Of a stretch of DNA of 64,000 bases, positions 1-64,000 are shown one piece after another. The notes below the pieces were generated by a model, which was given only the letters and a program-made list of their open reading frames with translations, was not told the origin of the DNA and did not search any database. Position 1 is the first letter of the stretch. Every line of letters starts with the position of its first letter. The translations under genes and the position numbers were made by a program. Origin of the DNA: Alteromonadaceae bacterium (GTDB lineage: Bacteria; Pseudomonadota; Gammaproteobacteria; Enterobacterales; Alteromonadaceae); the NCBI GenBank assembly GCA_014872785.1, contig WKFJ01000036.1, forward strand, positions 124,001 through 188,000. The letters are read 5' to 3'.

Positions 1-783
1 GTAGTGTTGTGCTAGTTGGTTTATTGAGATTAGTTCTTCAGATCCTATATTTACAGGACCACAAAAATCAGATTGAACAAGCTTATAAACTGCTTCTACA
101 CAATCCTCGATATAGAGAAATGAACGTGTTTGTTGGCCATCACCCCATATTTCCAACGTTTCTCCATTTGACGCTCTTGCCACTTTCCTTGCCAGTGCTG
201 CTGGAACTTTTTCGCGTCCACCATCGAAAGTACCTTCTGGGCCAAAAATATTGTGGAATCTAGCGATGCTGACATTGAGATCGTAATTTCGTTGGAACGA
301 AAAATATAGACGTTCGCTGAATAGTTTTTCCCAGCCATACTCACTATCCGGAGCTGCGGGATATTCGGAGCCTTCAACACAGTTGGGATTACTGGGATCC
401 ATTTGATTAAATTCGGGGTAAACACAGGCAGAAGACGAATAGAATACGTTTTTCACATCATTTTGCGTCATTGCTTGCAAAATATTTAAATTTATCAGCA
501 CTGAATTGTGCATAACGTCAGCGTCATTCTCACCGGTAAATAGGTAACCTGCTCCCCCCATATCAGCTGCGAGTTGGTATACTTCATCTATTGGCTCGAC
601 AAATAAACTATTGACGAATTCAATATCTCTTAAGTCGCCAAGTTTAAACTCATCGGCATTGGTTTCTGAAAATTCAGGTAGTTTGAGATCTGCACCCAGT
701 ACCTTGTAGTTCTTTGATTTAAGATATGTCACTAAGTGGCTTCCGATAAATCCACCTGCTCCAGTAACGAGTGCAACTTTCAT
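1..783 (-). CDS. GDP-mannose 3,5-epimerase-like SDR enzyme (C-terminus cut by window edge)
   Basis: Begins at ATG 783 and is open to base 1 (261 codons), so the C-terminus lies outside the window. It is an extended short-chain dehydrogenase with an N-terminal NAD-binding GAGGFIG (residues 8-14), YGWEK catalytic Tyr149/Lys153, SSACVYPEF with Cys120, and GGREK with Lys192. The Cys-Tyr-Lys spacing (29 and 72 residues) equals that of plant GDP-mannose 3,5-epimerase as I recall it (Cys145, Tyr174, Lys217). WGDGQQTRSF and NIGSEELISIN are also typical of that family. The likely reaction is GDP-D-mannose to GDP-L-galactose (or GDP-L-gulose) in the cytoplasm. A close paralog lies at 2017-2979. The exact product is inferred. 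Confidence 0.85.
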   Translation of the reverse strand, partial: MKVALVTGAGGFIGSHLVTYLKSKNYKVLGADLKLPEFSETNADEFKLGDLRDIEFVNSLFVEPIDEVYQLAADMGGAGYLFTGENDADVMHNSVLINLNILQAMTQNDVKNVFYSSSACVYPEFNQMDPSNPNCVEGSEYPAAPDSEYGWEKLFSERLYFSFQRNYDLNVSIARFHNIFGPEGTFDGGREKVPAALARKVARASNGETLEIWGDGQQTRSFLYIEDCVEAVYKLVQSDFCGPVNIGSEELISINQLAQHY

Positions 784-919
784 TTCTTCTTATTTTTTAG
801 TTAAATAATGAAGCAATAATACACTTAATCTTCGTATTAAATGTATATTTTCACTCAAAAAATCGGTAAAAAATAAGAGAAAGACGAGTTTTGGATGTTA
901 TGTTTTTGATGAGCTTAGC

Positions 920-2020
920 TTGGCTGTAGATGATAAAAACCCACTTTGGTGGAATGGTAAACAATACGCTAAATTTTTGATTATTGAGAATCATGATATT
1001 CACACAGGCTTTTGTGCTTTCATTATTTTTGTTCTAAATGGTATTCGAAAGGCAATCAGCATAAATGCCATTCCCGTCTTAGATTTTAACAAACACAATA
1101 CACCTTACTTGTGGGATGAGCATAAAGGGGACTTCATTTGGGAGTACTTCTTCGAGCCATTTTATCCAGTTGATATAAATACAGTAAGAGCCCTTTTAGA
1201 GACAGGTCAACTCAAAGAAAACTTAGTGGAAATATTATCACCAAACGAATTTGGGTACTTACATCATCACGATCCTGACAGGCTAGCTACGTTTTGGGCT
1301 TGGGATGCTCCGCAAGATAAAGTCACATGGATGCAAGAAAAACGAACTTTGGGGCGTGAATTCATTAACAAGTATGTGCAACCGAAGAGTCATATTCTAG
1401 AAAAAGTAGAGCACTTTTGTTCGCAACATTTTACCCGCACTGTAATTGGGGTGCACATAAGGGGCACCGATTTTAATTATGCAACTCCTATCGCTATCGA
1501 TACCTATTTCACAGAACTAGAAAAAATTATAGCTAAACTCCACGATTACAACATTGGGATTTTTATCGCGACAGATCAACAACAGTATCTTGCATGTTTT
1601 CATGAAAGATATGGTGACCGAGTCTTGGCTCGTGACGTGACGCGATCTTCGAATCACATTGCCCCTGTTAAGTTCGATGATGTTAGCGGCTATCAGAAAG
1701 GCGAAGAGGCACTTGTAGATATGCTGATACTTTCGCGCTGCCAACATGTAATTAAGGGGCCTGGAGCACTAGGTGAAATGTCTCTTTGGTTCGGTACACA
1801 CCATAAAATCACTGATTTAGCCATCCATTGTGATTTTAATACAAAACACTATAGTCAGATGACAAGTGCATATGCTGTATTTAATATTGGCAAACTGACG
1901 TCCTTACAGTTAATTGGGCACAAGTTAAAAACAAGTTTTATCAGGCTATTATTCTCGTTTCGAATCGTCGCATATTTTTACAAGCGCTTTAAACAAGTCA
2001 GACACTGGCTAATGCACTAA
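920..2020 (+). CDS. Fucosyltransferase-superfamily glycosyltransferase (HxRGTD type), copy 1
   Basis: 366 residues. The central motif GVHIRGTDF (around residue 178) resembles the donor-binding HxRxxD of NodZ/FUT8/O-fucosyltransferase-type GT-B enzymes. Further conserved blocks are FIATDQQQYL, RYGDRV, RSSN, KGEEALVDMLILS and KGPGALGE, shared with the proteins at 11640, 17295 and 18547. It probably transfers L-fucose or L-galactose from a GDP-sugar to a glycan in the cytoplasm. The start is uncertain: no in-frame ATG precedes it, TTG at 920 is used here, and two nearby ATGs (895, 909) are in other frames. The N-terminus aligns with the paralog at 18547. The gene overlaps the convergent epimerase gene by 4 bases at its end. 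Confidence 0.8.
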   Translation: MAVDDKNPLWWNGKQYAKFLIIENHDIHTGFCAFIIFVLNGIRKAISINAIPVLDFNKHNTPYLWDEHKGDFIWEYFFEPFYPVDINTVRALLETGQLKENLVEILSPNEFGYLHHHDPDRLATFWAWDAPQDKVTWMQEKRTLGREFINKYVQPKSHILEKVEHFCSQHFTRTVIGVHIRGTDFNYATPIAIDTYFTELEKIIAKLHDYNIGIFIATDQQQYLACFHERYGDRVLARDVTRSSNHIAPVKFDDVSGYQKGEEALVDMLILSRCQHVIKGPGALGEMSLWFGTHHKITDLAIHCDFNTKHYSQMTSAYAVFNIGKLTSLQLIGHKLKTSFIRLLFSFRIVAYFYKRFKQVRHWLMH

Positions 2021-2979
2021 CTCATCTGTCGCTTAATCCAATCGTACGTTTTTTTCAGCCCTTCATCTACGGAAACTTCTGGGCGCCAGCCTAGCATTTG
2101 AGTAATCAATCGGTTATCCGAATTTCGTGCAGCCGGTCCTATAGGTCCTTCAATATGCTCTATACTTAGATTATTTCCTGACAAAGCAATGAGCTTATTG
2201 GCTAGTTCGTTGATGGATATTAATTCATCGGAACCAATATTGAGTGGTTGATAACAATCAGATTGCATTAGTCGGTAAATTGCATCGAGACAGTCGTCAA
2301 TATATAAGAAAGAACGAGTCTGATTGCCATCACCCCAAATGGTCACCGCATCACCATTTTTTGCCTGGATAACTTTCCTTGCAAGTGCTGCGGGCACTTT
2401 TTCTTTGCCGCCTTCATATATACAGTCAGTTCCGATTATGGTGTGTAGCCTTGCAATTCGTATATTGATGCCGTAGTTGCGTCTATATGATTCATACAAA
2501 CGCTCACTAAATATCTTTTCCCAACCATAATCGCTCTCCGGATTTGCCGGATATGCGAGATGTTCAGTGCAATTGGGGTAACCCGGGGAATCCGGTTCTA
2601 GTTTTGGATAAACACAGGCTGAAGATGGATAAAATACCTTAGTTTGCGCCGAATTGCCCTCAGCGATAAGGCTGAGAAGGTTTAGACTCATGCGCAGTGA
2701 ATTTTGCATAATATCGGCATCGTTTTTGTGAGAAAAGGTGTAGCCTGCTCCTCCCATGTCAGCTGCAAAATGGAAAATTTCATCAAAATGGCGATTGAAA
2801 AGTGTTCTGGTAAACTCAACACATCGCAGATCTCCAGTGAAATATTCGTCGGCTTCCGATGCGCTGAATTTCGGTAAACTTCGGCTTGCTGCGACAACAT
2901 AGTAACCTTTCTGCTTTAGGAAACGCACCATGTGATGACCAATAAATCCTCCGGCGCCTGTTACTAGAGCTGTCAGCAT
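2017..2979 (-). CDS. GDP-mannose 3,5-epimerase-like SDR enzyme, copy 2
   Basis: A complete 320-residue extended SDR. It shows GAGGFIG at 8-14, SSACVYP with Cys122, YGWEK Tyr151/Lys155 and GGKEK Lys194, the same spacing as in the partial paralog at the left edge and in plant GDP-mannose epimerase. It should convert GDP-D-mannose to GDP-L-galactose or GDP-L-gulose. The HNIFGPEGTF segment of the other copy reads HTIIGTDCIY here, so the two copies have diverged near the substrate pocket and could make different products. It is the last gene of a minus-strand run: oligosaccharyltransferase, GT2, wzm, wzt, this gene. Confidence 0.88.
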   Translation of the reverse strand: MLTALVTGAGGFIGHHMVRFLKQKGYYVVAASRSLPKFSASEADEYFTGDLRCVEFTRTLFNRHFDEIFHFAADMGGAGYTFSHKNDADIMQNSLRMSLNLLSLIAEGNSAQTKVFYPSSACVYPKLEPDSPGYPNCTEHLAYPANPESDYGWEKIFSERLYESYRRNYGINIRIARLHTIIGTDCIYEGGKEKVPAALARKVIQAKNGDAVTIWGDGNQTRSFLYIDDCLDAIYRLMQSDCYQPLNIGSDELISINELANKLIALSGNNLSIEHIEGPIGPAARNSDNRLITQMLGWRPEVSVDEGLKKTYDWIKRQMS

Positions 2980-3003
2980 AAATGTTTGCTCACGGTGTTT
3001 CCC

Positions 3004-3750
3004 TTACTCAACACTATATTGTTCTCCGTAGTACAGCGAGTGTATCTCCTGATATTTCCCGTGTTTAATCAACGTTCCGTCTTTCAATAAGACGGCTTGG
3101 TCACAAATGCTACGCAATAATTCAACATCGTGGCTAACTATCAGAATAGTAATTCCCTGACGCGCTAAATTCTGCAGTCTTTTTATTGATTTTTCTCTAA
3201 ATGAAATGTCACTTATAGACAGCACTTCATCAACAATCAAAATATCTCTGTTTAGGTGAGTAGCAACAGCAAAGGCCAATCTTGCAAACATACCACTGGA
3301 ATACCTTTTCATCGGAGTATCGAGATACTCGGTAATCTCGGCATATGTTACGATTTCTTCGAACTTTTTTACTAATTCTCTTCTGCCAATCCCCAATAGA
3401 TTGCCATTTAAATATATATTCTCTCTGCCCGTCAGTTCAGGATGAAACCCCACACCAGCTTCTAACATTGGAGACACAGTTCCCCTCAGTGTGATGCTAC
3501 CCTCTGTAGGATCGCTTATTTCACTGAGTAATCGTAGAAGTGTGGACTTTCCTGAACCATTGTCACCCATTACTGCGACAATTGAGCCCTTATCAATGTC
3601 GAGGTTGATGTTTTTAATTGCCCACTTGTCCTTTTTTTTAAGGAATTGAAGTTTAGCAAGGAATCGAGAAAAGATATTTTTCTCATCAAATAAGAGAGAA
3701 TCGGTTGCGCGAATTCTGTATTTCTTCCCAAGGTTATTTATTTCAATAAT
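3004..3750 (-). CDS. wzt: Wzt/TagH-type ABC transporter ATPase for polysaccharide export
   Basis: Continuous coding can be read from about 3780 to 3004 (about 249 residues from 3750). It has Walker A GDNGSGKST, signature YSSGMFARLAFAVA, Walker B ILIVDEVLSI and the H-loop SHD. The extension before Walker A (IIEINNLGKKYRI) matches the usual N-terminus of the family, so starting at the internal Met at 3570 would lose essential sequence. No ATG, GTG or TTG lies in frame upstream; the nearest ATG (3761) is one base out of frame across an A7 run (3756-3750). Either ATT 3750 is used, slippage restores the frame, or there is an indel. There is no C-terminal glycan-binding domain. It pairs with the permease gene just upstream. 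Confidence 0.85.
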   Translation of the reverse strand: MIEINNLGKKYRIRATDSLLFDEKNIFSRFLAKLQFLKKKDKWAIKNINLDIDKGSIVAVMGDNGSGKSTLLRLLSEISDPTEGSITLRGTVSPMLEAGVGFHPELTGRENIYLNGNLLGIGRRELVKKFEEIVTYAEITEYLDTPMKRYSSGMFARLAFAVATHLNRDILIVDEVLSISDISFREKSIKRLQNLARQGITILIVSHDVELLRSICDQAVLLKDGTLIKHGKYQEIHSLYYGEQYSVE

Positions 3751-3776
3751 TTTTTTGTCATCGTTTCTAGCGCGCG

Positions 3777-4598
3777 TTAAATAATATCGGCAAACTTTCG
3801 TTCATTGATTGCGAAAATATACAACCCAGAAAGCAGGATAAATAACAAAGAAAAGCCTCCCGCTAGCAAGCAAAATAGCTCTGGACGAAATTGTTCGCCT
3901 AATAGACAAAATCTCATTGTTTCGATAATGGCGACAAGAGGGTTAAGGCTATAAATTAATTGCCACTGTTCAGGTACGCTATTGAGGGTAAAAGCAACTG
4001 GACTTACAAATAGCGCAAGTCTCAAGAGATAAGGAACTAGAGCCCCTACATCGCGTTTAAAAACATTTAACGTGCCTAACCACAAACTTAGTGCTAGGTT
4101 AAGGAGAGCAATTGATAAAAACACCAGAGGAAGAAGCAAAAATGTAACTAAAAAAGGCATATCTAGATACATCATAAATCCGGCAAATACGAGTAAATTG
4201 ATGAAAGGTCCAGGTGAGTTTTTTAGTGCTGCATTAATTAACAAAATAACTCTTGGAAAGTTTGCCCTAATAATCAGATCTCTGTCATCCACTAAGCAAG
4301 TACAACCTTTTGTAACCGCACCAGAAAAGAAATCCCAGCAAATTAGAGCACTTAAGGCGATTAAAATATAGGGTACACCATAGTCAGGAAAGTGCCCCAT
4401 GTAATCAAACACAAAAATAATACTGTACGCCATCAAAATGGGTTGTATTGCAACCCATGCAACTCCAAGCACCGTTTGTTTATAGGTCACGAGCAAGTCT
4501 CGCTTCATAATATGCACAAGTAGCTCTCTTGCTTCCCATATCGTAGAAGGAGCAATGCGATGAAAGTGATTAGTGTTACGATGTATGTGCTTTTCCAT
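3777..4598 (-). CDS. wzm: Wzm-type ABC-2 polysaccharide export permease
   Basis: 273 residues, an ABC-2 family integral membrane protein. It has a cytoplasmic N-terminal amphipathic stretch (REDLLVHI-like, WEARELLVHIMKRDLLVTYKQ region), the family's GVAWVAIQP segment and about six hydrophobic helices. The C-terminus FAINERKFADII is typical of Wzm/KpsM/TagG. With the neighbouring ATPase it would export a lipid-linked glycan across the inner membrane. It lies 17 bases after the GT2-like gene and 26 bases before the ATPase, in one apparent operon. Confidence 0.9.
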   Translation of the reverse strand: MEKHIHRNTNHFHRIAPSTIWEARELLVHIMKRDLLVTYKQTVLGVAWVAIQPILMAYSIIFVFDYMGHFPDYGVPYILIALSALICWDFFSGAVTKGCTCLVDDRDLIIRANFPRVILLINAALKNSPGPFINLLVFAGFMMYLDMPFLVTFLLLPLVFLSIALLNLALSLWLGTLNVFKRDVGALVPYLLRLALFVSPVAFTLNSVPEQWQLIYSLNPLVAIIETMRFCLLGEQFRPELFCLLAGGFSLLFILLSGLYIFAINERKFADII

Positions 4599-4615
4599 TT
4601 ACTCGGTCATTATCG

Positions 4616-5671
4616 TTATAAAAAAGGCTTTCCCGCAGCTCTTTTAGTAAGGTACCGAAGGTACCTGATAGTGTTGTATCCCAAACCTTTCAGCGACATT
4701 ATGAGAATTGACAGCAGAAGTCTTGTTCGTGCCGCAGATGTTGTTAAAACTTTTAGGTGAGATTCGTCTATATAACTGGCTCTAGTGGTGGATTCATTTA
4801 ACTTCGTGTTCTCGAGTCCCCAATTCGAGCCATTTGGATTGAGACTGGGTTTATCAAACGATTTCGCCCAGGCCGGATTTAATTTTCGATGGCTGTGTCT
4901 AAATTTCAGCCCCGTTGACATGTGTTCAAGATGAAAAAAATGATAACCGAACTTCTTTCCCCAGTTTACAATAGGATATTGGGAAATGAGCCTCGTCGCG
5001 AGATCGACATCCATAAACCAATAATAGATGAGCCTTTCGTCATAGCCCCCAACCTTTTCCCAAAGGTTCCTGTGCATCATGAGAATTCCAACGGCTGACG
5101 CCCAGTAACAATATGGTAGCTCTTCACTGAGGTTTACATGAGCGTAATTAGTGATGGCCAAGTCTAGGTCATTCAAGCTGGGTTTCTGTTCGACGAAGTT
5201 ATACGGCAACTGTTTGCGTGCAGCAAACATATATGTATTTTCAATATCAAAATCGGCCTGAGATTTCCCTTCGATTAAACCAAAAAAGCAGTTCAAAAAA
5301 TCAATGGTCGTCAATGTGTCCTGATCTATTCGAGCGATATATTGACCTCTACTTCTTCTGGCGGCAACATTGAGAGCATATACTTCTCCAAACGCACTAT
5401 CTTTTTGTAACTCTCCGGCTAGACCTAATGGAACTTCAATAAACCGTGTCAGATTCGAAGCTTGCTTGGTTAGCTTGATCACATCCGAAATCGGGACTTT
5501 ACTGCCCCAGTCCGTGACTACAATTTCTACTTGCGTTTGCCTTCCGATTGAATAGATTTTTTGACATACATAATTGATGCTAGTCGCCAAACGCCACATG
5601 GGGTCTCCCATGTAATTATCGTTTCGCGAACAAATGATCAATGACAGCTGTACTGCAGGCGAAGTCAACAT
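4616..5671 (-). CDS. Family 2-like glycosyltransferase
   Basis: 351 residues. It opens with LSLIICSRNDN, the usual first strand of a GT-A fold, followed by EIVVTDWGS, a DxD-type IDQD in ARIDQDTL, and a later WFMDVDLATRL acceptor-side ED-like motif. No membrane helices are evident, so it is probably cytoplasmic. The donor sugar cannot be named from sequence. It is transcribed between the oligosaccharyltransferase gene and wzm, so a role in building the exported glycan is likely. Confidence 0.8.
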   Translation of the reverse strand: MLTSPAVQLSLIICSRNDNYMGDPMWRLATSINYVCQKIYSIGRQTQVEIVVTDWGSKVPISDVIKLTKQASNLTRFIEVPLGLAGELQKDSAFGEVYALNVAARRSRGQYIARIDQDTLTTIDFLNCFFGLIEGKSQADFDIENTYMFAARKQLPYNFVEQKPSLNDLDLAITNYAHVNLSEELPYCYWASAVGILMMHRNLWEKVGGYDERLIYYWFMDVDLATRLISQYPIVNWGKKFGYHFFHLEHMSTGLKFRHSHRKLNPAWAKSFDKPSLNPNGSNWGLENTKLNESTTRASYIDESHLKVLTTSAARTRLLLSILIMSLKGLGYNTIRYLRYLTKRAAGKPFL

Positions 5672-5726
5672 TTACTCCTTGTGTTTCGCCAAAAGCACAT
5701 AGTTTGGATAAATAGCCTTGGTATTG

Positions 5727-6152
5727 TCAACGTTGGAACTCTAGTTTTGGGTATGTGACTAATTTCCTGTCTCGAAAGGTCGGCTCTGGCACATTGAGCG
5801 TTGCATGCAATTTAAATTCATCACTTTTTGCAGCTTGCACCCACAATTGATAAGGCCCTTGTGCCACCACGTCGATTTCTGGCAACTCCGAATCCGTTGA
5901 ATATGGGACATTAAAGCGGAAGTGGCCATTTTCATCCGCGGTAATAGAGCGTTTGTAAGTAAACTCTCTTTTGGAAGTCTTACTCCGTAGAGCTAATCTT
6001 GCCTCGATAATATCGCCTGGCTGTGCAGTTCCCTTTATCAATGTGCCTTCAACAATTTCAAATATTTTTACCGATGAGCTTATTCGACCATTGTACAGAA
6101 AGCCATTGCCAAGGGTGACAACATCAGCATTCACCCATTTTTTATAGCGCAT
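5727..6152 (-). CDS. C-terminal domain of the STT3/AglB-like oligosaccharyltransferase, separated by a TGA
   Basis: 141 residues from ATG 6152. The segment SSVKIFEIVEGTLIKG, then PGDIIEARLALRSK, REFTYKRS, ENGHFRFNVPYSTD and VAQGPYQLWV, matches the extracytoplasmic beta-rich tail of archaeal AglB/STT3 proteins. This ORF is in the same frame as the 659-residue gene ending at 6225. Only one TGA (6227-6225) and 24 sense codons lie between them, with no further stop. It is therefore most likely the detached end of the same protein (about 825 residues if read through), not an independent gene. Independent translation from 6152 is possible but would give a domain without signal peptide or membrane anchor. 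Confidence 0.7.
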   Translation of the reverse strand: MRYKKWVNADVVTLGNGFLYNGRISSSVKIFEIVEGTLIKGTAQPGDIIEARLALRSKTSKREFTYKRSITADENGHFRFNVPYSTDSELPEIDVVAQGPYQLWVQAAKSDEFKLHATLNVPEPTFRDRKLVTYPKLEFQR

Positions 6153-6224
6153 ATGATCTTCTGCAGAATTTATTGGGAAGACTTTTGGAATATACTCAAA
6201 ATTTGTAGTTTGTGACCCTTCGAG

Positions 6225-8204
6225 TCACTGCAAAAAGCCACTACTGTAGGTAAGGTGTTGGCTTTCAAAAACCAACCGATAGTGGCTCAGCTCAATACCA
6301 TCATTACCGTATAGACGTGAAACCATAGAATTTTGGAAAGTCTCGTCCAACCGGATATGCGGGATAAACTGACCATTCACATTCAAAACCCCCGTCTTTT
6401 TAGCTTTTATCGGTGAATCTGTGAATTTTGACTTCGCGTTTATGAGCGGCCCGTAGGTATCTTTATCAACAATCACGTATCGAATGGTTTTTGTATCAGT
6501 TTGGCGTTCTGACAATATCTCGAATGATTCATCTTCACTTTGAGCAAGCATCCATCTCGCAGTGTACGCTGAAGGTACGCTACTCCACACAGGAATTCGA
6601 TTTCCGTGGGAAGCCACAATATTGCCAAAATCCCACGCAACCATTATCCCGTAGTCATCAATATTTTGATTTTGCTCATTGGTCTTTTGTTTACTACTCG
6701 ATAATGGTGTTCTAGCAGGCTGTGGAGAGTTTTCTTCAAACCAAGCGAGTGATTCATACCAAGCTTCAGAGTATGTGGTCATTGCAGTCAATTTATGCCG
6801 GTCAATCCATGGCGATGATACAAATTGAAACGGATAAACCGGAAGTGCCAACACTCCGGCAAACAAAGTAAAAACTCCTATCTTAATGTGCTTGTTCTTA
6901 CTCAAATTCACACCAAAAGCATTGGGTTTGGCTATCAACCAGAGCGAGTACAAGGCAAGAGCAGCGCATACTGATACAAAAGCGGGTAAATAATAACCAA
7001 AATCACTTGAACTCCACCAAAGGGCGCACCACATGGCCAAAAACATGATTGGCACCATTGCCCCAAGTGGTAGTAAACTTCTTAACACTGAAAAAGGAAC
7101 GACAATCATTCCTATGGCAGCCAGAACGCCCACAATACCAAATTGTCCTAGGTATAATGCTAAATTAACTTCACTTTCTTCATGAATAAGATTGGTTGAC
7201 TTGGCGAGTACAAGAGAAGTTAAGAACCTTCCTACCTCAGTGAAATAAGCAAGCATAAACAAAATCGCGGCTGCCAACACGGTAACACACACAGAGATAT
7301 GCTGTGCCAGCCGCGGCTGAGTATAATGCTTGAATATCATAGTGTATATCCAGGCACCGAGAATAAGAGCACTAGCCCCTTGAGTTATTAGTGTATTGCG
7401 AGTAGTTGCTGTTATTATCAACAGCAAAACTATTCCATAACGAGCGTTTGTGATGGTTAACAGAGTTACATCGTCTCTACGAAATACAGCAAAGTTCCAG
7501 CAGATTAGAATCGTAATACATACAATAAGTAGAAAGATCTCGGCTCCTTGCCAAGTGAAAATGAGCAAAATTAAAGGCAGGACGGAATATAACGCTATTT
7601 TCCAATTATGGAATGTGGACTTATTACCAGATGGCTTCATTAATGTCACTAACCCAATCGCTATTGCCAATGATAAACAATATTCCGCAGCATGATGATC
7701 AACAAAGCCTAGAACGCCACGATCTAGCGTTTTACCTGGGTATAACAAAAAAAATGTGATTGCAATAAGTGCAACGGATGTATTGGAAAGCAGTCGCACT
7801 AATAAGAAAGTCAATAAATAGGTGATAACAGTTAAAACCGGTGCCCCCCATGCGGCAGTCATTGCTATGTCATTGATTGACGCATTCTTGCCAAAAAGCG
7901 ATATAGCGATAGTGGATATTGCCAAACCGAATAAACCAGAAGCTTCATTTGGACGTGGTTCAGGGAAACTTGCGCCTATGTCCAAACGTTGAATCTCGGG
8001 ATAATTTTCCACAGTATATTTTGCGTGGCGTAAATGAAAAAACGAATCCACTCCTAGCAATTTAATCTGACTCTGGTCGAGAAAAATGTGGTCATAGGCT
8101 GGCCAGACACGAGTGCTCAATGCTGCAAAAAGTATAAGTAGAAGGGCAGAAAGCTTTAGAAGTATTATTGGCTGTCTATTAGTGAGTTGCGTTGCTTTAT
8201 TCAT
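6225..8204 (-). CDS. STT3/AglB/PglB-like oligosaccharyltransferase (ends early at in-frame TGA)
   Basis: 659 residues. About a dozen hydrophobic helices are followed by a C-terminal soluble part. GVDSFFHLR (Asp53) fits the first acidic loop motif of STT3, DHHAAE (169-174) the second, and LIHEESE (340-345) lies where the SVSE/TIxE loop is expected. AWDFG (523-527) corresponds to WWDYG. These enzymes transfer lipid-linked oligosaccharide to Asn (or otherwise to protein) on the outer face of the membrane. Overall the sequence looks more like archaeal AglB than Campylobacter PglB. The ORF stops just after SHYRLVFES, before the tail domain found in frame downstream, so it is probably truncated or read through. 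It heads an operon with GT2, wzm, wzt and an epimerase. Confidence 0.85.
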   Translation of the reverse strand: MNKATQLTNRQPIILLKLSALLLILFAALSTRVWPAYDHIFLDQSQIKLLGVDSFFHLRHAKYTVENYPEIQRLDIGASFPEPRPNEASGLFGLAISTIAISLFGKNASINDIAMTAAWGAPVLTVITYLLTFLLVRLLSNTSVALIAITFFLLYPGKTLDRGVLGFVDHHAAEYCLSLAIAIGLVTLMKPSGNKSTFHNWKIALYSVLPLILLIFTWQGAEIFLLIVCITILICWNFAVFRRDDVTLLTITNARYGIVLLLIITATTRNTLITQGASALILGAWIYTMIFKHYTQPRLAQHISVCVTVLAAAILFMLAYFTEVGRFLTSLVLAKSTNLIHEESEVNLALYLGQFGIVGVLAAIGMIVVPFSVLRSLLPLGAMVPIMFLAMWCALWWSSSDFGYYLPAFVSVCAALALYSLWLIAKPNAFGVNLSKNKHIKIGVFTLFAGVLALPVYPFQFVSSPWIDRHKLTAMTTYSEAWYESLAWFEENSPQPARTPLSSSKQKTNEQNQNIDDYGIMVAWDFGNIVASHGNRIPVWSSVPSAYTARWMLAQSEDESFEILSERQTDTKTIRYVIVDKDTYGPLINAKSKFTDSPIKAKKTGVLNVNGQFIPHIRLDETFQNSMVSRLYGNDGIELSHYRLVFESQHLTYSSGFLQ

Positions 8205-8639
8205 GACTTTGAGGATTGCACACTGCCTGTTCAGATGTTCCTTAACAAATCAATTAGGAAACTTCTTTATGAAAAAGTAGCGTAGAGTGATGCATGGCCA
8301 TTTATTGCATGGTTTTCTATCCAATCAAGATATCAGGTTTCAAACTACAACGACAATTGTTCTGCTATATAAGTTTCACTTGGATAATATGTAAGTTGTA
8401 ACTGGCACAAGGTATTCTCAATTAACCCAAATATGGTTACTTTTAATTACCTTGTGATGCGCCCAAAAGACAAGTTATTACTTAATTCACTTTTGAACTG
8501 CATAACCATATCTAATAGGAACTCGAAGTCTCTATTGTTCACATACAATTCCCAAATTTAGAGCATATAACGGGGCAATAGACATAAATATCCAACAATA
8601 GTAGAGTCTTGTTTTCCATTATTCTACATAGACGAAATT
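8205..8639. other. Divergent intergenic region, 435 bases
   Basis: This AT-rich gap separates the divergent oligosaccharyltransferase operon and the Tat-signal/GMC oxidoreductase genes and should hold promoters for both. The only structure I see is a 9-base inverted repeat, CACAAGGTA at 8406-8414 and TACCTTGTG at 8448-8456. No additional coding sequence is convincing. Confidence 0.5.
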
Positions 8640-8813
8640 ATGGTTGCTCTCTCACGTCGTCGTTTTTTGCTAGGTTGTTTGTCAGTATTCGGGTTAGGTG
8701 CAATTAGTGGCATTGCACGAACTAATGAATCTAATGACAAGATCATCATTCTAAACAACTGCTTTCTTCGTCCTGAAGACCTCAATACACTGGATAATCT
8801 TAACTTAGAATAA
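8640..8813 (+). CDS. Small twin-arginine signal protein, partner of GMC oxidoreductase
   Basis: 57 residues from ATG 8640. It starts MVALSRRRFLLGCLSVFGLG, a twin-arginine (SRRRFL) signal with a short hydrophobic core, followed by about 35 polar residues ending NTLDNLNLE. It sits 80 bases before the flavin-dependent GMC oxidoreductase gene, which has no signal peptide of its own. In membrane-bound gluconate and related sugar dehydrogenases a small Tat-signal subunit escorts the flavoprotein to the periplasm, so a similar hitch-hiker role is inferred. It is much shorter than those subunits, so it could instead be a remnant or an unrelated small secreted protein. Confidence 0.6.
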   Translation: MVALSRRRFLLGCLSVFGLGAISGIARTNESNDKIIILNNCFLRPEDLNTLDNLNLE

Positions 8814-8893
8814 GATGGAAAGAAGTTTGGGGTACCCAAACACTCAGTTGCGATTGTATTCTCTCTAACCAGCCAACACAGAATGATTGATAG

Positions 8894-10324
8894 ATGATAT
8901 TTGATGCCAATACCGATAGTCTGGATACCTTGAAAAACAGACATTATGACGTTTGTATTTGCGGTACAGGTCCCGCTGGATTGACTCTCGCTATTTCCTT
9001 GGCTGAACACGGTTACAAGATTGCGCTTATCGAGGCCGGAGGACGCAATGCCTCCAGCGCGAGGCAAGATCTGTATGAAGGTCAAACTCACAGTCTCAAT
9101 TATCCATTATCAACATCTAGACTTCGCTTTTTAGGCGGCACCTCGAACCACTGGGGAGGGGAGACAAGGCCACTAGATGCTCGAGATTTTAAGTCATTGC
9201 CGTATCATCCACTGAATGAGTGGCCTATAGACAAAGCAGATCTAGACAAATATACATTGCAGACCGCAAAAATATTAGACCTCGATGCCCCTATAACTCA
9301 GGAAGATTTGTTCCGTGGTAAAGCGTCCAATATTGAGCCGTTAAACCCCGCTTTTCGTTACAGTCTTCCGACAAGATTTGGCACTAAGTACTATTATGAA
9401 GTGCGAAAGACTCCAAATATCGATCTTTACCTAAATTTAAACCTTGTAGATATTCGTTTAAATGCAAAGCATACTGCCGTAGATTCTTTTATCACCCGTA
9501 GTTACCACAGCGATATTACGCATCGAATATCTGCGACACATTTTTCTGTTTGTTGTGGTGCGTTAGAAAATGCCAGAGCTCTTCTTCTTTCAGATAAGCA
9601 ACTTAAACAAGGAGTGGGCAATCAATACGATCAGGTAGGACGATATTTTTGTGCACACATAGCCGTGCCCATCGGACGAGCAATTATTCGGGAGGCTGTC
9701 CCCAGAGAGAGTTTTTACATCGTCAAAGATGATTTTATGTTGTCTCAAAAATGTCTCAGTTTCCTGGTATCAATTTCATCTACTGGCGAGTTGGCAGAAG
9801 TTTCGTTCAAAGACAGGTTATCAAATTTATTGAAAGGCAATTTATTCAATGACGACGAATCAACCATTAGCGTCGTTTTGCAACAATCTTGCGATAGTAG
9901 AAATAGGGTAATGCTATCGGATAGAAAAGATAGTCTTGGATTAAAACGTATTGCTTTAGACTGGCAAGAATCAAGTTTAGACAAACACACTTTGCGCATA
10001 GCCGCAACAGAGTTTGCTACAGCTTTGGCAAAACATGACGTTGGCCGAATGCACGTTTATGACCATATTTTGGACTCGAGTATACCTCGCCCTTTGGATT
10101 ACATTACAGGGATGAGTCATCCAATGTGTACCACGAGAATGAGTGCATCTCCTACAACAGGTGTAGTTGATAAGAATTGCAAAGTGTTTGGTTTCGATAA
10201 TCTTTTTGTCGGAGGCAGTAGTGTATTTGCAAGTGGAGGGGTTTCAAATCCTACTTATACCATCGTGCAGCTAGCACTTAGACTTAGCGATCATCTACAT
10301 CAAAGAATGAGTAAGGTCGCCTAA
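8894..10324 (+). CDS. GMC-family FAD-dependent oxidoreductase
   Basis: 476 residues. The N-terminal FAD-binding motif CGTGPAGLTLAISL sits around residues 23-36, and LIEAGG binds the ribose. LGGTSNHWGGETRPL is the second family signature. The C-terminal GMSHPMCTTRM and VGGSSVFASGGVSNPTYT carry the His and Asn expected at the active site. It probably oxidises a sugar or polyol hydroxyl. There is no signal peptide; the preceding gene encodes a small Tat-signal protein that may carry it out. In this setting it could modify a glycan or its precursor. Confidence 0.82.
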   Translation: MIFDANTDSLDTLKNRHYDVCICGTGPAGLTLAISLAEHGYKIALIEAGGRNASSARQDLYEGQTHSLNYPLSTSRLRFLGGTSNHWGGETRPLDARDFKSLPYHPLNEWPIDKADLDKYTLQTAKILDLDAPITQEDLFRGKASNIEPLNPAFRYSLPTRFGTKYYYEVRKTPNIDLYLNLNLVDIRLNAKHTAVDSFITRSYHSDITHRISATHFSVCCGALENARALLLSDKQLKQGVGNQYDQVGRYFCAHIAVPIGRAIIREAVPRESFYIVKDDFMLSQKCLSFLVSISSTGELAEVSFKDRLSNLLKGNLFNDDESTISVVLQQSCDSRNRVMLSDRKDSLGLKRIALDWQESSLDKHTLRIAATEFATALAKHDVGRMHVYDHILDSSIPRPLDYITGMSHPMCTTRMSASPTTGVVDKNCKVFGFDNLFVGGSSVFASGGVSNPTYTIVQLALRLSDHLHQRMSKVA

Positions 10325-10615
10325 TACCGGTACCATATTTACAGAATCAATCTACTTGGATAAATTGGAATTTTTACGCTTACTAGGCATGGAAAAGTTT
10401 GTCTCATTGAGTGAATGTTAAACATTTAGTATTGAACATTTATGCTTTAGTTGGAATCGCGTAAGTTACTAAAATTTGTTAATACGCTTGGAACCAAGCA
10501 TTGTTACTTCGACGTAAGCTATCGTGACGGGATTTGGATTGTAAAAAATGTGGTAACCTACTTTTATGAAAAAACCTAATCACAACTTTAAGAAAACCTC
10601 CAAACAATCTTTACC

Positions 10616-11638
10616 ATGAAATCATGCATTGTTTATCTAGCACAAAATACTGCCAAAGACCCTCTATATGGTCGTGATTCACGATCGATGTTAGAAAAAA
10701 GTATCGATTTACTTTTTCTGAACTACAACAACAAGTTCAATCATGATGTATTAGTATTCCACGAAGGCGATTTTGATAAAAACAGCCAAGAAGAAATTAG
10801 AAAAGGGCGAAATGAAATTCAGTTTCATGAATTGAGTTTTGCTATTCCCTCCTTTTTAAATCCGCAAGAAATTCCAGAAAAATGGGATGGCGTATATGGT
10901 ATTGGACAGCGCCATATGGCGCGATTTTATAGCTATAGTATTTTTCAAATCCTAGATGATTTAGGTTACGACTGGTTTATGCGAATGGATGATGATTCAT
11001 TCCTTCACTCAAAAATCAATTACAACTTATTTGACTACATGGTATCGAAAGGGTACGACTATGGTTATAGAGCGATGCTTAAAGAACCACTTCGACCCAC
11101 ATTCGGCTTTTCTGAGATGGTCCTTGCATATCTCAAAGCAGAGAGAATTAAACCCGTCTCATTTCTTCAAAATTTCAATTTGTCACTGGAGCTTAATAAC
11201 GAATATTTTTCATTTAAAGGGAGAATCAAAAAATGGCTCACAAATGCAATTGATCGCCTTGCGGAAAAATTGAATCACGATTTAAACAATTGGCCTGCGG
11301 CAACAGAATGGAATCGACAGACGTACTACAATAATTTTCTTGTCACTCGAATTGGGTTTTGGAAACAACCTGAGGTGCAGTCTTTTTTAGGTTTTATTGA
11401 TCGGGTTGGGGGAAGTTACAAATACCGCTGGTCTGACCATATTGTGCAAACAGTTGCTGTTCAAATTTTTATGTCTGAAAAGCGAGTTCATTGTTTCGAA
11501 GATTGGACTTACGAGCATGCGACTATTAAAAAAGGAAAATTAGAATGGGGCGGAATGTTTGTAGGTTTGGGCGATCAAGACTTAACGGTAGTCAAAGAGT
11601 TTCAGGAAAAACACGGAAAACTTATTGCCAATCAATAA
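10616..11638 (+). CDS. GT15-like (Kre2/Mnt1-type) glycosyltransferase, copy 1
   Basis: 340 residues. The order of motifs follows the fungal GT15 alpha-1,2-mannosyltransferases: RHMARFYSY, YDWFMRMDDDSF (acidic DDD at 125-127), YGYRAMLKEP, YYNNFLVTRIGFW, a GGSYKYRWSDH segment, and VHCFEDWTYEH. There is no membrane anchor, unlike the Golgi enzymes. A donor of GDP-mannose would fit, but this is inferred from family similarity. The next gene starts 2 bases after the stop, and a full paralog of equal length follows at 12770. Confidence 0.75.
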   Translation: MKSCIVYLAQNTAKDPLYGRDSRSMLEKSIDLLFLNYNNKFNHDVLVFHEGDFDKNSQEEIRKGRNEIQFHELSFAIPSFLNPQEIPEKWDGVYGIGQRHMARFYSYSIFQILDDLGYDWFMRMDDDSFLHSKINYNLFDYMVSKGYDYGYRAMLKEPLRPTFGFSEMVLAYLKAERIKPVSFLQNFNLSLELNNEYFSFKGRIKKWLTNAIDRLAEKLNHDLNNWPAATEWNRQTYYNNFLVTRIGFWKQPEVQSFLGFIDRVGGSYKYRWSDHIVQTVAVQIFMSEKRVHCFEDWTYEHATIKKGKLEWGGMFVGLGDQDLTVVKEFQEKHGKLIANQ

Positions 11639-11639
11639 G

Positions 11640-12740
11640 ATGAACCGAAATTCAATGAGCAAATATTTTATTATGTGCGAACGCGATGCCGGGTTGTTTT
11701 CACTTATCCAACAAGTTATCGCCAATTTACCTAGAGCTTTGAATAACAATGCGATTCCCGTAGTTTTTTTTGGTCGTCATTGTTGTTACTGGATCCCGAA
11801 TGGTTATCAAGGAAGAAACAACGTCTGGGAGTACTATTTTGAACCTGTAGTCAATGGCTATGGCAGTACTGTCTTGCCGGAGGAAGTGATACGTCATGTA
11901 AAAAAACGTCCCATAGCCCCGGACTCCTTTGGGGAGCGGTTCGATGATGAGTACTATTTAAGCAGTAATTTTGGAGACCATTCTGGCTTGAGGAAGCAAT
12001 GCCTGCAAATACCGTTTAAATGGGGAGACCCTGACCCGTGGTTAAGGCGAGTCTGTAGTAGATTGATAAAGATGTTTATCCGCCCGAGAGGTTATTTGCA
12101 AAAGCGCGTCGCTGATTATGCAAAAGCTCATTTCGCAGACAAACCTATTATAGGTTTGCACATCAGAGGTACAGACGCTATATCCTCTGCTGAGCCGCGG
12201 TTATTCCGCAAGAACTCACTTGTTATCGAACGGTATCTGAAATGTTTAGCCGTAGAAAAACAAAAAATGCCGGACGCTTGTATCTTCGTTGCCACAGATT
12301 CGGTGGATTCACTTCAGGCTATCGAAGAAGTCTACGGCGATGAAGTAATAAGCTCTTCTACCATCATGCACAGGGAGGGTTCCGCAGCAGGGACAGGGCC
12401 GACTGGAGGATTAATGCCCTCTTACATTGCAACAAGTCCGGAGATTGCAGCTGAAAATGGCGCTGAAGCGGTAGTGGATTATCTGCTCTTACAACGTTGC
12501 GATATTTTAATTCACAATGGTGCCAGTCTCGCGCGGACAGTTTTGTTGAGCCAACCGGATATGCCACATATCAACACTCACCGTCCCAGTTTAAAGATGC
12601 TTACAAGTTCTATTTCTTTGACTCCTTATTCGTTGCGAAGAATGCTACAAAAATGTGATGAAAGAGTGACTCGCAAGCAAAAAATACGTCTGGATTATTG
12701 GCAAGATTTTCTAGAAAGTATTAATAATTCTTCTCTCTAA
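11640..12740 (+). CDS. Fucosyltransferase-superfamily glycosyltransferase (HxRGTD type), copy 2
   Basis: About 366 residues from ATG 11640, which lies just after the stop of the preceding gene; an in-frame TTG at 11625 and ATG at 11655 are alternatives. The donor-site motif is GLHIRGTDA. It is followed by IFVATDS, a YGDEV segment, GAEAVVDYLLLQRCD and HNGASLARTVL. It is clearly the most divergent of the four paralogs. A GDP-L-fucose or GDP-L-galactose donor is inferred. It sits between the two GT15-like genes with minimal spacing, so the three are probably co-transcribed. Confidence 0.78.
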   Translation: MNRNSMSKYFIMCERDAGLFSLIQQVIANLPRALNNNAIPVVFFGRHCCYWIPNGYQGRNNVWEYYFEPVVNGYGSTVLPEEVIRHVKKRPIAPDSFGERFDDEYYLSSNFGDHSGLRKQCLQIPFKWGDPDPWLRRVCSRLIKMFIRPRGYLQKRVADYAKAHFADKPIIGLHIRGTDAISSAEPRLFRKNSLVIERYLKCLAVEKQKMPDACIFVATDSVDSLQAIEEVYGDEVISSSTIMHREGSAAGTGPTGGLMPSYIATSPEIAAENGAEAVVDYLLLQRCDILIHNGASLARTVLLSQPDMPHINTHRPSLKMLTSSISLTPYSLRRMLQKCDERVTRKQKIRLDYWQDFLESINNSSL

Positions 12741-12769
12741 TCCATCGAATGAAAGGTAAAACAGCAATC

Positions 12770-13792
12770 ATGAAGCCCACTTTCGTCTATCTGGCACAAA
12801 ATACAGCAAGAGACCCACAATGGGGGAGAGACTCACGTAGTTTATTGGAAGTAAGCCTCGATAAACTGTATGAAAATTACAACAACAGATTTGGTCAATC
12901 TATTATTATTTTTCACGAAGGTGACTTCAAGGCTAATGATCAGGTAGCCATCGCAAAGGGGCGTCCTGAGATCTCATTTCACGAGATTGAATTTAAGATA
13001 CCTGATTTTTTGGATAAGTCTAAAGTACCAGATATTTGGGTATCTTCGGCAGGAAAGGCTTATGGTGAATGGGGGTTGGGTCATAGGCACATGTGTCGTT
13101 TTTATACATTACAAGTCTTTGATTTGCTTGACGAGCTTGGTTATGACTGGATATGTCGTTTTGACGACTATTCTATATTGCATTCACCAATAGACTACGA
13201 CTTGTTCGAGTATATGGACAATAATAATTTGGAGTACGGCTATAGGGTTGACTCGCAAGAACCATTTCGATTAACTGAAGGCTTTAGTGAACAACTGCTC
13301 AACTATATCAGCGAGTTTGACGTCACCCCAACGTTTTTTGATGAGCACATCTGGAAGCCCGGTATCAAGGACAAACTCATGAATTGCTATTATCAAATGA
13401 TGGCTATTCGCTGGCCACTTAAGAAAAATAACCTGCGTATTGCTGGAACCTACGACAATTGGGGGTACTTTAATAACTTCTTCATCTCAAAATTGTCTTT
13501 CTGGAAGAGTTTGCCGGTACAACGGTTTTTGCATTACTTTGATCAAATGGGAGCGAGTCATATCCATCATTGGAATGATTTGATTCTACAATCTGCAGCG
13601 GTACAAATATTTATGCAAAAAAACAAAGTACACAAGTTTGAAGATTGGACCTATGAACACGCGACCATTCGAAATGGTCAGTTAGAGTACGGCGGCATTT
13701 GGAGAGGAAATAAGGATACTGAAGGACTTGCTGTTAAGTCATTCGAGAAGCGTTATGGTGCAGCTGTTTTCGATATAGATAAAACCTATTAG
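12770..13792 (+). CDS. GT15-like (Kre2/Mnt1-type) glycosyltransferase, copy 2
   Basis: 340 residues if started at ATG 12770, the same length as its paralog at 10616, with matching N-termini (MKPTFVYLAQNTARDP against MKSCIVYLAQNTAKDP). An upstream in-frame ATG at 12749 has no ribosome site, while AAAGGT precedes 12770. Motifs are GLGHRHMCRFY, YDWICRFDDYSIL, LEYGYRVDSQEP, YFNNFFISKLSFW and VHKFEDWTYEH. The acidic motif is DDY here rather than DDD. A mannosyltransferase activity is inferred. Confidence 0.75.
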   Translation: MKPTFVYLAQNTARDPQWGRDSRSLLEVSLDKLYENYNNRFGQSIIIFHEGDFKANDQVAIAKGRPEISFHEIEFKIPDFLDKSKVPDIWVSSAGKAYGEWGLGHRHMCRFYTLQVFDLLDELGYDWICRFDDYSILHSPIDYDLFEYMDNNNLEYGYRVDSQEPFRLTEGFSEQLLNYISEFDVTPTFFDEHIWKPGIKDKLMNCYYQMMAIRWPLKKNNLRIAGTYDNWGYFNNFFISKLSFWKSLPVQRFLHYFDQMGASHIHHWNDLILQSAAVQIFMQKNKVHKFEDWTYEHATIRNGQLEYGGIWRGNKDTEGLAVKSFEKRYGAAVFDIDKTY

Positions 13793-13938
13793 AACACCGT
13801 ATAAATAAGCGGACCTAAAACTGAGCTTTGAGCTATAACTAGCAAACCTCCTATCAATAAAAGGACGAATATCAGTGGAGCCATCCATAGTTTTTTCCTC
13901 AATTTAAGAAATTGAAGTAGCTCTATCAGTATGCTCAT
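13789..13938 (-). CDS. DUF5989-family mini membrane protein
   Basis: 49 residues. The layout is MSILIELLQFLKLRKKLW, then one hydrophobic helix (APLIFVLLLIGGLLVIAQ), then SSVLGPLIYTVF. This is the characteristic pattern of the DUF5989 family, tiny single-helix proteins repeatedly found in surface-glycan clusters beside SGNH hydrolases or carbamoyltransferases. It follows the SGNH hydrolase gene on the same strand and overlaps the stop of the convergent GT15-like gene by 3 bases. Its function is unknown. Confidence 0.8.
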   Translation of the reverse strand: MSILIELLQFLKLRKKLWMAPLIFVLLLIGGLLVIAQSSVLGPLIYTVF

Positions 13939-14052
13939 TAGTCTTTTCTCATGCTTTTGGTTTACCTATCATAAGAACGGCAATCTCAATACACCAGTAG
14001 TATTCAAAAATTTGGATCACCTTGTCGTAATTTATTTGGACAAACGTCTAGT

Positions 14053-15420
14053 TTATTTTTTTATGTGAATCAAGCCACAGGATACAAGTTCACTTAATAT
14101 TCGCTCTACCACTTTGCGATTACCCGCTTCATTTAAGTGAACTTGATCCAAATAAACCTCGCTTTTCGAATTGTTCAGAGTGTCGCTAATATTTTGCGCA
14201 CAAAAAATAGAGTCAACACCCTGAGTCTTAGTTAGGCTTTGCATCACCTTTTCGGTTTCGCTGTAAAACTTTGAAATTGGTTTTACTTGTTCTTCAAAGC
14301 CCTTTTTTAAGGTGATAATCAAATCATCTTGGGGTTGATAATCTGTGATGGCCAAATTGGGTTGCGTAAACCAAGCGAAATGAGTGCTCGTCGTTTCTAG
14401 TTCTCTTTTCAGACGGATCATGTTTTTTGTGTACACTTGTAAAGCTGAATTTGCTGCAGAATGGTTAAATGGGTATTCCAGATGATTCTTTGATAGTTTG
14501 TAGTCGATGAATGTAGCAATCTTAAAGAAGATATCAGTAACAAACAGTCTTTTCATTGAAAAAACCATCTCTTGTGCAGTGATCTTTAGTGCTCTAAGAA
14601 GCAGGCGCATCACACTGTAGGAGTCTAGGAGGATTTCTTTATTCATGGAATAACTCACTGATTCTAACAGATGCGGTGCCTCCTCGTGTTGTGAGTGAAG
14701 ATCCATCGAATCGTTGCCACCGTTATAAGAGATCACTAAGTGGGGTTGGTAGTGTAAAAGTTCATTTGCGTAATAGAGATATTCGGTTGTAGAGTCATAG
14801 TCGCTAACACCCGCATTCATAACCTCAAAACGTATTTTATCTTTGCCAATAGGTAAGAACCGCTTTTCTATTTCTGTTTTAAATATGGAGGGCAATGAAA
14901 ACATAGAGTTTTTGGCTCCCCAACCTTCAACAGTTGAGCCTCCGAGAAACAATATCCGAAAGGTATCTTGCTCTGGCGTGTGCTTAAAAACTCTACGATC
15001 TTCATAGGTGGTCGCAAATCCCTGGGCATTCGTCGTGGTGGTTGCACCGGCAATAGGTGCCCAACTAATATCTGGTCGTAGTCTGTGATCGAGTAATGGG
15101 TCAGGTAAGTAAGCAAGTACTGTATCTAATAAGGTATCACTACTGCCAATATAGAGTTCTTGCCACGCTTTAGGTAAATGACTTTGCATATCAAACATTG
15201 CCTTAAATGGCATGAGAATATAATAACGTTCAAATAGCTGTTGGCTGTTTCGTTCCTGAAAATATGATCTTGTGGTAAAGGCGACTGCGAGAATAACCTC
15301 TATTGAGAATAAAATAACGAAGAGCACTAAAAATACTAGGCCATATAATTTGACCTTTTTGCCTTCTTGTTGATATCGAACAAAACGGTTGGTTGATGCT
15401 GTTTCTTTGTCCATTAGCAC
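14053..15420 (-). CDS. Membrane-anchored SGNH/GDSL-family hydrolase
   Basis: 455 residues. One hydrophobic segment lies at about 24-48, followed by an extracytoplasmic domain. Block I is FLGGSTVEGWGA (nucleophile Ser), the Gly block NAGVSDYDSTT, block III SYNGGNDSMD, and block V LDQVHLNEAGN with the Asp-x-x-His pair. SGNH proteins of this type act as sugar O-acetyl esterases or transferases, so modification of the exported glycan is likely. It is followed by a DUF5989 mini-protein gene on the same strand, a known pairing. Confidence 0.8.
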   Translation of the reverse strand: MLMDKETASTNRFVRYQQEGKKVKLYGLVFLVLFVILFSIEVILAVAFTTRSYFQERNSQQLFERYYILMPFKAMFDMQSHLPKAWQELYIGSSDTLLDTVLAYLPDPLLDHRLRPDISWAPIAGATTTTNAQGFATTYEDRRVFKHTPEQDTFRILFLGGSTVEGWGAKNSMFSLPSIFKTEIEKRFLPIGKDKIRFEVMNAGVSDYDSTTEYLYYANELLHYQPHLVISYNGGNDSMDLHSQHEEAPHLLESVSYSMNKEILLDSYSVMRLLLRALKITAQEMVFSMKRLFVTDIFFKIATFIDYKLSKNHLEYPFNHSAANSALQVYTKNMIRLKRELETTSTHFAWFTQPNLAITDYQPQDDLIITLKKGFEEQVKPISKFYSETEKVMQSLTKTQGVDSIFCAQNISDTLNNSKSEVYLDQVHLNEAGNRKVVERILSELVSCGLIHIKK

Positions 15421-15788
15421 TTTGGTTTCGTAGAAGAGTTTTTAAACTCTATATAAAAAAGGCTTTTTTGCATACTGCTTGCGTGTTTTCTGCACAACAT
15501 CATTTAACTTCCCTTGAAGAATGAGTGGGAATCGTCAGGGCTATGGACGTACACCATGTTAATTAGTGGTAGGTGAGGGTTAAAATAAACAGCGACTTTT
15601 CCAACATTTGAAAAGCACTTTAATAAGTAACCACACTTTAAAAGTGCATCGGTTTGTACTTCCACACCGAGCGCAAATGCAGCGTGTATTTATTCCTCTT
15701 GCCTTCGGTTAACGAGAGCTTCGGACACAGCTGATTATTACGCAGGAAATTTAGATGGTTCAGGTATTCAATGTGATCAAAGTGCACA
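15421..15788. other. Intergenic region, 368 bases
   Basis: It lies between the nucleotide-sugar dehydrogenase gene and the SGNH hydrolase gene, both on the minus strand. I see no convincing gene. A 7-base inverted repeat, GCACTTT at 15615 and AAAGTGC at 15641, is the only structure noticed. It presumably carries the promoter of the hydrolase gene. Confidence 0.4.
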
Positions 15789-17030
15789 CTAGTGTTTACT
15801 CCCTAATGTCACCACATCGATACCAGCAGTGTTTTTATCAACCATCCGCCATGGATCAATGACGATGGAACCTTTGGGGAATTCGATGTTCGCATATTCT
15901 GGATGTCGGCACCCGATTAGAAAAACATGAGGTGCTAATTTTGTTAAGTCTATTGGTCGCTCCTCAACATAGTGATCATAAAGCTGTACTTTGTGGCCTC
16001 TGCTTTCTAGCATCGATTTTAGCAACATGGCTGCGCTACCCGTAGTTATATTTGTTTGAGGTTTGTACGCATAACCTAAGATAGCTTTGGGCAAGTCATA
16101 TGAACACAACAGATTAGCCAACCAATCAGTTTGTTTTTCTCTTGCTTGCGTCATACTACTGAAAAGATCGTAACTAAGTTCTAACTCGGCCGATAACCAA
16201 GACATCGCAATATTATCTCGTGGATGACAGCCTCCACCATCGCCCATACCAGCAGTCATATAGGCTGGGCTAATTAAACGGTTATTCGCCTTTTTAAGTG
16301 TGTCCGTTACCTCATCAACATCAGCATTTGGGATCTTATGACAAATCTCCATCAAGGTATTGGTAAATGCTAGCTTCATACCGATAAACGTGTTGTAAGC
16401 GACCTTGGTTAATTCTGCACTTTCAATTGTCATGTAACGAATCGGGGAATCAGTAATTGTTTGATAAAATTCTACCAGTTTATTTTTGGCATTCTCATCG
16501 TCACCACCAATCAATACAAATTCGGGAAACAGGAAATCACGAATGGTTGTTCCCATAGCGATAAAAGAGGGGTTATAACAAATCTGCATCAAGGGGTTTT
16601 TAATTTGGTCAGTGATTCTGGCCACTGTCCCTGGCAGTACTGTAGAAACGATAACGATAAGTTTAGGTGTGCTGAGGTACTCTGATATTTGTGATAATGC
16701 TTCTATTAGGTATTCATAGGAAAAATCTCTTGGGCTTTCCTCAATTGGCATAATCCCCTCAAACATTGATTCGTGTGGGGTTTGCACTGCAACAAATATG
16801 ATCTCTGACTCGTCAACTAAATCATCTAGCCGGACAAATTCAACCTGCGATTTTTTAAGATCCTCATTTAGGTCAACCTTGTTATCCAAACCCTGTTCAA
16901 TGGTTTTACGAGGCCTTGTATTCATTTTGTTTGGATCTGTGTCATAGCCTCGAACTATGTGTCCTTTACTCTCTATAGCAAGTGCTAGAGGTAACCCGAG
17001 TTTTCCGAGTCCAATAATCCCAATATTCAT
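15789..17030 (-). CDS. UDP-glucose/GDP-mannose dehydrogenase-family protein
   Basis: 413 residues. The N-terminal Rossmann motif is GIIGLGKLGLPLA, followed by GYDTD. The middle has VAVQTPH and VSTVLPGT, then AELTKVAYNTFIGMKLAFTN (central domain). GDGGGCHPRDN contains the expected catalytic Cys, in place of the usual GGSCFPKD. The C-terminal domain includes LGYAYKP and GCRHPEY. The family oxidises a nucleotide-linked hexose C6 twice to the uronate using NAD. The substrate cannot be assigned. The protein is slightly short and its motif is atypical compared with Ugd or WecC. Confidence 0.75.
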   Translation of the reverse strand: MNIGIIGLGKLGLPLALAIESKGHIVRGYDTDPNKMNTRPRKTIEQGLDNKVDLNEDLKKSQVEFVRLDDLVDESEIIFVAVQTPHESMFEGIMPIEESPRDFSYEYLIEALSQISEYLSTPKLIVIVSTVLPGTVARITDQIKNPLMQICYNPSFIAMGTTIRDFLFPEFVLIGGDDENAKNKLVEFYQTITDSPIRYMTIESAELTKVAYNTFIGMKLAFTNTLMEICHKIPNADVDEVTDTLKKANNRLISPAYMTAGMGDGGGCHPRDNIAMSWLSAELELSYDLFSSMTQAREKQTDWLANLLCSYDLPKAILGYAYKPQTNITTGSAAMLLKSMLESRGHKVQLYDHYVEERPIDLTKLAPHVFLIGCRHPEYANIEFPKGSIVIDPWRMVDKNTAGIDVVTLGSKH

Positions 17031-17294
17031 TTTTTGATTCTTTGCAATTATGTTGTGATGCCAAGGATTAAAGTTAGAAGGGCATTATTCTAACTAACGG
17101 TAGAAAAGCAAGGAGTTCTTTATACGAAAAGACGCAGGTTTGTGCGTTGAGTTGTATGAACAAGTGGTTTCGAATAAAGTGATGATATTCTATGCTCCCC
17201 GTATTAACTGGAAGATTACAGTTTAGTGAATTTAACGCCTGTATTGGTAAAAATACCATACGGTTGTTTAAGTCAAAATATCCCGCTTTAAATT

Positions 17295-18413
17295 ATGAAT
17301 AAAAAACTTTCTCGCTTAATAGAACAAGGGCGTTTCTCAAAGCACTCTTTCAGACGATGGCTACCATTATTAAAAGATTACTATTTTTTAAAACGTAGCA
17401 ACGAAGAAATCCCGTGGACTCAAATAAAAGAGCGAGCCAAACATGCTGCATCGCGAATAGGATCTGATTTCTATTCAGCGGCATTAAATAAACAGCAGAA
17501 GTACTTAGAGGTTCGCTTCGATTGTCACCCTGGCTCGGCTTTTTTTGCTCTCTATGTGATGGTTTTACAGCAACTACGATTTGCAGAGCGTCACGGATTG
17601 ATTCCGATTGTCAACATAGACTATCGCCACAATTACTATTTTGACACGAATAAAAATATCAACTTTTGGGAAAACTATTTTGAGCCTATTGGTGGCCGAC
17701 TCAGCACAGAGATAAAAGATTTACATAGGGATGACCCGAAGAGCGTTACCTTTTTAGATCCGGAACTTCAAAAAAGCTTATATTTAGGTGAAGGTGATGA
17801 CATACCAATCGAATATAATGAAAGAACTCAGCTTTGGTGGCAACGTCAACGTCAAATGGGTGCTGAATTGACTGCAAAATACGTGCGAATTAAGCCTCAT
17901 ATACTAGCTGAAATGGAACAGTTTTACTCTAATCACATGAAGGAAAAAAGGGTACTAGGTGTTCACCTTCGAGGAACAGAAAAAATAGTGAAACACGACG
18001 GAACGCTTCATGATGTTGACCCATTTTTTCTTGTCATCAATCAACCTGCAGAATATTTTCCTGTAGTAGACTGCTACCTGACAAAATACCCAGAAAGTTT
18101 GATATTTGTCGCTACGGATCAAACTCAATTTCTCGACGAGTTTAAAGAGCGATATGGAGATCGAGTACTTTTCACCTCAGCCTGTCGCTCAAGTGATGAG
18201 CAAGGCGTTTTTAAACGATCTGGCAAAGGATACCTGTCAGGAGTAGAAGTTTTGGTTGATTGTCTTTTGTTGGCAAAATGTGATTTCCTCATTAAATGCC
18301 AATCAAACGTCGGGGAAGTTGCAGTGTTCTTTAATCCGGAACTACCGGTGATTGATGTGATGTACCCAGTCGAACTGCAAATGGAGCAATGGGGACTCGA
18401 TTACCGCATGTAA
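17295..18413 (+). CDS. Fucosyltransferase-superfamily glycosyltransferase (HxRGTE variant), copy 3
   Basis: 372 residues. It shares the paralog blocks PGSAFFALYVMVLQQLRFAE, NFWENYFEPIGG, WWQRQRQMG, VLGVHLRGTEK, LIFVATDQTQFL, YGDRVLF and SGVEVLVDCLLLAKCDF. The donor motif is HLRGTE, where the other copies have HIRGTD. It has a longer N-terminal basic region (about 45 residues) than copy 1. The role is probably the same family chemistry with another acceptor. Confidence 0.78.
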   Translation: MNKKLSRLIEQGRFSKHSFRRWLPLLKDYYFLKRSNEEIPWTQIKERAKHAASRIGSDFYSAALNKQQKYLEVRFDCHPGSAFFALYVMVLQQLRFAERHGLIPIVNIDYRHNYYFDTNKNINFWENYFEPIGGRLSTEIKDLHRDDPKSVTFLDPELQKSLYLGEGDDIPIEYNERTQLWWQRQRQMGAELTAKYVRIKPHILAEMEQFYSNHMKEKRVLGVHLRGTEKIVKHDGTLHDVDPFFLVINQPAEYFPVVDCYLTKYPESLIFVATDQTQFLDEFKERYGDRVLFTSACRSSDEQGVFKRSGKGYLSGVEVLVDCLLLAKCDFLIKCQSNVGEVAVFFNPELPVIDVMYPVELQMEQWGLDYRM

Positions 18414-18546
18414 AGAGAAAAACATGGTAGTAGTGGATATTCATAATGTGGAAATCGCTATATTCTATTTTAAGAAATCAAAAAGAAAATCTCTCGATAA
18501 CTAATACTAATGGGCTTTTTTTACTACTTAATTATTTTAGTTAGTC

Positions 18547-19719
18547 ATGAATAGGATGATGATACGTGATCAACACCAGTATTCTGCCAAGTTAAAAGAA
18601 TACGATGGTATCTATATACTAAAATTAAACCTAAATGGCGCAGGTTTTGGTGCCATGTTGTTGCAGACGTTGAATCAAATTAGATATTGTGAACGCAACA
18701 AATTGCTCCCAGTGGTCAACTATGATGTGAGCTGTGAAAGTTATTATTTTGATGAAAATAAAGGCGAGAATATGTGGGCTCAGTATTTCGCTCCTGTTGT
18801 CACGCCATTCGATTTTAATCTTGTTTCACAGATGTGCAATGATCCCTCTTATCCGCTTGATTTTAACGACCTGCAAAACCTTGATGATGAACAAATGTTG
18901 CGAATATGCGAGCATCATCAAGATAGTATTTATAGTTTCACTTTTGCGGACTGGCGCACCAATCGTCCTAAGGATATAGCTAACTGGTATGCACAGCAAA
19001 GAGCTAAAGGACACGATGTCTTCTCTAGGTACATCAGAGTAAACAGTGAAGTTCAAAATAAGGTCGATGATTTCTACCGACTATCCTTTCAAGGATATCA
19101 AGTTCTGGGGATTCATATCAGAGGAACTGACTTAATGTATGCTCCTCCAGTGAGCCCTGCTGAGTATTTCCCGCATGTTGAGAAGTGGCTGAGTGCCCAG
19201 ACAAAACCTAAGATATTCATCGCTACAGACCAGGCACAATATCTTGACGTTTTTCAACAGAGATACGGTGACATTGTGATTGCATATGACAGTAGCCGCT
19301 CAACAAATGAGATTGCACCGTTTAATTTGAAAGAAATTCCACCTCACAAAAAAGGTGAGGATGTGTTGATTGATATGTTGTTGCTGTCAAAGGTTGATTT
19401 TCTGCTAAAGGGTGCCTCAGCCGTGGGTGAATTAGTGCTTTATATCAACCCAACTTTGGCTAGCCACGATCTTTCTGTCGACAAAAGATTTGCGTTTGGC
19501 CAGGACTATGGCGAGGGATGGAATGGTGGGCTACAAAGCCAAACTAAACCCGCTTGGCAGCTGATAAAAAAGCAAAATTTACAACAGCTTAACGTCGATT
19601 CAAATACTCAAAACCAAATCCAAGCGTTCCTTTACAAATATCGTCCTATTTATAGTCCAACCACTCTATTTTTTAAACGAGTGATCAGATACTTCTACAA
19701 GTTGGTGAGATTTAAATGA
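18547..19719 (+). CDS. Fucosyltransferase-superfamily glycosyltransferase (HxRGTD type), copy 4
   Basis: 390 residues. Motifs are GAGFGAMLLQTLNQIRYCE, NMWAQYFAPV, VLGIHIRGTDLMYAPP, IFIATDQAQYLDVF, RYGDIVIAYD, RSTNEIAPF, HKKGEDVLIDMLLLS and LLKGASAVGEL. It is closest to copy 1 at 920. The C-terminal tail is basic (FFKRVIRYFYKLVRFK) and may contact the membrane, a feature also seen in copy 1. It lies 133 bases after copy 3 and 69 bases before the methyltransferase gene. Confidence 0.8.
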   Translation: MNRMMIRDQHQYSAKLKEYDGIYILKLNLNGAGFGAMLLQTLNQIRYCERNKLLPVVNYDVSCESYYFDENKGENMWAQYFAPVVTPFDFNLVSQMCNDPSYPLDFNDLQNLDDEQMLRICEHHQDSIYSFTFADWRTNRPKDIANWYAQQRAKGHDVFSRYIRVNSEVQNKVDDFYRLSFQGYQVLGIHIRGTDLMYAPPVSPAEYFPHVEKWLSAQTKPKIFIATDQAQYLDVFQQRYGDIVIAYDSSRSTNEIAPFNLKEIPPHKKGEDVLIDMLLLSKVDFLLKGASAVGELVLYINPTLASHDLSVDKRFAFGQDYGEGWNGGLQSQTKPAWQLIKKQNLQQLNVDSNTQNQIQAFLYKYRPIYSPTTLFFKRVIRYFYKLVRFK

Positions 19720-19788
19720 GGTTAGCCATCGGGTTTTCAATCAATCTAAGTTGTTCTGCATCACAACAAGTGCCTACATGGAATTAAT

Positions 19789-21021
19789 TTGAGTTATCAA
19801 CGAATTACACAATGTCGAATTTGTGGAAACAGCGAGTTGGTTGAGGTGTTGGACTTAGGAGAACAGGCACTCACAGGAGTGTTTCCTAGTTCTGCTTCTG
19901 AGCAAGTACCAACGATGCCGCTCGTCCTTGTTAAGTGCCATGGTAACGACTCCTGTTGTCACCTGTTGCAACTTGCACATACCTTTGACCTGAGTCAATT
20001 ATATGGAGAAAACTACGGCTATCGGTCTAGGCTAAATGGACATATTGAAAGCCACCTAAAACACACCGTGGAATATATTGAGTCCATTATTTCACTTGGT
20101 GGTGAGCATCTCGTTTTGGATATTGGCAGTAATGACGGCACCACATTAGGCTGTTACAAGAGGCCACTAAAACATCGCGTTGGAATCGATCCAACGGCAA
20201 ACAAATTCGCACATTACTATCCTTCTGATACTAAGTTTATTGCAGAATTTTTCTCTAAAGAGACTTATACCAAACATTACAAGGATATTAAGGCAACAGT
20301 AATCACAGCCTTTTCTATGTTTTATGACCTAGAAGATCCGGTGAGTTTTGCGAAGGATGTAGCAGACATCCTTGATAGCCAAGGTATTTGGGTATTAGAG
20401 CAAAGTTATATGCCGACAATGCTACAAAAGCTCTCTTACGATACGATTTGTCATGAACATCTTGAATATTATGGGTTGCGGCAAATCAAATGGATTATGG
20501 ACAAGGTTGGTTTGGATATTATTGATGTGAGTTTTAATGAGCTAAATGGTGGAAGTGTTCGAGTTACAGTTGCTCATAAGTCCTATCAAGGTGAAGTAGA
20601 ACGCGAAAAAGTACAATGCGTTTTGCGTGAGGAAGCGCAATATAAAACATTGGCTCCATTTAAAGAGTTTGCATACTTGGTAAGGAAAGCAGCCGACGAT
20701 TTGTTTAAAAAACTACAAAAATTAAAATCAGAAAGTAAGCGTGTTGTCGCCATTGGTGCCTCTACTAAAGGCAACGTGATACTTCAGTATTGTAGAATTG
20801 ATGATTCTCTTTTGGACGTAGTTGGGGAAGTCAATGAAAATAAGTATCAAAAATTTACTCCGGGAAGCCTTATTCCCATCCAACCGGAGGATGTTGTTTT
20901 GCGAGAGACACCGGATTACCTTTTAATTTTACCGTGGCATTTGTGGCGTTTTTTTGAGAATAACCACAAATTCTCCTCTTTTAAACTACTCTATCCGGTA
21001 CCCATTTCCTCGCGACAATAA
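19789..21021 (+). CDS. Sugar C-methyltransferase-like SAM enzyme
   Basis: 410 residues from TTG 19789; the nearby ATG at 19778 is out of frame and stops at once. The N-terminal zinc-type part has CRICGNSELVEVLDLGEQAL, a middle SAM-binding part has VLDIGSNDGTTL, and EQSYMPTML, DTICHEHLEYY and ELNGGSVRV follow. The C-terminal part has GASTKGNVILQYC. This architecture is that of the TylC3/NovU-type C-methyltransferases that methylate keto nucleotide sugars. It suggests a branched-chain sugar in the glycan, or modification of another small molecule. Confidence 0.82.
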   Translation: MSYQRITQCRICGNSELVEVLDLGEQALTGVFPSSASEQVPTMPLVLVKCHGNDSCCHLLQLAHTFDLSQLYGENYGYRSRLNGHIESHLKHTVEYIESIISLGGEHLVLDIGSNDGTTLGCYKRPLKHRVGIDPTANKFAHYYPSDTKFIAEFFSKETYTKHYKDIKATVITAFSMFYDLEDPVSFAKDVADILDSQGIWVLEQSYMPTMLQKLSYDTICHEHLEYYGLRQIKWIMDKVGLDIIDVSFNELNGGSVRVTVAHKSYQGEVEREKVQCVLREEAQYKTLAPFKEFAYLVRKAADDLFKKLQKLKSESKRVVAIGASTKGNVILQYCRIDDSLLDVVGEVNENKYQKFTPGSLIPIQPEDVVLRETPDYLLILPWHLWRFFENNHKFSSFKLLYPVPISSRQ

Positions 21022-21069
21022 GCTCTTTGACTTTAATTATTAATAATCGGATGAGGTAAAAGAGTGAAA

Positions 21070-21146
<77 letters not shown>

Positions 21147-21215
21147 CTAATTTGCGTGGACTAATTGACTAGAACGAGTAACTAATCCAAGTAACTAAAA
21201 AATTGTATCAAATAT

Positions 21216-21338
21216 CTCGAAACCCTCCGTGGTGAGGGCTTCCAGTCTCGCCATCCACGGCGAGCCGTTCATTGCGTTTCGAGTGGTACTCGAAATCTTC
21301 TTCGAAGACTGCTCTTCACCCAGCTGAGCTACGGGTGC
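21216..21338 (-). repeat. Hairpin-rich element fused to a tRNA 5' fragment
   Basis: Bases 21320-21338 repeat exactly the first 19 bases of the neighbouring tRNA-Arg (acceptor and D-arm). The D-stem GCTC/GAGC is still intact to about 21311, but the rest of the tRNA is absent. In its place is a run of perfect small hairpins: 21223-21238 (CCCTC/GAGGG), 21247-21264 (CTCGCC/GGCGAG), 21277-21295 (TTTCGAGT/ACTCGAAA) and 21299-21308 (TCTTCGAAGA). It looks like a dispersed tRNA-linked repeat or a recombination scar from a tandem tRNA array. Confidence 0.6.
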
Positions 21339-21569
21339 TTAAGTGGCATGATCTTATCAAGAGTTAAGAACAACTCAAATCGCTCGAGTAGAATCAAACC
21401 TTTTGGTTGGATTCATCGCAGTTCGAGCATGAAAAATTAGGTCGGGTATGATACTTGGCAGCCATGTACCAAGCAACCTCTTTTACGGAACAGGAGTCGA
21501 TTTTTGGCTCGCCAAGAACATAAATCCCGTTAAATTTGATGTGGATTGCCTTGATAAATAACATAAATC

Positions 21570-21597
21570 TTGTGAGGCTGTGTTTTGTCGTTATAAT
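21570..21597 (+). promoter_or_regulatory. Sigma-70-type promoter for cytochrome c5 gene
   Basis: TTGTGA at 21570-21575, a 16-base spacer, then a perfect TATAAT at 21592-21597. The downstream start codon is at 21662, preceded by a GGAAAAG ribosome site. Confidence 0.55.
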
Positions 21598-21661
21598 CTT
21601 GAACAGAAGTTTTGCTTGAACATTAGTTTGACGCCCGAACAGCGAAAATTGGAAAAGAATT

Positions 21662-22057
21662 ATGAAGAAAATGTTGACCCTGCTACTTTCATCTTTGCTT
21701 GTTGTTTCAACGAGCTTTGCGTTAGAAAACAAAGACGAAGATATCGTAAAGCGCATCAAACCCGTTGGTAGTGTTCACGTTGCTGGCGCAGCAGCTGCAG
21801 GTGCCGCTGCTGCCGGACCTCGTTCTGGAGCAGACATTTATAATAGCTCTTGCATCGCTTGCCACGGTGCCGGTGTATTGGGCGCTCCTAAGCTACAAGA
21901 TGCAGCGGGCTGGGCTCCTAGAATGGAACAAGGCTTTGACACAGTGCTTGCAAACGCAATAAATGGCATAAACGCAATGCCTCCAATGGGCACCTGTGGC
22001 GACTGTTCTAACGACGATATTAAAGCCGCAATTGAATACATGATAGAGGGAATCTAG
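21662..22057 (+). CDS. Cytochrome c5-like periplasmic c-type cytochrome
   Basis: 131 residues. A signal peptide (MKKMLTLLLSSLLVVSTSFA) is followed by an Ala-rich linker (AGAAAAGAAAAG). The haem site SCIACH and the distal Met in MPPMGTCGDC are clear; the two extra Cys after the Met are the disulphide pair typical of cytochrome c5. It probably shuttles electrons in the periplasm. It is monocistronic, with its own promoter and a strong terminator. Confidence 0.9.
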   Translation: MKKMLTLLLSSLLVVSTSFALENKDEDIVKRIKPVGSVHVAGAAAAGAAAAGPRSGADIYNSSCIACHGAGVLGAPKLQDAAGWAPRMEQGFDTVLANAINGINAMPPMGTCGDCSNDDIKAAIEYMIEGI

Positions 22058-22097
22058 CCTCCAGCGTTGACCCACTGAAATGTGGAAAAATTTGTAT

Positions 22098-22127
22098 AAA
22101 AAAGGCCACCAAAAAGGTGGCCTTTTT
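22098..22127 (+). terminator. Rho-independent terminator after cytochrome c5 gene
   Basis: Stem GGCCACC/GGTGGCC with an A5 loop, an A-run upstream and a T5 tail; likely bidirectional. Confidence 0.9.
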
Positions 22128-22202
22128 GTTAATGATACGTTATTTTTAGTAGCGTATTTTTTCCCCACATATAAAAATTAGAAGTATAAAGACAACCCCA
22201 TA

Positions 22203-24857
22203 ATGGTTCTTGAAACAGAGGCCGGCACTCTATCAGAATCGGAGTTACGGGCACTTGTGCCGCAACTTCAGCTGATCACTGAGCGTTATAAGCGTGCCGA
22301 GCGTATACAAAAAGCGCTATTCGATATCTCGGAGCTTGCCAGCTCTGTGGGTGATTTGCCGCGTCTTTATACTGCCCTCCACGACATCATTGCCGGTTTC
22401 ACGCACGCGCGAAACTTTTACGTTGCGTTTTATAATGATTCCGAAAGTATGTTGGATTTTGTTTATTTTATTGACGAGTTTGACGAGTTAACCGTTTCTG
22501 AAATCCCAACAGCTGATCTTAAAGACGGTATTACGGGATACGTGCTCACCAGTGGCAACCACTTATTCCTAACCAAAGAAAATTTTGATCAACGCGTGCG
22601 CGAGCTGGGTGTTAAAAAACTTGGCACCAATCCAGTTGATTGGATTGGTGTTCCTCTTAAAAGAGGTAATCGTGTTATCGGTGTGATGGCCGTGCAAAGT
22701 TACGATGAGCAGGTAAGATACTCTGATGCTGATTTGGATGTGTTGCTCTTTGTATCACAGCATATCGTAACCACTGTTGATCGCGTTAAAAACCGTGAGT
22801 TAACTGAGCGATTAATACGTCAGCGTACTAAACAACTGCGTGATATTAACAACGAACTTCAGGAAGAAATTCAAGAACGCCAAAAAATCGAAGCTTTACA
22901 GCAGGCTTTATTCGAGATATCGGAGCTTTCAGCAACAATGGAAGGGGATATTCCTGACTTTTACGCCAGCCTCCACGATGTCCTTGCTCGCTTAATACAC
23001 GCTCCAAACTGTTATATTGCAACTCTAGATAAAGAACGTGAATTCTTAGACTTTCCCTATTGTTGTGATGAGATTTATCCTAAAGCCGTTCCTCGAGAGA
23101 TGGGAAGGGGCTTGACTGAATATGTTTTGCGTCATGGGACTGCAGAATTAATTGATGCGGATAAAGCCAAAGAACTCGCCGAAGAAAGAGAGCTGTGCGA
23201 AAAAATTGCATCTAACATGCGAGATTCTGAGAATTCCTGGATAGGTGCGCCACTTATCGTAGATGGCGAAGTATCAGGGGTTATCGCTATTCAGGCGTAC
23301 AACGGTAATTATCACTATGACTTTAAAGATCTAGAACTACTGCGCTTTGTTTCGCATCACATCGCAGTCGCGTTGGAACGAAAGAAAGCGGCAGAAGCAA
23401 TACATGTTTATAACCAAGAATTGAGCTCTCGTGTTCAAGAGCGTACTCGAGAACTGCATCAAACCAACGCGCATTTGAAGCAACAAATTGAAGAGCGTAA
23501 ACAGATAGAGCTGAAACTCATCCATGACGCCCACCATGATGCTTTAACGGGATTGCCGAATCGCGCTATGTTTATGAACCGGCTTGAACTTGCGTTGGCC
23601 AATAAACAGCGTTTCCCTGAAAACAACTTTGCAGTATTGTTTATTGATTTAGACAGATTCAAACTGATTAATGACACCTTGGGGCATCACGCAGGTGATT
23701 GCTTCTTAGTGGAAGTGAGTAAACGAATCACTGAGTGTATTAGAGGCCATGATCTATTGGCACGTTTGGGTGGTGATGAGTTTATCATTTTGTTGGACAA
23801 CTTCGAAAAAGAAGAAGATGTCGAAGACGTATCCAATAGAATTCTAGAAAAGTTAGGCCAGTCATTCAGCTTAGAAGGTTCTGAAATGTATTCTGGCGGC
23901 AGTATCGGTATTGCTTATCTAGAACAATGGTACGACAACGCGGATGAAATTATTCGCGATGCCGATGCAGCGATGTACCAGGCTAAGTCAATGGGACGTG
24001 GTCGCTATGTGCTATTTGACCAGAGCATGCGCGAGCGATTACTTGAAGAATTAGAGCTAGAAAACGAATTCAGAAGAACATTGAAAGCCAAAGCGTTTAA
24101 TTGTTTGTTCCAGCCGGTTATAAACTTAGGTACAAGCGAACACATATATCATGAATGCTATGTTCGCTGGGTGCATTCAACAATCGGTAAGATTAAAAAA
24201 GAACAATTTTTAAAGATTGCTGAACATAGCGGTTTAACCATGGAAATGGACAACTTCATGGTTCAAAAAGCCTGTGAGATGTTATTACAATGGCAAGAGT
24301 CCGAAGGTATAGAGAAAGATTATAAGATTGCCATTAACCTTTCTGTGAACCACCTGTACCAGAGCAAGTTAGTCAATGAGTTGATCGAAACAATATTAGC
24401 GTCCGGTGCAGAGCCGCAAAAGCTAGTGATTGAAATAGATGAAACCCTACTTAACCGCAAAACTGAGCAAGTGCTGACAGCAATAAAAATGCTTAAGAAT
24501 GCTGGCGTAACGCTGGTGTTAGACAATTTCGGCAATGGCTTGGCTTCGCTTAACTACCTTTGCTCATACCCATTCGATTACGTCAAAATCGACCGTAAAT
24601 TTGTGAAGTCTTTACCTCAGTCCAAAGAAAACCTGAAGCTGATTCAATCGGTTCAACAAATTTCGGAGCATTTTGGTTTTGAACTTATTGCTGAAGGTAT
24701 AGAAAACGAAGCTCAGTGTAAGTCTTTGATTAGCGTTGGTTGCACGTTAGGTCAGGGGCACTTTCTGACGGAACAGCAGAGCTCTGACAAAGAACCAAAG
24801 GATGATGAACAGCCTGCCAACCATCCTGAGCTAGAACTCGCACCACTTACCGCGTAA
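22203..24857 (+). CDS. GAF-GAF-GGDEF-EAL cyclic-di-GMP signalling protein
   Basis: 884 residues. Two related GAF domains (about 40-205 and 235-400) are each followed by a coiled-coil linker (ERLIRQRTKQLRDI, RVQERTRELHQTN). A GGDEF domain follows with intact RLGGDEF (about 521-527) and DALTGLPNR. The EAL-type domain keeps Glu in HECYVRW, Asn in INLS, Lys in VKIDRKFV and AEGIEN. But DDFGTG reads DNFGNG near residue 773, losing one metal-ligand Asp. It is therefore probably a diguanylate cyclase with a weakened or regulatory EAL domain. There are no membrane helices. Confidence 0.88.
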   Translation: MVLETEAGTLSESELRALVPQLQLITERYKRAERIQKALFDISELASSVGDLPRLYTALHDIIAGFTHARNFYVAFYNDSESMLDFVYFIDEFDELTVSEIPTADLKDGITGYVLTSGNHLFLTKENFDQRVRELGVKKLGTNPVDWIGVPLKRGNRVIGVMAVQSYDEQVRYSDADLDVLLFVSQHIVTTVDRVKNRELTERLIRQRTKQLRDINNELQEEIQERQKIEALQQALFEISELSATMEGDIPDFYASLHDVLARLIHAPNCYIATLDKEREFLDFPYCCDEIYPKAVPREMGRGLTEYVLRHGTAELIDADKAKELAEERELCEKIASNMRDSENSWIGAPLIVDGEVSGVIAIQAYNGNYHYDFKDLELLRFVSHHIAVALERKKAAEAIHVYNQELSSRVQERTRELHQTNAHLKQQIEERKQIELKLIHDAHHDALTGLPNRAMFMNRLELALANKQRFPENNFAVLFIDLDRFKLINDTLGHHAGDCFLVEVSKRITECIRGHDLLARLGGDEFIILLDNFEKEEDVEDVSNRILEKLGQSFSLEGSEMYSGGSIGIAYLEQWYDNADEIIRDADAAMYQAKSMGRGRYVLFDQSMRERLLEELELENEFRRTLKAKAFNCLFQPVINLGTSEHIYHECYVRWVHSTIGKIKKEQFLKIAEHSGLTMEMDNFMVQKACEMLLQWQESEGIEKDYKIAINLSVNHLYQSKLVNELIETILASGAEPQKLVIEIDETLLNRKTEQVLTAIKMLKNAGVTLVLDNFGNGLASLNYLCSYPFDYVKIDRKFVKSLPQSKENLKLIQSVQQISEHFGFELIAEGIENEAQCKSLISVGCTLGQGHFLTEQQSSDKEPKDDEQPANHPELELAPLTA

Positions 24858-24922
24858 GTTACGTTTTTAGCAGACAACAAAAGCTCATATCTAGATGACG
24901 ATAACTTTTGAGTTTACTCACC

Positions 24923-26932
24923 TTAACCCAATAAATTTCTTAAATTAGCGATTCCCACTTCTGCTTTTTTCTGTTTTTCTTCTTTGCTTGCTGGCGGTTT
25001 TTTACTTTCCCAGACGAGATCATCTTGCGGTAGCTCATGTAGGAATCTGCTGGGTTCAGGCAATATCAATTCACCAAATTGACGTCGTTCTTTGGCTAAT
25101 GTGAATATTAATTCTTGTTGAGCACGCGTGATACCCACGTAAGCAAGGCGGCGCTCTTCTTCAACATTGTCTTCGTCGATGCTACTTTGGTGCGGCAATA
25201 AACCTTCTTCCATACCCACCATAAAGACATAAGGAAATTCCAATCCTTTTGACGCGTGCAATGTCATTAATTGCACAGCGTCACCTTCTTCTTCATCTTC
25301 ACCTCGCTCCATCATGTCGCGAAGAATCAAACGATTTACCACTTCTTGCAATGTCATGGGTGGATCTAGCGCAGAGCCTTCCAGCATGTCGTTAACCCAA
25401 CCAAATAATGTACTCACGTTTTTCATCGCCATTTCGGCGGCTTTAGGGCTTGTGCTTGTCTCGTACAGAAATTCTTCGTATCGGGAAGATTTCAACATTT
25501 CATAGAGCACGCTTTTTGTGTCGCCTCGAAGTGCATTGTCAGATAGCTCAACTAGCCAGCGCGCAAAGTTGCTAGCGTTTTCATGTGCTTTAGCGCCCAA
25601 GCGATTGGACAGTTCTGGCAGCAACAACGCCTCAAATAATGACACTTGGTGTTCGTTAGCCAAACTACCGATTTTTTCTAGGGTGGCTCGGCCTATTCCT
25701 CGTGAAGGCGTATTAATAATGCGCAGTAGTGCCGTATCATCATCTTGATTCACTAACAATCGCAAGTAAGACATGATGTCCTTAACTTCTGCACGTCCGA
25801 AAAACGACATGCCTCCGCTTATCTTGTAGGGAATACGGTTTAAAGTGAGGGCTTTTTCGAACGGTCGAGATTGATGGTTACCTCGATACAAGATCGCATA
25901 ATCACCGTGACTTGTGCCATTCATGAACTTGTGCGCCATCAGTTCGGCAACAACGCGTTCTACTTCATGCTCTTCGTTTTTGCACGGTAAAACCTTGAGT
26001 GGCACGCCTTCTTGCAATTCAGAGAACAAACGTTTCTCAAAAACATGTGGGTTATTCTGGATTAGAATATTGGCGCTGTGCAGAATGCGTCGAAACGAGC
26101 GGTAGTTTTGTTCGAGTTTAATGATACGCAGAGCAGGGTAGTGCTCTTTGAGCAATACTAAGTTTTGTGGTTTTGCGCCTCGCCACGAATAGATTGACTG
26201 GTCATCGTCTCCAACTACTGTGAAGCGTGCCCTCTCCCCGACCAGTAAACGTACAAGCTCATATTGACTGGTATTAGTATCCTGGTATTCATCTACAAGC
26301 AGATAACGAATTTTGTTTTGCCATTTCTGCCTTACTGTAGGGTTACTCTGTAACAGCAAGGTAGGTAATAAAATCAGGTCGTCAAAATCTAATGCATTGT
26401 ATGCCTGTAGGTGCTGCTGGTAATCGGCATAATAACTCGCGAACTCTTTCTCTCCAGTTGAAACAGATTGCTTCGCCACTTGCTCTGGTGTCAGCAAGTC
26501 ATTCTTCCAATTAGAAATGCAGCTTTGCAACAAACTTAACTGATCCTTATCGCCATCTAGAGTATCTTCAGTCAAATCTTTTAATAGCGCGATGGTGTCT
26601 TTGTCGTCGAAAAGTGAAAAGCCCGGCTTAATATTGAGTGCTTTTGTTTCACTCTTGATAATACTCAAGCCCATAGTGTGAAAGGTCGAGACTTTTAAAC
26701 CTCGAGCTTCGGCTTTTCCGAGTGTTTGTGCAACACGCTCTTTCATTTCTCTGGCAGCTTTGTTGGTAAAGGTGACTGCGGCTATATAGCGCGCAGGCAC
26801 ATCACACTGCCTCACAAGATAGGCAATTTTATTGGTGATAACCCTTGTTTTGCCGCTACCTGCTCCAGCTAATACAAGGCAGGGGTCTGATATATAGGTA
26901 ACGGCGTCATTTTGCTGCTTATTGAGTTTCAT
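24923..26932 (-). CDS. rep: ATP-dependent DNA helicase Rep
   Basis: 669 residues, near the E. coli length of 673. It is a superfamily 1A helicase with Q-motif LNKQQNDAV, Walker A AGAGSGKT, motif [10 protein letters not shown], motif [15 protein letters not shown], motif IV LEQNYRS, and motif [18 protein letters not shown] and [14 protein letters not shown]. It unwinds DNA 3' to 5' and removes proteins ahead of the replication fork. The overall sequence and short C-terminus fit Rep rather than UvrD. Confidence 0.93.
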
Positions 26933-27080
26933 AGTTTGCTTACTGCTAGCGGGGTGCCGATTCTATCCTAAGCGTGTCCGTTAATAAATTTGTTGTGTTC
27001 AAAAAAATCATCCCCACTTAACGAATATCGCAAACCCTCGCTATAATTACATTCTGCGAGTGAGCCTTTGGAGTTCTGAT

Positions 27081-27329
27081 ATGCTCGATCCAAAAAAATT
27101 AGAAGAAGTTGCCAAGCAAGTCGTCGACAGTATCCCGCCAGGTGTTAAAACGATGGCCGAGGGAATGGAAGCCAAAATTAAGCAAATTATTCAAGCTCAG
27201 TTGAGCAAGTTGGATTTTGTTAGTCGTGAAGAATTCGATGTGCAAACTAAAGTATTGCAACGCACTAGAGAAAAACTAGCTGATTTAGAAGCGCGAGTCG
27301 CTAAACTAGAACAAACAAAGGACAGCTAA
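27081..27329 (+). CDS. ubiK: Ubiquinone biosynthesis accessory factor UbiK (BMFP protein)
   Basis: 82 residues from ATG 27081; an upstream GTG at 27060 adds seven residues that do not fit the family. [14 protein letters not shown] opens it, and a coiled-coil C-terminus ([16 protein letters not shown]) ends it, as in YqiC/UbiK. It helps assemble the soluble Ubi complex and contacts membranes. It overlaps the end of the convergent YjbR-family gene by 4 bases. Confidence 0.9.
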
Positions 27330-27691
27330 GTACCTGTAAGACCTAGCTCCTTTTGCTTTTTCTTAGTTAGACCTGCTGCAACAATTCTGTACGACTCAGA
27401 TAGGTAATAGCGTAATTCTTCGTCCTCGGCGCTACTGGCATCGTATTGCTGGATCCATTTCATTCCTCTAGACGCAAGATACGGAGCGGGCCTATATCCC
27501 GGTTTCGCTTCAAGGAAATGGTAATTTTGCTCAGAGGTCTTAAAAGTGAATCCAGGCTGACCGGTCTTTGTCCATCCCCCAATAGCAAATACCTTTCCAC
27601 CGACCTTCCACACGTGTGAATTTCCCCATTGAATCACGTGAGTGGTGGCGGGTAGTGCTTGGCAAAATGTATTTAGTTCGTCATAAGTCAC
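27326..27691 (-). CDS. MmcQ/YjbR-family protein
   Basis: 121 residues. [37 protein letters not shown] and a C-terminal [13 protein letters not shown] are typical of the MmcQ/YjbR fold (CyaY-like). The molecular role is not established. It follows the VOC-family gene by 22 bases on the same strand. Confidence 0.85.
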
Positions 27692-27713
27692 GCTTAATAC
27701 TTCTTAGGCAATA

Positions 27714-28070
27714 TTAAAATTGTTCTTTAGCTGCTAATTCGGTGATATGTAGCAACTCTCCGGATGGCCCCCAAAGATAAAACACTTTACCCCACCTTTC
27801 GTGTTGAACTGGGGTAATCTTGGTTTTGTGTTGTGCCTCTGAACAAATTTCGAATGCTTGTTGAATATCTGTCACACATATTTGCAGCATAAAGTTCTCT
27901 GCCAGCTCTTTGTTGTAAAAGTTTTGCAAAAAGAACAGTGATTCTCCATTGTGAAATAAGGTGAGATCCTTCGAAACAAACTCAGCAGTGAACCCGATTT
28001 CGTTGTAAAAAGATTTTGAAATTTCATAATCTTTGCTGGGAACAAATGCTTTTACGTTTGCCACTTCCAT
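27714..28070 (-). CDS. VOC (glyoxalase/bleomycin resistance) family protein
   Basis: 118 residues. The pattern is VKAFVPSKDYEISKSFYNEIGF, a central FFLQNFYN, and WGPSGELLHITE, matching one vicinal-oxygen-chelate domain made of two beta-alpha-beta-beta-beta units. The metal ligands cannot be assigned with certainty. Enzymatic function is unknown. Confidence 0.8.
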   Translation of the reverse strand: MEVANVKAFVPSKDYEISKSFYNEIGFTAEFVSKDLTLFHNGESLFFLQNFYNKELAENFMLQICVTDIQQAFEICSEAQHKTKITPVQHERWGKVFYLWGPSGELLHITELAAKEQF

Positions 28071-28192
28071 TTAAAGACTCCAATTAACATGCTCATCTTT
28101 GTTTTTATCTTGGCATGTTTTATTTTTTTACCCAATCATTTTGTATTGTCAGATTCAAAAATCTCAAAAAAATTACGGTTTTATGCCTTGCT

Positions 28193-29197
28193 TTAGGACG
28201 CATCTGCAAAATAACTAAAACGCTTGCGATAGTCCTTTGGTGTCAGTTGAGTCTGAGCAACAAATAATTTCCTAAACGACGCTGCGTCTTCATAGCCAAC
28301 TCTTTCCACAATGCGTTCAACGGGGAGGTCGGTTGACTCTAGATAGTGCTTGGCTCTCTCAACGCGAATTTTCTGCAAATAGTTAAGTGGTGTCTCACCA
28401 CAAGAAGCTTTAAATTTGCGTATAAGTGTACGCTTACTGACATTATGACTTTTGGCTATTTCATCTAGTGAATGACTCTCATTATAGTGTTGTACCATCC
28501 AGGTTTGTATGCGTTCGACCAAGTCATCGTGTTTATTGATAATGAAACTCGTATCGATAAAAGGCTGTTGTGACAGGCGTCTTTTATCGAGCAGTAAGAC
28601 TTTGGACATCTGATTGGCGAAAATGGGATCAGTTAGCTTCTCCAACAGGCGCATGCAGACATTGAAATACGATGTGGTAGCGCCGCCGGTGATCAAATTG
28701 TCGGACTCCACTACAAGTTCATCCAGGGTTAGATTTATCTTAGGGAAGTAGGTTTGAAACAAGTTCTTCATCCACCATACCGTCGTCGATGCCTTTTCAT
28801 CAAGTAGTCCTGATTGAGCAAGTCCAAATGTGCCTGTGCAGTAAGTAGAAATTGGCGTACAAGCTTGATGTTCCAGACGCAAGACCTCGTTAAAATTTGC
28901 ACAAGCCTCAACATAGCGCGCCATGCTGTGTTCTTCGTGGGCGAAATTAGACACCAGAAAGACGGCGTCTCCCTGTTGGTAATTCGCTAGAGATTGAGCC
29001 GGCATAGTGAAACCATTGGAGAAAGTAACCGTTTCTCCCTCTGCGGCATAATGCCGGTAGTTAAAAATTACTTCGTCGCAATTGGGGTGACGTACTTTCC
29101 ACAGACTGTTACTGAACTGCATAAAGTCGACTACGCCCATTAAGCTGGAGCCTAAACAGTTGTTGGCAGCTAACAAATTGATAGTTTTCATAATCAA
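28193..29197 (-). CDS. GlxA-type AraC-family transcriptional regulator
   Basis: 334 residues. An N-terminal DJ-1/PfpI-like domain (NLLAANNCLGSSLMG to about 185, with YCTGTFGLA where the nucleophile-elbow would be) is followed by an AraC helix-turn-helix domain (LDEIAKSHNVSKRTLIRKFK, ERIVERVGYEDAASFRKLF, PKDYRKRF). It probably senses a small molecule and activates a nearby or distant gene; the closest divergent gene is the 60-residue membrane protein at 29301. Confidence 0.88.
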   Translation of the reverse strand: MIMKTINLLAANNCLGSSLMGVVDFMQFSNSLWKVRHPNCDEVIFNYRHYAAEGETVTFSNGFTMPAQSLANYQQGDAVFLVSNFAHEEHSMARYVEACANFNEVLRLEHQACTPISTYCTGTFGLAQSGLLDEKASTTVWWMKNLFQTYFPKINLTLDELVVESDNLITGGATTSYFNVCMRLLEKLTDPIFANQMSKVLLLDKRRLSQQPFIDTSFIINKHDDLVERIQTWMVQHYNESHSLDEIAKSHNVSKRTLIRKFKASCGETPLNYLQKIRVERAKHYLESTDLPVERIVERVGYEDAASFRKLFVAQTQLTPKDYRKRFSYFADAS

Positions 29198-29300
29198 CCC
29201 TTGAAAATGGCAATAACGACACTATAAGTGTCAATATTGCCACTTATTTGAATAATTTCAAGGCTGTAAAATGAAATTATTGTTTTAGAGGAGAGTTGAT

Positions 29301-29483
29301 ATGCAAAACTTTGGCAAATTAAGCGTGATCCTACTCACATTATTAGCGGGTTGGAGTTTATTGATTTGGGTTCAATGGAGTAATGAATTCAGCCTTTCAA
29401 CAGGAATCATCGGTATGCCCGCAGTCATGTTAGTCATGGCGGTGTTGGCTGTACTTGCAGCTCGTGATGAAGGAATAGAATGA
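29301..29483 (+). CDS. Small two-helix membrane protein of unknown function
   Basis: 60 residues with two hydrophobic segments (LSVILLTLLAGWSLLIWV and GIIGMPAVMLVMAVLAVLA) and an acidic end. GGAGAG precedes the ATG at good spacing. It is divergent from the GlxA-type regulator, which may control it. I do not recognise a family. Confidence 0.65.
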   Translation: MQNFGKLSVILLTLLAGWSLLIWVQWSNEFSLSTGIIGMPAVMLVMAVLAVLAARDEGIE

Positions 29484-29511
29484 AGGAAGGCAGATGCTTT
29501 CCTTCATTGAG

Positions 29512-31077
29512 CTAAAAAACGCCGTTTAAATCGGACAAGAAGAATTTATAGGCCGGATTTTGAGTTTCTTCTTTGTATGCGTATCCCAATTCGAGCAGGT
29601 GACTGTTAAACGTTGCCTGTTCGTCTTTAGGGATATCAAACCCTGCTAAAACCAGGCCTTCGGCGGCGCCGTGATTGCGATAATGGAATAGTGTGATGTT
29701 CCATTGCTGCCCGAGTGTTTCTAAGAAGTTTAATAAGGCGCCCGGATACTCTGGAAACTCAAAAGAGAATACCGATTCATTTAACAAACTTGGTGGCCTG
29801 CCACCTACCATATAGCGTACATGCAACTTGGCCATTTCATTGTTGGTCATGTCGAACCACTTGTAACCCTCTTGTTCCATGTGGTCTGTAAGCTGCTTGT
29901 ATTCCTCAAGGCCTCGGCGTAATTTAATACCAACGAAAATATGGGCTTCTCCTTCGTTGGCATAGCGGTAATTAAACTCTGTAATGGATTTACCACCCAA
30001 CATTTGGCAGAAGTGTTTAAAAGCACCTTTGCGCTCAGGTATTTTGACGGCAAAAACGGCTTCTTTTTGTTCCCCTAATTCACAGCGTTCAGATACGTAG
30101 CGCAGGGTGTGAAAATTAATATTCGCACCACATAAGATGCCGGCCATATTTTGTTCGTGTACATTGTTTTGCAGCACGTATTTGCGAATACCTGCAACTG
30201 ACAAAGCGCCAGCGGGTTCAGCAATGACACGCGTGTCGTCAAAAATTTCTTTAATTGCGGCACATATTTCGTCACTACTGACTGTGATGAGCTCATCGAC
30301 GTACTCTTTACACAGTCTGAAAGTTTCAGTACCAATAGTTTTTACCGCAACACCGTCGGCAAATATCCCAACCTTTGGTAAATCTACGGGCTCACCGGCT
30401 GTCAGTGCTGCTTGTAAGCAGGCGGATTCTTCGGCCTCGACTGCAACTATCTTAATGCTCGGTTTTAATTGTTTTAAATAAACCGCGATCCCTGCGATCA
30501 AGCCACCGCCGCCAACGGCGACAAAAACAGTATCGAGATTTGGCTGCTTATCCAGCATCTCTTTAGCGATAGTACCTTGTCCAGCGATGACGTCTGGATC
30601 GTCAAATGGCGGAATTAAAGTATAACCATTCTTGTTTGAGAGTCTTATTGACTCTGCCTTTGCAGCATCAAAGCTTGTGCCATGCAAGACGATATTGACC
30701 CAATCACCACCAAACGCCTTCACCGCATCGACTTTAATGTCTGGCGTGGTTTCCGGCATGACTATAGTCGCATGAACTTTCTTGCGTGCAGCTGAGTAGG
30801 CAACACCTTGAGCATGATTACCAGCGGAGGCCGTTACAATACCTGCGCTCAATTCTTGCTCATTGAGTTGAGCAATGCGATTGTAGGCACCGCGCAACTT
30901 GAACGATTTTACTGGCTGCTGATCCTCTCTTTTTAGCCAAACCTGATTACCCATCGCTTGACTGAACTTGTCTAGTTTCTGCAAGTCGGTATTGACTGCG
31001 ACATCGTAAACAGGACTTAAGAGTATCTTTTTTAAATATTCGGATTCACCAACGTGATGACTTTCCTGGTCGGCCAT
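29512..31077 (-). CDS. ilvA: Biosynthetic threonine ammonia-lyase
   Basis: 521 residues. The PLP lysine lies in SFKLRGAYN, the phosphate loop is VGGGGLIAG, and SAGNHAQGVA binds substrate. The C-terminal part carries two ACT-like regulatory subdomains (FAVKIPERKGAFKHF and FSFEFPEYPGALLNFL), so Ile feedback inhibition is expected. It converts threonine to 2-oxobutanoate for isoleucine. It is the last gene of ilvLGMEDA, 6 bases after ilvD. Confidence 0.96.
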   Translation of the reverse strand: MADQESHHVGESEYLKKILLSPVYDVAVNTDLQKLDKFSQAMGNQVWLKREDQQPVKSFKLRGAYNRIAQLNEQELSAGIVTASAGNHAQGVAYSAARKKVHATIVMPETTPDIKVDAVKAFGGDWVNIVLHGTSFDAAKAESIRLSNKNGYTLIPPFDDPDVIAGQGTIAKEMLDKQPNLDTVFVAVGGGGLIAGIAVYLKQLKPSIKIVAVEAEESACLQAALTAGEPVDLPKVGIFADGVAVKTIGTETFRLCKEYVDELITVSSDEICAAIKEIFDDTRVIAEPAGALSVAGIRKYVLQNNVHEQNMAGILCGANINFHTLRYVSERCELGEQKEAVFAVKIPERKGAFKHFCQMLGGKSITEFNYRYANEGEAHIFVGIKLRRGLEEYKQLTDHMEQEGYKWFDMTNNEMAKLHVRYMVGGRPPSLLNESVFSFEFPEYPGALLNFLETLGQQWNITLFHYRNHGAAEGLVLAGFDIPKDEQATFNSHLLELGYAYKEETQNPAYKFFLSDLNGVF

Positions 31078-31083
31078 AACAAG

Positions 31084-32949
31084 TTAGTCCTCTAACTTGC
31101 TGAGATCACGCACAGCGCCTTTGTCTGCGCTGGTTGCCAGCATGGCAAAGTTTTTTAATGCGGCCGTAAGTGGTCTCTCGCGATCTACCGGGCGCCAAGG
31201 TTTAGCACTATTGTTCATTGCGTCTCGGCGAGCGTTTAATTCTTCTTCTGACAAATCGACATTGATACCTCGGTTCGGAATATCAATTTTAACGATATCA
31301 CCTTCTTGGATAAGGGCTATAGCCCCACCATTGGCTGCTTCGGGGGAGCAGTGACCAATCGACAAGCCAGAGGTTCCGCCTGAAAAACGTCCGTCTGTGA
31401 TAAGTGCACAAGACTTACCTAACCCTTTAGATTTTAAATAAGAGGTGGGATAGAGCATTTCTTGCATACCAGGACCGCCTTTTGGTCCTTCATAACGGAT
31501 AATAACCACATCACCAGCGACAACTTTATCACCGAGGATGCCTTCTACAGCATCGTCCTGACTTTCAAAGATTTTGGCAGGTCCCGAAAATGTCCAGATT
31601 GATTCATCGACACCAGCTGTTTTTACTATACAACCATCTTCGGCAATATTACCGAATAGCACCGCAAGACCGCCTTCTTTGCTGTAGGCATTGTCTAGGT
31701 TGCGGATACAGCCGTTCTCACGATCGGTGTCAGTTTCTGGGTAGCGACAATCCTGGCTAAATGCCTTAGTTGTGCGAATTCCTGCAGGACCTGCTGAATA
31801 GAAAGTGTCTGCTTGGGTGTTAGATTTATCGGTAATATCCCAATTGGCAATAACCTCAGGCATCGATTTACCTAACACGTGATGAGTATCTTTATTTAAT
31901 AATTCTGCGCGATTTAGCTCGGCTAGTATTCCCATTACACCGCCAGCTCTGTGTACGTCTTCCATGTGATACTTATTGGTTGCCGGTGCGACTTTGCACA
32001 GGTTTGGCACCTCTCGCGATAGACGGTCGATATCGTCCATCGTAAAGGGGATATCACCTTCAATTGCCGCAGCTAATAGATGCAGAACTGTATTGGTGGA
32101 GCCGCCCATTGCGATGTCTAAGCACATGGCATTTTCAAATGCTTTAAAAGACGCGATATTTCGCGGCAACAAACGCTCGTCATCGTTTTGATAGTACTCA
32201 TGACACATCTCAACAATGCGCTCCCCAGCTTTCAAGAACAGTTTTTCTCGATCTGCATGTGTTGCTAACATGGAGCCATTGCCAGGCAGTGAAAGTCCGA
32301 GCGCTTCTGTCAAACAATTCATTGAGTTGGCAGTAAACATTCCTGAGCAAGATCCACAGGTTGGGCACGCGGAGCGCTCAATTTGTTCTGAGTCTTCGTC
32401 ACTAACCTTGTCATCGGCCGCAGCAACCATAGCATCGACTAAGTCCAATTTGATGATTTGTTCTGATAGCTTGGTTTTGCCTGCTTCCATCGGGCCGCCT
32501 GATACAAATATCACAGGAATATTTAAGCGCATTGATGCCATTAACATTCCCGGTGTGATTTTGTCACAGTTGGAAATACATACTATGGCGTCTGCACAAT
32601 GTGCGTTAACCATGTATTCCACAGAATCTGCGATCAGGTCACGCGAAGGCAAACTATATAGCATGCCGCTGTGACCCATAGCGATACCATCGTCGACGGC
32701 GATGGTATTAAACTCTTTGGCAACACCGCCTGCCTTTTCAACTGACCTTGCGACTAGTTGACCAAGGTCTTTCAGGTGCACGTGACCCGGCACAAATTGG
32801 GTGAAGGAGTTTGCAATGGCGATAATAGTCTTACCAAAATCACTATCAGTCATCCCGGTTGCTCGCCAGAGCGCTCTTGCTCCTGCCATATTGCGACCGT
32901 GTGTCGTAGTTGCTGATCTTAATTTTCTAGGCATTTCACTCTCCGCCAT
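31084..32949 (-). CDS. ilvD: Dihydroxy-acid dehydratase
   Basis: 621 residues, a full-length IlvD/Edd family protein. Fe-S cluster cysteines lie in [11 protein letters not shown] and [34 protein letters not shown] and the C-terminal SPEAANGG are family signatures. It dehydrates dihydroxy-isovalerate and dihydroxy-methylvalerate. It sits between ilvE and ilvA in the operon. Confidence 0.97.
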
Positions 32950-32972
32950 TTATAAAAAATATTAAATAAAAC

Positions 32973-33010
32973 AGGTGGTTAAAAAAGAATAAGGTTTCTC
33001 TTAACCACCT
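32973..33010 (-). promoter_or_regulatory. Intercistronic hairpin between ilvE and ilvD
   Basis: A perfect 10-base stem, AGGTGGTTAA at 32973-32982 and TTAACCACCT at 33001-33010, with an 18-base loop. On the coding strand it is followed by a T-rich stretch. It may be a weak internal terminator, a processing site, or an mRNA-stability element that sets ilvD-ilvA levels. Confidence 0.5.
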
Positions 33011-33018
33011 TGATGGGA

Positions 33019-33948
33019 TTATTTGACTGGCGTCAACCATCCCCATTTGTCTTCAGTTTCACCATTGAATAAACCGAAGAATGCTTTTTGTACTTTTTCA
33101 GTAATTGGTCCACGACCACCGTTACCAACGGAAATTCCATCGACGCTGCGTACAGGGGTAACTTCTGCAGCAGTACCACACATTAGAATTTCGTCAGCGA
33201 GGTAAAGAGATTCACGAGGAATGTTCTCTTCACGAATTTCGTAACCCATTTCACGTAGCAAGACCATTACAGTATCGCGCGTGATGCCCGGTAGAATCGC
33301 TGCCGTTTTTGGCGTAGTCGATACGATACCGTTGCGAATGACGAATAAGTTCTCGCCTGCGCCTTCACTTACATAACCATTTATGTCTAGCGCTATACCT
33401 TCACCGTAACCATGTCTACGTGCTTCCATAGAAATAAGTTGTGAAGAAAGATAATTACCACCTGCTTTGGCGCCGGTAGGCATTGTGTTTGCGGCCAAAC
33501 GATTCCATGAAGAAATACCAGCGTCGACGCCGTTTTTAAGTGCTTCATCACCCAAGTAAGCGCCCCATTCAAATGCAGCAATAGCCAATTCAGTCTCTTG
33601 ACCGAATGGGACCTGTAAGCCCATACCGATATCGCCGTAAAAGGCGATAGGACGAATGTAAGCTGATTTGAGATCGTTTTCTCTGATGATATCAATTGTT
33701 GCTTGGTTAATTTGATCAAGAGTATAAGGAATGGTCATTCGATAGATCTTGGCCGAGTCTAGCAAACGACGGTTGTGCTCTTGTAAGCGGAACACACAAG
33801 GACCTTGGTCAGGAGTATTGTAAGCACGGATACCTTCAAAGACTGAAGAGCCATAGTGAATCGCGTGGGTTAATACGTGTACAGTGGCTTTTTCCCAAGG
33901 AATAATTTCGCCGTTAAACCAAATGTGATCTGCTAATTTTTTTGCCAT
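33019..33948 (-). CDS. ilvE: Branched-chain amino acid aminotransferase
   Basis: 309 residues, class IV PLP aminotransferase. Signatures are HYGSSVFEGIRAY, the PLP lysine in NTMPTGAKAGGNY, GYVSEGAGENLF, and EILMCGTAAEVTPV. It carries out the last step of Ile, Leu and Val synthesis. It lies 13 bases after ilvM. Confidence 0.97.
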   Translation of the reverse strand: MAKKLADHIWFNGEIIPWEKATVHVLTHAIHYGSSVFEGIRAYNTPDQGPCVFRLQEHNRRLLDSAKIYRMTIPYTLDQINQATIDIIRENDLKSAYIRPIAFYGDIGMGLQVPFGQETELAIAAFEWGAYLGDEALKNGVDAGISSWNRLAANTMPTGAKAGGNYLSSQLISMEARRHGYGEGIALDINGYVSEGAGENLFVIRNGIVSTTPKTAAILPGITRDTVMVLLREMGYEIREENIPRESLYLADEILMCGTAAEVTPVRSVDGISVGNGGRGPITEKVQKAFFGLFNGETEDKWGWLTPVK

Positions 33949-33961
33949 GATAAATCCTGTT

Positions 33962-34213
33962 TTATGCCGTTGCTTGCAGCGGCATGTCGAGTTGAGTTGT
34001 TAAATCCGCCAGATCATACAACTTATTGAGTTGACTGGTTAGTATGTTAATGGAATGTTGTCCCGAAACTTTCATATTTACTGTCAACTTATCTTGTTCA
34101 TTGCGATTCATTGCCATTTCACTGATCGCAAACTGCCGATATCTGATGACCTGCAATACTCGCTCTAAAGCTGCAGGTTCATTACTAAGCTCTAAACTAA
34201 CTTGGTATTGCAT
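33962..34213 (-). CDS. ilvM: Acetolactate synthase II small subunit
   Basis: 83 residues with a single ACT-like domain (QVSLELSNEPAALERVLQVIRYRQF). The length and position fit IlvM, the regulatory subunit of the IlvG isozyme. It overlaps the end of ilvG by 17 bases. Confidence 0.93.
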   Translation of the reverse strand: MQYQVSLELSNEPAALERVLQVIRYRQFAISEMAMNRNEQDKLTVNMKVSGQHSINILTSQLNKLYDLADLTTQLDMPLQATA

Positions 34214-35879
34214 CAGGTCTCTCCATCATTTTATCGTTTGCTGTGTTAGGTGGCACTATTGGCCATACATTATCTAAAGAAGAAAGTTTTACATGTAGAA
34301 GCATTGCCGCAGGAGACTGCAAAAATTCACCTATTTTAGTTCGCAGGTCTTCAGGCTTAGATAAAACATCTGCCGAAACGCCAAAGGCTTGCGCAACGCT
34401 ACTGAATTCAGGGTTATCAGACAGATCTGTTTCACTGTAACGCTCTTCATGGAACAGCTCCTGCCATTGTTTCACCATGCCTAGACGTTGGTTGTCTAGT
34501 ACCAATATTTTCACGGGAATGTTATACCGCTTGATAGTGGCTAATTCTTGAATATTCATCATAAACGAGCCGTCACCACACACTGCGATTACAGGTTTGT
34601 TTGGATTAGCTAATTTCGCTCCTATTGCCGCTGGCATCCCGAAGCCCATGGTGCCTAAGCCGCCGCTAGTTAAATGATGGGTAGGGGCGGCAAAATTCAT
34701 ATGCTGTGCGACCCACATCTGGTGCTGTCCAACGTCGGCTGTAACTATTGTGTCCGATGGCATCGTTTCACTGATGTAATGCAACAGTGATTCGGCATCA
34801 ACCGACTCACGTCCTTCAATGGCATAACGTTTTTCTGATTTTTCTTGTAAAGAATTTATATTCTTCTTCCATTCTTGGTTTGGTTCCACCGTTTTCAGTT
34901 GGCTAAATACGGGTTTTACATCACAGGCAATGGCCACGTCTGCAAAACGTCGTTTGTGCAATTCAGCTGCATCTACGTCGATATGGATAACTTTTGCTAA
35001 AGGCGCGAATTCGTCCAACTTACCTGTTGCTCTGTCGTCCAAGCGAGCACCAACAACAATGAGTAAATCACATTGTTGAACTGCATGGTTGGCACAAGAC
35101 CAACCATGCATGCCCAACATACCTAGGTTTAAATCGTAGTCTTTGGGAATCGTGCCGAGCCCTTTTAAGGTAGATACCGCGGGTAAACCAGATTCCTCTA
35201 AAAACTCTCTGAACTCTTCAATGGCGTCTGCCATGGAAACCCCGCCGCCAACGTATAAAAGTGGCTTTTGGGCGGTTTCCATCAACTGATTTGCTCGTTC
35301 TATTTGCGCGAACACTTCAGTGCTTAAATCAGCTGATTCTGTTTCTTGGTCTGATAATTCAACTAAGTGGATATCCGCGGGGCATTCAGTCAACAGAATG
35401 TCTTTTGGCACATCTACTAACACCGGACCAGGTCGGCCTTCTTGCGCTATTTGATAGGCTTTGGCGAGTTTAGATGGCAGTTCAGCAATATCCTGAACAA
35501 TCATACTGTGTTTCGTGACACTTAAAGAGAGCCCTAAGACATCGACTTCTTGAAATGCATCGCTGCCCATTGCCGGTCTGGCGACTTGGCCGGTGATAAC
35601 GAGTAGTGGTACCGAGTCGAGCTTTGCGTCAGCAATACTTGTGAGTAAATTGGTCGCCCCTGGCCCAGAAGTGCCGAAGCATACACCGACTTGATTTGTG
35701 CTGCGGGCATGCCCAATTGCCGCGAAAGCAGCACCTTGTTCATGTCGCGCTAGGTAATGGGTTATGTTCGAATCCAATAAAGCATCGTATAGAGGCATTA
35801 TCGCACCACCAGGATAACCATAGGCGTTGGTGCAGCCTTGCTGCTCTAAAAACTTAAGTATGTACAGTGCGCCATTAAT
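34197..35879 (-). CDS. ilvG: Acetolactate synthase II large subunit, apparent ATT start
   Basis: About 560 residues. Homology requires the start near 35879: INGALYILKFLEQQGC then AYGYPGGAIMPLYDALL, the E. coli protein beginning MNGAQ. The in-frame codon at that position is ATT, with AAAGAG spaced ideally upstream and an in-frame TAA at 35894. The first ATG (35798) would delete the YPGGAI region. Signatures are RHEQGA (catalytic Glu), SGPGATNLLT, and the thiamine-diphosphate motif GDGSFMMNIQELAT. It is the first enzyme gene of the operon behind the leader and attenuator. Confidence 0.93.
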   Translation of the reverse strand: MNGALYILKFLEQQGCTNAYGYPGGAIMPLYDALLDSNITHYLARHEQGAAFAAIGHARSTNQVGVCFGTSGPGATNLLTSIADAKLDSVPLLVITGQVARPAMGSDAFQEVDVLGLSLSVTKHSMIVQDIAELPSKLAKAYQIAQEGRPGPVLVDVPKDILLTECPADIHLVELSDQETESADLSTEVFAQIERANQLMETAQKPLLYVGGGVSMADAIEEFREFLEESGLPAVSTLKGLGTIPKDYDLNLGMLGMHGWSCANHAVQQCDLLIVVGARLDDRATGKLDEFAPLAKVIHIDVDAAELHKRRFADVAIACDVKPVFSQLKTVEPNQEWKKNINSLQEKSEKRYAIEGRESVDAESLLHYISETMPSDTIVTADVGQHQMWVAQHMNFAAPTHHLTSGGLGTMGFGMPAAIGAKLANPNKPVIAVCGDGSFMMNIQELATIKRYNIPVKILVLDNQRLGMVKQWQELFHEERYSETDLSDNPEFSSVAQAFGVSADVLSKPEDLRTKIGEFLQSPAAMLLHVKLSSLDNVWPIVPPNTANDKMMERPDAIPS

Positions 35880-35908
35880 AACTGACTCTTTTTAATCGCC
35901 CTAAAACG

Positions 35909-35941
35909 AAAAAACCCCCGGACTTTCGTGCGGGGGTTTTT
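35909..35941 (-). terminator. ilv attenuator terminator
   Basis: Stem CCCCCG/CGGGGG flanked by A- and T-runs, between the leader peptide and ilvG. On the minus strand it ends in T6, so it can act as the attenuator that stops transcription when Ile, Val and Leu are plentiful. Confidence 0.9.
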
Positions 35942-35963
35942 GCTAAATTTGGTTTTTACGAAC

Positions 35964-36068
35964 CTATAGCCGTCCCCGCAGTGAGCTAATAATCACCACG
36001 ACCACAATAACGAGGTTGCTAATAGCAATCTGCGCAATATTGGTAGTTGGGAGTTGGGCTAATTTCAC
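35964..36068 (-). CDS. ilvL: ilv operon leader peptide (attenuation)
   Basis: 34 residues from GTG 36068. The peptide runs MKLAQLPTTNIAQIAIS and then NLVIVVVVIISSLRGRL. The C-terminal half is a dense cluster of Ile, Val and Leu codons, as in E. coli IlvL (VISLVVISVVVIII). It lies just upstream of a strong terminator and ilvG, which is the arrangement for ribosome-stalling attenuation by charged tRNA-Ile, tRNA-Val and tRNA-Leu. The GTG start, the codon cluster and position make the call safe despite the small size. Confidence 0.88.
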   Translation of the reverse strand: MKLAQLPTTNIAQIAISNLVIVVVVIISSLRGRL

Positions 36069-36217
36069 AATAATTAATTTCTAAGATTCGTCACTATTTA
36101 TAGAACTAGCATAGCTTGAGTTTTCGGATCAAGCAGAAAATGTGTTTATCACCTAAGAAATTTCTCAACTGCCTATTATGCTTAGGGTTTCTGGTATTAG
36201 ATGAAAAAATAGCAAAA

Positions 36218-36850
36218 ATGGAAAACTGGTTATATTGGGTTGATCTTGCGGGGGTTGCCGTTTTCGCGGTCTCAGGAACCCTAATGGCATTTAAGAAGCA
36301 CATGGATGGTTTCGGCGTCATTGTACTGGCATCTGTTACTGCAATTGGTGGAGGCACGCTACGAGATATGATTCTCAATGTGCCAGTGTACTGGCTGACC
36401 GATCCCAATTTTTTCTACGTTATTTTAGTCGCGGCAATTTCCACTATATTCATGCTTCGTTGGACGCATTGGTTTCCACTACGCTACCTATTGCTAGCTG
36501 ATGCCATTGGATTGGCTTTTTTTAATATGATGGGGCTGCAAAAAGCCTTATCTATGGGAATAACCCCCTTTGTCGCCATTATTTTAGGCGCGATGACGGG
36601 GGTGTTTGGTGGCCTTATTCGCGATGTAATTTGTCGCGAAATCCCGCTCGTTTTGAAAGGCGAGTTGTATGCAATGACTTGTATCGCTGGTGGTTTGTGT
36701 TACATCGGCATTGATTATTTTACGCAGAATACGCAGCTTGCGATGTTCAGCTGTGTAGCGGTAACGCTTATTTTTCGACTGTGCTCAATCCACTGGCATT
36801 GGCACTTTCCCGTTTTTAAGGGCTTTGACCACCCCATTATCCGAGATTAG
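36218..36850 (+). CDS. TRIC/YicG-family membrane protein
   Basis: 210 residues if started at ATG 36218 (MENWLYWVDLAGVAVFAVSG); a TTG at 36116 gives a 34-residue extension that does not fit the family and would run into the ilv promoter region. Two repeats contain GGGTLRDMIL and GGLIRDVIC, the hallmark of UPF0126/TRIC proteins, with about seven helices. Homologs are trimeric cation channels or glycine-related transporters; substrate unknown. Confidence 0.88.
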   Translation: MENWLYWVDLAGVAVFAVSGTLMAFKKHMDGFGVIVLASVTAIGGGTLRDMILNVPVYWLTDPNFFYVILVAAISTIFMLRWTHWFPLRYLLLADAIGLAFFNMMGLQKALSMGITPFVAIILGAMTGVFGGLIRDVICREIPLVLKGELYAMTCIAGGLCYIGIDYFTQNTQLAMFSCVAVTLIFRLCSIHWHWHFPVFKGFDHPIIRD

Positions 36851-36937
36851 GGGTGTATTAGTTACCGGGCTGGTTAATATTTAGTCATAAACGTTGGGTC
36901 AGGAAGACCTGTTTACAATCATGCAAAGGAATTGCCT

Positions 36938-38452
36938 ATGTCTCTCGCAGTTGTATATACGCGCGCTGCTCTTGGCGTTGATGCTCCGTTGGTGCACGTT
37001 GAAGTCCATCTTGCCAATGGCTTACCCGGTTTTAATATTGTCGGCCTTCCCGAAGCTTCCGTAAAAGAAGCCAGGGACAGGGTTCGAAGTGCTCTGGTTA
37101 ACTCCCATTTTGAATTTCCAGCAAAGCGAATAACAGTGAATCTAGCTCCGGCTGACTTACCTAAGGATGGAGGTCGATTCGACCTGGCAATTGCTGTTGG
37201 CATTATGGCGGCAAGCTTGGAGCTCAGGCGAGATTTACTGGAGCAGTATGAATTTATAGGCGAGTTGGCACTTTCAGGTAAAGTGAGAGCAGTGTCAGGA
37301 ATTGTTCCGGCCGCCGTTACCTGTCAGAGGAAAGGGCGCAGTATGATTGCGCCTTTGGCGAATGAAGATGAACTAAAATATTTAGAAGAACATGAAGTCT
37401 TTTTATGTGAAAACTTAGCTGAAATTTATCAATTACTTTGTAAGGGGCTTGAATTACCTCGCATACAGAGCAGCTCAAACAGTGTTCCAGCGGCAAACTG
37501 TTCTGAAGATATGGCTGATGTTGTTGGTCAAGAAGCGGCGAAACGAGCCTTGCTCATTGCTGCTGCAGGTGGTCACAATATTCTCTTTTGTGGTCCGCCG
37601 GGAACAGGTAAAACCATGCTGGCTCGGCGCATTCTGACACTGCTACCCCCGCTCACGACGGAGCTGGCGCTGGAAACCGCGGCGGTGCATTCCGTCGCTG
37701 GTATGGCCTTATCACCCGAGACATGGCGACAACCTAGTTTTAGAGCACCCCATCATACAGCTTCTGCTGTTGCTCTGACTGGTGGTGGCAGTAACCCAAG
37801 GCCGGGTGAGGTTTCACTGGCGCACAATGGCGTTCTTTTTCTTGACGAATTTACCGAGTTTCCTCGAAAAGTGCTGGATGTTTTACGCGAACCAATGGAA
37901 TCGGGTGAAATTGTCATATCCAGAGCGGCGAGACAATGTACCTATCCTGCCAAGTTTCAGCTAATTGCGGCGTTAAATCCGAGTCCATCGGGCGATGTAA
38001 ATGATCGGCGTAGCTCACCAGAACAAATTATCAGGTATCTAAATCGGATATCTGGCCCATTGTTAGATCGCATTGACTTGCAAGTCGATGTACCGAGACT
38101 GGAACAGGATGAATTAGAGTCCTTAAAGCGTTTGCCTAGAGCAACTTCAAAGGATTATCGAGAACAGGTGCTTGCAGCGCGTCAGCGCCAGGCAAAGCGC
38201 AGTCAAAAGCTCAATGCCCATTTAACGGTGTCAGTACTGGAACGCATGGCGAACCTCGAAACTAAAGAACAAGCGTTTTTGTATGGTGCAGTGCAAAAGC
38301 TGGGACTTTCCATGCGCTCGATGCACCGTGTTCTCAAGGTGTCGATGACTATTGCCGATTTGGATAGTGCCTCTAAAGTAGCTATACCACATATCGCAGA
38401 AGCGCTTGGTTATCGCGCTTTAGAGAGATTGATAAGAAATTTAACACGCTAG
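36938..38452 (+). CDS. comM: ComM/YifB-family AAA+ protein
   Basis: 504 residues from ATG 36938 (MSLAVVYTRAAL). An N-terminal ChlI/Lon-protease-like domain (LPGFNIVGLPEASVKEARDR, APADLPKDGGRFDLAIA) is followed by a Mg-chelatase-type AAA+ domain with Walker A GPPGTGKT and Walker B LFLDEFTEF. ComM drives branch migration in natural transformation; whether this strain is competent cannot be told here. It ends 2 bases before the convergent ilvY gene. Confidence 0.92.
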   Translation: MSLAVVYTRAALGVDAPLVHVEVHLANGLPGFNIVGLPEASVKEARDRVRSALVNSHFEFPAKRITVNLAPADLPKDGGRFDLAIAVGIMAASLELRRDLLEQYEFIGELALSGKVRAVSGIVPAAVTCQRKGRSMIAPLANEDELKYLEEHEVFLCENLAEIYQLLCKGLELPRIQSSSNSVPAANCSEDMADVVGQEAAKRALLIAAAGGHNILFCGPPGTGKTMLARRILTLLPPLTTELALETAAVHSVAGMALSPETWRQPSFRAPHHTASAVALTGGGSNPRPGEVSLAHNGVLFLDEFTEFPRKVLDVLREPMESGEIVISRAARQCTYPAKFQLIAALNPSPSGDVNDRRSSPEQIIRYLNRISGPLLDRIDLQVDVPRLEQDELESLKRLPRATSKDYREQVLAARQRQAKRSQKLNAHLTVSVLERMANLETKEQAFLYGAVQKLGLSMRSMHRVLKVSMTIADLDSASKVAIPHIAEALGYRALERLIRNLTR

Positions 38453-38454
38453 AA

Positions 38455-39309
38455 TTAATGCTTGAGAAACGCTTTTATCACCGGTTCGTCTCGGCGTTTT
38501 TTCAAACAACATAGTCCTAGGCGATAGGCTTCAATGTCTGCTATAGGAAGAATTTTCACTTGTTCCTTAATGGTAGCGTGCTGCACTACAATTTCAGGCA
38601 CAATAGCAATACCACAGCCAAGCGCCACCATACTCAAAATGGCTTCGTTACCACCGACACTTGCATAAACCTTGGGTCGAATGCCTTTTTCCGCCAACCA
38701 ATGGTGAACAATTCTTTTCGATGGGCCACTATCAGGCAATATCATGTGAATGTTGTGCCATTCGATTTCTTCAATGGCACTGTAGTTACTGTGTTTAGGC
38801 GTTACCAGGACTAGTGGTACTGTATCTAGGTGCTGAAAGTGTAACTCTTCGGGAAAGTTGGGTGTAGCAATGACAATAGACACATCCGTTTGCCCTTCAA
38901 GCACTTTCTGCGCGGACTCTCCCGGGTTGCCTGTAGCCAATTTAATCTCGACTTCCGGGTAGTTCTCCTTAAACGAAGATAATAGTGCAGGCAAGTGACT
39001 CATACTGGCGGTCACTGTACAGAAAAGCCCGAGTTCGCCTTTCAAAACTTCATTGTGCTCTTGGATATCCGACATTAAAACTTGCCAGTCTTGATGCAAT
39101 TTGTCGCTGAATTGCAACAGTTTTTCACCTACCGGAGTAAGCTTCACTTTGCGGTTATCTCGCAAGAACAGCGATGCGCCTAATTCTTCCTCTAGGCGCT
39201 GTATTGAACGAGATAACGTCGATGGACTCACATACATCGCCTCTGCTGTTTTGCCAAAATGTAGGGTTTGTGCGAGATGCCGAAACTGCTGAATTAACTT
39301 AAAATCCAA
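38455..39309 (-). CDS. ilvY: LysR-type activator IlvY
   Basis: 284 residues. An N-terminal winged helix (FRHLAQTLHFGKTAEAMYV, SPSTLSRSIQRLEEELG) is followed by a LysR effector domain. Its divergent position against ilvC is the conserved IlvY arrangement, in which acetolactate or acetohydroxybutyrate activates ilvC. Confidence 0.93.
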   Translation of the reverse strand: MDFKLIQQFRHLAQTLHFGKTAEAMYVSPSTLSRSIQRLEEELGASLFLRDNRKVKLTPVGEKLLQFSDKLHQDWQVLMSDIQEHNEVLKGELGLFCTVTASMSHLPALLSSFKENYPEVEIKLATGNPGESAQKVLEGQTDVSIVIATPNFPEELHFQHLDTVPLVLVTPKHSNYSAIEEIEWHNIHMILPDSGPSKRIVHHWLAEKGIRPKVYASVGGNEAILSMVALGCGIAIVPEIVVQHATIKEQVKILPIADIEAYRLGLCCLKKRRDEPVIKAFLKH

Positions 39310-39324
39310 TGGCTTACCTAGTTT

Positions 39325-39355
39325 GTTGCATAATACGAAATATAGTTTTGCAAAT
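39325..39355. promoter_or_regulatory. Probable IlvY operator region between ilvY and ilvC
   Basis: TTGCATAAT at 39325 and the 8-base palindrome TTTGCAAA at about 39347 lie about 22 bases apart in the 118-base divergent gap. Spacing of two helical turns fits LysR tandem sites. The assignment rests on position and should be treated as tentative. Confidence 0.4.
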
Positions 39356-39427
39356 ATATCATTTTAAACAATGTTAAAAAAGCCGTAGTCTTAGCAACGG
39401 ATTAATCGTCACAGATTTACAAGAGTT

Positions 39428-40915
39428 ATGGCTAATTATTTTAATACTTTATCGTTACGCAATCAGTTGGACCAATTAGGTCGTTGTCGCTTTATGCAGC
39501 GCGATGAGTTTGCTAACGGATGCGAATTTTTAAAAGGTAAGAAAATCGTAATCGTTGGTTGTGGTGCGCAAGGTTTAAACCAAGGTTTGAACATGCGAGA
39601 TTCTGGCTTAGATGTATCTTATGCACTTCGTCAATCGGCGATTGACGAAAAACGTCAATCCTATGTACGTGCAACCGAAAACGGCTTTACCGTTGGCACT
39701 TACCAAGAGCTTATTCCCACCGCAGATCTGGTTTACAACCTGACCCCAGATAAGCAGCACGCCAGTGTGGTGGAAGCGGTCATGCCGCTGATGAAAGAAG
39801 GTGCTGCTTTGGGCTACTCCCACGGTTTCAACATTGTTGAGGAAGGTCAACAGATTCGCTCTGACCTAACCGTGGTGATGTGCGCCCCTAAATGCCCAGG
39901 TACTGAGGTGCGTGAAGAATACAAAAGAGGTTTTGGTGTTCCAACGTTGATCGCAGTACATCCAGAAAACGATCCTCAACAACAAGGTTGGGACATCGCT
40001 AAAGCCCTTGCATCGGCAACGGGTGGCGATAGAGCAGGAGTTCTAGAGTCTTCGTTTGTTGCAGAAGTAAAGTCTGACCTAGTAGGTGAGCAAACCATTC
40101 TATGTGGAATGCAACAAACTGCTGCCATCTTAGCCTATGACAAGATGGTTGATGAAGGCATGGATCCAGGCTACGCAGGTGCGCTTGTGCAGTATGGGTT
40201 AGAAGCAATCACTGAGGCCTTGAAGATCGGTGGTGTGACTAACATGATGGATCGCCTTTCAAACGCAGATAAGCTTAAAGCGGTTGCGCTTTCTGAAGAA
40301 TTGACGTCGCTGCTGCGCCCATTGTTCGAAAAGCACATGGACGATGTTATTAGCGGTCACTTCTCTCAAACCATGATGGAAGATTGGGCAAACGGTGATG
40401 CTAATCTGTTGGGCTGGCGCGAAGAAACTAACTCGACAGGGTTTGAACAGGCGCCAACTTATGATGGCAAAATTGATGAACAAGAATTTTTTGATAATGG
40501 CATCTTCATGGTCGCCATGATCAAAACGGGTGTTGAAGTTGCGTTCGAAGTAATGGTCGAAGCGGGTATTTTACCAGAGTCAGCCTACTACGAGTCTTTG
40601 CACGAAACACCACTAATTGCGAACACAATTGCGCGTAAGCGCTTATATGAAATGAATGTTGTTATTTCAGATACCGCCGAATATGGCAATTATCTTTTCG
40701 CAAATGTAGCAGTGCCACTGTTACGTGAGAAGTTGATGCCAAATGTGGGAACAGATCTGGTTGGTAGAGGTTCTGAAAACAGTTCACAGAGTGTAGACAA
40801 TATGGCGTTGGTTAAAGCAAACCACGCTATTAGAAACCACCCTGTAGAACTGATTGGAAACGAATTACGAGGCTACATGACGGACATGAAAACTATCGTT
40901 GAGTCCAGTAGCTAA
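39428..40915 (+). CDS. ilvC: Ketol-acid reductoisomerase, class II
   Basis: 495 residues, the long class II form. The N-terminal Rossmann motif is [18 protein letters not shown], followed by the KARI domain repeated in tandem ([28 protein letters not shown]). It reduces and isomerises acetolactate with NADPH. It is divergent from ilvY and followed by a strong terminator. Confidence 0.97.
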
Positions 40916-40982
40916 GTACCCAAACAGACTTGTCTCCCATTTGACAAATTCTGTCGTTAGGTGCTTTTTAGAAGCCCTCTTC

Positions 40983-41009
40983 GCCCGGTGCATTGCACCG
41001 GGCTTTTTT
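40983..41009 (+). terminator. Terminator after ilvC
   Basis: Stem GCCCGGTGC/GCACCGGGC with an ATT loop followed by T6. Confidence 0.93.
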
Positions 41010-41127
41010 ATGTCTATTACACAGCCTTTTAGTCAATGAACTTACTAGTTTCACCAGTAGGCATCAGGGTATTGAAATTCTTGAGAGAAACTGGATTATT
41101 GCTCGAGTCATTTGTTAGGGAAGCTTC

Positions 41128-41583
41128 ATGGAAATTACGATAGACAATTTGGAAAGTGGCGACGTCATTGCTTTGCTGGAAGAGCATTTGCGTGACATGT
41201 ATGCCACTTCGCCTCCAGAAAGTGTACATGCGCTCGACGTGACTGCATTAAAAGCCGATAACATCACTTTTTTCGCTGCGCGTGAGGGAGGCACACTATT
41301 GGGGTGCGTGGCCATAAAGTCTCTGGACGATTTGCATTTAGAGCTTAAATCAATGCGCACGACACACGCGGTAAGAGGTCAGGGTATCGGCAAACAGTTA
41401 CTCGCTCACGTTATTGCGCATGCCAAACAAAAATCGGCACAGAGAATTAGTCTAGAGACAGGAACCCAAGCCTACTTTATTCCAGCATGTAAATTGTATG
41501 AGTCTTTTGGCTTTGAATATTGTGCACCTTTTTCAGATTATAAACTCGACCCTAACAGTCATTTTATGACGAAGAAAATCTAA
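41128..41583 (+). CDS. GNAT-family N-acetyltransferase
   Basis: 151 residues. The acetyl-CoA loop reads VRGQGIGKQLLAHVI and the fold ends with LYESFGFEYC and YKLDPNSHFMTK, as in the YsnE/PhnO-like GNAT group. The substrate is unknown. GGGAAG precedes ATG 41128. Confidence 0.88.
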   Translation: MEITIDNLESGDVIALLEEHLRDMYATSPPESVHALDVTALKADNITFFAAREGGTLLGCVAIKSLDDLHLELKSMRTTHAVRGQGIGKQLLAHVIAHAKQKSAQRISLETGTQAYFIPACKLYESFGFEYCAPFSDYKLDPNSHFMTKKI

Positions 41584-41663
41584 CGCTTAAAAAAAACAAT
41601 GTTCGGCATTTAATCGCATGTGAGTCTATAGTTAAAATATGTAGCGTTTCTTTGCGATTTTGT

Positions 41664-43490
41664 ATGGACAGCAAGATCACTTCTCAACACTATGAGAAGC
41701 TTTTCAATTTATCTCCTGACATGTTGTGTATCGCTGACCTCAACGGTTATTTTGTGCATGTCAATCCAGCATTTTCGAGAGTGCTCGGATTAAAAACCAT
41801 TCAGATAGAGCAGAAAAAGTTTCTTGAGTTTGTACACCCAGATGACCATGAAGCGACCCTGAGAGAAATGCAAAAACTTTCAGAAGGTGAGCAAACATTA
41901 GAATTTGAAAATCGCTATCGTCATGCTGATGGTCATTATCTTTATTTTTCTTGGTCAGCGTATTCCGAACCGGATGACGATTTTATTTACGCCACGGCAC
42001 GTGAAATAACAGAGCAAGTACTTACTCAACGTAAACTTAAGCAATTAGAGCGTCTATTAAAAGGGGAAACCATTTTGGTCATCACTGATGCGCGCGGCAT
42101 CATCACTGAAGTGAACCAAAAATTTTGTGATATTTCAGGTTACAGCACAGATGAATTAATAGGTAAAACACACAAACTCATCAATTCTGGATACCATTCT
42201 AGGGAATTCTTTGAAGACCTATGGCAAACCATCTCAAATGGGCACATTTGGTCGGGCACCATTAAAAATAGGAAGAAAAACGGCGAATACTATTTCGTAA
42301 ACAGCATCATTACGCCGCTTTATGGGGTAGATGGCAAAATTGAAAAATACATGGCTATCAGACAGGACGTGACTGACAGCATTAAATTCGCTGCGGAGTT
42401 TAATCGCACTGTGGGCATCCTCAATGAAACCAGCGCGATTGCGCGTGTGGGAGGTTGGGAGCTCGATGTTGCCACGGGAGAACTTACCTGGACGGATGAA
42501 ACCTTTAAAATTTTAGAGGTTGAGAAAAGAGCTGGGCAAAAGCCTATTCTCCCTGAAGGGCTACAGCTTTTTACCGAGGAATATCAGCCTGTTATCGAGA
42601 ATGCAGTTAGTAGGGCAATCGAGTTTGGTGAGTCTTATAGTTTAGAGCTTATGGCGCGAACAGCAAAAGGCAATGAACTGTGGGTTTATACAAATGGGAA
42701 GGCCAATTATGAGCACGGTCGTGTGAAAACTTTGTCTGGCACCATTCAAGATATCCACCAGAAAAAACTAGCACAGCAGGGCTTTGAAAAAGAACGACAT
42801 AAGGCGATACAAAGCGCCAAGCTAGCGTCTCTTGGAGAATTGGCGGCGAGTGTTGCACACGAAATTAACAATCCGATTGGGATTATTGCCACGTATGCCG
42901 AACTCATGATGACGTTGCCTTATCAGCAAGACAAGTTCAACGATAAGTTGAACATCATAATGCGCTCTGTCGATCGCGTCGCGCACATCGTTAAAAGCCT
43001 CAAGAGGTTTTCCAGAACTGATGAGCAGCGCACTACAAGTTCAGTCTCATTTGGTAAAATCTTAAATGAAGCTCTTGTGCTAATTGGTCCTAGGTTAAAG
43101 CGCCAAGCAATAGAGCTTAAATTATCATTGATAGAAGAGGACGATATTCTTACCAATGAGATAGAGCTTGAACAGGTATTGATAAACCTAATAAATAATG
43201 CGGTTGATGCAATCAAAGAGGATTCACAACGATGGATTTCTTTGACTACAGAGGCAAGCGACGAACATATTGTGTTCGCTATTGAAGACTCAGGAAAAGG
43301 TATACCAGAAGACCTAAAACCGAAAATATTCGAGCCCTTTTTTACCTCTAAAGATGCCGCGAGCGGCACAGGTTTGGGTTTATCGATCAGTAAAGGTATA
43401 TTGGAAGAGCACGGTGCGAGCATCAGTTTAGATGAACAGGCTGACAATACTCGTTTTGTGATTACGTTTCGCAAGGGAGAACCAGTGTGA
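41664..43490 (+). CDS. PAS-domain sensor histidine kinase
   Basis: 608 residues from ATG 41664 (an upstream TTG at 41652 is less likely). Three PAS domains: about 5-120 (LFNLSPDMLCIADLNGYFVH), about 125-245 (VITDARGIITEVNQKFC, GYSTDELIGKTHKLINS), and 255-370 (LTWTDETFKILEVE). HisKA has AASVAHEINNPIGII with the phospho-accepting His, and HATPase_c has NLINNAVDAI and GTGLGLSISKGI. No membrane helix is present, so it senses a cytoplasmic signal. It overlaps the receiver gene by 4 bases. Confidence 0.9.
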   Translation: MDSKITSQHYEKLFNLSPDMLCIADLNGYFVHVNPAFSRVLGLKTIQIEQKKFLEFVHPDDHEATLREMQKLSEGEQTLEFENRYRHADGHYLYFSWSAYSEPDDDFIYATAREITEQVLTQRKLKQLERLLKGETILVITDARGIITEVNQKFCDISGYSTDELIGKTHKLINSGYHSREFFEDLWQTISNGHIWSGTIKNRKKNGEYYFVNSIITPLYGVDGKIEKYMAIRQDVTDSIKFAAEFNRTVGILNETSAIARVGGWELDVATGELTWTDETFKILEVEKRAGQKPILPEGLQLFTEEYQPVIENAVSRAIEFGESYSLELMARTAKGNELWVYTNGKANYEHGRVKTLSGTIQDIHQKKLAQQGFEKERHKAIQSAKLASLGELAASVAHEINNPIGIIATYAELMMTLPYQQDKFNDKLNIIMRSVDRVAHIVKSLKRFSRTDEQRTTSSVSFGKILNEALVLIGPRLKRQAIELKLSLIEEDDILTNEIELEQVLINLINNAVDAIKEDSQRWISLTTEASDEHIVFAIEDSGKGIPEDLKPKIFEPFFTSKDAASGTGLGLSISKGILEEHGASISLDEQADNTRFVITFRKGEPV

Positions 43491-43819
43491 CTGAAAAAGT
43501 CTATTTTCTAGATGACGAAGAACAATTATGTTTGGTCTTTCAGGAGTATATGGAAGCCTTTGGTATAAATACCAAAGTCTTTATCAATCCTCATGAAGCA
43601 ATCACTAGCGCAAACAATGAGCCACCTTTAATGATGTTTATTGATTATCGCCTCCCCGGAACAACTGGTGACAAGGTCGCTTTATCAATCCCATCAAATA
43701 TTAGAAAAATATTGGTTACCGGAGAGTTGAACGTAGAGGTTGGCGATGAATTCGAGATGGTAATCAAAAAACCATATAAACTTGCTCAGTTAAAAGAACT
43801 CGTCGATCAATTGGGCTAA
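43487..43819 (+). CDS. Stand-alone receiver domain response regulator
   Basis: 110 residues from GTG 43487. A single REC domain with acidic YFLDDEE, the phospho-acceptor Asp in MMFIDYRLPG, and the conserved Lys in IKKPYK. There is no output domain. It is translationally coupled to the kinase by a GTGTGA overlap and is the obvious partner. Confidence 0.85.
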   Translation: MTEKVYFLDDEEQLCLVFQEYMEAFGINTKVFINPHEAITSANNEPPLMMFIDYRLPGTTGDKVALSIPSNIRKILVTGELNVEVGDEFEMVIKKPYKLAQLKELVDQLG

Positions 43820-43837
43820 AGGAACAACGACAAAAAT

Positions 43838-44152
43838 ATGTTAGTTGACAACTTCGCAACACCCTATTACGCCGTCATATTTTCTTCAGTGAAAACGCCG
43901 AATATTGAAGGATATGCTGAAATGGCCGAGCGCATGTGGCAATTGGCTGCAGAACAAGAGGGGTTTCTAGGGGCGGATTCTGCATCTGATGAAAAGAGCA
44001 TCACGGTGTCCTATTGGCAATCGCTAGAGGCTATTAAGCAGTGGCGCCACAATGTAAAACACGCAGCGGCGCAAAAATTGGGACGGGAGCAATGGTATGC
44101 CCAGTTTCGTTTGCGTATTGCCAAAGTGGAAAAAAATTATGGGATGGGTTAG
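43838..44152 (+). CDS. Antibiotic biosynthesis monooxygenase (ABM)-like protein
   Basis: 104 residues. YAVIFSSV, GYAEMAERMWQLAAEQEGFLGA, SYWQSLEAIKQWRHN match the small ferredoxin-like ABM fold (YgiN/HmoB-like). There is no haem ligand I can assign. Function unknown. Confidence 0.82.
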   Translation: MLVDNFATPYYAVIFSSVKTPNIEGYAEMAERMWQLAAEQEGFLGADSASDEKSITVSYWQSLEAIKQWRHNVKHAAAQKLGREQWYAQFRLRIAKVEKNYGMG

Positions 44153-44198
44153 CCACCCCATTAAATCATTGTAGTGAGCAGTTACTTACTTCTTATGT

Positions 44199-44843
44199 CT
44201 AAGTTCTGCGACTCTCTTTTAGTGGAACTACTTTTAGCTCAACTCGTCTATTTTGTTGACGGTTTAATTCCGAATCATTCGGAACGATGGGGCTAAATTC
44301 TCCCATACCAATCGTGCTAAGTCTGCGCTGATCTACCTGATAACTCATGAGATGACTTTTTACGCTTTCAGCTCTGGTTTGCGACAATTGTTGGTTGTAC
44401 TCTGCGCTGCCTTTATCATCCGTATGGCCTTCGATGCGCAATGTCGTTTTAGGGTATTCATTTAGAACTTCAGAGACATCTTCTAAAACCGCATAAAATT
44501 CCGGTTCTATCTGCGCGCTCGCAGTCGCAAATGTAATACTGCCTGGAAGGTATAGATGAATCTCGTCTCCTTCTCGATAAACTTCTACACCTGAATCTGC
44601 CAACTTATTTTTGAATTCTTGCTCTTGTTCATCCATATACTGACCGATGGCACTACCGGCAATGGCGCCGACCAACGCTCCCCAAACGTAACGATTTTTG
44701 CCATGGTCTCCCGTTGCTTTACCCAGTACTGAACCAACAACTGAACCTATAGTCGCCCCGCGACCTTGATTTGAGTCGGTGCTCGCACAGCCAGCTAAAA
44801 ACAAAGACAGGGCGACTACGCCAACCATTAACTTCTTATACAT
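44199..44843 (-). CDS. OmpA-family outer-membrane lipoprotein (YiaD-like)
   Basis: 214 residues. The lipobox is LFLAGC (Cys at 19). A Gly-zipper segment (GATIGSVVGSVLGKATG, GALVGAIAGSAIG) is followed by an OmpA C-terminal peptidoglycan-binding domain (ITFATASAQIEPEF, RIEGHTDDKGSAEYNQQLSQTRAESV, NRRVEL). This layout matches YiaD. Confidence 0.9.
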   Translation of the reverse strand: MYKKLMVGVVALSLFLAGCASTDSNQGRGATIGSVVGSVLGKATGDHGKNRYVWGALVGAIAGSAIGQYMDEQEQEFKNKLADSGVEVYREGDEIHLYLPGSITFATASAQIEPEFYAVLEDVSEVLNEYPKTTLRIEGHTDDKGSAEYNQQLSQTRAESVKSHLMSYQVDQRRLSTIGMGEFSPIVPNDSELNRQQNRRVELKVVPLKESRRT

Positions 44844-45099
44844 GATTAGTCCTTTTCACTTTTGAAATACTGACTTTATTATCTAGGCGAATTAATGAAT
44901 AGAAAATGAACTTAAATTAAACCGTTAATTGAAAAATAAGTTTAATGTAAACAATAAGTTAATAGTAAACATTCTGTTTCAATTGGCGCGCTCCAGTAAC
45001 ATTTACGAGAACTTGATTAACAGCATTGCTGTGTAGAACTGGCTAGAATTCCTACCGCATTTTATTGAGGACAACTCAAAACTATATAAAGGAATAACT

Positions 45100-45903
45100 A
45101 TGCACAAATTAACACTTAGCCTGATTGCTTTGTCACTTGCATCCTCAGCAGTAGCGAGTGAAATACACACAATCGGTAACATTGCGCATTCTGAGCAAGA
45201 TGACTATCAAACCACTTCCATCGGCATAACGCATTATTTTGACGGCCGAGAAACTCTGGGGCCGATTGATAAACTGAGTTTTATCAATCACAGCTCTTCA
45301 ATATCTGGCAGTTATTTTAATAGCGATGTTAGTGATGGGTACGGCTTTGCCGGCACGTTTATAGCTGATAACGGGCTTTTGTTGGGGGGCGCGTTAACAA
45401 AAATTAACTATGACGATATGGGACTTGCATTGGGAGATTTTGAAACTCGAACTCTTTCTGCAGGTTACCAAGGCTTTGAGGGGTTCTCTATTGTGACCTA
45501 TTATCGAGATCCAGACGAGGGTGACTCAGAGATTACTGTAGCAGGCCAATATGAGCATAAACTCAAAGGTAATGATTATATTGGACTTGGTGTGTCCATT
45601 GACGAAGACGCAGACTTTATTAATTTCACCAGCGAATATTTTACCGATCTAGGTAACGGACATTTTTTGCAAGTTAATGGACAATACGTAGTGAATGATC
45701 TGGGTGACGATTATTGGTCCGCTGGTGGTACGTATTACCTGAGCGAAAAATCATCAGTGTATGCAACAGTGGGCGATGATAGTTTTTACTCAATTGGTGC
45801 TAAACACTTCTTCACATCTAACTTTGCTTTGGGTATTTCCTACGCAGACTCCGACAATGCAGACGAGGGGCTTTACTCAGCGCTTGCGTCAGTACAATTT
45901 TAA
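45100..45903 (+). CDS. Putative outer-membrane beta-barrel (porin-like) protein
   Basis: 267 residues. The signal peptide MHKLTLSLIALSLASSAVA ends at residue 19. Alternating hydrophobic strands with Gly and aromatic residues and a terminal ALASVQF (final Phe) suggest a barrel of about 10-12 strands. It is small for a general porin. Acidic residues dominate the loops. Specific function unknown. Confidence 0.65.
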   Translation: MHKLTLSLIALSLASSAVASEIHTIGNIAHSEQDDYQTTSIGITHYFDGRETLGPIDKLSFINHSSSISGSYFNSDVSDGYGFAGTFIADNGLLLGGALTKINYDDMGLALGDFETRTLSAGYQGFEGFSIVTYYRDPDEGDSEITVAGQYEHKLKGNDYIGLGVSIDEDADFINFTSEYFTDLGNGHFLQVNGQYVVNDLGDDYWSAGGTYYLSEKSSVYATVGDDSFYSIGAKHFFTSNFALGISYADSDNADEGLYSALASVQF

Positions 45904-45943
45904 TTAACTAACTGTGGCGAGCAGCATTGCTGCTTGCCCATGC

Positions 45944-46426
45944 CTAGAGCTTAAGCTCGAGAAAATGAGCATTTCCTGTCGTGTCATCTAATTGGTATGC
46001 TTTAAAGCCAAAACTTAAATAAGCGTTGTAAGCCACCTCATTGCCAGACAGAACTTCCAAGGTAACTTTGCAGCAGTCGCGTTTTATCGCTTCTTGTTTT
46101 ACCGCTTCAAGCAACATTTTGCCGAACCCTTTTCCTCTGAAATCTGCGTGTACTGCTAAGTCATGAATGTTAATTAATGGCTTACATGCGAATGTCGAGA
46201 ACCCGAGTATGCAATTAGCCAATCCAGCAGGTTGTCCGTCAGCGTATAAAATAAGACTGAAAGCATAAGGAACCTTTGCCAGAGTCAAAGCCAGATTTTG
46301 TTTGGTAAAATCACTTAGGCCTTCATTACCTCCCATGGGATCCTCTGCATAGCTATTGAGCAAAAACACCAAGTCTTTCGCTTGAGCTTGATTGTTGTAA
46401 TCCACAGTCTCGATATTAGTTTGCAT
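45944..46426 (-). CDS. GNAT-family N-acetyltransferase
   Basis: 160 residues from ATG 46426, chosen because AAGGA sits 8 bases upstream; the alternative ATG 46477 adds a non-family 17 residues. The acetyl-CoA loop is FRGKGFGKMLLEAV and the fold ends AYNAYLSFGFKAYQL. Substrate unknown. Confidence 0.85.
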   Translation of the reverse strand: MQTNIETVDYNNQAQAKDLVFLLNSYAEDPMGGNEGLSDFTKQNLALTLAKVPYAFSLILYADGQPAGLANCILGFSTFACKPLINIHDLAVHADFRGKGFGKMLLEAVKQEAIKRDCCKVTLEVLSGNEVAYNAYLSFGFKAYQLDDTTGNAHFLELKL

Positions 46427-46707
46427 AACGCAGTCCTTTTTGTCTGATGAGAAGGGGAATAGTAGCAGTGTTTTCATTCCGATAAACAGGAGAAATAAGG
46501 GATCTGGAAAAAACCTGCGCTGAGGAAAGTTTTTTCTAGACGGAGGCTAAAATTGGTGCTAGTTTTAAATTGTTCGTTTCTGAACGCTTCTTGTATTCAC
46601 GCATTCTGCACGACAACAAGATTTCTACCCGAGAATAAATAATATTGGTCAAACAATACAATAACTCGCATTAAGCGATATATTTCATCTATAAAGACCC
46701 ACCAACT

Positions 46708-47973
46708 ATGAATCTTACAGAACTCAAGAAAAAACCGATTAGCGAGCTAGTTTCTTTAGCAGAAGAAATGGGCATCGAAAACATGGCTCGTGCTCGCAAG
46801 CAGGACATCATCTTTGCTATTTTAAAGACTCACGCAAAAAGCGGTGAAGATATCTTCGGTGATGGTGTTTTAGAAATTCTACAAGATGGATTTGGCTTCT
46901 TACGATCGTCAGATTCTTCTTATCTGGCCGGCCCTGATGATATTTATGTTTCGCCAAGTCAAATCCGTCGATTTAACTTGCGTACCGGTGACACTATTTC
47001 CGGTAAAATCAGACCGCCAAAAGACAGCGAAAGATACTTTGCGCTGCTTAAAATTAACCAGGTTAACTTTGACAAGCCTGAAAACTCACGTAATAAAATC
47101 TTATTTGAAAACCTCACCCCATTGCATGCAGCACGTCGCTTGCGTATGGAGCGCGGTAACGGCAGCACGGAAGATATCACTGCTCGCGTGTTAGACTTAG
47201 CGTCGCCAATTGGAGCGGGTCAACGTGGTTTGATTGTAGCACCACCTAAAGCGGGTAAAACGCTACTTCTACAAAATATTGCACAGTCTATTGCGGCTAA
47301 TCATCCAGATGTTCAATTAATGGTGCTTCTGATTGATGAGCGTCCGGAAGAAGTGACCGAGATGCAACGTTTGGTGCAGGGTGAAGTTGTTGCGTCTACT
47401 TTTGACGAGCCAGCCAGCCGTCACGTACAAGTAGCTGAAATGGTTATTGAGAAAGCGAAGCGTCTCGTTGAACACAAAAAAGACGTTGTTATCCTGCTTG
47501 ACTCAATTACCCGTCTTGCACGTGCATACAATACAGTTATTCCTTCATCTGGTAAGGTTCTAACTGGTGGTGTTGACGCAAATGCATTGCACAAGCCTAA
47601 GCGGTTCTTTGGTGCTGCGCGTAATGTTGAGGAAGGCGGTAGTTTAACTATTATTGCAACTGCACTTATCGATACCGGTTCGAAAATGGATGAAGTCATC
47701 TACGAAGAATTTAAAGGTACCGGTAATATGGAGCTACACCTCAATCGCAAGATTGCAGAGAAACGCGTATTCCCAGCGATTGATTTTAACCGTTCTGGTA
47801 CTCGTCGTGAGGAATTACTTACTACTCAAGATGAGCTACAGAAAATGTGGATTTTACGCAAGATCGTTCACGAGATGTCGGAAATCGACGCAATGGAATT
47901 CCTGATTGGTAAATTGGCAATGACCAAAACCAATGATGAGTTCTTTGTCGCAATGCGTCGTCAAAAATCCTAG
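46708..47973 (+). CDS. rho: Transcription termination factor Rho
   Basis: 421 residues, near the usual 419. The N-terminal domain ([20 protein letters not shown]), a cold-shock RNA-binding domain ([24 protein letters not shown]), and the ATPase with Walker [20 protein letters not shown] and the Q-loop/R-loop regions are all intact. It is a hexameric RNA helicase. A terminator follows. Confidence 0.98.
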
Positions 47974-47986
47974 CGCTAAGAATATA

Positions 47987-48012
47987 AAAAAACCTGCTTC
48001 GGCAGGTTTTTT
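47987..48012 (+). terminator. Terminator after rho
   Basis: Stem AAACCTGC/GCAGGTTT with a TTCG loop and T-run; A-run on the other side makes it bidirectional, serving the convergent rsd gene. Confidence 0.92.
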
Positions 48013-48039
48013 ATGTCTATTTAACTGGGCTGGACTCGT

Positions 48040-48498
48040 TTAATTTTTTACTAAAGTACCAATCAATCTGTCTTCTAATTCGAAACGCTCTTCCATCTGC
48101 TGGCCTAATTGCGCAAGGCTGATGTCAAACTTACTCAAATCGTCGTTTTCAGATAAATTGGCAAAGCTATCATTAAAGGTTAACGCGGCGTCTGTAGTAC
48201 TGGATATTTGGGGATACAGCTCTTCAGCAAGTTTTTGAGCATTACTGTCGGCATCGCATTCAGCCAAGATTTTGTCATACATCTCGAAATGTCCTGCCGA
48301 TACATAATCCATTAAGATTTCGCAGAAAGACTCAATAGAATTACTTTCAGGAAAAGCGTTTTCTGCTTTTTCAAATGGTGGCAAACCCGCTAATTGGCAG
48401 TACTGTACCAATAGTTGCTTTCGTTCATCTAACCAAGTGTCGATGATATCGTGGGAGCCTGAAAACTTTTCGGCAGCTTGTTCAAGTTTCTTTAACAT
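48040..48498 (-). CDS. rsd: Rsd/AlgQ-family anti-sigma 70 factor
   Basis: 152 residues. IDTWLDERKQLLVQYCQLAG, FCEILMDYVSAGHFEMYD and the C-terminal RFELEDRLIG match Rsd/AlgQ. In E. coli rsd also lies beside nudC and hemE. It binds sigma-70 in stationary phase and tunes SpoT. Confidence 0.87.
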   Translation of the reverse strand: MLKKLEQAAEKFSGSHDIIDTWLDERKQLLVQYCQLAGLPPFEKAENAFPESNSIESFCEILMDYVSAGHFEMYDKILAECDADSNAQKLAEELYPQISSTTDAALTFNDSFANLSENDDLSKFDISLAQLGQQMEERFELEDRLIGTLVKN

Positions 48499-48650
48499 GG
48501 TTGATGTCTCTGCATCGGGTCACTTAGTTTTGAGTATAACAAATTGTTGGACAGTCTAAAGGTTTGTTTTCTATATCGTTAAGATGACTTCAACTGCAAG
48601 GCGGTTGATGCTAGTCTCTTCGCAAAATCCAATAAGTTGTCACTGTTGTT

Positions 48651-49460
48651 ATGATCAAACAGAACGTTCAATTTCTCCCGCATGAAGAGCATGTCTTTAT
48701 TGTTATTTCTCAAAATAGGATCCTCAAGGAAATTGAGCAGACGGGCTTGTTACAGCAGTCTTGGCAACAGCTTACTTTTCTTCATGAATACCGTGACGAA
48801 GTGGTAGAAGTAGGTAATTTTGATGATAAGCGGGTGTTTGTTGTCGATATGGGTAATGAACAGCCCGGTATTGAAAAGTACGAAACAGCGAGTTTGCGTT
48901 CGATGCTTCTACAACTGCCAACTCACTGGTTTGAAATAGTCTCAAGAGCTTGGCAAACCGCACTTTTTTTAAGAACTCATCGCTTTTGCGGTCAGTGTGG
49001 CAGTCGTATGCAAAATGTGGGGTGGGAGTTAGCAGTGCATTGCGATACTTGCCAGCATCGCTGTTACCCTAGAATTTCTCCTTGCATTATCGTTGCTATC
49101 AGAAAAGGCAATCAAATCCTCTTGGCGCAAGGTAAAAATCATACTGGAGGCATGTTCTCCACCCTCGCGGGTTTCGTCGAAAGCGGTGAAACGCTTGAGC
49201 AGGCAGTACATCGAGAGGTGTATGAAGAGGTTTCTGTAAAAGTGAAGAATCTTCAGTACTTTAGTAGTCAGCCTTGGCCATTCCCGCATTCGTTAATGTG
49301 TGGTTTCTTGGCTGAATATGACAGTGGCGAGATTGCAGTCGATGGTGATGAAATAGTTGAAGCACACTGGTTCGATTTTGACGATTTACCTAAAATTCCA
49401 CCGGTTTTTTCTATTGCCGGGCAACTCATTCAAGCCACGTTGAAAGGCACATCAAGTTGA
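48651..49460 (+). CDS. nudC: NAD+ diphosphatase / RNA decapping hydrolase NudC
   Basis: 269 residues. A four-Cys zinc site (FCGQCGSRM and HCDTCQHRCYP) precedes the Nudix box, which begins GFVESGETLEQAV and ends REVYEEVSV. The motif SQPWPFPHSLM is diagnostic of NudC. It hydrolyses NAD(H) and removes NAD caps from RNA. Confidence 0.95.
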   Translation: MIKQNVQFLPHEEHVFIVISQNRILKEIEQTGLLQQSWQQLTFLHEYRDEVVEVGNFDDKRVFVVDMGNEQPGIEKYETASLRSMLLQLPTHWFEIVSRAWQTALFLRTHRFCGQCGSRMQNVGWELAVHCDTCQHRCYPRISPCIIVAIRKGNQILLAQGKNHTGGMFSTLAGFVESGETLEQAVHREVYEEVSVKVKNLQYFSSQPWPFPHSLMCGFLAEYDSGEIAVDGDEIVEAHWFDFDDLPKIPPVFSIAGQLIQATLKGTSS

Positions 49461-49480
49461 TTTAAAGCCAACAAAAATAA

Positions 49481-49508
49481 AAAAGCCTCGTCAGTGACGA
49501 GGCTTGAA
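49481..49508. terminator. Hairpin terminator between nudC and hemE
   Basis: Stem AAGCCTCGTC/GACGAGGCTT with an AGT loop; the A5 run on the left makes it look stronger for minus-strand transcripts, but it can also end nudC. Confidence 0.7.
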
Positions 49509-49726
49509 TTCTTGTTAGCGTCTGGGTCCCGTGTTTCGGGCTTCTTGCTTCTTATTGAGGAGTTGAATCATCAACTTGGAATAAGTTATAGCAAAAAATA
49601 AAAGAATGACAAGTTTTTTAGTTTAAAAATTGAACTAAATGTCGAATAAAGCCTTATTTTTAGCGTTTCTTACGTCATTTAGTGTAAACTGCCTGCGTTT
49701 TTTTGCTGTACTTGGAATGAAGTTAA

Positions 49727-50794
49727 ATGTCATCTGAATTGAAAAATGATCGTTATTTACGAGCACTATTGCGCCAGCCTGTCGACGTAACGCCAGTATG
49801 GATGATGCGTCAAGCCGGGCGATATCTGCCAGAGTATCGTGAGACTCGATCACAAGCAGGTGATTTTATGGCGCTGTGCAAAAACACCGAATTGGCTTGT
49901 GAGGTAACACTGCAACCACTGCGTCGTTACCCACTTGATGCGGCTATATTGTTTTCAGACATATTAACCATTCCAGATGCGATGGGACTTGGCCTTTATT
50001 TTGAAACTGGCGAAGGGCCAAAATTCGAGAATCCTGTTTCTTCTATGGCGGCGATTCAAGCATTGCCGATTCCCGACCCAGAACAAGAACTACAATATGT
50101 GATGAATGCGGTTAGAGCCATTCGCAAAGCGTTAAATGGCGATGTTCCCCTGATTGGCTTTTCAGGCAGTCCCTGGACACTGGCAACCTATATGGTTGAA
50201 GGTGGTTCGAGTAAAACCTTTAGCAAAGTCAAAAAGTTGTTATTCAGCGATCCTGAAGCTGCACATTTGCTGCTAGATAAGTTAGCTGACTCCGTTATTT
50301 TATACCTAAACGCGCAAATTAAAGCCGGCGCGCAGTCCTTGATGGTATTCGATACGTGGGGCGGGGTTTTGTCACCTTCTGCATACAAAGAGTTTTCACT
50401 TCACTACATGGCCAAAATCGTAGATGGCTTAATTCGTGAAAATGATGGTAGCAAAGTACCAGTGACTTTGTTTACCAAAAATGGTGGGCAATGGCTTGAA
50501 GACATTGCTGCTACTGGATGTGATGCGGTCGGTCTTGATTGGACGACTAATATTGCCGATGCCAAAGCGCGTGTTGGTGATAAAGTTGCGTTGCAAGGTA
50601 ATATGGATCCTTGCATGTTGCACGCGCCTGTTGGACGCATTCAGCAAGAGGTGCAGTCAATTCTCGAAGGTTTTGGCTATGGTTCGGGGCATGTATTCAA
50701 CTTAGGACATGGTATTCACCCTGATATCGATCCTGAAAAAGCCGGTGCGTTTATCGAGTCGGTACATCAATTAAGTAAGCCATATCATTTATAA
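49727..50794 (+). CDS. hemE: Uroporphyrinogen decarboxylase
   Basis: 355 residues, standard length. [19 protein letters not shown], the catalytic Asp in [29 protein letters not shown] and [15 protein letters not shown] are all intact. It decarboxylates uroporphyrinogen III to coproporphyrinogen III. Confidence 0.98.
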
Positions 50795-50801
50795 GCACGC
50801 T

Positions 50802-51473
50802 TTGAAAAATATTATTTGTCTCTTGGCGTTGCTTGCCAATTTTTATCTGGCAGCCGGTGAGGTGCATAAACATAGCCGTATCGGCTCTCACGGTATGGCA
50901 TTGTTCTTAGTTGATGAAGTGGCGTACGTTAGCCATATGCCACTTTATGGATTCCCACACGATGTTCAGATTCTCTACCAGGTCGAGTTATCTCAGTCTA
51001 TGCAGCAAGACCTAAAGGAAGCACAGTCCGATTTTCTGAGCTTATTGCCCGAAAATTTTGACTTGAACATGATGTTTGAGGGCAAACAATTTGACATTCC
51101 GTCCGTACTTTATGATGGGCACTTTGAAAGAGGTGGTCGCCCGATTTCGGATTCTCTTGTGACATTTGCAGAGCGCATCTATCTTCGTAAACTTGAGCCG
51201 AATACTGCACAAAGCAATGATAGTAACTATGCCATAGTTAACATCAATTCACAGCAAACACTACTTGTACATGACATTCAGTCGCGTCCGTCTTTTGATC
51301 ACATTGTGTCGCTTGATAAAGAGGATTGCGCCGACTCTGAAGAAGAACTTTACGAAGTCAGTGCCACGACTGATAAAATTGACCAGGCTCAGCAAATGTT
51401 AATGCTAAAGGCCGCGTTGCCAACGTGCGCGAGACTGACGAGTTTGTATTGGGAAACTCAAGACTTTAGATAA
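50802..51473 (+). CDS. Hypothetical secreted protein
   Basis: 223 residues from TTG 50802, seven bases after hemE. The N-terminus KNIICLLALLANFYLAAG is a plausible signal peptide. Features seen are HKHSRIGSHGMALFLVD, LPLYGFPHDVQIL-like region and two late Cys (EDCADSEE, LPTCARL) that could form a disulphide. I do not recognise the family. Location after hemE suggests co-transcription. Confidence 0.7.
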   Translation: MKNIICLLALLANFYLAAGEVHKHSRIGSHGMALFLVDEVAYVSHMPLYGFPHDVQILYQVELSQSMQQDLKEAQSDFLSLLPENFDLNMMFEGKQFDIPSVLYDGHFERGGRPISDSLVTFAERIYLRKLEPNTAQSNDSNYAIVNINSQQTLLVHDIQSRPSFDHIVSLDKEDCADSEEELYEVSATTDKIDQAQQMLMLKAALPTCARLTSLYWETQDFR

Positions 51474-51481
51474 ATAGGGGC

Positions 51482-51931
51482 TTATTTTTTAATCCGAGCT
51501 AGAAACCTATCTAGTTGATTGGCAAACTCTTGCTTGTCAGTATTGGAAAAGGCGGCATTTTTACCCGTCTCAATACCGCTACTGCGCAACGTATCCATAA
51601 AGTCCCGCATATTCAGGCGCTGACCAATATTGTGTTTAGTCAGTTTTTCACCGCGCATATTGATAACTTCCACTTCGTTTTCGATGACTTCTGATGCAAG
51701 GGGTATGTCGTTTGTGATTACCAACTCACCTGCACTGGCTCGCTTTACAATTTCGTTATCTGCGACGTCAAAACCTTTTTCTACTTGCAACATTTGGGTA
51801 AAGTCGGTGCGCTTGATAGGGAGTGGCTGATTTGCGACAAAAGTGACGAGAGTCTGTGTGCGCATCGCGGCCTTACATATAATTTCTCGAAGTGGTACGG
51901 GACAAGAATCCGCATCTACCCATATTCTCAT
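51482..51931 (-). CDS. UPF0178 (YaiI/YqxD) family protein
   Basis: 149 residues. MRIWVDADSCPVPLREII opens the PIN-like fold, with FVANQPLPI, ADNEIVKRASAGELVITNDIPLA and RGEKLTKHNI following. Putative nuclease of unknown substrate. It lies 21 bases after queG on the same strand. Confidence 0.9.
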   Translation of the reverse strand: MRIWVDADSCPVPLREIICKAAMRTQTLVTFVANQPLPIKRTDFTQMLQVEKGFDVADNEIVKRASAGELVITNDIPLASEVIENEVEVINMRGEKLTKHNIGQRLNMRDFMDTLRSSGIETGKNAAFSNTDKQEFANQLDRFLARIKK

Positions 51932-51952
51932 ATTGATTCTCTATTGATGAAA

Positions 51953-53095
51953 CTAAGCGTCTCGAGGTAAGCCTTTGTTAATCGAACGCAGGAGTCTATC
52001 GTGCTTGCGATTGTCTTCTGATTCGATTGTCGCCTTATTACTTTGCTCTTGCAATGCCCACTCGATATGTTCTGCCACCAATGGCGTTGCTTTTCGTAGG
52101 GCACTTTTCAAAACATCAATAATCGCTTTAGAGTGTTCTGCATTGCCCAATGCGACGGCGATATTGCGTTGCCATTTTTCGTAACCAATACGTCGAATGG
52201 CTGAACCTTGCGTATTTTGTAAAAACTGTGTTTCAGACCAAGAAAACAGCTCGATTAAGTCAGTATTCAGCATGTTTATTCGACCGTTAAAATCGTCTTC
52301 GTTTGTCAATTTGGCGAAACGATTCCAGGGACAAATTAGTTGGCAGTCGTCGCAACCGTATATTCGGTTTCCCATGGGTTTGCGAAACTCGACTGGGATC
52401 GCCTCATTGCTTTCAATAGTTAAGTAACTTATACAGCGACGGCCATCGACGACATATGGCTCGACAATGGCATTGGTTGGACACACAGTCAGACAAGCTG
52501 TGCAACTGCCGCACTGCTCTTTAATGGGGATATCGGTAGGCAGCGGTAAGTTGATGAATAACTCCCCCAAAAAAAACCAAGAGCCTGCTTCAGGATGCAA
52601 CGTTAGCGAGTGTTTTCCTGTCCATCCAACTCCCGATTTTTCAGCAGCAGCATGTTCCAATACAGGGGCTGAATCTACAAATGGACGAAAACTGACGTCC
52701 GGTACTTTTTCGGCAATCTTATCACCGAGTTTTTTCAGGCGAGAGCGAAGTACTTTGTGATAATCGCGTCCTACAGCGTAGCGACTGATATAGGCTTTTT
52801 GTCTGTTAGAGAGCGTTCTAGCGAAACCGGCATTTGGGGGTAAATAGTCCATTCGTGCACTGATGATACGTATTGTGCCTTCATGCAATTGTTCGGGGTG
52901 TAATCTTAAGTCCGCGTGTCGTTCCATAAACGACATGTCGCCATGGTACTTTTTCTCCAACCAGGTCATTAGTGGTTGCTTATGCCGTTGCATATCAATG
53001 TCTGAAATTCCGATCTGTTGAAAACCTAGTTCTTTACCCCACCTCTTGATATCTTGAGCGAGAACCGATAATTCAGAATTTGAAATAGATGACAT
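51953..53095 (-). CDS. queG: Epoxyqueuosine reductase QueG
   Basis: 380 residues from ATG 53095, the family length. Two ferredoxin-type cluster sites, CGSCTACLTVCPTNAI and GCDDCQLICPWNR, follow the cobalamin-binding N-terminal part (RYAVGRDYHKVLR, DSAPVLEHAAAEKSGVGW). HEAT-like repeats are at the C-terminus. It reduces epoxyqueuosine in tRNA. The start codon overlaps that of the divergent nnr gene; an upstream ATG at 53191 lies inside nnr and is rejected. Confidence 0.95.
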   Translation of the reverse strand: MSSISNSELSVLAQDIKRWGKELGFQQIGISDIDMQRHKQPLMTWLEKKYHGDMSFMERHADLRLHPEQLHEGTIRIISARMDYLPPNAGFARTLSNRQKAYISRYAVGRDYHKVLRSRLKKLGDKIAEKVPDVSFRPFVDSAPVLEHAAAEKSGVGWTGKHSLTLHPEAGSWFFLGELFINLPLPTDIPIKEQCGSCTACLTVCPTNAIVEPYVVDGRRCISYLTIESNEAIPVEFRKPMGNRIYGCDDCQLICPWNRFAKLTNEDDFNGRINMLNTDLIELFSWSETQFLQNTQGSAIRRIGYEKWQRNIAVALGNAEHSKAIIDVLKSALRKATPLVAEHIEWALQEQSNKATIESEDNRKHDRLLRSINKGLPRDA

Positions 53096-54633
53096 TAAAG
53101 GCCTATGTAAATATTTTTCCGCCTGAGAGCTTAGCACAGAAAGTGTATGCCGCCGATCAAGTGCGTTTAGTTGAGCCCAAAGCTGCGGCATTGGCCGGTA
53201 TCAGCATGTATCAGCTAATGGAACGCGCGGGACAGGCCGTTGTAGATAAAATGCAGCAATTGTTTCCTAAAACTGAAAAGTTGCTGGTATTAGCAGGCCA
53301 CGGCAACAATGGTGGTGACGCCTATGTTGTAGCTAGGTTGGCCAAGAATCTGGGTATTAACACAACACTTTGCGAATTCGGGAAGTGTGAAAAATTGTCT
53401 GAGGACGCTGCCAATGCCCGTAAAAAATGGCTAGCGACAGGTGCGACTCCGGCTCTTTTTAACGAACAAGTGTTGAGCGATTTTGATTTGTGTATTGATG
53501 GATTGTTGGGCACAGGAATAAAAGGAGAGGTGCGTACAGCACTGGCGTCAGTTATAGGCCGTATTAATGCGTCCGATATTGATGTGCTGGCTATCGATGT
53601 GGCGTCTGGGTTAAATGCTGACACCGGTGCGATTTCGGGCATTGCGATTGAAGCGGCGGCGACAGTTACTTTTATTGGCATTAAGTCGGGTTTGGTCACC
53701 AGCACTGGAAAGCAGCATACAGGACAGTTATTTTTTGATGATTTAGGGGTTGGCGATGAATTTAATCGATTGGCTGTTCCCGTTGCGAAATTGATTTCAT
53801 TTGAGCAGCTAAACCCCCTTCCACCCAGACCGATTGCGGCACATAAAGGCAGCTTTGGTAAGCTGTTGTGCATAGGTGGCAATGCTGGGTATGCAGGGGC
53901 AATTAGAATTGCCGGTGAGGCGGCACTTCGCTGCGGCGCTGGTTTAGTTAAAGTGTATTGCCATAAGCAGTCGCAGCAAAGTATTAGTATTGGTCGTCCG
54001 GAGTTGATGACTGAATCACGAGAAGAGCAGTATCTTGAAGCATTGAAGTGGGCGACAGCAATTGTTATTGGCCCTGGACTAGGTAAAGACAATTGGGCGT
54101 ATCGCGCACTCAAGTTCGCGCTTGACCACTGCTTACAATTTCACAAACCTCTCGTATTAGATGCCGATGCACTCAATTTAATAGCACAACACAAGCGTTT
54201 AGTGGTGCCTAAGAATCTGGCAATATTAACTCCGCATCCTGCGGAGGCTGCGCGTTTGATCGAAGGTACCGTTGCTCGGGTAGAATCTGACCGCTATCAA
54301 GTAGCCAGGGATCTTTCCATGCATTATGATGCGGTAACCTTGCTCAAGGGCGCAGGTACACTAGTGACCTCACAAAATAATACCTGGGTATGTACCGATG
54401 CAAACCCTGGCATGGCCAGCCCCGGTATGGGCGATCTGTTGTCGGGGGTATTAGGCTCCCTGTTGGCTCAAGGTATGAGTAATCGCCTTTCGGCTATTTT
54501 TGGCGCTTGTTTGCACAGTGCAGCTGCCGATGTGGCAAGTAAACGCGAGGGTGAAAGGGGATTAATGGCAAGTGATTTACTGCCAGACTTAAGAAAGTTA
54601 GTGAATAAGGAACAACGAGTTTTATGCTCCTAA
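53089..54633 (+). CDS. nnr: Bifunctional NAD(P)HX epimerase/dehydratase
   Basis: 514 residues. The N-terminal YjeF_N epimerase has LAGHGNNGGDAYVVARL and DGLLGTGIKGE; the C-terminal ribokinase-like YjeF_C dehydratase has IGPGLGKD, LDADALNLIA, LTPHPAEAARL and NPGMASPGMGDLLSG. It repairs damaged NAD(P)H hydrates. It overlaps tsaE by 10 bases and is divergent from queG. Confidence 0.95.
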   Translation: MTLKAYVNIFPPESLAQKVYAADQVRLVEPKAAALAGISMYQLMERAGQAVVDKMQQLFPKTEKLLVLAGHGNNGGDAYVVARLAKNLGINTTLCEFGKCEKLSEDAANARKKWLATGATPALFNEQVLSDFDLCIDGLLGTGIKGEVRTALASVIGRINASDIDVLAIDVASGLNADTGAISGIAIEAAATVTFIGIKSGLVTSTGKQHTGQLFFDDLGVGDEFNRLAVPVAKLISFEQLNPLPPRPIAAHKGSFGKLLCIGGNAGYAGAIRIAGEAALRCGAGLVKVYCHKQSQQSISIGRPELMTESREEQYLEALKWATAIVIGPGLGKDNWAYRALKFALDHCLQFHKPLVLDADALNLIAQHKRLVVPKNLAILTPHPAEAARLIEGTVARVESDRYQVARDLSMHYDAVTLLKGAGTLVTSQNNTWVCTDANPGMASPGMGDLLSGVLGSLLAQGMSNRLSAIFGACLHSAAADVASKREGERGLMASDLLPDLRKLVNKEQRVLCS

Positions 54634-55088
54634 ATTTCAATAGTGAAAATGAACAAAACACCGAAGCACTGGCTGCCAAAATTGCCAGTGGTTGTTTGCA
54701 ATTAAAGTCTTCTTACACAATACATTTGCTGGGAGATTTAGGGGCGGGTAAAACCTGCTTTTCGCGTGGATTTATTAAGGCATTGGGGCATGAGGGGTCG
54801 GTAAAGAGTCCTACTTACACGCTGGTGGAGCCTTATGATATTGACGACTATAAAGTTTTTCACTTTGATCTCTACCGATTGTCAGACCCAGAAGAACTGG
54901 AGTTCATGGGGTTTCGTGATTACTTACAAGCCAATGTCATTAGTTTGATTGAGTGGCCCAGCAAAGGTGAGGGAGTGCTACCCACACCAGACCTTAAATT
55001 AAATATTGAGTTTGTTGATTCTGGGCGTAATATAAGGATGGAAGCTCTGTCCGAAAATGGGAAGAAGCTGATACAAAAATTAAAATAA
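54624..55088 (+). CDS. tsaE: tRNA threonylcarbamoyladenosine biosynthesis ATPase TsaE
   Basis: 154 residues. Walker A GDLGAGKTCFSRG, TYTLVEPYDI and FDLYRLSDPEELEFMG, and LIEWPSKGE are family signatures. It drives the t6A modification complex with TsaB and TsaD. Confidence 0.95.
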   Translation: MLLNFNSENEQNTEALAAKIASGCLQLKSSYTIHLLGDLGAGKTCFSRGFIKALGHEGSVKSPTYTLVEPYDIDDYKVFHFDLYRLSDPEELEFMGFRDYLQANVISLIEWPSKGEGVLPTPDLKLNIEFVDSGRNIRMEALSENGKKLIQKLK

Positions 55089-55097
55089 TATGTATCG

Positions 55098-56435
55098 ATG
55101 AGAAATTGTATTGTAAGCGCTAAAATCCTGGTATTACTGTGCTCGCTTTGGGCTGGGCAGGCTTTTGCGTCTTCATCCAACCTAAATAGCATTAATAGCG
55201 TCCGCATTTGGCCCTCTCCGAACAATACACGTGTGGTTTTCGACTTAGAACAAAACCCTGATTTTAGTTATTTCGTATTAAGTAACCCGGAACGCCTCGT
55301 AATAGATCTTAAAAAGACGCGTGGTCGCACCGATTTTTCTAAGTATCAGAACAAAAGCAAACTGGTTAAACGCATTCGGCACAGCACGCCAAAGGCGAAA
55401 AACGCAGTGCGAATTGTCCTAGAATTGAACGAGAAGGTGAAACCTCAGATTTTTTCTTTGGTTCCCACTGCACCTTATGGCAACCGCTTGGTGGTTGATT
55501 TAGCCAGTCGCACGCAGAGTAAAAATCAGCCGATAGATAATAAATACAATCAACGAGATAACGACATTATCGTGGTCATTGACGCTGGTCACGGTGGAGA
55601 AGATCCAGGTTCAATCGGTCCTAAAGGCAGTTACGAGAAAAATGCGACGTTGAGTATTGCGAAAAAACTGGCTGACATGATCAATCGCGAGCGCGGAATG
55701 AAAGCGATTTTAACTCGGACCGGTGACTACTATATCTTGCCCAATCGACGTCCTGAGATAGCTCGTGAAAAGAAGGCTGACTTATTGGTGTCGATTCACG
55801 CTGATGCGTTTACTACCCCTCAACCCAGTGGCGCCTCTGTGTGGGTGCTTTCAACTGGTAGAGCTAATACTGAGCTCGGCCGCTGGATGGAGAGCACTGA
55901 AAAACATTCGGAATTATTAGGTGGTGCCGCTGAGGTCATTCAAGACACTGCCAATGAACGCTATTTGACACAGGCGCTGTTAGACATGTCCATGGATCAT
56001 TCTATTGCGACAAGCTACGACGTCAGCCGCGATATCTTAAAAGAACTAAAAGCCATGACAAAGCTGCATAAAAAACGCCCTCAGGCAGCAAGTTTGGCAG
56101 TACTTACTTCTCCTGATATACCTTCTGTTCTAGTTGAAACTGGGTTTATCTCGAATCCCCGGGAAGAAAAAAATTTGTTTTGGGGTAAGCATCAAACCCG
56201 TTTGGCAGATGCCATCTTCACAGGGATAAAGAATCATTTTCGCTCCAGTCCACCCGATGGTACTCTGTGGGCGAACAATCGCCCCAGAGTTCGAACTCAC
56301 ACTGTTGTCAGTGGTGACTCTTTATCCGAGCTTGCACAACGGTATAATGTGTCGGTGCGCAACATAAAGCGCGCAAATAATTTGAACTCTGACTTGGTGC
56401 GAATTGGTCAAGTCCTGAGTATTCCGCAAAGCTAA
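55098..56435 (+). CDS. amiB: N-acetylmuramoyl-L-alanine amidase AmiB-like
   Basis: 445 residues. The signal peptide ends at about 25 (AGQAFASS). An AMIN domain ([20 protein letters not shown]) precedes Amidase_3 with Zn ligands in [14 protein letters not shown] and VSIHADAF, and [14 protein letters not shown]. One C-terminal LysM domain ([18 protein letters not shown]) binds peptidoglycan. It cleaves septal peptidoglycan. Confidence 0.94.
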
Positions 56436-56469
56436 CATCAGCGAATCGTCGCTTCACCGAGAGAAATAC

Positions 56470-58218
56470 GTGCCTATTAAAGTCCTTCCGATGCAGTTGG
56501 CTAACCAAATAGCGGCCGGCGAAGTAGTTGAGAGACCTGCATCTATCGTCAAGGAATTACTGGAAAACAGTCTTGATGCAGGCGCTACCTCCGTAGACGT
56601 GACTATTGAGAATGGCGGAAGTAAGGCAATTATTGTCAAGGACAATGGCAAAGGCATTGTAAAAGATGAACTTGCTTTGGCATTAAGTCGCCACGCGACT
56701 AGCAAAATCAGCACACTAGACGATTTAGAGGCTATTATGAGCTTGGGGTTTCGCGGCGAAGCGTTGGCCAGTATTAGTTCAGTGGCCAGATTGTCTCTAA
56801 AATCCAAACCAGAGAACCAAGAACAGGGCTGGCAAGCTCAATCTGAAGGGCGGGAAATGGCGGTTGAATTAGCGCCTGTTGCACATCCACAAGGTACTTC
56901 AGTTGAGGTACTCGACCTGTTTTATAACACTCCGGCCAGACGCAAATTCTTGCGCGCAGACCGCACTGAATTCCAACACATAGATGAACTATTAAAACGA
57001 GTAGCACTTGCGCGCTCTGACGTTCAATTCAAATTAAAACACAACGGTAAAATCGTAAGACATCTACCAAGGCACAACGGTAAAGATGGGCTGCTTAAGC
57101 GTGTTCAGCAGCTCTGTGGCAAAGCCTTTGTTGAACAGTGTATTGAATTAAAAAGCGAGATGTCCGGATATAAACTGCGCGGTTGGGTTGCCGGCCCTGG
57201 CTTTTTTAGGGCGCAAAACGACTTACAATTTGCCTATGTTAATGGCCGTATGATGCGCGACAAATTACTTAATCATGCCATTAGAGAAGCATTTGAAGGG
57301 TTAATACCGGTAGATAGTTATCCTGCCTACGTTTTGTATTTTGACTGTGATCCTTTGCAAGTGGATGTAAACGTACATCCTGCAAAGCACGAGGTGCGAT
57401 TTCAGCAAGCCAGAGAAGTGCATGACTTTGTTTACGTGAGCGTTAATGAAGCCTTGCAATCCTCTTTTACAAGTGGTGATGAAAACGCTAACAACAAAGT
57501 GAACCAAGAGTTGAACGAAACACCTACACATCAATACATTAAACCACTTGAGTCTGCATCCGGGTCAACATCTGGCCACGACTACGTCCGTGGATCTGTT
57601 GCGGATACCACACCTATTTCACATGTAGCGCATACTGGGTTCTCAAGCTCATCGCCCAATATAGAAGAGGCGTCTGCAAATTATCAATCATTACTCTCGA
57701 GGCCTGCTAATCAGTATCAAGTTTTAGCGTTAGATGAAACCTTGTTATTAGTGAAGCAAGAAAAGCCACTATTAGTGAGGCGAGAAGAATTATTGGCATA
57801 TTGGCTGCAAAATATGTTTAACGAAAAAGTAGTTAGTCAGCCCTTACTTATGCCAATAACCTTCCCACTGAATGATGTTCTCGAAAGCGCCATGCTAGAG
57901 CAGCTCGCCAAGTTTGGATTACAGGGCAAACAATTCCAGTCAAAACTGATTTTATCTGCCGTTCCGGCACGACTTAGAAATGCGAATTGGAAAGAGATTC
58001 TGAACGCTCTTATAAACGAACTTTCAAGCGCGTCCGTCACTGAGATGAATATTGTCGCAACTCTTTGCCACGTTGGACGGTTTGAAGATATTGCTACCAC
58101 GACCTTGTGGCATGAGCTCACCAAACAAGATGAAGCTGAAACGCAAAAATGGCTCGAAATAAATGCAAAAGCGCTGGAGCCAGAAAAATTGCGTCACCTT
58201 TATTGGCAAAATCAGTGA
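56470..58218 (+). CDS. mutL: DNA mismatch repair protein MutL
   Basis: 582 residues from GTG 56470. The GHKL ATPase motifs are [35 protein letters not shown]. The C-terminal dimerisation domain ([25 protein letters not shown]) has no DQHA metal-binding endonuclease motif, as expected in species with MutH-type repair. It ends in TGA at the correct length, showing TGA is a normal stop here. Confidence 0.97.
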
Positions 58219-58252
58219 CAAGTCAGAAAATGCAATCTAGTACTTATTATTA

Positions 58253-59185
58253 ATGAATACCTTATCTAACAGCTTGCCACCCGCCGTTTTTATTATGGGG
58301 CCGACCGCTTCGGGCAAAACAGCGCTTGCTATTGAACTGGCACAGCGTATCAATGGTGAAGTAATCAGTGTTGATTCCGCGCTAATTTACAAAGACATGG
58401 ATATTGGCACAGCTAAACCCAATGCTGAGGAGTTGCGTTTAGCACCTCATAGATTGATCAGTTTTCTCGACCCGAAAGAATCCTATTCTGTTGCACAGTT
58501 TCGCAGCGACGCATTGCGTGAAATGGCTGTTATTACAGAAAAAGGCCGCGTGCCAATTCTCGCAGGCGGTACAATGATGTATTTCAATGCGCTGGTTAAC
58601 GGACTATCTAGTTTGCCAGAGTCCGATGCTGATATTCGCGCAAAAATAGAGGGCGAGGCAAAGGCATCAGGGTGGCAAGTGTTGCACGATGAACTAAGAG
58701 AAATAGATCCTGTTGCAGCCAAGCGCATTCATCCCAATGACCCGCAGCGTCTTACTCGTGCTTTGGAGGTCTACAGGATAAGCGGCAAGACAATGACAGA
58801 GTTAACCGAGACGCGCAGCGAAGCAATACCCTATCAGCTGTACCAGTTTGCCATAGCTCCCGAAGACCGTGCGGTATTACACGACCGAATCGAACAGCGA
58901 TTTGATTTGATGTTACAAGCGGGTTTTGAACTAGAAGTGACAAAGTTGCGTAATAGAGGTGACTTACACTTAGATTTACCTTCCATGCGCTGTGTTGGTT
59001 ACAGGCAAATGTGGCAATATTTGGAAGCTGAATTAAACTATGAAGAAATGCGGTATCGCGGGATAGTCGCAACACGCCAATTAGCAAAAAGACAGTTAAC
59101 ATGGCTCAGAGGCTGGCAAAACCTGCATTGGTTAGACACATTTGACGAAAAAAATGTCAATAAAATCATAGCTATGCTTAAGTGA
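58253..59185 (+). CDS. miaA: tRNA dimethylallyltransferase
   Basis: 310 residues. Walker [36 protein letters not shown] and [12 protein letters not shown] are all intact. It modifies A37 of tRNAs reading UNN codons. It lies upstream of hfq, as in most gammaproteobacteria. Confidence 0.97.
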
Positions 59186-59207
59186 TCTAAGCAATAAGCC
59201 GATACTA

Positions 59208-59233
59208 TATACAGTCTAAGCAAATACTGTATA
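59208..59233. promoter_or_regulatory. Inverted repeat upstream of hfq
   Basis: TATACAGT at 59208-59215 and ACTGTATA at 59226-59233 form a perfect 8-base inverted repeat with a 10-base spacer. The right arm overlaps TATACT (59230-59235), a plausible -10. It could be a protein operator in the hfq promoter. Confidence 0.45.
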
Positions 59234-59318
59234 CTAGACTTTAACTTAGTTAGGCCTTAGTAAATAAGGTCGCAAACAATAACAAAAACGATAAGAGAAT
59301 AATAACAAGAGGCTCACA

Positions 59319-59573
59319 ATGGCTAAGGGACAATCACTTCAAGACCCGTTTTTAAATGCATTACGCAGAGAACGTGTTCCCGTGTCTATTTATCTCGTTA
59401 ACGGAATAAAGCTGCAAGGGCAAATAGAATCATTCGACCAGTTTGTGATTCTGCTCAAAAATACGGTAAGCCAGATGGTTTACAAGCACGCAATATCAAC
59501 AGTGGTACCATCGAAAGCGATTCCTATGGTTGCTAATGACCATTTTGACGGGGATAATAGTTCGTCTGATTAA
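59319..59573 (+). CDS. hfq: RNA chaperone Hfq
   Basis: 84 residues. The Sm1 part ([39 protein letters not shown]) and Sm2 [11 protein letters not shown] are intact, with a short acidic tail (DNSSSD-type). Hfq pairs small RNAs with mRNAs. GAGGCTCACA precedes ATG. Confidence 0.98.
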
Positions 59574-59592
59574 TCAATAAAAGGTACCATGC

Positions 59593-60891
59593 TTGTTTGA
59601 CCGTTATGAAGCTGGTGAACAGGCCGTTCTCGTTCATATCAACTTTTCCGATGAGAATAGCAAAGAAGATTTGCAAGAAATGCAAATGTTGGTCTCATCG
59701 GCGGGTGTTAATGCCGTCGATGTAGTCACTGGCAGCAGACAGGCTCCAAGTGCAAAGTATTTTGTTGGCGCTGGTAAAGCGGAAGAAATAGCCAACTCTG
59801 TACGCGCCAACGGCGCGGATGTCGTTATTTTCAATCACAGCTTATCCCCCTCACAAGAGCGCAATTTAGAACACTTGTGTAAATGCAGAGTGCTAGACAG
59901 AACCAGTTTGATCCTTGATATTTTCGCTCAGCGAGCCCGAACTCACGAGGGGAAATTACAAGTTGAGCTTGCACAGCTAAAGCACATATCTACTCGATTG
60001 GTGCGCGGTTGGACGCACTTGGAAAGGCAAAAGGGCGGTATTGGTTTACGCGGACCGGGTGAAACTCAGTTAGAAACAGACAGGAGACTACTGCGCGAGC
60101 GCATTAAGGCCATTTCTAGACGTCTAGAGAAGGTGCAGAAGCAGCGCGAACAAGGTCGACGTTCCCGAAACCGCGCAGAATTGCCGACCGTATCTTTAGT
60201 CGGTTACACCAATGCGGGTAAATCTACCCTGTTTAATACAATTACCCAATCAGATGTTTACGCGGCTGACCAATTGTTTGCTACGCTCGATCCCACGCTG
60301 AGAAAAATTCAGTTACAAGATGTGGGTGCGGCAATATTGGCAGATACGGTAGGATTTATTAGACACCTTCCGCATGATTTGGTGGCTGCGTTTAAAGCCA
60401 CGTTGCAGGAAACGCAACAGGCCGATCTTTTGCTGCATGTCGTTGATTATGCTGACGAAAGGTATCGTGAAAACGTCGATCAGGTAAACGAAGTGTTATC
60501 GGAAATTGGTGCAGATGAAGTACCACAATTAGTTATTTGTAATAAAATAGATAGGCTTGAAGGCATTGAACCCCACATTGATCGAAATGATGAAGGGGCG
60601 CCTATAAGAGTATGGGTGTCTGCTCAGCAGGGTATAGGTATTGATTTATTGCGAAATGCCCTCACTGAATGCTTAGCGGATAAAATGGTGCAATACCAAC
60701 TAAGAGTTCCTCCCGCACTAGGTAAATTAAGAGGGACGCTGTTCACGATGAACTGTATTGCACAAGAGAGTTATGCGGATGACGGAGATTGGTTAGTTGA
60801 CATTCGCATGCCGTCTAAAGATTGGCATCGATTAGTAAAGAATTTTGAGCATGACTTGACCTCTATGGTCGTGCAATCGAAAAAAGATTAA
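59593..60891 (+). CDS. hflX: GTPase HflX
   Basis: 432 residues from TTG 59593. The N-terminal HflX domain (KYFVGAGKAEEIA, RTSLILDIFAQRA) precedes the G domain with GYTNAGKSTLFN, DTVGFIRHLP and NKIDR. It splits stalled or stressed ribosomes. It is 19 bases after hfq, so probably co-transcribed. The nearby ATG at 59589 is out of frame. Confidence 0.95.
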   Translation: MFDRYEAGEQAVLVHINFSDENSKEDLQEMQMLVSSAGVNAVDVVTGSRQAPSAKYFVGAGKAEEIANSVRANGADVVIFNHSLSPSQERNLEHLCKCRVLDRTSLILDIFAQRARTHEGKLQVELAQLKHISTRLVRGWTHLERQKGGIGLRGPGETQLETDRRLLRERIKAISRRLEKVQKQREQGRRSRNRAELPTVSLVGYTNAGKSTLFNTITQSDVYAADQLFATLDPTLRKIQLQDVGAAILADTVGFIRHLPHDLVAAFKATLQETQQADLLLHVVDYADERYRENVDQVNEVLSEIGADEVPQLVICNKIDRLEGIEPHIDRNDEGAPIRVWVSAQQGIGIDLLRNALTECLADKMVQYQLRVPPALGKLRGTLFTMNCIAQESYADDGDWLVDIRMPSKDWHRLVKNFEHDLTSMVVQSKKD

Positions 60892-60910
60892 TTTATTTAC
60901 GGAGAAAAAC

Positions 60911-62059
60911 ATGGCTTGGAATGAGCCGGGTGGCAATAACAACGATCCCTGGAAAAACAAGAATAAAAACGACCAAGGTCCTCCGGATCTGGACGACATA
61001 TTCAAAAATATCTTTAAAAAATTCGGCGGTAACAACGGCGGTAATAAAGGTAGCTCATTTGGCGGTGGCTTAAGTGGCATGGCTGTGGGCATCTTTATTG
61101 GTCTATTAGTAGCCGTTTGGGTGTTCAGCGGTTTCTATACCATTCGCGAAGCAGAACGCGGCGTTGTGTTGCGCTTTGGTGAATTTAACAACACGGTTGA
61201 ACCAGGTCTTAAATGGAAGCCGACCTTCGTGGATGAAGTTATCCCGGTAGATGTGCAGACCATTCGCTTCTTACCGGCGTCAGGTGACATGCTGACTGAA
61301 GATGAGAACGTAGTACGTGTTGAAATGGAAGTACAGTATCGAGTAATCGACCCTTACCAATATACCTTTGCGGTAACCAACCCTGATAAGAGTTTACAAC
61401 AGGCGCTCGACGCAGCACTTCGTTACGTTGTGGGTCATTCTAAAATGGATGATGTATTAACCAGCGGAAGAGAAGTAACACGTCAGTGGGTTCGCGATGA
61501 ACTGGAATCGATTATTGAGCCTTATGGAATGGGAATCACCATTTCAGACGTGAACTTTAAAGACGCACGTCCACCAGAAGAAGTAAAAGCGGCCTTTGAC
61601 GATGCAATTGCTGCACAGGAAGATGAACAGCGCTTCATTCGTGAGGCGGAAGCCTATGCCCGTGAGATTGAACCACGTGCTCGTGGTCAGGTTCGTCGTA
61701 TGGCCGAAGATGCATTGGCGTATAAAGAGCGGGTAATCTTAGAATCTCAAGGTGAAGTAGCGCGTTTTGAAGAATTGTTACCACAATACATTGCGGCGCC
61801 AGAGGTCACTCGTCAGCGTTTATACCTAGACGCTATGGAGCAAGTGTTCAGTAATACCACAAAAGTGATGGTAGATACTGACGGTGGCGGCAACATGATG
61901 TACTTGCCTCTTGATAAGATCATGCAGCAACAGCAGCAAGGTGCAGCGTCAACGAATAGAAGTACTATCGAAGGACTAAGAAATACTACATCGAATCCCA
62001 CAAACACACCGCAGCCGAGTTCGGTTAGAGGTGATAGATTTCGCTCGGGGAGAAACTAA
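60911..62059 (+). CDS. hflK: SPFH protein HflK, FtsH protease modulator
   Basis: 382 residues. A Gly/Asn-rich N-terminus (NEPGGNNNDPW), a transmembrane helix near 57-77 (GMAVGIFIGLLVAVWVFSGF), then the SPFH domain (REAERGVVLRFGEF). HflK-HflC surrounds FtsH in the inner membrane. It ends 3 bases before hflC. Confidence 0.96.
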   Translation: MAWNEPGGNNNDPWKNKNKNDQGPPDLDDIFKNIFKKFGGNNGGNKGSSFGGGLSGMAVGIFIGLLVAVWVFSGFYTIREAERGVVLRFGEFNNTVEPGLKWKPTFVDEVIPVDVQTIRFLPASGDMLTEDENVVRVEMEVQYRVIDPYQYTFAVTNPDKSLQQALDAALRYVVGHSKMDDVLTSGREVTRQWVRDELESIIEPYGMGITISDVNFKDARPPEEVKAAFDDAIAAQEDEQRFIREAEAYAREIEPRARGQVRRMAEDALAYKERVILESQGEVARFEELLPQYIAAPEVTRQRLYLDAMEQVFSNTTKVMVDTDGGGNMMYLPLDKIMQQQQQGAASTNRSTIEGLRNTTSNPTNTPQPSSVRGDRFRSGRN

Positions 62060-62062
62060 GCA

Positions 62063-62941
62063 ATGAATAATGTAAAACTTATCGTAGCCGCTGTTATAGC
62101 AATGATTGCCTTTAGTTCATTGTTTGTTGTACCAGAGGGCACACGAGGAATTGTTATTCAATTCGGTAAAGTTAATCGTGATGCTGGTGGAGAAACCATC
62201 GTTCACGAGCCTGGTCTGCACTTTAAGTGGCCATTTGTCGATACCGTTCGCCTGTTAGACGCGCGTGTGCAAACACTCGATGACAGACCTGACCGTTTCG
62301 TAACATCAGAGAAAAAAGACCTTATCGTTGACTCTTATGTGAAATGGCGCATCAGCGACTTTGCCCAGTACTATTTGGCAACTCAGGGCGGTAATACCGC
62401 GCTAGCGGAAGACCTGCTTAAGCAGAAGGTGAACAACGGTCTGCGTTCTGAATTTGGTACGCGTACTATCTCAGAAATTGTGTCTGGTGAACGTTCTGAG
62501 TTGATGGACGAAGCACTACAGCAGTCTTCGCAAAGTTCAGATGAATTGGGTATCGAGATTGTTGATGTTAGGGTTAAACAAATTAACCTACCGCTTGAAG
62601 TCAGTAATTCTATTTTTGACCGCATGCGTACCGAACGTACTGCCGTTGCCAAAGAGCACCGCTCTGAAGGTCAAGAGCAGGCTGAGATTCTTCGCGCCGA
62701 CATCGACCGTAAGGTAACGGTAATGTTGGCAGACGCAGAAAGAAACGCACGTAAACTGCGCGGTGAAGGTGACGCAACAGCGGCTGAGATTTACGCTCAG
62801 GCATACACGAAAGACGCTGAGTTTTATAGCTTCTTGAGAAGTATGGACGCGTATAAGGCGAGCTTCAACAATAAGCAAGACGTATTAGTCGTTGAGCCAA
62901 ACAGTGACTTCTTCAAGTATTTGAATAACTCTAAGCAATAA
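62063..62941 (+). CDS. hflC: SPFH protein HflC, FtsH protease modulator
   Basis: 292 residues. An N-terminal helix (KLIVAAVIAMIAFSSLFVV) leads into the SPFH domain (GTRGIVIQFGKV, PGLHFKWPF) and a long coiled region (AEILRADIDRKVTVMLADAERN). Partner of HflK. Confidence 0.96.
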   Translation: MNNVKLIVAAVIAMIAFSSLFVVPEGTRGIVIQFGKVNRDAGGETIVHEPGLHFKWPFVDTVRLLDARVQTLDDRPDRFVTSEKKDLIVDSYVKWRISDFAQYYLATQGGNTALAEDLLKQKVNNGLRSEFGTRTISEIVSGERSELMDEALQQSSQSSDELGIEIVDVRVKQINLPLEVSNSIFDRMRTERTAVAKEHRSEGQEQAEILRADIDRKVTVMLADAERNARKLRGEGDATAAEIYAQAYTKDAEFYSFLRSMDAYKASFNNKQDVLVVEPNSDFFKYLNNSKQ

Positions 62942-62957
62942 GCTTAAATACAATTTG

Positions 62958-62985
62958 AAAAAGCGCTCATCCGAGCGCTTTTTTT
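62958..62985 (+). terminator. Terminator after hflC
   Basis: Stem AAAAAGCGCTC/GAGCGCTTTTT with an ATCC loop and a T7 tail; ends the hfq-hflX-hflK-hflC unit. Confidence 0.93.
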
Positions 62986-63034
62986 ATACCTTCATGGCTA
63001 TGTATGTTGAAAATTAAGGTGGGTAAATTCTAGA

Positions 63035-63457
63035 TTAAAGGTGTTTGTGAAAATGATAACCACCTTGTATGAGCCCATAGTTCGCATAGAACTTATGAGC
63101 TGTGTGTCGAATAACTCTGCTGTCTAAATGCAATTGTTCGCATTGCGCTTCTACAGCATAGGCTTCTATCCACGATAATAGTTTTTCCCCGAAACCGCGG
63201 GAACGGCTCTCTTTATCGGTGACCATATCGTCGACATAGAGATACTTTTTTCACGCAAAACTCTCACCCATATGAAAGCCTGCCACCGATTTAGCAACCC
63301 CGTCAACGTAAAGCGCTACTAGTCTGTACCCGGTGACTTTTAATCGTTCTACCGTCTTGAGATACTCGTAGTGTGTAAGTTCAGTGTGCAGTTGTTTGAT
63401 GATTGGGTAGCAGTCATCTATGCCTTGCATGTTTTCACATAATTTTATTGTTTCCAT
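63035..63457 (-). pseudogene. GNAT-family acetyltransferase interrupted by in-frame TGA
   Basis: Reading on the minus strand from ATG 63457 gives METIKLCENMQG and on to HMGESFA, then TGA (63253-63251), then in the same frame KKYLYVDDMVTDKE, RGFGEKLLSWIE and YANYGLIQGGYHFHKH down to 63035. The acetyl-CoA loop RSRGFGEKLL lies after the stop, so the first piece alone cannot be active. The family usually has Trp at that position (GESFAW-KYLYVDDLV), which suggests TGG to TGA. About 140 residues if read through. Nonsense mutation, readthrough or sequencing error are all possible. Confidence 0.8.
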
Positions 63458-63775
63458 ACTATCGGTATTCCTCTAAAACGTTTTCTGAATGACTCGCTTG
63501 TATAGCAGACACTTGACCTGAATCAAAGTGAGCACTAAATGAGAAACTCCTAAAACAAAATAGTTACTCCTAAAATCGATAATAGCGCTACATTCTTCTA
63601 TTTAATACGCTCGATTGTATATTCAATGATGTATTAACCAACAAAACTGGTAGGGCGCTCTTGGCAACAAGACTTTCCTATTTTTCATACGTAGAAGTTA
63701 TTAACTCATTCACAGATGGTTTGTGCTGATAAATACTGCCACGTATACTGGTTCCCAGAAAAAAGGACGCCCGTT
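63458..63775. other. Intergenic region with direct repeats, 318 bases
   Basis: The region upstream of the PLP-enzyme gene holds two exact copies of ACTCCTAAAA at 63546-63555 and 63566-63575, 20 bases apart start to start. AAAAGGA at 63760 is the ribosome site. No other gene is seen. Confidence 0.45.
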
Positions 63776-64000
63776 ATGCTGAAAAAACACTATCAAAAAT
63801 TCCTCAGTGCCAATAATGGTGTGCAACATTATGCTTGCCATAGCCATCACTACTGGCCAGATATCACGCGCGATGCAATGATTGCCTACTGGGACGATTC
63901 AGCCGCCTACGTGGATGAAAAATGGGATTTCTTTTTCCAGGAGAAAGTCCCGGCTTTACAACGGCATATCGCCAACTTGCTCAACACCCAACAACCAGAA
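63776..64000 (+). CDS. Kynureninase-like PLP-dependent enzyme, 5' end only
   Basis: 75 codons from ATG 63776, open to the window end. YACHSHHYWPDITRDAM, AYWDDSAAYVDEKWDF matches the N-terminus of class V aminotransferase-fold kynureninase-like proteins. The PLP lysine lies outside the window. AAAAGGA at good spacing supports the start. Confidence 0.75.
   Translation, partial: MLKKHYQKFLSANNGVQHYACHSHHYWPDITRDAMIAYWDDSAAYVDEKWDFFFQEKVPALQRHIANLLNTQQPE

Follow-up and report, generated by a model that had tools for sequence, protein, structure and literature searches.

One oligosaccharyltransferase gene of this Alteromonadaceae bacterium carries one in-frame stop. The gene lies in the window (the whole 64,000-nucleotide stretch analyzed here, within contig C44 of a 4.66-Mb draft genome of 66 contigs that is 93.86% complete) and appears to be an otherwise intact AglB-long-type gene, aglB, in an accessory surface-glycan island. 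We judge the chance to be about even that the TGA is a real, recent lesion private to this genome, namely, a nonsense mutation that arose in a variable hairpin through a single substitution or the insertion of one triplet, and we lean slightly toward this reading over a consensus error. The evidence comes from the gene itself, its predicted structure, its orthologs, its neighbors, comparable lesions in this and two sister genomes, and the tRNAs that could decode UGA.

A single TGA interrupts an AglB-type reading frame

On the minus strand, an open reading frame from 8204 to 6225 encodes 659 amino acids and ends in a TGA at 6227-6225. Beyond this stop, the same frame remains open for 165 codons to a second TGA at 5729-5727, with no other stop or frame change inside; only 2 of 20,000 base-shuffled tails stay open in this way. 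The original prediction was that a single in-frame TGA splits an oligosaccharyltransferase and that 24 open codons lead on, without a frameshift, into a conserved C-terminal tail of the AglB type. This description holds: 24 codons separate the TGA from the next ATG (6152), and Pfam models matched above their cut-offs on both sides of the stop, AglB_core-like before it (E = 1.9e-7) and AglB_L1 after it (E = 2.1e-16). The open reading frame, the Pfam matches, alignments, and a predicted structural model divide the gene (all minus strand) into a head of 659 codons (6228..8204), which comprises the membrane region together with the larger part of the catalytic core unit; the TGA itself (6225..6227), which is codon 660; and a tail of 165 codons plus the terminal TGA (5727..6224), which holds AglB_L1 and, as predicted, the last core strand (within about residues 704-718). 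The tail aligns end to end with an intact 825-residue ortholog in Planctobacterium marinum K7 (G001).

The WWDYG-motif site of the read-through protein is occupied by AWDFG (residues 523-527), a variant form; the P. marinum K7 ortholog has AWDYG, and G031 and G098 have SWEFG. The membrane region contains the acidic motifs GVD (51-53) and DHH (169-171), which we take to be the equivalents of the published DXD motifs, and residues D53, D169, H170, and H171 are invariant across a 16-row alignment. Region 617-632 is conserved (NSM..RLY), and the alignment picks out no clear DK pair (Ser/Thr pocket) in it. The NCBIfam profile archaeo_STT3 (TIGR04154) matches residues 20-798 of the read-through protein at 288.8 bits, against a curated cut-off of 450, so that the protein is not a member of that family by this rule.

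The 659-residue product is predicted to lack the last core strand

The predicted model of the read-through protein (mean pLDDT 76.9, pTM 0.79) found its best structural matches in AglB, STT3, and PglB, with Z scores of 23.4 to 34.0 for full-length oligosaccharyltransferase chains. As modeled, the read-through product is an oligosaccharyltransferase fold of the STT3/AglB/PglB type, with a multi-spanning N terminus and a core unit. Archaeoglobus fulgidus AglB-L (3waj, 5gmy, and 7e9s) matches over nearly its whole length (3waj: Z = 34.0, 690 residues, 3.6 Å, 18% identity); the present enzyme differs in being bacterial and in being split by a TGA. Strand 651-660 of the model ends at the stop, beside a loop with pLDDT below 50.

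We considered whether the stop marks the end of the core unit, which would leave a short-form enzyme. AglB-S1 and AglB-S2 of A. fulgidus consist of the core unit alone, which is taken as indispensable (PMC3703281), and the sequence matches of the present protein to them end at its residues 647 and 645, respectively; these end points were the basis of the short-form idea. Structural alignment led us to reject it, as the core extends to 718-720. The cores of AglB-S1 and AglB-S2 (3vgp and 3vu0) align with the model (3vu0: model residues 476-718, Z = 19.2, 145 residues, 2.2 Å), AglB-S1 reaching model residue 720 and AglB-S2 residue 718, and the strand at that position is absent from the 659-residue product. 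More broadly, the last aligned residue lies at model position 718 or beyond in all 26 oligosaccharyltransferase entries (AglB-L, AglB-S1, AglB-S2, PglB, and STT3) among the 50 rows of the match table, which reports alignment end points only. Since even the shortest AglBs keep the core to 718-720, truncation at 659 removes a last core strand that they share. By the predicted model, then, the head ending at 659 does not contain a complete core unit like that of a functional AglB-S-like short form, and the truncated protein is probably either inactive or unstable.

The stop is private among available orthologs

The gene is rare: a search of 395 Alteromonadaceae genomes found it in 4, including the source genome, and the other 3 copies are intact, with open reading frames of 825, 806, and 796 residues. 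Two stops flagged in the G031 ortholog, one TGA and one TAA, do not interrupt its 806 open codons: the TAA is terminal, and the TGA adjoins it. P. marinum K7 is the nearest genome with aglB and belongs to the same genus by its kinship label, while the other two relatives are both metagenome assembled and have aglB in different surroundings. Among 394 genomes of the order, 5 besides the source genome gave short weak matches alone (E = 2e-4 to 7e-4); 369 genomes of the class gave three real distant matches (G848, G1052, and G1066), none with a stop inside, and one short weak match. The original prediction had named orthologs that end at this position, with the tail as a separate gene, as evidence against its own reading. 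The nearest orthologs speak the other way: all three close orthologs are full length, and none ends naturally at the stop position or has a separate tail gene. A tail strand of the form K/R-x-F/Y-E is recognizable in 13 of 17 comparator rows, including those of the three close orthologs; for the 4 rows in which it is not visible (L052, L056, L057, and L060), the open reading frame chosen did not align there. On these alignments, the stop is private to the source genome among the available orthologs.

The column of the TGA aligns with Leu (CTT in P. marinum K7 and TTG in G031), and a Leu stands at or beside the stop site in all three close orthologs. The local sequence FLQ-[TGA]-L-E-G resembles FLQ-L-S-G and FLQ-L-F-G in two relatives, and the third has FLQ-L-F-E. 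The TGA may thus be a substitution at a Leu codon or an extra triplet placed before the FLQ-L-x-G-like stretch, the loop being too variable in length to separate the two. A short inverted repeat of 7 pairs (GTGACTC-GAA-GGGTCAC, 6212..6228, minus strand) overlaps the TGA and might weakly hint at template switching; it is possibly a chance occurrence, as about 2% of positions have an inverted repeat as strong (15 of 796 gene codons; 184 and 157 of 9,130 window positions).

The same site bears on whether the TGA could encode selenocysteine. The codon is the appropriate one and the short hairpin begins at it, but the relatives have Leu rather than Cys at this site, and a bacterial SECIS element would need a longer hairpin. 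Moreover, no tRNA-Sec exceeded the cut-off in the source genome, P. marinum K7, or the sister genome G002 (0 of 3, with 150 of 313 to 424 candidates scored in each), in a search that placed 5 of 14 control genomes above the cut-off. We regard a selenocysteine codon as extremely improbable.

The tail has not decayed

Because dS is saturated in most comparisons, we used pN, pS, and relative distances to compare constraint on the two parts of the gene. Relative to P. marinum K7, pN is 0.34 in the tail and 0.34 in the whole head, and pS is 0.81 and 0.76, respectively. Measured from the outgroup G031, this tail has diverged no further than the P. marinum K7 tail (dN of 0.61 and 0.63, respectively). 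Identity to P. marinum K7 is 50% in the tail and 66% in the soluble part of the head (471-659), and it is lowest (25%) over the short stretch of 24 codons that directly follows the stop. Constraint on the tail is about equal to that on the whole head; the lesion would thus be recent, false, or bypassed or suppressed. An old pseudogene was rejected on two counts, the equal pN of tail and whole head and the 165 codons free of further stops or frame changes. From these comparisons, the absence of decay in the tail would fit only a recent or a false lesion.

A possible lesion in an accessory glycan island

Synteny with P. marinum K7 extends over the island that contains aglB (epimerase, ABC ATPase, ABC permease, glycosyltransferase, aglB, and nearby glycosyltransferases). 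The next gene, a GT2-like glycosyltransferase (4616..5671, minus strand), and an ABC-2 type export permease (3777..4598, minus strand) are intact and syntenic by Pfam and synteny. The open frame of the ABC export ATPase (3004..3780, minus strand) differs from its counterpart in P. marinum K7, which has an in-frame ATG: here an A7 run (3756-3750) puts the likely ATG (3761-3759) out of frame. The P. marinum K7 island has an isolated TGA of its own, in a GT11-like gene (L017, about 19124, minus strand) whose copy in the window (17295-18413) is intact. Lesions in aglB and the ATPase within one accessory cluster, together with this P. marinum TGA, are as expected of surface-glycan loci. Since aglB is accessory (4 of 395 genomes), its loss is tolerable.

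Isolated stops elsewhere: mutation or consensus error

To place the aglB stop among other lesions, we compared 553 kb of the source genome with 540 kb of G002 (188 ortholog hits, 68,117 amino acids) and the island with P. marinum K7 (11 hits). Across these 188 + 11 hits, the source genome has four convincing isolated internal stops (TGA, TAA, TAG, and TGA) and no flagged frame change. Besides the aglB TGA, and with protein names read from the sequences by eye, these are a TAA near codon 101 of a PLP-dependent, panP-like decarboxylase, between flanks 85-90% identical (L063:18124-18126, minus strand; C44:226126); a TAG near codon 134 of 552 in an RsbU-like response regulator with a phosphatase-like output (L092:16869-16871, minus strand; C60:116871); and a TGA near codon 27 of 163 in a MOSC-like small protein (L085:17676-17678, plus strand; C44:97676). 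Two further lesions affect starts: that of the ABC ATPase at the A run and that of ilvG, where ATG has become ATT (window 35877-35879, minus strand). Both sister genomes have ATG at this ilvG site, which lies just after a terminator-like leader.

Some flagged rows were set aside from these counts. Seven stops were flagged against G002, of which four were spurious (one open reading frame extension at the ilvC start); against P. marinum K7, three of five were of the same ilvC-start kind, and the other two were the panP-like and aglB stops. Another stop in the island, close to residue 22 of an epimerase extension, lies upstream and was not counted. Weak upstream extensions likewise accounted for two of three flagged stops in G002 and one of three in P. 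marinum K7. The start survey flagged nine rows against G002 and four against P. marinum K7, most of which have a Met slightly further in or repeat known stops; ilvG and the ATPase alone look like lost starts.

The sister genomes have comparable lesions. The 77 hits of P. marinum K7 contain 2 convincing internal stops, one of them near a C terminus, and the 190 hits of G002 contain 1 stop and 1 frame change. One P. marinum K7 stop is a TAG at residue 851 of 884 in a GGDEF/EAL-like gene (L067, about 4614, plus strand) that is intact in the window (22203-24857). In G002, which is complete, a peptidase-like gene (G002:C1, about 2047145; L105) has a TGA at a conserved Trp position. Over the three genomes, four of seven convincing isolated stops are TGA, one of them at a conserved Trp; these numbers are small.

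Low-quality reads are reported mainly to raise internal stops and so create spurious pseudogenes (PMC11017572). The aglB stop could be such a consensus or base-call error, the true sequence having a sense codon (or lacking the extra triplet) and encoding one full-length enzyme. The source genome resembles the reported cases, being a draft in which four isolated internal stops and no frame changes were found, and its division into 66 contigs at 93.86% completeness is in keeping with this reading. It is also odd for a living cell that two of the six lesions affect core biosynthesis (the panP-like decarboxylase and ilvG). Against an error, the stop rate of the source genome is not clearly above that of its sisters; of the six lesions, two fall within a single accessory gene cluster, and one is an A-run indel. 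We therefore give an error a considerable chance, though one short of even. Of the three readings originally offered for the stop, the fresh nonsense mutation and the base-call error both agree with a private stop, an undecayed tail, and other isolated stops in the genome; the third, programmed readthrough, is taken up below.

Readthrough of the UGA

Readthrough deserves consideration on several grounds. The original prediction noted that the stop is followed by C, a context favoring readthrough, and UGA followed by C is indeed described as a weak terminator in bacteria (PMC5289835). The context is not special in this gene, however, since the terminal aglB stop (5729-5727) is TGAC too. UGA ends 58 of 415 mechanical open reading frames of the source genome, yet accounts for four of the seven convincing isolated stops, again in small numbers. 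The constraint on the tail is likewise compatible with readthrough.

One candidate decoder is tRNA-Trp. In both tRNA-Trp genes of the source genome (C25:17622-17695 and C53:115435-115508; L149 and L150), the anticodon stem is 4 bp long (G27.A43), and position 24 is A. The substitution G24A is reportedly the classic Hirsh UGA suppressor in E. coli. Unpinned tRNA-Trp (C27A), when overexpressed in E. coli, raises UGA readthrough about 2.5-fold, and genomes with only unpinned tRNA-Trp use fewer UGA stops in 13 of 19 orders (both PMC13092985); the same study cites an earlier in vitro test in which C27A alone gave no readthrough. The tRNA-Trp of the source genome is likewise unpinned at the top of the anticodon stem. 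It differs in also having A24, a feature that the study sets apart, and in that the trait is family-wide; the main text of the study does not name Alteromonad- taxa. A purine-purine mismatch pattern at the stem top occurs in 370 of 395 family genomes, with G27.A43 in all matches listed, and A24 is present in all 36 tRNA-Trp loci read (6 from the genus and the 30 best ranked, not a random sample). We thus rejected the idea that this tRNA-Trp form is a local adaptation. Being family-wide, the form does not explain a stop in one genome, but it could soften the effect of that stop.

Other routes to recoding gave no signal. None of at least 43 tRNA matches, representing 30 kinds of anticodon, has a stop-reading anticodon, including UCA, with 150 of 238 candidates scored in an assembly 93.86% complete; this list is incomplete, since tRNA-Ile is absent from it. 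The RNA downstream of the stop folds no better than shuffled sequences (z = -0.44 and 0.37). Belinky et al. 2021 (PMC7918605) interpret in-frame stops in bacterial genes under purifying selection as readthrough events that are frequent and mostly short-lived, and the present case is alike in being a single stop between constrained flanks. It differs in that the filtered set of that study needs a stop in at least two species, whereas this one occurs in one genome.

Tolerated or programmed readthrough by tRNA-Trp, yielding forms of 659 and 825 amino acids, nevertheless appears unlikely to us. The stop is shared by none of the three close orthologs, the tRNA-Trp form is family-wide with no adaptation here, C27A alone was inactive in vitro (as cited in PMC13092985), the downstream fold is unremarkable, and the terminal stop has the same context; in the predicted model, the short form lacks one core strand, and the isolated TAA and TAG in the source genome need another cause. 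The proposal that the stop programs useful short and long forms thus finds no backing in the orthologs, in any decoding element found within the scope of the searches, or in the predicted loss of a core strand. A broader version, in which unpinned A24 tRNA-Trp leaves UGA leaky throughout Alteromonadaceae, so that premature UGA is tolerated and the weak UGAC gives mostly truncated and some full-length enzyme, with glycosylation tuned down rather than lost, seems to us similarly doubtful.

A separately translated tail could in principle complete the enzyme without any readthrough. The longest tail open reading frame with its own ATG, and the sole conceivable separate tail product, encodes 141 amino acids (5727..6152, minus strand); it holds the whole AglB_L1 match, and a weak purine stretch lies ahead of its ATG at 6152. 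Yet the tail has no signal peptide or membrane helix by eye and would stay in the cytoplasm, and the globular domain of oligosaccharyltransferases lies outside the cytoplasm. Such a product would also leave out strand 669-678, and no comparator was seen with this kind of split. We consider a true gene split highly improbable.

Proposed effect of the stop

Under a private nonsense mutation, the reading to which we lean, ribosomes would mostly stop after residue 659. The short product would retain the WDFG (WWDYG-like) motif, the membrane region, and the larger part of the core; the last core strand and AglB_L1 would be missing, and low-level misreading of UGA by tRNA-Trp could yield a little full-length enzyme. 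Of this explanation, the sequence itself, the private status of the stop among the orthologs available, the constraint on the tail, and the placement of the stop in the predicted fold are observed, whereas we infer the reality of the base, the inactivity of the short product, and any leakiness. The stop probably cripples the enzyme rather than giving two useful forms.

As a lone in-frame stop in one draft genome, the aglB TGA is more likely to be a private mutation or an error than an instance of recoding. A limited literature search found no paper on a bacterial AglB oligosaccharyltransferase in Alteromonas, and AglB-type enzymes in Alteromonadaceae may be little described. If UGA does prove leaky in Alteromonadaceae, annotated truncations that end in UGA would have to be re-examined across this large marine family.
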